From a virus, in the IMG/VR virus record IMGVR_UViG_3300006752_003878, positions 1-20,038 of that record: a stretch of 20,038 nt of DNA; one strand, 5' to 3'. Within the stretch, counting starts at the first letter, position 1. Each line of letters starts with the position of its first letter. Below the pieces are notes generated by a model. The model worked only from the letters and a program-made list of their open reading frames with translations, ran no database searches and had not been told where the DNA came from. Shown piece after piece: positions 1-20,038 of this stretch. The position numbers and the translations under genes are program-made.

Positions 1-32
1 AGTAACATAGTTGTAAAAGATTTATTAAACAT
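1..32 (-). CDS. Start of an unidentified gene (5' end only)
   Basis: An ATG at 32-30 opens a frame that runs off the window after ten complete codons (MFNKSFTTML). It is preceded by a strong AGGAG ribosome binding site about 8-9 bases upstream and by a promoter-like element at 66-93, so initiation here is credible. Too little protein is present to assign a family or function. It is the first gene of a new transcription unit, set off from the upstream gene by about 65 non-coding bases, which is a large gap for this compact region. Confidence 0.6.
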   Translation of the reverse strand, partial: MFNKSFTTML

Positions 33-65
33 TTGACACTTCTCCTAAACTTCAACTTACTATTC

Positions 66-93
66 ATAATAGCACAATTTAAGGGTACGTCAA
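66..93 (-). promoter_or_regulatory. Sigma70-type promoter with extended -10
   Basis: Read on the minus strand, TTGACG (93-88) is followed after 16 bases by TATTAT (71-66). The TGC just before the -10 makes a TGn extended -10. It lies in the only non-coding gap at this end and points at the gene starting at 32. A host-sigma-dependent early-type promoter is the natural reading. The assignment rests on sequence match alone. Confidence 0.6.
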
Positions 94-97
94 CCTT

Positions 98-328
98 TTA
101 TTTGGTTATTTTATCCCAAAAACCATACTTTTCTAACAGTACTAGATATTCATCATATGCTTTTTTAAGGTCTGCGTGTTGTTCTCTAAGTTGCTGTTCT
201 TTAAGATCTTTTTCTACTTCTTTAACACTTTGATATATTGGAAAGCCGTGCATATCCATATCGTAAAATGCTGATGTTTCTACGTCTGTCCATACATTAT
301 CTATGTTGTCGAACTCATCGTTGTCCAC
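98..328 (-). CDS. Small hypothetical protein, 76 aa
   Basis: This is a 76-residue protein of no family I recognise. The start is GTG at 328-326, supported by GGGAG seven bases upstream. No in-frame ATG lies nearer the ribosome binding site. The N-terminal third is acidic (several Asp/Glu in the first 16 residues). Residues about 35-70 are rich in Glu, Lys, Leu and Gln, with a spacing that suggests one long amphipathic helix or short coiled coil. There is no signal peptide or membrane segment. It overlaps the end of the preceding gene by 14 bases, so it is probably translated from the same message. It is the last gene before an intergenic promoter. Confidence 0.7.
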   Translation of the reverse strand: MDNDEFDNIDNVWTDVETSAFYDMDMHGFPIYQSVKEVEKDLKEQQLREQHADLKKAYDEYLVLLEKYGFWDKITK

Positions 329-629
329 TTAGTGTCTCCCAAGTTTTATATTTTTCTTGTTCTCTAAGATATTCTGTATATTTTTCTCTGAGTTCTGGAT
401 ATTGTTGTAGCATTTCCCAATCCGGCACAGGGTTTTCTATCTCCCACCATTCTTCTGGTTTAGGCATGCTAGTGCCTGGTATAAAGCCTTCTACTGCACC
501 GCCAACAATCCAACGCTGTATATGACGTAGTTCTGGATTTTGATAACGTGCATATACGATTCCGTTTGCACGTTCATATATAAGAGATTCGCCTGGTATT
601 AATTTATCAGTCATATACGGCTGCGGCAT
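315..629 (-). CDS. Small hypothetical protein, about 104 aa
   Basis: This soluble protein has no family I can name. It opens with a Leu-Ile-Pro-Gly-Glu-Ser motif followed by a short beta-rich stretch (residues about 10-35). The C-terminal half is rich in Trp, Pro, Glu and Tyr (PKPEEWWEIE, then a charged helix), with no hydrophobic segment long enough for a membrane helix. I chose ATG at 629 because AAGGAA lies about 10 bases upstream. An alternative ATG at 614 (99 aa) overlaps the APRT stop by 8 bases but has no visible ribosome binding site. The gene overlaps both neighbours, which suggests a co-translated set with APRT. Confidence 0.65.
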   Translation of the reverse strand: MPQPYMTDKLIPGESLIYERANGIVYARYQNPELRHIQRWIVGGAVEGFIPGTSMPKPEEWWEIENPVPDWEMLQQYPELREKYTEYLREQEKYKTWETLSGQR

Positions 630-1125
630 AAAATGGGATTCCTTGTTCTCTAACTTTGTTAGCACCACCTAAGAATGTTAGGTCCATAACACATGCAACA
701 GCAACGGGTGTAGCCTGTAATTCATGAACCATGTCAATTACTGCTTGCATAGTGCCGCCTGTTGCCATAAGATCATCTATAATAATAACTTTATCTCCAG
801 GACTAATACTATCGCGTTGTAGTTCTAGTGTTGCTGTACCATATTCTAAATCAAATTCTTTACTTACTGTAGTACCAGGAAGTTTACCTGCTTTACGTGC
901 AAGTATCAATGGCTTGCGTGTACGGTGTGCTAATACTGCGGCAAAGATAAACCCACGTGCATCAATGCCTATGATTTTGTCACAAGGCATATACTTTAAC
1001 AAGTTATCATAGAAATAGTTATTTGCTATTCTAAAACCTTCCCCTGCGCATAAACTTGCTGTATCTTTGAAGTCAACACCTTCTACAGGAAAGTCTGGAA
1101 AACTTTTAATATATTGTTTAATCAT
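607..1125 (-). CDS. apt: Adenine phosphoribosyltransferase
   Basis: This enzyme converts adenine and PRPP to AMP and pyrophosphate in the cytoplasm, salvaging free purine base. The 172-residue length is normal for APRT. The N-terminal FPDFPVEGVDFKD (residues 9-21) matches the family's conserved start. GIDARGFIF (53-61) is the typical APRT substrate-loop region. VIIIDDLMATGGT (113-125) is the PRPP-binding motif with both acidic residues and the Thr-Gly-Gly-Thr turn. No key residue is missing. It begins just after the oxygenase stop (1127) and ends overlapping the next small gene. Together with the upstream purine-type binding protein and the MTA/SAH nucleosidase-like gene at 18503-19069 it suggests phage-directed adenine recycling. 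Family assignment is secure; the pathway link is inference. Confidence 0.92.
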   Translation of the reverse strand: MIKQYIKSFPDFPVEGVDFKDTASLCAGEGFRIANNYFYDNLLKYMPCDKIIGIDARGFIFAAVLAHRTRKPLILARKAGKLPGTTVSKEFDLEYGTATLELQRDSISPGDKVIIIDDLMATGGTMQAVIDMVHELQATPVAVACVMDLTFLGGANKVREQGIPFYAAAVYD

Positions 1126-1126
1126 G

Positions 1127-1996
1127 TTAATAACTCTGTGCTAAACGCCACATCAAGTATTCCTTGCTTTCAATAGGATCATACTTTGCTGGCTCGTCAC
1201 GTAAATTCTGCACAATAGTCCCTGGCTTAGGATCTACAAAATGCGGCATGCTGTAACGTGTTTGATCTATGTGTGTGTTTACTACTCTGTGTTTTGTGCT
1301 AACAAAGTAATCGTTAGTCCAACGCTGTAGTAAGTCGCCAATGTTAACTACAACACCATTTTCTGCATAAGGAACAGGATGCCAATTACCATCTAAATCT
1401 TGTACTTGTAATCCTGGCACATCATTGATTTGCCATAGTAATGTAATAGTTCCGTAATCACTATGTTCGCCGATACGCATTTGGCGTGGTTCAATTTCTC
1501 CTGTGTAAGCAGGATAATGTATAACTCTTGTTGTATTAAAAGGTTCCCGATGCGCGTCTACTAAGGTAGTGCCGCAATCAAGGATATCATCAAACAGTTT
1601 AAGTATACGCAGGGTAAGATCATCTGCAATACGGATTGTTTCTAATGCTGTTTGTCTAAAGTGTGGAATTTCTGTGGGCCATAACGTATCATCCATACGA
1701 GTGTCGTTATAGTTAAAACTTTCTTTCATGTCCTTGGGTGCAGTAGGGTCAACGTTTTCATCACCCACTTTACTATAGCCCAGATTAGTTTCAGACTGAT
1801 AGGGATACTTTAGTTTTGTATCATCATCAAGTTTAAAAAAATCTTTCATACTATGGAACCAGTTGTTCATTGTATGCTGATCTTTTGGTGTAAGGCTATT
1901 AGTAAAGACAGCGAAGCCCACAGTGGTGTAGGCTTCGCGAATCTTATCCAATAATTCGCCGTAACTATTTGTGTTAAAGTCAATTACTGGAATCAT
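1127..1996 (-). CDS. Isopenicillin-N-synthase-type 2OG-Fe(II) oxygenase
   Basis: This is a 289-residue non-haem iron oxygenase of the isopenicillin N synthase / 2-oxoglutarate dioxygenase superfamily. The N-terminal domain starts with the usual IPVIDF. The jelly-roll core carries the iron triad His178-x-Asp180 (GEHSDYGTITLL) and His236 (STKHRVVN). Arg247-x-Ser249 (RYSMPHF) is the usual 2OG carboxylate anchor. All key residues are present, so an active enzyme is expected, but the substrate cannot be read from sequence. The start chosen is ATG at 1996, four bases past the preceding stop, with AGGAAA upstream. An upstream in-frame ATG at 2038 would overlap the binding-protein gene by 38 bases and lengthen the N-terminus beyond the family norm. 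It sits between a purine-type substrate-binding protein and APRT, so oxidation of a nucleobase, nucleoside or related imported compound is one guess. Confidence 0.88.
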   Translation of the reverse strand: MIPVIDFNTNSYGELLDKIREAYTTVGFAVFTNSLTPKDQHTMNNWFHSMKDFFKLDDDTKLKYPYQSETNLGYSKVGDENVDPTAPKDMKESFNYNDTRMDDTLWPTEIPHFRQTALETIRIADDLTLRILKLFDDILDCGTTLVDAHREPFNTTRVIHYPAYTGEIEPRQMRIGEHSDYGTITLLWQINDVPGLQVQDLDGNWHPVPYAENGVVVNIGDLLQRWTNDYFVSTKHRVVNTHIDQTRYSMPHFVDPKPGTIVQNLRDEPAKYDPIESKEYLMWRLAQSY

Positions 1997-2000
1997 TATT

Positions 2001-3071
2001 TTAGTTTCCTGGTACAGTTGCGTTAATGCCTTCAACATAATACATCATTGTGTTGAGGTGTATATCGTCAGCAACAACGCCGTCTGCAAGTTGCAGTTTG
2101 CCAGTGTTGTCTTTGATAGGACCAGTAAAGGCAAAGTATTCGCCTGCTGAGATTGCATCTTTAATCTCTTGAGCTTTTGCTTTTACGTCTGCTGGCATGT
2201 TTGTAAACGGTGCCATCTGTACAGCATCTTCATTCATGTGACCAAAGTAGTCACCTGACTCCCATGTGCCATCCATAACTGCTTGTACACGTGAGATGTA
2301 GTAAGGACCCCAGTTATCAATAGTTGTTGTCAACTGTGCTTTAGGAGCAAATTTAATTTGATTACTTGCTTGTCCAAAACCTAGTTTACCTTGTGCTTGT
2401 GCAGCCTGCAATGGTGCAGGTGAGTCTGTATGCTGTGCAACCATATCACAACCTTCAGCCATCATAACTGTTGCAGCTTGTGATTCTTTGCCTGGGTCAT
2501 ACCATGTGTTTGCCCAAGTAATCATGATCTCAACATCAGGATTCATTTTCTTTGCGCCTAGATAGTATGTGTTAATCTCACGAATAACTTCTGGAATCGG
2601 GAAAGCAGCAACGTAGCAAATCTTATTTGTCTTTGTCATCATGCCTGCAATAATACCTTGTACATGTCTTGCTTGGTACAAACGTAGTCCGTACGAAGCA
2701 ACATTTTCACTTTGCTTAAAGCCTGTGGCATGCTCAAATTTTACATCTGGGAATTCTTTAGCAACTTTAAGTGTACCGTTCATGTAACCAAATGATGTTG
2801 TGAAAATAATGTCTGCGCCATTACGTGCCATGTCACGCATTACACGTTCTGCATCAGGGCCTTCTGGCACACTTTCAACAAACATAGTTTCAACTTTGTC
2901 ACCAAATGCTTCTTCTACTTGCTGGCGACCAATGTCGTGACGATATGTCCAACCATGATCACCGATTGGTCCGACATATACAAATCCGACCTTTACTGGT
3001 TCTGCTGTTGCTACCGTCGCCATGCCTAACATAACAACTGCCGCAAGTGCAATTCTCTTAATAATATTCAT
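2001..3071 (-). CDS. BMP-family ABC transporter substrate-binding protein
   Basis: This is a periplasmic solute-binding protein of the BmpA/Med/PnrA family, whose studied members bind purine nucleosides for ABC import. Residues 1-23 form a clear Sec signal peptide: Lys-Arg, a hydrophobic core, then an Ala-Thr-Ala cleavage site. There is no lipobox Cys, so a soluble periplasmic protein is expected. The mature protein starts KVGFVYVGPIGDHGW, the family's first strand and ligand loop. FTTSFGYMN (about 90-98) and the ATGF segment (about 115-118) are further family landmarks. At 356 residues it is full length. AAGGA lies seven bases before the start. No permease or ATPase gene is in the window, so it would have to dock on a host transporter. 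A full-length secreted ABC binding protein is unusual in a phage and looks host-derived. Confidence 0.9.
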   Translation of the reverse strand: MNIIKRIALAAVVMLGMATVATAEPVKVGFVYVGPIGDHGWTYRHDIGRQQVEEAFGDKVETMFVESVPEGPDAERVMRDMARNGADIIFTTSFGYMNGTLKVAKEFPDVKFEHATGFKQSENVASYGLRLYQARHVQGIIAGMMTKTNKICYVAAFPIPEVIREINTYYLGAKKMNPDVEIMITWANTWYDPGKESQAATVMMAEGCDMVAQHTDSPAPLQAAQAQGKLGFGQASNQIKFAPKAQLTTTIDNWGPYYISRVQAVMDGTWESGDYFGHMNEDAVQMAPFTNMPADVKAKAQEIKDAISAGEYFAFTGPIKDNTGKLQLADGVVADDIHLNTMMYYVEGINATVPGN

Positions 3072-3117
3072 CGATTTTCCTTTTCGAGGGTGTTAAAGCA
3101 GGATCGACTCTGCTGTG

Positions 3118-3297
3118 TTATACTAATGGAGTAACAGTTGTGCTATCCACATAGTCTGTTCCTGTATACTTTCGTGATACAGATTCTTTAATCATCACAC
3201 CGTCTCTTACGTAGTAAGTGGTAAGTTCTTGGAGTAATACTTCTCCTTCTGGCAGATTATTAAAATTTTGTAATAATGGTCCATCTTCTCTAGACAT
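3118..3297 (-). CDS. Small hypothetical protein, 59 aa
   Basis: This short soluble protein is of unknown function. The start is ATG at 3297 with AGGAG about six bases upstream, placed immediately after the amidinotransferase stop. An upstream in-frame ATG (3330) lies inside that gene and has no comparable ribosome binding site. The first 25 residues are acidic to neutral. The rest looks like two or three beta strands (TYYVRDGVMIKESVSRKY) with alternating hydrophobic residues. There is no Cys or His cluster, signal peptide or membrane helix. A 46-base gap separates it from the BMP binding-protein gene. Confidence 0.65.
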   Translation of the reverse strand: MSREDGPLLQNFNNLPEGEVLLQELTTYYVRDGVMIKESVSRKYTGTDYVDSTTVTPLV

Positions 3298-3299
3298 CT

Positions 3300-4172
3300 T
3301 TATCTCCTGTGCAAATCTAATGTACAACAATGGTGACCACCACCAAGTGTACGACTGTGTGCAAACGGTACAACATAAGACTGTACGCCACGTTTTGCTA
3401 GTTCTTGTTGTAAAACAGGTGTATCATCTATTACAGCAAGTTCTGGATTAATCATCATAAAATTTAACTGTATGTAATTGCTAGCAAATGCTTCGCCTGC
3501 AAAGTTTTTACGTTTTAAATCTTCATTGCCTAACCAAATTACTTCCCAGTCTTTAAAACATTTAGGCAATGTTTCAGGAGTAACTCTGTCTTTGTTAATT
3601 ACAACAAGTCCTTCTCTAACAGGTGTAAACGTACTGTCAATATGAATACCACTGTAAGTTTCTGTTGTTTCTACTGTTAGTTTTGGAAATTGTTCTTGTA
3701 GCCATTCTGCTCCTGCATAGTTGCCGCTAGGACTAATCAAATAAAGCAGTGTGTCATTTAGTCTGCAAACGTTTGCTGCATCAAACATAATGCCTTTATC
3801 ACGCGGCACTTTAATAACTTTTGCTTTTTTTAGTACTTCGCTGTATGCATTGATTTCCATTTCTCTGCATGGATACTGCATGTTACAATCTATTACAGTT
3901 TTGCCTACAACAAGTAGGCGATCACGCGGACAGTAATTATACATACCATCACGCATGACAAAGTTTATTTCCCTAGGGCGATAAACCTTTACGCCTTCAT
4001 GTTCAAGCACACGAACGAACTTGTTGAGATCCATCTGTGCTTGTGCAGTGACCTCGCCTCTATATGGACCTGGCTTATCAAAGTGTAATCCTTCGGGCTT
4101 GTTTGCATAAGTTGCATCACCAACAACTACACTTTTAAGTTTGCCCCATTCGTTGTTGCTTGAAATTTTCAT
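3300..4172 (-). CDS. Arginine-type amidinotransferase (AGAT / inosamine-phosphate amidinotransferase family)
   Basis: Family enzymes move the amidino group of arginine to a primary amine: glycine in creatine synthesis, or an inosamine phosphate in streptomycin synthesis. The five-bladed propeller fold is suggested by spaced markers. CPRDRLLVVG (81-90) is typical of the family. Asp131 (MFDAANV), His177 (SGIHIDSTF) and Cys282 (GGGHHCCTLDLHRR, the extreme C-terminus) form the complete catalytic triad, the last motif corresponding to the GGxFHCxT...RR end of AGAT. The 290-residue length is somewhat shorter than AGAT, as in compact bacterial members. Its start overlaps the FolE stop by one base, so the two are translationally coupled. 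The acceptor amine is unknown; candidates are an amino-sugar or cyclitol, glycine, or an aminomethyl-deazapurine. Confidence 0.85.
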   Translation of the reverse strand: MKISSNNEWGKLKSVVVGDATYANKPEGLHFDKPGPYRGEVTAQAQMDLNKFVRVLEHEGVKVYRPREINFVMRDGMYNYCPRDRLLVVGKTVIDCNMQYPCREMEINAYSEVLKKAKVIKVPRDKGIMFDAANVCRLNDTLLYLISPSGNYAGAEWLQEQFPKLTVETTETYSGIHIDSTFTPVREGLVVINKDRVTPETLPKCFKDWEVIWLGNEDLKRKNFAGEAFASNYIQLNFMMINPELAVIDDTPVLQQELAKRGVQSYVVPFAHSRTLGGGHHCCTLDLHRR

Positions 4173-4855
4173 TAACAGGCAAACTCTTGTTGTAGTTTTA
4201 CATTGTCCATAAATTCTTTTTTAGTTCCATGGTCATCTTTGAAAGCACCACGTAAAACTGTAGTCTGTGTCAAACTACTGTGCGCTCTGATGCCTCTGTT
4301 TTCACAACAGCCGTGTGTTGCTTGTACATAAACACCAACATCTTCACTGCCTGTCTGTTCTTGAATCGCATCAGCGATCATTACATTAAGTTCTTCTTGT
4401 AGTGTGCCTCGCATAGCACACCATTGTGCAATACGTGTGTACTTACTGAGTCCTAATAATTTAGGTCCTGCAATAATACCAATGTATGCTACGCCTTTTA
4501 CTGTCTGGTGATGATGCGAACATAAACTTGTAAGTTCACTGCGCACAACCAACATGCCTTCATAGCCGCCTTCAATGTAGTTAGGAAACGCACTTGGATT
4601 AGGCATTGGATCGTAACGACCAGACATAATTTCATTAATATACATCTTAGCCATACGTCTTGCAGTATCTATGCTGTTAGGATCTGTTTTTGTGTCGATC
4701 AACAAATGTTGCAAGACATTTTCAAATGCAGGTACTGCTTCTTCGATCAACTGTTGCTTCTCACCTTCTTCGATGTAATCTGCAATATTATCGTTAGCCC
4801 AATATCTTACATTGTTCTCTTCTAGTCTTGTTTTAATTTCTTGTATCTTTTTCAT
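4172..4855 (-). CDS. folE: GTP cyclohydrolase I
   Basis: This enzyme converts GTP to 7,8-dihydroneopterin triphosphate, the entry step of both folate and 7-deazaguanine (preQ0/queuosine) synthesis. Zinc ligands are visible as Cys112 and the following His pair (SLCSHHH) and Cys183 (THGCCENRGIR). His181, just before that Cys, corresponds to the catalytic proton donor. GLSKYTRI (135-142) is the usual substrate-site segment. The 227-residue length is normal. I chose ATG at 4855, with GGAG six bases upstream, over ATG at 4927, which would add a non-homologous tail overlapping the previous gene. In phages FolE usually accompanies deazaguanine DNA modification. The DpdA-like gene at 12070-13569 and the QueD-like gene at 8598-9044 fit this, though QueE and QueC are not seen here. 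Confidence 0.93.
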   Translation of the reverse strand: MKKIQEIKTRLEENNVRYWANDNIADYIEEGEKQQLIEEAVPAFENVLQHLLIDTKTDPNSIDTARRMAKMYINEIMSGRYDPMPNPSAFPNYIEGGYEGMLVVRSELTSLCSHHHQTVKGVAYIGIIAGPKLLGLSKYTRIAQWCAMRGTLQEELNVMIADAIQEQTGSEDVGVYVQATHGCCENRGIRAHSSLTQTTVLRGAFKDDHGTKKEFMDNVKLQQEFAC

Positions 4856-4907
4856 ATTCGTCTCCGAGTTATAGTGGTGTGTCACTTTATTATGTAGTAT
4901 TGTATGA

Positions 4908-5513
4908 TTATTTAGGCAAATGGTCAATATTTAATTTACTACAATCAGGATAATCTACAAGTTGAGATTCTTTATCTTTTAGTTCTTGATCTTGTAACAT
5001 TTGTGTGCCTCGTAGTGCATCTTCTAATCGCATATTATAATGGTAACCGACAACAAAGTCTTTTTGATCTTGCCATGGGCTAATGCTTAAATCTCTACCA
5101 TCATACGCCATACGCTTCATTGCTTCGTATTCGTGCTTTTTATTTGTTAAAATAGCGCCGCCGTGTCCTATTTCTAAACGCTTGCTAGGACCAAAACTTA
5201 AACATTGTAGTTGTCCTGCACGATACATACCCTGCTCAAATGCTCTTGCACTATCCCAGATATTGCTTGGCGGAAAACGATATTCGTATTCCCACGGTTC
5301 GTGATCATAGTAAAAAGGAATGTTTAGTTTGTGTAACATCATAGGTACACTAAGATAAGTATTTGCTGGACAAACAACAGGACCTGGTTGCTTATATCTA
5401 AAGCAAATTTCTAATGCATGTGTGCAACTATCTGTTAGCACAACATAAGGAGCACCTGTATAGATGCTTAGATCTTTTTCAAAATTAGTTAGTGTTCCGT
5501 AAGTTAGACGCAT
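4908..5513 (-). CDS. Half-length DegT/DnrJ/EryC1/StrS-type aminotransferase
   Basis: This PLP-dependent sugar aminotransferase-like protein is reduced to 201 residues, against roughly 370 in the family. The large PLP domain is recognisable: TDSCTHALE (27-35) is the phosphate-binding helix start, Asp87 (IWDSARAF) is the pyridine-nitrogen partner, Lys111 (FGPSKRLEIGHGGAI) is the Schiff-base lysine, and YNMRLEDALRG (159-169) matches the conserved NYRM-type segment. The C-terminal small domain is absent, and the frame ends in a normal stop, with no detectable frameshifted remainder in the short gap to folE. AGGA precedes ATG 5513, and the gene overlaps the oxygenase by 29 bases. It could be a minimal enzyme, a dimer-dependent variant or a non-catalytic relic. 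Family is clear; activity is uncertain. Confidence 0.8.
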   Translation of the reverse strand: MRLTYGTLTNFEKDLSIYTGAPYVVLTDSCTHALEICFRYKQPGPVVCPANTYLSVPMMLHKLNIPFYYDHEPWEYEYRFPPSNIWDSARAFEQGMYRAGQLQCLSFGPSKRLEIGHGGAILTNKKHEYEAMKRMAYDGRDLSISPWQDQKDFVVGYHYNMRLEDALRGTQMLQDQELKDKESQLVDYPDCSKLNIDHLPK

Positions 5514-6066
5514 TGATACTTCCTGTAAGTTGTAGTGTAAAACGTTTATCTAAGCCGACATTAGCTGCTAAATGGGGAGTGTCACTTTCCCAGAATATAT
5601 AGTCTCCAGCCTTCCAATTAGTAATAGGAATACCATCTACTTCGCTAATATGCCCACTACGCCAATCTTCTAAGAATACAACAACACGAACACAGTCCAT
5701 CAACCGAACGTTAAATAATTCTCTGTACCTTTTGTAAGTGTCTTTGTGTGTGGGAAGAATAACACCAGTGCCCATGCGATAATAACTACTGCCTACATCT
5801 TTTACATTATATGTTTTTTCAAACCATTCAACAATATCTTTATTCCACGCAGGCTGTGGCTTACGCATGTCACATAAAAATCCAGTGTAGTGACTTTCCG
5901 GATGAACATAACCTTGACGCTTCCATTTTATTACGTCTTGGTGATTGTTAAAACTTTCATGTGTGTAGTCAAGTTGGCTAAAACTTTTTTTGCTCCAAAA
6001 GGGTTCTACATGACCTCTATGCCAGCGGTCGTGTGTTTCCGTAATGGATGACTTTATATCTGTCAT
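5485..6066 (-). CDS. 2OG-Fe(II) oxygenase-like protein (Asp/Asn-hydroxylase-like)
   Basis: This 193-residue double-stranded beta-helix protein carries a probable iron triad: His107-x-Asp109 (LPTHKDTYKRY) and His165 (DTPHLAANV). Arg175 (DKRFTLQL) sits where the 2-oxoglutarate anchor lies. VVVFLEDW and WKAGDYIFW are the flanking core strands. The pattern recalls aspartyl/asparaginyl hydroxylase-like and other small phage oxygenases. The substrate is unknown: protein, sugar or modified base are all possible. The start is ATG 6066 with GGAGG about 10 bases upstream, which makes the gene overlap the preceding dehydrogenase by 50 bases; an ATG at 6096 overlaps further and has no better site. It belongs to the run of sugar-type enzymes. 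Confidence 0.75.
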   Translation of the reverse strand: MTDIKSSITETHDRWHRGHVEPFWSKKSFSQLDYTHESFNNHQDVIKWKRQGYVHPESHYTGFLCDMRKPQPAWNKDIVEWFEKTYNVKDVGSSYYRMGTGVILPTHKDTYKRYRELFNVRLMDCVRVVVFLEDWRSGHISEVDGIPITNWKAGDYIFWESDTPHLAANVGLDKRFTLQLTGSINASNLRNTN

Positions 6067-7237
6067 CTTGGTATTGCCTCCATGGGTCAACCACAATACT
6101 GCCGTCCATTAGTAAGCAGTATAGCTCTTGTTTTTGTTCATTCATATATTTGTATGTAACGTTTGCATTATGTGCCAACAGTACAACTGCTTTGAACGGA
6201 CCGCGCTGTGGACTTGTGTGCGGGTCTACTATAATAGGATGGTAACCAAGTTTAATACAATAGTGTTCTACTAGAATACTGTAACTACCATCCTTATAAG
6301 GTACGTTTGGCTTGTATGCTTCGCCGTGTATTAGTATTGGAAGTTGATTTTCTTTTGCATGTTCTACTAAAAACTTTGCCATGTTTTCTGCTTGTACTTC
6401 GCGAGCATTCATTATGGCATCAAAAATATCATACCCTAGTCCAAGTTCTTGTGCCATATAGCGCAGGGCAATATTGTCTCTTGGATGGCAAGCACCCCCA
6501 TCACCCATACCAGCAGTCATATACTGCGGTCCCATGATCCTTTTAGTTGAACCTGCGAGTGCATCGGTAACCACATCGACATTGATATTGCCCTGTTTCA
6601 TCGCTACATCCTGTATCATATTTGCCAGTCCGATCTTTGTACTGATAAACGTATTATAAAATACTTTGATACATTCACATTCATCCCAAGTACCAATTAC
6701 ATACCTAGGATCATTTTTCATTACAGTTTTGTACATGTCAACAAGTTCTTTAGCATCACCTGTTTCACTGCCGTCCTGTGTGCCAATCATAATCATTTCA
6801 GGATTCACAAAATCCCAAGCAACACTTCCCATAGCAATTAGATATGGATTGTAAACAAAACGTGTGTTTGTTACAAGTGGCTCTAGTTCTTTACGCACTG
6901 TGCCTGGTAATACTGTACTAATAAGCACAATCATTTGTGCAGGATTCATTACACTATTACATTCACGCAATACATCTTTTACAATATCGTAATTGAAGTC
7001 TTTAGGCTCTAAATGTGCAGTAGGCACACGACCATCATATTCTGGATCATGCGGAGTAGGCACAGCAACAAATACAATTTTTGCATCTGCAACTGCTTCT
7101 GAAATAATTGGTTTAATTTCTACTAAATCACTTTTTACTTTTGCTACATCGTAGCCTGTTACAGTGTGACCTGCTTTTGCTATTTCTTCTGCGCATGGTA
7201 ATCCTAGTTTACCACACCCGATAAATGCTATGTTCAT
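6017..7237 (-). CDS. UDP-glucose/GDP-mannose dehydrogenase family protein
   Basis: Family members oxidise a nucleotide-sugar C6 alcohol to the carboxylate in two NAD-dependent steps. Residues 1-30 form the Rossmann entry IAFIGCGKLGLP with the GxGxxG turn. VAVPTP (57-62) and ISTVLPGT (106-113) are standard family strands. Lys191 and Asn195 (ECIKVFYNTF) are the middle-domain catalytic positions. Cys250 in GGACHPRD (247-254) is the thiohemiacetal nucleophile. The C-terminal nucleotide-sugar domain is present (SIVVDPWR near the end, like the family's DxRN region). At 406 residues it is near full length. Its first base overlaps the glycosyltransferase stop, so the sugar-oxidising and sugar-transferring steps are co-translated. 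The exact sugar is not determined. Confidence 0.88.
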   Translation of the reverse strand: MNIAFIGCGKLGLPCAEEIAKAGHTVTGYDVAKVKSDLVEIKPIISEAVADAKIVFVAVPTPHDPEYDGRVPTAHLEPKDFNYDIVKDVLRECNSVMNPAQMIVLISTVLPGTVRKELEPLVTNTRFVYNPYLIAMGSVAWDFVNPEMIMIGTQDGSETGDAKELVDMYKTVMKNDPRYVIGTWDECECIKVFYNTFISTKIGLANMIQDVAMKQGNINVDVVTDALAGSTKRIMGPQYMTAGMGDGGACHPRDNIALRYMAQELGLGYDIFDAIMNAREVQAENMAKFLVEHAKENQLPILIHGEAYKPNVPYKDGSYSILVEHYCIKLGYHPIIVDPHTSPQRGPFKAVVLLAHNANVTYKYMNEQKQELYCLLMDGSIVVDPWRQYQDDRYKVIHYGNTRPLA

Positions 7238-8310
7238 TAAATTGAATCTCGAATTGTTTTATATAGTTCCTGCCCACTAAAGAAGTTAGTGTCTAGTTTT
7301 GATACTTGATCTTGGATTGTTGGAAGATACTGATTGTAATTCTTCATATAGTCATGCACTGATTGTATTATATTATCCTTGTGCAACAAATATTTATCAT
7401 AACTCTCAGTCCATTCGCTAGGATACTTGAACATAGTAAGTGCCATTTCACTGTAGCTCAGTCTATCTGGCACCATCGGAATAGCATCTACTAGTGCACC
7501 TTCGTACCAACTAATACCAAGTGTTTCTTGTAAATTAGCACTAAACACAAGTTTAGCCTCACCTAGCATCTTATGATATTCATCTTTGCTAAGTTGTTGT
7601 TCTTGACAAACAACAAACTCGTACTCAGGCATGCTTTGTGCTAGATCACGGAATATTTCGACTTGCTTCTCTGGAGCAATACGATGCGGAAACAAGATAA
7701 GATCACGCTTATTCATGCCCTTATATGCATCTAAACTGTTTTGCAAATACTCCATGGGCCAGCCGACTCTAACAGGTTCTTTCTCAACCATGCTACTACG
7801 GAATGATTCCTCAAACAAATCAATATGAAAATCTGTTGCAAAGAAGTTGTGATCGTAACAATCATACATACTGCGTTCTGCATTACGTACCCAGGGCTTA
7901 TCTCCAATAAGTCTGCCTAGAAAATCCTGCGGATCATAACTACCTGCATGCCAGAGACCACCAATGCGAATGTCAACACCCAATAGTTCTGCCATATAGC
8001 GTAGTTGAATAACTGTAGGATTCCAGGCATCGGTGTAGATAAAATAATCGCCGTTCTTAATAATTCCATCACAGAAATATTTACCTATTTGTTCAAGTTG
8101 TTTAGACTTGTACACGTTGGTGCCTCCAAAATTAAGGAAGGCACCAGGTGTAGTTGCTTGTGGAACATCTCCGCCACTGATAACCACAACTTCATCCAGC
8201 ACTGCAACATCTTGTATAAGTGCTTTTTGCAGTTGATCAGGTAGATGCTCTTTCCACTGCTTGGTGTAACGAGTATCAACTGCTTCAATATCCACAATAT
8301 ATACGGTCAT
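7237..8310 (-). CDS. GT-B glycosyltransferase (GT4-like)
   Basis: This 357-residue retaining-type glycosyltransferase has two Rossmann-like halves. The N-terminal half (1-180) contains the acceptor side, with YIYTDAWNP and IGGLWHAGS. The C-terminal donor domain begins near PHRIAPEKQ (208-216), where an Arg-x3-Glu-Lys element resembles the GT4 nucleotide-diphosphate contact. Glu262 and Glu270 in QETLGISWYEG form the EX7E motif of GT4 enzymes. There is no membrane segment. The start has CGGAG upstream. The gene is coupled to the UDP-sugar dehydrogenase-like gene, which may supply its donor. It could glycosylate a hypermodified base in phage DNA, a virion protein, or a host surface glycan; sequence alone does not decide. 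Confidence 0.85.
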   Translation of the reverse strand: MTVYIVDIEAVDTRYTKQWKEHLPDQLQKALIQDVAVLDEVVVISGGDVPQATTPGAFLNFGGTNVYKSKQLEQIGKYFCDGIIKNGDYFIYTDAWNPTVIQLRYMAELLGVDIRIGGLWHAGSYDPQDFLGRLIGDKPWVRNAERSMYDCYDHNFFATDFHIDLFEESFRSSMVEKEPVRVGWPMEYLQNSLDAYKGMNKRDLILFPHRIAPEKQVEIFRDLAQSMPEYEFVVCQEQQLSKDEYHKMLGEAKLVFSANLQETLGISWYEGALVDAIPMVPDRLSYSEMALTMFKYPSEWTESYDKYLLHKDNIIQSVHDYMKNYNQYLPTIQDQVSKLDTNFFSGQELYKTIRDSI

Positions 8311-8313
8311 TTA

Positions 8314-8586
8314 TTATCTCCGACCACTGCTAAAGTTGCCGCCTGGACGCTTATTACCGCCTCGATTTTCTTGGTATTGATTTAGGCGAAACTTTGCATC
8401 ACGCATCCAGTTCTTTGGAATACGTGTACCAGACTTAAAACGTTTGTACTCTGCATAACCTGCCGCATCTTCACGGTATAGATCTGCTTCGTCATACGCC
8501 CAGCCGAATTCTTTACAAAAACGCTTATAATCATCTAGGTCATCAAACACACGTTTGATAGCATTACTCATTGGTTTTCCAGCCAC
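8314..8586 (-). CDS. Small basic-tailed hypothetical protein, 90 aa
   Basis: The start is a GTG at 8586, seven bases after an AAGGAG site. An in-frame ATG five codons later (8571) is the alternative. The first 45 residues are charged and aromatic, predicted helical (DDLDDYKRFCKEFGWAYDEA). The last 20 residues are disordered-looking and Gly/Arg/Asn rich (ENRGGNKRPGGNFSSGRR), which suggests nucleic-acid contact. I recognise no family. It lies between the QueD-like gene and the glycosyltransferase and is almost certainly in the same message. Confidence 0.7.
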   Translation of the reverse strand: MAGKPMSNAIKRVFDDLDDYKRFCKEFGWAYDEADLYREDAAGYAEYKRFKSGTRIPKNWMRDAKFRLNQYQENRGGNKRPGGNFSSGRR

Positions 8587-8597
8587 GATATATCTCC

Positions 8598-9044
8598 TTA
8601 GGCTTTTGGAAAGGTGACAACACAACCGTTCTCACCATCTTCGCTCACTTCAATGTGAACTTCTCGGTTAGATCCGTACTTTGTACGAATCGCTAGGAAC
8701 ATTTCATCCGCAATCATTTCGCAACTCTTATAGTCTAGTGCAATTACATCTTCACTAAACAAACGTTGTAACCAACGACTGAATTGGATGAACTCGATTT
8801 CACGATCATCATGGAACACTTCAATGCTAACACGGAAGTGAAACATATGACGGTGAGGGTAACCCAGGAAACTTACATCGTCCCAATCACCTGTTGCCAG
8901 TTTGGGATCGTCTAGTGCCGCTGGGTATTTGTGGATACCTTCCTTTTGAAAGGTAACCCAAATTAGTCTTTTACTTTGATTTACTTGTTCTGCCATTGCT
9001 TGTTCACGCATTGCACCAAGTATCATATTATCTATTTCTGCCAT
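8598..9044 (-). CDS. Divergent QueD-like PTPS-fold protein
   Basis: QueD converts dihydroneopterin triphosphate (the FolE product) to 6-carboxytetrahydropterin on the way to preQ0. Here a 148-residue protein follows the fold's order. WVTFQKEGIHKYPA (29-42) matches the first strand with zinc ligand His38. HRHMFHFRVSIEV (64-76) matches the HGH zinc pair and second strand. IEFIQFSRWL (83-92) matches the IDF.ELK helix. LDYKSCEMIADEMF (103-116) matches LDH...PTSE. VSEDGENGCVV (133-143) matches the VxET strand with Glu135. The usual catalytic Cys between the first His and the HxH is absent, and the His of LDH is Tyr. It may have altered chemistry, or the resemblance may be misleading. The first 20 residues are an extra tail and the start has only a weak ribosome site. 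Confidence 0.55.
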   Translation of the reverse strand: MAEIDNMILGAMREQAMAEQVNQSKRLIWVTFQKEGIHKYPAALDDPKLATGDWDDVSFLGYPHRHMFHFRVSIEVFHDDREIEFIQFSRWLQRLFSEDVIALDYKSCEMIADEMFLAIRTKYGSNREVHIEVSEDGENGCVVTFPKA

Positions 9045-9045
9045 T

Positions 9046-9774
9046 TTAATAATCCATTACATAAGCATTCATTGATTTGCCGTTAGTATCACCAAACTCA
9101 TATTCAACATCTTCACCATCATAAAGAATGCTTTCTAAAATAGTGTCTCCGTTTGGATACTCTGTTGATTGAAAACTTAGTTTACTAAGATCAATTGGTT
9201 TTGTCAACTCTAAATGACAATCAACGAATGTACCTTTTTCAACACTCATTGCATACATCACATAGTTGTGACCATCTTCATCACGGTTGCCAACTTCGTC
9301 GAGGTCTAGTTCATTAATTTCACTGTCCAACTCGTTAGTGCTGATGAACTCTTCGAGGTCTGTGCTTTCAACAACTTCACCTATGACTTGTCCCCTAGAG
9401 AAAGGACCATCTTCTGAAACATCAATTTTATCAATACTGATATATCCACTACCAAGACTTACACCATTAGTGTGTGCAATGTCATCACACTCATACCATT
9501 CACTTTCAAGTTTTGCTTCTTCTGGAACAGTAATACCATGATCTTCTTCAAAGTCTTCTTGGTCAAAGATATAGTTACCAAACATATCGTCTTGATCGTA
9601 ACCATCATCATCTGTCTTATCACATTGTGCTTGCCAAAAATCATGTTGTGCTTTGGTAAGTTTGCCATAAACAAGTTCGCCGCCATATCCCCAGATACTA
9701 ATCTGATAGTCATAGGTTTTGCCTGCTACTTGATCCATGAACTCTTGCTTATCTTCTGTAGTTAAGTTAGACAC
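9046..9774 (-). CDS. Very acidic hypothetical protein, 242 aa
   Basis: The start is GTG at 9774, six bases after AGGAG. Counting by eye, about 60 of 242 residues are Asp or Glu and about 13 are Lys or Arg, spread over most of the protein with dense runs at 54-90 and 145-170. The N-terminal 45 residues and the C-terminal 60 residues alternate hydrophobic and polar residues like beta strands (YQISIWGYGGELVYG; TILESILYDG). There is no catalytic motif, signal or membrane helix. The charge pattern would suit a DNA-mimic, an anti-restriction protein or a structural regulator, but the family is unknown to me. Confidence 0.75.
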   Translation of the reverse strand: MSNLTTEDKQEFMDQVAGKTYDYQISIWGYGGELVYGKLTKAQHDFWQAQCDKTDDDGYDQDDMFGNYIFDQEDFEEDHGITVPEEAKLESEWYECDDIAHTNGVSLGSGYISIDKIDVSEDGPFSRGQVIGEVVESTDLEEFISTNELDSEINELDLDEVGNRDEDGHNYVMYAMSVEKGTFVDCHLELTKPIDLSKLSFQSTEYPNGDTILESILYDGEDVEYEFGDTNGKSMNAYVMDY

Positions 9775-9783
9775 TGTTATCTC

Positions 9784-10293
9784 CTATATCTCTGTGTCGC
9801 CAACATACTCACGCCAATCAGTGTATACTTTACGATCCATTAGGTCGTGTACACTATGGCACCAAACACCTGGATTACTATGTCCCCAAGTAGTATCATC
9901 AATCTTTAGTGTTGCATTATAATTCAACTGTTTAATATATGGTAGTTTAACTGAAATCATGTTAATGAAGTTGTCGTATTCTTCAAGTCCAAACTCTAAC
10001 AATTCTTCGTAATAGTGTACATCATAATCTAGTGTACACCAGTAACCTGATTTAAGCAGTGCTATAATCATATCTGCCCATGCTGCCCATTCAGCGTCTG
10101 ATTCAGGAGCAAAACTTTGACTTGTACCAAAGTATAAATGCTTGATACTGTGTGCATCTGCATGTTTTGCAATTTCATCAACAGGCTGTACACCAACAAC
10201 AAACAGTGTGTGTTCGCCTTTCATTAGAGTATTTTCTACTTCTGTGCCTGTAAAGTATATGACACCCTGGCGTTCGTTAGTATCTAGTCCCAT
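9784..10293 (-). CDS. Conserved-looking hypothetical protein, 169 aa
   Basis: I cannot assign a family with confidence. The protein has well-formed alternating strands and helices: TLFVVGVQ (28-35), IKHLYFGTSQSF, a Trp-rich helix (about 64-79), YWCTLDYDVHYY (about 83-94), ISVKLPYI and NATLKIDD, then SNPGVWCHSVHDL near the end. The strand-helix periodicity suggests an alpha/beta or partial TIM-barrel fold. Two Cys and several His and Asp residues could form a metal or active site, but no Cx3Cx2C radical-SAM cluster is present. ATG 10293 overlaps the preceding stop by 10 bases and has a GAGG site about 9 bases upstream. It lies between the zinc-dehydrogenase-like gene and the acidic protein. 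Confidence 0.7.
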   Translation of the reverse strand: MGLDTNERQGVIYFTGTEVENTLMKGEHTLFVVGVQPVDEIAKHADAHSIKHLYFGTSQSFAPESDAEWAAWADMIIALLKSGYWCTLDYDVHYYEELLEFGLEEYDNFINMISVKLPYIKQLNYNATLKIDDTTWGHSNPGVWCHSVHDLMDRKVYTDWREYVGDTEI

Positions 10294-11198
10294 TTAATAT
10301 ATCCTCTACCATAGTTTCCACTACGGTTATTAGCATCGTCAAATGCTTGTTTCCATTCATTATCTCTACTATAAGCTCTATCCCAGAAGTTGTCAACTGT
10401 TAAAGATCCATCTTCAATCCAAGTTTTACTCAAGCACATTGCTTCATAAAATGAAGGTGCTCTCGGACTTGGAAAGATCATCGTAACTGCTTTCCATAAC
10501 ATATTAGCAAGTGTAGTATCAATACCATTAGGCTTTTCGGTAGCCATAATTACAACAGCATTTTCGTTGATACAATCTGTATTAAACACACGATCATCTT
10601 CTTTTAAGTCAACAACAATATCATATGTGCCATCAAAATCTACTAGTAGAGGCGCACCATTATCGCCAAACCATTCTTCATTTGATCGACCTATAACATC
10701 TACACTAATGTTTGGATATAATATACGGAATGTTTGTAGCACTATTTTTGCAAGAAAACCACTACCAATTATTACTGCCCTGGGCAGTGGTGTGTTTATA
10801 GTTTGCAGTGCAATAGCATGCCTTGCTTGTAGCACACAGTTGACCCCGCATGCTACTGGCTCCAATATCCATTTAGGATCTGCTTCTGGAACTATAACCC
10901 ATTGTTCAGGTTTTACATGGTACTCATCAGCATATGCTGGCTCGCCTCGGGTTGCTACATACTGCCCGGGCTGTACTCCTGAAACACCACTGCCCACCGC
11001 AATCACTTGTGCAAGTCCTTCGTGTCCTTGCATAGGTATTGGTAGTGGACCAAAGTCGCCGTTCATCATCGCGATATCGCTACGACATACTCCTGTCATT
11101 ACTGCACGAACATGAATGTCTTGTGCATCTAACTTACCTGGAGAATACTTTGCTTCTTGAAACACACCATCTCCTAGTGTGTATAATATCTTAACCAT
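10284..11198 (-). CDS. Zinc-alcohol-dehydrogenase-like (MDR) oxidoreductase
   Basis: This protein of the medium-chain dehydrogenase/reductase superfamily probably oxidises an alcohol with NAD(P). The catalytic-zinc ligands are present: Cys38 (GVCRSDIAM), His59-Glu60 (MQGHEGLAQV) and Glu113 in EPVACGVN. The Rossmann turn is near 145-150 (IGSGFLAK). The four-Cys structural-zinc loop of classical enzymes is missing, and at 304 residues it is about 40 shorter than usual, mostly in the cofactor domain. Its start and stop both overlap neighbours. The pairing with a Gfo/Idh protein directly upstream suggests consecutive or alternative redox steps on a sugar or cyclitol. Confidence 0.82.
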   Translation of the reverse strand: MVKILYTLGDGVFQEAKYSPGKLDAQDIHVRAVMTGVCRSDIAMMNGDFGPLPIPMQGHEGLAQVIAVGSGVSGVQPGQYVATRGEPAYADEYHVKPEQWVIVPEADPKWILEPVACGVNCVLQARHAIALQTINTPLPRAVIIGSGFLAKIVLQTFRILYPNISVDVIGRSNEEWFGDNGAPLLVDFDGTYDIVVDLKEDDRVFNTDCINENAVVIMATEKPNGIDTTLANMLWKAVTMIFPSPRAPSFYEAMCLSKTWIEDGSLTVDNFWDRAYSRDNEWKQAFDDANNRSGNYGRGYIKWD

Positions 11199-12070
11199 TA
11201 GATTAGCTCTAGTTGTTTATGAATCCAAACGTCGCGAGAGAATTGTTCTCTCCAATATATATCATTATATAAGTTATCTAGTGCTGTGTCAACCATTTTT
11301 TCATATGCATCTTCTGGACATAGTCCTAAGGGCTCAGTATGAATAAGGTCACCTTGTTTGAAGAATTCAATATTAATCTTATCACCAACAGGGTTCTTCC
11401 AACTAGTAGTACAAGTATACATATGCCACTCATTGTTAAGCATAATCTCTGCACGATCATCAACATCGTACACACCGTCTTTGTTTACTACACCATAGTC
11501 TGTACTACCAACTGTATCTAGGTCATAGTGTTGATGCTTACTAGATGCATACAAACCTAAACTAGCCCATTCAGGTTCAAACACTTGTACCCAACTTAAA
11601 CAGTGTGGTAGTAAGTCTCTACTTACGCCTCCCCATGCACGATCTTTATCAGTAAACCAACTACCAGGATTTGGCACACGATTGTAATTGTGCCAGTTAA
11701 TTACAATTTCATCACTTTTTCGGGCTTGCATATAAAGTTCTTCAATGTTTGATCTATATTGATTGTTTTTAACCATTGCAAACCGCGTATTAGGAAATGT
11801 ATGCACTAGTGCTTCCCAATCTTCTGATGTACGTAATCCCGGCTTTTCTACAAACACGATCTTACAGTTGCTTGCAATACTGCGAGCAATAGTACCGTGT
11901 GTCCAGTTTGGCGTGCAAATGTGTGCTACATCAAACTCGCCTTCAACTTCTTCAATATCCCAATAGTCAGCAGGTTTGTTTTGATCTACAGTTGTTACAT
12001 TCCATAGTTTACTTTCGTAAATACTTTTGTATAGTTCGCCTATACCCATACCTACTATAAGAGCTCGCAT
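11198..12070 (-). CDS. Gfo/Idh/MocA-family oxidoreductase
   Basis: This NAD(P)-dependent sugar or cyclitol oxidoreductase homologue has 290 residues. The dinucleotide-binding start is ALIVGMGIGELY (3-14). ICTPNWTHG (51-59) is the family's nucleotide-site strand and VEKPG (74-78) carries the conserved Glu-Lys-Pro. GGVSRDLLPHCLSW (about 147-160) corresponds to the GG...D...H substrate region of inositol or glucose-fructose dehydrogenases. The C-terminal beta-sheet domain is somewhat short. It overlaps the transglycosylase stop by one base and the MDR gene by one base. The substrate is unknown. Confidence 0.83.
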   Translation of the reverse strand: MRALIVGMGIGELYKSIYESKLWNVTTVDQNKPADYWDIEEVEGEFDVAHICTPNWTHGTIARSIASNCKIVFVEKPGLRTSEDWEALVHTFPNTRFAMVKNNQYRSNIEELYMQARKSDEIVINWHNYNRVPNPGSWFTDKDRAWGGVSRDLLPHCLSWVQVFEPEWASLGLYASSKHQHYDLDTVGSTDYGVVNKDGVYDVDDRAEIMLNNEWHMYTCTTSWKNPVGDKINIEFFKQGDLIHTEPLGLCPEDAYEKMVDTALDNLYNDIYWREQFSRDVWIHKQLELI

Positions 12071-13569
12071 TATACTTCCTCGAATAAACTAAAGAATTGT
12101 GCGCTACTGTTGACACTCTTTTTGCCAACATGACCTCTTGTGCCAACTACTTTCATCCACAATCTTTGATAGTCATCAATCATTTGTAGTTGCTTATCTC
12201 TGTCATCTATTGTAAAAATGTGTGCAATTACATCTTTTACTTCTGTCTTATCAAATGTATCTTCTACTAGCATATAAGGATATCTGCCTTCATCAAACAC
12301 ACGATTTGCTTCTTGTACACTGCGCAAGTGTGTATACACATTATGATTCATCATTAACATGTAACTAAAACTATCCCAACTTGTGTTTGTTTGTTCGCCC
12401 ATGCGATTCAAACAAGTCGGGCTATAACATGTAACGTCGTTGACTTTCATCATTTGTGAAAGTGGACTAGGCATCCAGTTTTCATATAATGTAGCACAGT
12501 GATCATCATAAGGAGTTGTATTGGCATGTAGTGTTTTGTCATCAGGAGCTCTCTCCATTAAGTAACTCCACTTGCCTTCATTCTCTAGTGTATAACCACT
12601 ATACTGTGTACCATTACTTGTAGCAAGGAACGGACTAGCACAATCAAACGTAACAGTAAAGTTTTCATTAAACTGCTTGCGAATACCTCGTTGTATAGCA
12701 GTAAGTACCATTGCCCATTCTAGTTTACTTGTACCCAAGAAGTGCATTAAATCTTGTTTACCTTTTTCGAGTAATCCGTCATGTCCTAGTGTCACAACTC
12801 TACGTAGTGCTAGATGTACGTCGCACATGTTCTGCCCGCCCATTGCCCAGCCATTAAAGTGTGCATCTGGATACTGCTTAGGATCACTAAAGTGCTTCAT
12901 TTGCTCATACCAGTCATCTGCTTGTGCAAAGTTTTCACCTTGTAGTACGTTTAAGAATTTGCAGTTACCATTACGATTCTTAATAAAGTATTCGTTATTA
13001 AATTTTGTACCATCTGCGGCTTCTTGATATGAACTGATCTTACTTGCGGCACTGCCTTCTGGTGACCTATCTACCCATGCTGGAATATCAAGTATCATTC
13101 CATAGTCCATAAATTCGTCCATCCAGCGTAGCACACCATCACGTTTCTTTTGTGCTTTTTGACAACCACTGCCTGCACGCCAGTCGCCTTCCCACTTTCC
13201 TTTACCAATTTGGAAACCGCCACTATCACCTAACAACCAACTAGTTTCTCTGTTGCGAACGCGGTACATATCTTCTCTGTACAGATCCTTTTCAAGATCC
13301 AAACTAGCATGTCCTGCACTGTGTAGGCTCCAATTGTACTGCCAAAGTCCTTCGGGTGCAAGCCAGTTAAGACTTTCTACACCGTGAGGTAATCCTTGTG
13401 GGATACGAGCAGGATCAATGTAAGGTGTGCCACTGGCTTTTAGATTTTCATCATAAGGCAGTAGACCTCTGCGTTGTCTGCCTACAAACAGTGCATAGAA
13501 TGTACTCAGTGCTGGCAAAAACAAAGCATAGTCATTTTGATTTGCTGTTAGATTAGTTGGCAGTTCCAT
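12070..13569 (-). CDS. dpdA: TGT/DpdA-like DNA 7-deazaguanine transglycosylase
   Basis: Proteins of the tRNA-guanine transglycosylase superfamily exchange guanine for a 7-deazaguanine base; phage DpdA proteins do so in DNA. The superfamily's landmarks appear in order: GDSGGFQ (114-120) with catalytic Asp115; NVLQGEN (207-213) for the VQGG substrate loop; GWAMGG (240-245) for GYALGG; HFLGTSK (276-282) for YLMGVG; FDCASPFLATSNG (308-320) with nucleophile Asp309 for FDCVMPTRNARNG; and CYSPTC (381-386) followed by NHN (408-410), resembling a reduced form of the TGT zinc site. At 499 residues it is longer than tRNA TGT (about 370), with inserts near 50-110. It directly follows the sliding clamp with a TAATG overlap. 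Superfamily is strong; DNA rather than tRNA as the target is inferred from phage context and length. Confidence 0.83.
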   Translation of the reverse strand: MELPTNLTANQNDYALFLPALSTFYALFVGRQRRGLLPYDENLKASGTPYIDPARIPQGLPHGVESLNWLAPEGLWQYNWSLHSAGHASLDLEKDLYREDMYRVRNRETSWLLGDSGGFQIGKGKWEGDWRAGSGCQKAQKKRDGVLRWMDEFMDYGMILDIPAWVDRSPEGSAASKISSYQEAADGTKFNNEYFIKNRNGNCKFLNVLQGENFAQADDWYEQMKHFSDPKQYPDAHFNGWAMGGQNMCDVHLALRRVVTLGHDGLLEKGKQDLMHFLGTSKLEWAMVLTAIQRGIRKQFNENFTVTFDCASPFLATSNGTQYSGYTLENEGKWSYLMERAPDDKTLHANTTPYDDHCATLYENWMPSPLSQMMKVNDVTCYSPTCLNRMGEQTNTSWDSFSYMLMMNHNVYTHLRSVQEANRVFDEGRYPYMLVEDTFDKTEVKDVIAHIFTIDDRDKQLQMIDDYQRLWMKVVGTRGHVGKKSVNSSAQFFSLFEEV

Positions 13570-14300
13570 TACTTGCTCTGTGCTGGCAACAAGTAACGAT
13601 ATTCTGCAAGTCCGCTGTCAACAACAATTTCAGCAACACCATCGTCACTTACTTTAAATGTTGTATCGCCGCCAAGACTTAGAATCTTGCTGACTTGCTC
13701 AACGGGCCAAGCCCAACCACGTGTTACTTCACCTGCTACATCATGTTGGAATACAAAGTTACCAGCATGTGTACTATGGTCACCAAAATAAAACTTGAGG
13801 TTTTTGTCCTCTGTTTTAGCAATGAATGTAGTTTCTTCGCTATTAGCACTGATCATAAACTTAAAACGCTGAATGCTTGCTACTGTAGGCTCAAATTCAA
13901 TGCCCCAATTTACATCACGCATCTTAACAGTCTTAAGTTTTTCGTTAATGATCTCACTTGCCATAAAGCGATAATCATTCTTAAAGTCACCGCCGGCATT
14001 TTCAAAAGCAATACCAACTGGTACATTTTCACCGTTGCGCTCTTGTGTGTTAATACTAATGTTTGCGTTTTCTGCATACTCTGGAATACGCAGGATAACA
14101 CCTAGTTTGTCCAAGTTAGGCATACCAAAAGTGCCCATAAACTCTGCTACTGGTGTCTTAGTTGTTGCTTGCAGGATAACACTACGGTCTTCTGCAAGTC
14201 CTTCAAAGGTTGTTGTTTCGTCTGTGCCTGTTACTTTAACAAGACTAATAAAGCCAAGCGAATGTGTGTGCTTGACGATGTCGAGTAGATAATCTTTCAT
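13569..14300 (-). CDS. 45: DNA polymerase sliding clamp (gp45-like)
   Basis: This 243-residue processivity factor is close to T4 gp45 (228). Gp45 forms the trimeric ring that tethers gp43 to DNA and, with the sigma factor gp55, activates late transcription. The sequence shows the repeated strand pattern of the PCNA-like fold: VILRIPEYAENANISI in the middle, a basic helix face near NEKLKTVKMRDVNW, and a beta-rich C-terminal half ending in YRYLLPAQSK. Identification rests on length, this pattern and the position next to DNA polymerase. ATG 14300 has an AAGGAC site and sits behind a strong sigma70-type promoter at 14330-14358. The clamp-loader genes (gp44/62) that normally follow are replaced here by the accessory block. 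Confidence 0.82.
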   Translation of the reverse strand: MKDYLLDIVKHTHSLGFISLVKVTGTDETTTFEGLAEDRSVILQATTKTPVAEFMGTFGMPNLDKLGVILRIPEYAENANISINTQERNGENVPVGIAFENAGGDFKNDYRFMASEIINEKLKTVKMRDVNWGIEFEPTVASIQRFKFMISANSEETTFIAKTEDKNLKFYFGDHSTHAGNFVFQHDVAGEVTRGWAWPVEQVSKILSLGGDTTFKVSDDGVAEIVVDSGLAEYRYLLPAQSK

Positions 14301-14329
14301 CGAAGTGTCCTTATGTTTATAATATTAGT

Positions 14330-14358
14330 ATTATATTTAGGTTTTGGGATAAAGTCAA
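14330..14358 (-). promoter_or_regulatory. Near-consensus sigma70-type promoter for the clamp gene
   Basis: On the minus strand TTGACT (14358-14353) and a perfect TATAAT (14335-14330) are separated by exactly 17 bases, in the only non-coding gap between the methyltransferase-like gene and the clamp. Transcription would begin near 14323, leaving a short leader before the ribosome site. It could drive the clamp and the whole accessory block early in infection using host RNA polymerase. Confidence 0.8.
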
Positions 14359-14366
14359 GTAAAATA

Positions 14367-15281
14367 TTAAATATTTTTATCAATTGATACCAATGGTGCT
14401 GAAAGTTTTTGTGTAGTAAGGTTACCGGGCTTTTTGACAACCATCCAACTGTGTGTACCGTTGTCTGTGGAACCCGATGCTACTACATCAAATCCAATAC
14501 TATATGCTAAAGTGCTCATTAGTTGTTTAGTGTTATAGCATCTATAAGTGTCAACACATAGATCCAAACTTGCTATTTGTTCGCAATCGTTGTATGTGAA
14601 TAAAAAATGTCCGCCTGGAGCAAGTACATTAATAATTTCTTTCATTTCTTTCTTAATAGGATCAGTTGGCATAAATTCATATGTGCCGATGTTTACTGCA
14701 AGTCCTAGTTGACCGTCAGGAAGATCATCTATGTTCTTATAAAAAAACATACGCTTTTTACCAAAGAAAGAATTAAATTGACTTCTAACTTTTTCAGGAT
14801 TTGTGGCATGTCCTTGATAAATGTATAATGGGTCACATGCAAGAAATTTATTAGTTAATTTTCCTGTACTAGGATTTAATTCAACTCCGGCATATTGCCA
14901 ACTACTATATCTGCCAATTTGCAAAGACAACTCATTAATGGCAGCTGGAGTATATGAATCTATTCTTTCTTGTATAATCTGTATGTCAACAACTTCTTGG
15001 TAGTTGTAGTAGTCTTTTTGTCGTATTTCATTTTCTTGTTTACGAAGTAACTTTGATGCTTCTTCGTTGACATGTGAGATTTGTTTATTATACTGATCTG
15101 CTAACTCTTGCATCTCTTGCAAAATGTTAATAATAGATTTGTGGTTAGATTTGTCCTTCCACAGTAAAGATTGTTTTTCAAAAAACTCTTGTTTTTCGAG
15201 TAAATTATCATTCGTCAGAAGAGACTCGCTGTTATTTTTTATTACAGATGATAATGCAATCATTTTATCTACGAGTTTCAT
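14367..15281 (-). CDS. Coiled-coil protein with methyltransferase-like C-terminal domain
   Basis: This is a 304-residue protein in two parts. Residues 1-100 are highly charged and helical (Glu, Lys, Gln, Asn rich), a likely coiled coil. Residues about 115-290 look like a divergent class I SAM-dependent methyltransferase: LACDPLYIYQG (147-157) could be the acidic end of strand 2, LGLAVNIGTYEFMP the strand 4 region, and VLAPGGHFLFTYND (about 219-232) the characteristic post-strand-4 Pro-Gly-Gly turn and strand 5. The glycine-rich motif I loop is not obvious. The start has GGAG eight bases upstream and lies behind a TATAAATA late-promoter element. The target is unknown. Its setting between polymerase and clamp suggests a DNA- or replisome-related job, but that is only inference. 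Confidence 0.65.
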   Translation of the reverse strand: MKLVDKMIALSSVIKNNSESLLTNDNLLEKQEFFEKQSLLWKDKSNHKSIINILQEMQELADQYNKQISHVNEEASKLLRKQENEIRQKDYYNYQEVVDIQIIQERIDSYTPAAINELSLQIGRYSSWQYAGVELNPSTGKLTNKFLACDPLYIYQGHATNPEKVRSQFNSFFGKKRMFFYKNIDDLPDGQLGLAVNIGTYEFMPTDPIKKEMKEIINVLAPGGHFLFTYNDCEQIASLDLCVDTYRCYNTKQLMSTLAYSIGFDVVASGSTDNGTHSWMVVKKPGNLTTQKLSAPLVSIDKNI

Positions 15282-15297
15282 TGACGTTCTCCAGTTG

Positions 15298-15305
15298 TAT
15301 TTATA
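15298..15305 (-). promoter_or_regulatory. T4-type late promoter octamer TATAAATA
   Basis: The exact T4 late-promoter -10 consensus TATAAATA lies in the 32-base gap between the polymerase stop and the next start, in the right orientation and about 17 bases before that ATG. In T4 such sites are read by gp55-gp33 RNA polymerase helped by the gp45 clamp, and a gp45-like gene is next but one. Its exact match and intergenic position make chance less likely, but the flanking gap is AT-rich. Confidence 0.6.
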
Positions 15306-15313
15306 TACGTATA

Positions 15314-17974
15314 TTACTCAAACGAGAATAAATCATCAAACGTGTTAGCAGTTTGCGTTGCTCCCTTAAGATCCCATTTGAGAACACTGAGCAAGTTGTC
15401 AATCTTTTGATCTACAATAGTTGCTTCCATCAAACTGTCATCGAACGGAAGTTCTTTGAACCAAATTGGTAATTGCGTTTCATCTGTAGGATAACCAATG
15501 CTAGTCCAGCCCAGAGGATTACTTTTAAGTTTGCACACAATAGTTTTAGCACCGTCCATAATCTCACTGCTATACTTGTCACCGTTCATTTTGCGCATTG
15601 TATTCCAATTCATTGCTGCTCTAACATGCCCGGGCATGTTTGCTTTGCCTAGTCTCTTTTCTTCTGCACTGTATTTGGTTAAGTTATTAACACGTTTCGG
15701 TGTACCTTTTTCCCAGCCTGGGCGTTCGTGAAAATTATTTTTAAACTCTTTGATCTTTTCGATAATCTCTTCTCGCTGGCTACCAGTTAGTACATCTAAT
15801 AATAATTCGCTCATGAAGTCTTGCATAACCTTTGGAGTATCACTGCGCTTGAGATCCAGTCCCATTGCTTTTACTTTACCAGGCTTACCATCTGTGTCTA
15901 GTCTAAAACCTTCTAAGTCATATATCAGTGCCGCATAACGCTTCTTTGTGATATACAATCCTTTAGTTGCAACAATCTCTCTGCCGCCTTTGATGATCTC
16001 GCCATTCTCACGCGGGCAATGAAAAGCACGTTCCATAAACACTGGAAACTCGTCGTTTACTTGGTCTGCAATTCCATCATAAAGTGCTGTAACAATTTCT
16101 TTTGTCCACTCTTGTCTGCCACTTTCTACTTCGTCTTTCATCATGGGCCATGCACTGAAGTACACACTATCAGTATCGCCATATACAATAGCATCTCCTA
16201 CATGATCTTCCTTTCCTGTAAGGAGACCATTAACTGTTTCAGCCATACGCTTGGAGATGCACCTTCCAGTAAGAGTTGTTGATTGCCCAATACGATGGTC
16301 AAAAAAACGACAACCTGGATTAAGAATAGCACCGTATAAACTATTAAGATTAATCTTCTTAACCAATTGTCGCTTATCCCAATATTCCACATCGCCTTGT
16401 TCATCCTTTGCTTTTTTCAGTTCTTTTTGCATATCTTTACGCTCTGCGTACCACCGCTCTAGTAGTGCAGGGATGATACCTTTACGTTCATAAGTAAAGA
16501 TAGTACCATTAGCACTTAGTGTCCACGGCTGATTACTATCAAACATAAGACGCCATACATCATATGCACTGAGCGTATCTTCATCACCGTTCTCCCAGTC
16601 AATGGTAATCTCAGTGCCGCGCTCCATATTCATTACTGCTTGGTATTCTTTACTACCAAACTCTCCTTCCCATGCATCTGCAAATGACTTTTTATTTGCC
16701 ATTTTTGTACGTACTGCATGTTCAGTCATTGTTTGTCGGAGTTGTCCAACAACAGTTTCTGGACCCATATTAAGTGCGCGAATCACACTAGGATACAGAC
16801 TGTTAATATCAATAGCACCAATCCAGTCATGCAATCCTTTTTTAGGATATGCCACATAAGCACCTGCTGCTGTAGTGCTTTCACCGTCTCTGTTTTTACG
16901 ATTAGGAACAACCATACCGCGAGCATGTGCATCATTAATGATAGCCTGCTCTGTTACAGCAACAGCACCCATAGTAGTCATAAGCAACACTGTGTTTTCA
17001 TGTGCCAACACATTACTTAGGTCAATAAAGCGTAGTTTCTTATCTAGTTTGTTTAGCAGTGCAGTATCTTGTCTGTTATAGTCAATGAACTTTTCAAAGT
17101 CCTGATTATATAACTGATCAAGTGTGCCTTCATATGCAACTTTACGTTCATCTAGTTCATGTTCACCGATAGCATCCAATGTATAACTATGACGCTCTTC
17201 GTATGTGTATTTGCGATACAATTGCATATAGTCTAAGTGTACACGACCTACTAGGTCAAATGTAACACTTTCTTTACCAAAGCGTTCAAATGTGCGTTTC
17301 TTAGGCAACTGTCCAAACAAACACCATTTACGATTATCATCTTTACTAAGCACTCGAGTGATACGATTTACAGTGTACGGAATATCATATCCTTCGCTGT
17401 TCCATCCACTTACAATGTCTGCATCTTCTAACAAGTCTAAGAAAACTTCAAGCATTTCTGCTTCGCTTGTAAACAAGTAAGTATTATCGAAACGCTTGCA
17501 TAAGTCAGTAGCAGTTTCCATTGTCATACCACTTGGTGGAATAGCCAATGTTACAAGTTGATCTGTCCAGTCTAAGTATATTGAGATTGCTGTAATAGGA
17601 TTAAAAGGATCCTCAGGACTACTATAGCCCTTCTCTTTGTGAAAGTCTACTTCAATATCGAAAAAAGCAGTTTGCAGTTTAGGAGCATCTGCACCAAGAT
17701 AGTTATCTGCTAAACAACGAAACACAGGATTAATATCACTTTCCCATATACCTTTGCCGCCTTGAATCTTCAGTTCACGCTGGAACTCTTTGCGATTGCG
17801 TGTACTAAATCTGCTTACTGGCTTATCATAGATAGTTTTGTATTTTCCACGTGGATCATCATAATAAAACACATAGTTAGCAGGATACTCACGATATTCT
17901 CGTTTACCATCTACACGTTCAACTACATGAATACGATCATGTTCTCTATCAAAATATGCGTCTACGTAACTCAT
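15314..17974 (-). CDS. 43: Family B DNA polymerase (gp43-like) with 3'-5' exonuclease
   Basis: This is the replicative DNA polymerase, 886 residues against 898 in T4 gp43. Exonuclease: Exo I FFDIEVDF with Asp106 and Glu108; Exo II GWNSEGYDIPY (190-200) with Asp197; Exo III YNRQD (299-303) with Asp303. Polymerase: motif A DINSLYPS (389-396) with Asp389; motif B KINLNSLYG (540-548); motif C YGDTDS (598-603) with both catalytic aspartates. All are intact, so both activities are expected. The C-terminus ends in FDDLFSFE, plausibly the clamp-contact tail. ATG 17974 overlaps the preceding stop by four bases (ATGA). No intein or split is visible. Confidence 0.97.
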   Translation of the reverse strand: MSYVDAYFDREHDRIHVVERVDGKREYREYPANYVFYYDDPRGKYKTIYDKPVSRFSTRNRKEFQRELKIQGGKGIWESDINPVFRCLADNYLGADAPKLQTAFFDIEVDFHKEKGYSSPEDPFNPITAISIYLDWTDQLVTLAIPPSGMTMETATDLCKRFDNTYLFTSEAEMLEVFLDLLEDADIVSGWNSEGYDIPYTVNRITRVLSKDDNRKWCLFGQLPKKRTFERFGKESVTFDLVGRVHLDYMQLYRKYTYEERHSYTLDAIGEHELDERKVAYEGTLDQLYNQDFEKFIDYNRQDTALLNKLDKKLRFIDLSNVLAHENTVLLMTTMGAVAVTEQAIINDAHARGMVVPNRKNRDGESTTAAGAYVAYPKKGLHDWIGAIDINSLYPSVIRALNMGPETVVGQLRQTMTEHAVRTKMANKKSFADAWEGEFGSKEYQAVMNMERGTEITIDWENGDEDTLSAYDVWRLMFDSNQPWTLSANGTIFTYERKGIIPALLERWYAERKDMQKELKKAKDEQGDVEYWDKRQLVKKINLNSLYGAILNPGCRFFDHRIGQSTTLTGRCISKRMAETVNGLLTGKEDHVGDAIVYGDTDSVYFSAWPMMKDEVESGRQEWTKEIVTALYDGIADQVNDEFPVFMERAFHCPRENGEIIKGGREIVATKGLYITKKRYAALIYDLEGFRLDTDGKPGKVKAMGLDLKRSDTPKVMQDFMSELLLDVLTGSQREEIIEKIKEFKNNFHERPGWEKGTPKRVNNLTKYSAEEKRLGKANMPGHVRAAMNWNTMRKMNGDKYSSEIMDGAKTIVCKLKSNPLGWTSIGYPTDETQLPIWFKELPFDDSLMEATIVDQKIDNLLSVLKWDLKGATQTANTFDDLFSFE

Positions 17975-18231
17975 TTTCTACCTTTGTACCATTTTGCTAT
18001 ACCCCAGACACTCATTACAGCCCAAAATATCTCTAGTGTTATGTTAGCAAGAACTGGCTTAAAATACAAGTTAATTCCTAACAATATTGCTACTACTAGG
18101 TTAAAGAAACTGTACCAAAAACCTTTAGCATCTACTCTATCTGTTTGCAGAGCCCAGTAAGTACCAACCAGTAACAACATACCGCATTGTCCTACTACGT
18201 CACTCCAATGTAATGTATAATAATCTACCAT
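17971..18231 (-). CDS. Small membrane protein, CBU_0592-like
   Basis: This 86-residue protein has about three hydrophobic segments: residues about 10-28 (VVGQCGMLLLVGTYWAL), 37-57 (FWYSFFNLVVAILLGINLYF) and 62-78. The pattern W-x2-V-x-G-x2-G...tYw...N near a second helix, then I-E-x2-W-x3-S before a short basic tail (KWYKGRK), resembles the CBU_0592-type domain of small bacterial membrane proteins, whose function is not known. I start at ATG 18231 because the longer frame to 18318 would add a Arg/Cys-rich tail inside the previous gene. It overlaps that gene by 7 bases and the polymerase by 4. Confidence 0.65.
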   Translation of the reverse strand: MVDYYTLHWSDVVGQCGMLLLVGTYWALQTDRVDAKGFWYSFFNLVVAILLGINLYFKPVLANITLEIFWAVMSVWGIAKWYKGRK

Positions 18232-18506
18232 AATCCTGCGGCTACTCCATAACCAAAAACGTTGATACAAGCAAAGTATCCTGTTAGTAACATAATCCAA
18301 GCGGCACCTCTGCGCCAACTTGCATATAATTGTGTTACACTTCCTACAAAAAATGCAGGGTATACCACTAGCATATTGGGATCGTCTGCGTTAACTGCTA
18401 GTGTCAGACTTGCATATACAGTGAATAAGAAACTTATTAGTTCAAAGTAAAATGCAATACTATCACTGCGATAACTGTTTACCCAAAATTGTTTTACACT
18501 GCTCAT
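18225..18506 (-). CDS. Small membrane protein, 93 aa
   Basis: Three hydrophobic stretches are visible: residues about 18-38 (AFYFELISFLFTVYASLTLA), 48-60 and 70-90 (WIMLLTGYFACINVFGYGVAAG), with a charged loop (ASWRRG) before the last. The topology resembles the next gene's protein, and the two may be a pair. The start ATG 18506 forms an ATGA overlap with the nucleosidase stop, which is more convincing than the upstream ATG at 18554. The function is not recognised; a transporter fragment or membrane modulator is possible. Confidence 0.65.
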   Translation of the reverse strand: MSSVKQFWVNSYRSDSIAFYFELISFLFTVYASLTLAVNADDPNMLVVYPAFFVGSVTQLYASWRRGAAWIMLLTGYFACINVFGYGVAAGLW

Positions 18507-19069
18507 AGTACTGACAAGAAGTCCCTTACGCCATTGGCAACATTTTGTTCCCATATGTCTGCTTGATGCGGTGTACCTACATAATCTGTTACATACTTGT
18601 AGCAGTCAAACCATACATTCATACGTTTGCAAACACTTGCAATAGCGTATGCTTCCATATCTACAATATCAATATTGTTATCCACAAGCCACGGTTCAAG
18701 TTCATGTACAAACTGATCACCGGTGCCTACAGTAAGTCCATGCGTCATGTCTGCACTAAACTCTAGATAGTTATAACCTGCTTCAAAAGGTGTAACACCT
18801 CTTGGTGCTTGTGGTTCTGCGTTCATGTCTCGTTGTACAAAACGTGTAACACGATGCAACCCTGTTAGCTCTTTGTTGCAACTACCCGCAGTGCCATAGT
18901 TAACCACACGAGGGTGGAAGCCTAAACTATTTGCTTCCATGATTGCTTGTGCAGTTGCTACAGCAGCGTTGACTTTGCCAACGCCAGTATAGATTACTTT
19001 GTAGTTCTTAGGTGCTTGTTTGTATGGAAGTTCGGCTTCCAGTGCAACTAACAATATGCGATATTGCAT
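18503..19069 (-). CDS. MTA/SAH nucleosidase-like (phosphorylase superfamily) enzyme
   Basis: Enzymes of this family cleave 5'-methylthioadenosine and S-adenosylhomocysteine to free adenine plus a thio-sugar. The protein has 188 residues, about 45 fewer than E. coli MTAN. Visible family motifs: VALEAEL (8-14) with the N-terminal catalytic Glu; YTGVGKVNAA (27-36) for the SGIGKVNAA loop; NYGTAGSC (57-64) for NTGSAGG; GTGDQFV (115-121) for SGDAF; VDMEAYAIASVC (136-147) with Glu139, which contacts the ribose; and YVTDYVG (159-165) with Asp162, the adenine-protonating residue. It could remove inhibitory SAH after methylation and free adenine for the APRT at 607-1125. It starts directly after the DsbA-like stop. 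Confidence 0.85.
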   Translation of the reverse strand: MQYRILLVALEAELPYKQAPKNYKVIYTGVGKVNAAVATAQAIMEANSLGFHPRVVNYGTAGSCNKELTGLHRVTRFVQRDMNAEPQAPRGVTPFEAGYNYLEFSADMTHGLTVGTGDQFVHELEPWLVDNNIDIVDMEAYAIASVCKRMNVWFDCYKYVTDYVGTPHQADIWEQNVANGVRDFLSVL

Positions 19070-19330
19070 TTAGATCTTGCCAACTGTAGCAAGAATTGTT
19101 TCCAGTGTTTCATGGTCTTCGCTTGCTTTGTCAAAATCTGCTTTGTATGCTGTGCGTACTGCTTTTTTAAGTACAGCAGGCTTGATCTGCATTTCTTCTG
19201 CAATTGCTTTTACAGTGTCGTTTAGACCTTCATTAAGGTCATCAACTTCCTGCATTACAGTAAGTCCTTCGTTTACTAGTTGTGTTAATTTTGCTTTTTC
19301 TTCACTCGAAAAAATACGTGCGCCACTCAT
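19070..19330 (-). CDS. dsbA: DsbA-like double-strand DNA-binding / late transcription protein
   Basis: The 86-residue protein resembles T4 DsbA, a small helical protein that binds double-stranded DNA and aids late transcription. The first half is acidic to neutral (SSEEKAKLTQLVNEGLTVMQEVDDL). The second half has the basic helix pattern AVLKKAVRTAYKADFDKASE, comparable in layout to T4 DsbA's FNRLLALYHKDNRDVFEAE region. Start ATG 19330 (MSGARIF) is chosen because AAGGAG lies eight bases before it. The longer frame to 19405 runs back over the promoter at 19365-19393 and has no such site. Identification is by pattern and length, so moderate. Confidence 0.6.
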   Translation of the reverse strand: MSGARIFSSEEKAKLTQLVNEGLTVMQEVDDLNEGLNDTVKAIAEEMQIKPAVLKKAVRTAYKADFDKASEDHETLETILATVGKI

Positions 19331-19364
19331 GTGAATACTCCTTGATATATCTTTATTAGTGTTT

Positions 19365-19393
19365 AGTATACTACTTAATGCCTTGTGCGTCAA
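19365..19393 (-). promoter_or_regulatory. Sigma70-type promoter upstream of dsbA-like gene
   Basis: TTGACG (19393-19388) and TATACT (19370-19365) are spaced by exactly 17 bases on the minus strand. The -35 box lies within the last codons of the upstream membrane-protein gene and the -10 in the 40-base gap. Transcription would start near 19358, giving a leader of about 28 bases before the DsbA-like ATG. Confidence 0.7.
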
Positions 19394-19838
19394 GCACAAA
19401 ATCATAACTTTCGTAGTTACCTTTGTTTAATGGTCCGCCATATCCACTTGGAGGGAGACTGCCCTTCATTTGTTGTGGTATACCTTTTGCAGATCGTTGT
19501 TTTGCATTTTCTAATGCTTGCTTGTTTTCTTCTGTGTTTAATATGCGAACATTTTTCGGACGATCTTCTTTTGGCTGTATAATCCATACAAATATAAACT
19601 GTTCATTAGGATCGTTAGTGTGTGCCAAATATAAACTTTCATCAGGTATAGTTTGGAATATTGGATAACCGAGTATATCAGTTACAGTCTTGTACGTACT
19701 AAAAACACATACAAGAGCAACAGGAATAACTAACATCATAACAAATAAATTTCTAGCAAAATGGATACCAATACCCAACACGATTAATGTTAGTATAAGA
19801 ACACTTACAAACAGCGGTAGTAAACTGAAATCAAACAT
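19371..19838 (-). CDS. Two-helix membrane protein, 155 aa
   Basis: The N-terminus has two adjacent hydrophobic segments (residues about 5-27 and 30-50) with a short His-Phe-Ala-Arg-Asn turn, followed by a soluble tail of about 100 residues. The tail starts with a strand-rich part (SLYLAHTNDPNEQFIFVWI, 68-86) and continues as a charged, Gln/Lys/Pro/Gly-rich, probably flexible region. There is no lipobox or enzyme motif. It would sit in the inner membrane with both ends on one side. The ATG overlaps the preceding stop by one base (TAATG). The family is not recognised. Confidence 0.7.
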   Translation of the reverse strand: MFDFSLLPLFVSVLILTLIVLGIGIHFARNLFVMMLVIPVALVCVFSTYKTVTDILGYPIFQTIPDESLYLAHTNDPNEQFIFVWIIQPKEDRPKNVRILNTEENKQALENAKQRSAKGIPQQMKGSLPPSGYGGPLNKGNYESYDFVLDAQGIK

Positions 19839-20038
19839 TAATTTCTCCTCTGATGAGAAAAGTGTCTCGGTCTAGTTATAATTTCATGTCTTACTTTGTC
19901 AGATGATACAAAGTCTCCATTGTCATCTAATGTAAAGTTAACTAAAGTAATTTGTTGTCCGCGCTCGTTATATGTAAATTTATCAACAACAGTTTCAATA
20001 TAAGGATTTACTTTTATAAGTGTAAATTCTATCCAACC
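19838..20038 (-). CDS. C-terminal end of an unidentified gene
   Basis: An open frame enters from the right edge and ends at TAA (19840-19838), giving the last 66 residues of a protein. They contain alternating strands (FTLIKVNPYIETVVDKFTY, then QQITLVNFTLDDNGDFV) and a basic tail rich in Arg and His (RHEIITRPRHFSHQRRN pattern). The tail end could bind nucleic acid, but no family can be assigned from this fragment. Its stop overlaps the start of the membrane-protein gene. Confidence 0.65.
   Translation of the reverse strand, partial: GWIEFTLIKVNPYIETVVDKFTYNERGQQITLVNFTLDDNGDFVSSDKVRHEIITRPRHFSHQRRN

Follow-up and report, generated by a model that had tools for sequence, protein, structure and literature searches.

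We have analysed a 20,038-base virus record from a metagenome-derived collection (IMG/VR record IMGVR_UViG_3300006752_003878, ~39% GC), which we call the window, and which carries a gene for a binding protein of the BMP family directly followed by genes for an oxygenase and for adenine phosphoribosyltransferase. The features of the window to which we refer are these:

2001..3071, minus strand: BMP-family protein, predicted to bind a purine base, with a Sec-like leader; 356 aa, ATG start; PF02608, matches to 3s99 and AtzT, AF2 model
1127..1996, minus strand: 2OG-Fe(II) oxygenase of the isopenicillin-N-synthase (IPNS)/thymine-7-hydroxylase (T7H) type; 289 aa; PF03171, PF14226
607..1125, minus strand: adenine phosphoribosyltransferase (APRT); 172 aa; NCBIfam PRK02304.1-5, 173.7 bits (cut-off 125), PF00156
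4172..4855, minus strand: GTP cyclohydrolase I (FolE); PF01227, E 6e-37
18503..19069, minus strand: MTA/SAH-type nucleosidase; PF01048, with NCBIfam nucleosidase models at E 3.9e-23, below cut-off

The ORF at 2001-3071 is a real and intact gene whose product belongs to the BMP family, the PF02608 'PnrA-like' profile being matched over residues 26-297 (E 5.7e-53, 180.3 bits, cut-off 24.1). Its ATG is preceded by a Shine-Dalgarno-like AAGGAA, and the protein begins with MNIIKRIALAAVVMLGMATVATA and then EP, a stretch in which a positively charged start, a hydrophobic core and an Ala-x-Ala end appear Sec-like by eye; the protein is probably exported. Residues 1-20 are of low confidence in the AF2 model (pLDDT 88). 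The first-pass annotation had described a full-length BMP with an intact Sec signal peptide, of which the full length is borne out by the profile match and the leader stands as a likeness judged by eye. Selection on the gene is strongly purifying, with dN of ~0.09 and dS of ~0.9 against the nearest relative and dN/dS of 0 to 0.06 in close phage pairs. The GC3 of the BMP gene is the same as that of the phage polymerase gene (0.31 in both) and its codon-position GC is in line with the remaining genes of the window. A promoter scan gave no excess of promoters, and terminator-like sites numbered 5 against 3.2 expected.

The window also encodes a family-B phage DNA polymerase (phrog_262, E 2e-194). 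In a scan of viral contigs we have found 264 stretches that encode relatives of the BMP, the best 80 of these 264 at 74-87% identity, and the order FolE-AmT-BMP-2OG-APRT recurs in contigs of other metagenomes such as L002, L010 and L013 (in full for L002, o13569-TGTlike-o9046-o8598-o8314-UGDH-o5485-DegT-FolE-AmT-o3118-BMP-2OG-APRT-ORF_315). Records of 178, 198, 316 and 328 kb carry the BMP gene together with T4-type gp23 capsid and terminase genes, and among the viral records bearing BMP/2OG gp23 was detected in 4/17 and terminase in 6/17. The BMP gene is carried by genuine phage genomes, many of them of large marine phages. The window is a fragment of 20 kb and its source collection was built from metagenomes, so that we had to consider contamination with bacterial DNA or a chimaeric assembly; the first-pass annotation had named chimaerism as a finding that would overturn its reading. 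It is excluded because the same gene order recurs in other metagenomes; the co-occurrence with gp23 and terminase, the phage-like GC3 and the phage-specific BMP clade described below also argue against it, and we give this explanation practically no credence. Megablast of the window retrieved no isolated phage, and at the search sensitivity used a BMP gene of this type has no counterpart among the isolated phages of INPHARED. The BMP matches in that collection (identity of 40% at most) came from only 14 unannotated 'Bacteriophage sp.' records and were set aside as phage evidence, 13 of the 14 being from human faeces and probably bacterial DNA. These faecal contigs (MT835546-MT839956) look like bacterial sequence within a phage collection.

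The true ATG of the oxygenase is at 1996, 4 bp past the BMP stop, the listed ORF start being too far upstream and the MIPVID start being conserved in relatives; APRT starts 1 bp after the end of the oxygenase gene. The three genes had been described at first as a compact nutrient-capture unit, and this order does hold in the window, but the conserved unit is the pair of BMP and oxygenase and not the trio with APRT. Oxygenase genes occur in 77 of the best 80 of the 264 BMP loci, usually 0-6 bases from the BMP stop, whereas APRT homologues are present in 11/19 records. The search for the trio in metagenomes that had been proposed as a check likewise returned the adjacent pair, with BMP directly upstream in 57/67 oxygenase-centred loci and the oxygenase directly downstream in 53/68 loci centred on CHAB-I-5-like BMPs, and APRT in part of the relatives. 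A T4-like lineage (G688) has the BMP without oxygenase and without APRT, and the downstream steps are therefore not obligatory.

The surroundings of the pair vary: it lies after FolE, after a ThyX-like gene, beside APRT, IscA-like and polB genes, or near PstS-like and Rieske genes (several of these labels come from Pfam and others, ThyX-like included, were given by eye from the sequence). FolE, a shared neighbour in the phage group of the window, is upstream of BMP in 15 of the best 80 of the 264 loci. In one phage group, genes for a Rieske-type ring-hydroxylating oxygenase and PstS-like genes are close to BMP or BMP-2OG (L015:1664-2755 and L023:4967-6088), possibly as a wider nutrient-capture island. 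The 198-kb record L314 has the order FolE-like-BMP-2OG-APRT-adenylosuccinate synthetase; this last gene (L314:7903-9624) is full-length (PF00709) and belongs to a PHROG family named for 2-aminoadenylosuccinate synthetases, and its motif WGDEGKGK looks PurA-like rather than PurZ. In another phage record BMP-2OG-APRT is preceded, at a distance of a few kb, by an IMPDH/GMP-reductase family gene (L344:527-1675). Several phages frequently encode, next to BMP-2OG, a 297-aa class-II tRNA-synthetase-like protein (PF00152; L056:11690-12583 and a further 20 loci), and in L062:5810-8000 the pair is followed by another, distant member of the BMP family (25% identity). In the window itself, the 290-aa product of 3300-4172 has its sole match in PHROG 25854, of unknown function, is of amidinotransferase/arginine deiminase type by eye, and is encoded just upstream of BMP only in the phage group of the window. 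The 499-aa product of 12070-13569 is tRNA-guanine transglycosylase/DpdA-like by eye, with no Pfam, PHROG or NCBIfam match; together with FolE, and with the QueD/QueE-like genes that relatives carry close to BMP, it may belong to a 7-deazaguanine modification pathway. The nucleosidase at 18503-19069, which has no relative among the best 80 of the 264 viral loci, could release adenine in the cell and feed APRT, a functional link that is possible.

The structures nearest to the window BMP by phmmer are 3s99 (E 1.6e-118) and AtzT (E 3.5e-103), and 3s99 was also the best fold match of the AF2 model in Foldseek (TM 0.89/0.96, 52% identity). The nucleoside-bound BMPs match it far less, with E values of 3e-18 for guanosine-bound Lbp and 1e-7 for pneumococcal PnrA, and the fold matches to nucleoside receptors (PnrA, BmpD and Lbp) are at 16-25% identity; its closest similarity is accordingly not to the PnrA-type nucleoside receptors. 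AtzT contains guanine and 3s99 contains adenine, as modelled (PMC6834077). The AtzT base site is a Tyr45/Trp194 sandwich with contacts from Ser97, Phe98 N, Glu165, Asn218 and Asn220, and its affinities are 0.11 uM for guanine, 2.5 uM for adenine and at least 620 uM for pyrimidines (PMC6834077). The direct pocket positions W45, S97, F98, E165, W194, H218 and D220 (AtzT numbering) are identical to those of 3s99, 7/7, in 119/119 distinct phage sequences. Phage BMP thus shares with AtzT (PDB 6pi5) and the Brucella protein 3s99 the fold (TM 0.89-0.90, 48-52% identity), the aromatic sandwich and the Ser-Phe and Glu contacts, with H218 and D220 as in 3s99. The window BMP probably belongs to the purine-base subgroup and not to the nucleoside one, its most likely ligand being a purine base, adenine or a close relative; adenine is preferred over guanine because of the match to 3s99 and the APRT gene next door. 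The first-pass annotation had proposed a purine-type protein for nucleosides, and given these structures and this pocket 'purine' was right and 'nucleoside' probably wrong.

The phage proteins also differ from AtzT and 3s99, since those serve ABC importers whereas the phage BMP is encoded without ATPase or permeases, and since 11 positions are fixed in phages and have another state in sampled bacteria except CHAB-I-5. A further difference lies in the second shell of the pocket, where E165 of the window protein corresponds to AtzT position 169 (Asn169, hydrogen-bonded to Asn218). This position is Glu, instead of Asn or Gly, in all phages and in the CHAB-I-5 strain SB2, and Gly (89) or Asp (26) in the other sampled bacteria. 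Asp169 is confined to Gammaproteobacteria, in which 19/26 Asp BMPs have an adjacent 2OG gene; Gly was found in 53, 0 with 2OG. Position 169 hints at a slightly different ligand for oxygenase-linked BMPs, and as Glu there is unlike the sampled bacteria outside CHAB-I-5 the ligand may not be plain adenine. The association between an acidic residue and the oxygenase may represent as few as two evolutionary events.

The HxD...H iron triad and the Arg-x-Ser for 2-oxoglutarate are intact in the phage oxygenases, with H177, D179 and H235 present in 197/197 phage rows and R246 in 194/197, the remaining 3 being gapped. The nearest PDB entry is 5c3p, Neurospora T7H (sequence E 1.9e-28, predicted fold TM 0.88), an enzyme whose substrate, a free base, is sandwiched by Tyr217 and Phe292 (PMC4787775). 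Equivalents of T7H Arg190, Tyr194, Tyr217, Phe292 and Glu122 are kept, as are the metal, 2OG and base-stacking residues, and Y180 and F252 (T7H Tyr217 and Phe292), R156 and E91, numbered on reference sequences that begin at 1993 (Ile2), are invariant across phage and gammaproteobacterial members. On the other hand, identity is ~30%, T7H is a fungal pyrimidine salvage enzyme, and T7H Asn294 is Asp in the phage enzyme. Among 385 Alphaproteobacteria searched, full-length identity to the oxygenase was 39% at most, and no cellular donor could be named.

A separate counterpart of the phage pair exists in Pseudomonas, Vibrio and Oceanospirillaceae, where a BMP gene is also followed by one for an IPNS-type 2OG oxygenase. 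More generally, bacterial BMP homologues adjoin ABC genes and xanthine dehydrogenase, or ABC genes and a Pa0148-type adenine deaminase. In Pseudomonas segetis (L091), BMP and 2OG share their cluster with ABC genes, with an 8-oxoguanine-deaminase/AtzB-type amidohydrolase and with a close relative of 3ou8 (E 9.5e-191), the structure of Pa0148. Pa0148 deaminates adenine (Goble 2011, as cited in PMC6281700). In clusters of this type the oxygenase directly follows BMP and has 30-34% identity to the phage enzyme, but the bacterial ones add an ABC pump and deaminases, a catabolic outlet, while the phage ones have APRT or other anabolic genes. These gammaproteobacterial operons would provide separate support for a purine role of the oxygenase. 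Our reading is that a purine would be oxidised by the phage enzyme, perhaps with loss of an N-methyl group, and oxidative clean-up of modified purines is our leading guess for its function.

The best bacterial match to the phage BMPs is strain SB2, the best-known representative of the pelagic Roseobacter lineage CHAB-I-5, with 74% identity to the window and 84.5% to phage L238. In the sampled remainder of its family the best BMP match is 59%, and the SB2 protein itself is only 56-59% identical to Roseobacter BMPs. Its gene is placed after XdhB-like and XdhC genes, an ATPase and two permeases, and the ATPase, permease and XdhB are closest to those of other Roseobacter-group bacteria (roughly 67-81%) with no match in any viral locus. 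A phylogeny against host BMPs, which the first-pass annotation had suggested, recovered a phage clade with the CHAB-I-5 protein inside it. In this tree, with 52 phage rows, SB2 is nested in a 23-row clade (100/99) next to L238 (100/88), and phage monophyly appears in 0% of bootstrap trees and is rejected at p 0.032. In an earlier, sparser tree CHAB-I-5 lay near the base and phage monophyly was not rejected (p 0.476); when nearer phages were added it moved deep inside the clade. In view of this shift in p the exchange is likely and not proven. SB2 has the phage state at 11/11 phage-diagnostic positions, which are invariant among phages and take another state in the other bacteria. A phage-type BMP thus sits within a bacterial ABC operon, and it likely replaced the receptor of CHAB-I-5 itself inside an otherwise Roseobacter operon; the direction of transfer could change with unsampled bacterial donors, and the p value is modest. 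The two large phage records nearest to the SB2 BMP are without gp23 or terminase matches, although other genes of the window type are recognisable by sequence in at least one of them (L285). After BMP, SB2 encodes a Rieske protein together with an oxygenase subunit of the VanA_C type (L082:9266-10875), reminiscent of purine N-demethylases; this pair is present in the four genomes of the genus and not in the other loci compared. The papers on CHAB-I-5 isolates and phages do not mention purine uptake. The T7H-like nature of the oxygenase, its pairing with BMP in gammaproteobacterial purine operons and the CHAB-I-5 exchange are all absent from the first-pass annotation.

PstS, as encoded by marine phages, is an exported binding protein with no transporter partners of its own, and has to pass its ligand to an ABC importer of the host. 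The phage BMP had been likened to it from the start, as a protein that would have to work with a host transporter, and our data agree with both statements: no permease or ATPase partner is recognised in the window, the BPD_transp_2 permease (PF02653) was found in 0/17 viral records (~2.1 Mb in all, records possibly incomplete), and the CHAB-I-5 ATPase and permeases have no match in any viral locus compared. In phage L023 a PstS-like PBP_like_2 gene even lies near BMP-2OG. The difference is that PstS takes phosphate while phage BMP would take an organic purine base and is linked to an intracellular oxygenase and salvage enzymes. The phage-type BMP in the CHAB-I-5 operon argues that phage BMP probably works with a host pump and, if the replacement is true, that phage-type BMPs are compatible with a Roseobacter one.

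All these data suggest, as the best explanation and one that we consider probable, purine uptake through a host transporter that feeds phage nucleotide synthesis. Judging from its leader, BMP would be secreted by the infected cell to the periplasm, where, from the identity of its pocket, it would catch a free purine base, adenine or a close relative. The absence of pump genes from the phages and the CHAB-I-5 operon suggest delivery of this base to the BMP-type ABC importer of the host. The linked oxygenase, probably co-transcribed, would then oxidise an imported or derived base, likely a modified one, and APRT, an NCBIfam equivalog, would join adenine and PRPP into AMP. The net effect would be more adenine nucleotides for an AT-rich phage genome of ~39% GC (CHAB-I-5, if it is the host, has 51%; PMC12075776). 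Prochlorococcus exudes free adenine and guanine, and marine heterotrophs use purines (PMC11698098). As adenine inhibits the growth of SAR11 and lowers its DNA content (PMC11698098), a benefit for the phage is not self-evident in every host.

A refinement of this explanation, rather than its opposite, is that the true ligand is a modified purine such as an N-methylated adenine or guanine, which BMP would import and whose substituent would be removed or altered oxidatively before salvage. It is favoured by the oxygenase being the most constant neighbour of BMP, with a separate counterpart in Gammaproteobacteria, by its nearest structure being a free-base enzyme whose base-site equivalents are kept, by the acidic residue at 169 that goes with it, and by the Rieske/VanA-type pair after BMP in CHAB-I-5. 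Nevertheless, the association with residue 169 may rest on two events only, CHAB-I-5 has Glu169 without 2OG, and enzymes of the T7H/IPNS fold have very varied substrates, and we consider this refinement quite possible but short of probable. The broader proposal that a two-gene route of purine catcher and free-base oxygenase supplies modified purines, and that a phage-evolved BMP was taken by CHAB-I-5 in place of its native receptor, is advanced tentatively and we regard it as somewhat doubtful.

T7H being the top match by sequence and fold, the oxygenase could also hydroxylate thymine, in which case the cassette would serve nucleobases in general, with BMP and oxygenase each acting on a base of its own, and thymidylate genes do occur at several loci (ThyX-like directly upstream of BMP, by eye, or thymidine kinase). 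We find this unlikely, since identity to T7H is only ~30%, an AtzT-like pocket binds pyrimidines very poorly and the oxidation of thymine would cost an AT-rich phage a base it needs. Changes to the host surface are common in phage infection, and BMP could have a non-nutritional role in sequestering periplasmic purine, shielding the cell from growth-inhibiting adenine or blocking another phage or a surface receptor. The decrease in DNA content and growth caused by adenine in SAR11 (PMC11698098) would fit with this, but the linkage to APRT and other purine enzymes and the phage-type BMP within a bacterial ABC operon point to transport, and we hold such a role to be very improbable.

Phosphate is the main nutrient for which phages are known to control uptake by the host. 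A search of the open-access literature (subscription papers and preprints were outside its scope) found no report of a phage BMP or of a phage BMP-oxygenase pair; a phage-borne binding protein for a host ABC importer is known, and the system described here would be a variant with a purine base and an oxygenase partner, and with a probable passage of the binding-protein gene to CHAB-I-5, a major marine bacterium. In the present case the uptake that seems to be steered, by marine phages of a widespread group, is that of a nitrogen-rich organic compound which also serves as a DNA building block, and this ties viruses into the network of purine cross-feeding known among ocean microbes. The putative nucleobase oxygenase paired with BMP is a concrete target for enzyme discovery. 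Finally, the CHAB-I-5 case, if true, would be a rare one of a phage metabolic gene moving into a bacterial transporter and replacing part of it, and with it one can test directly if a phage receptor functions with a bacterial pump.
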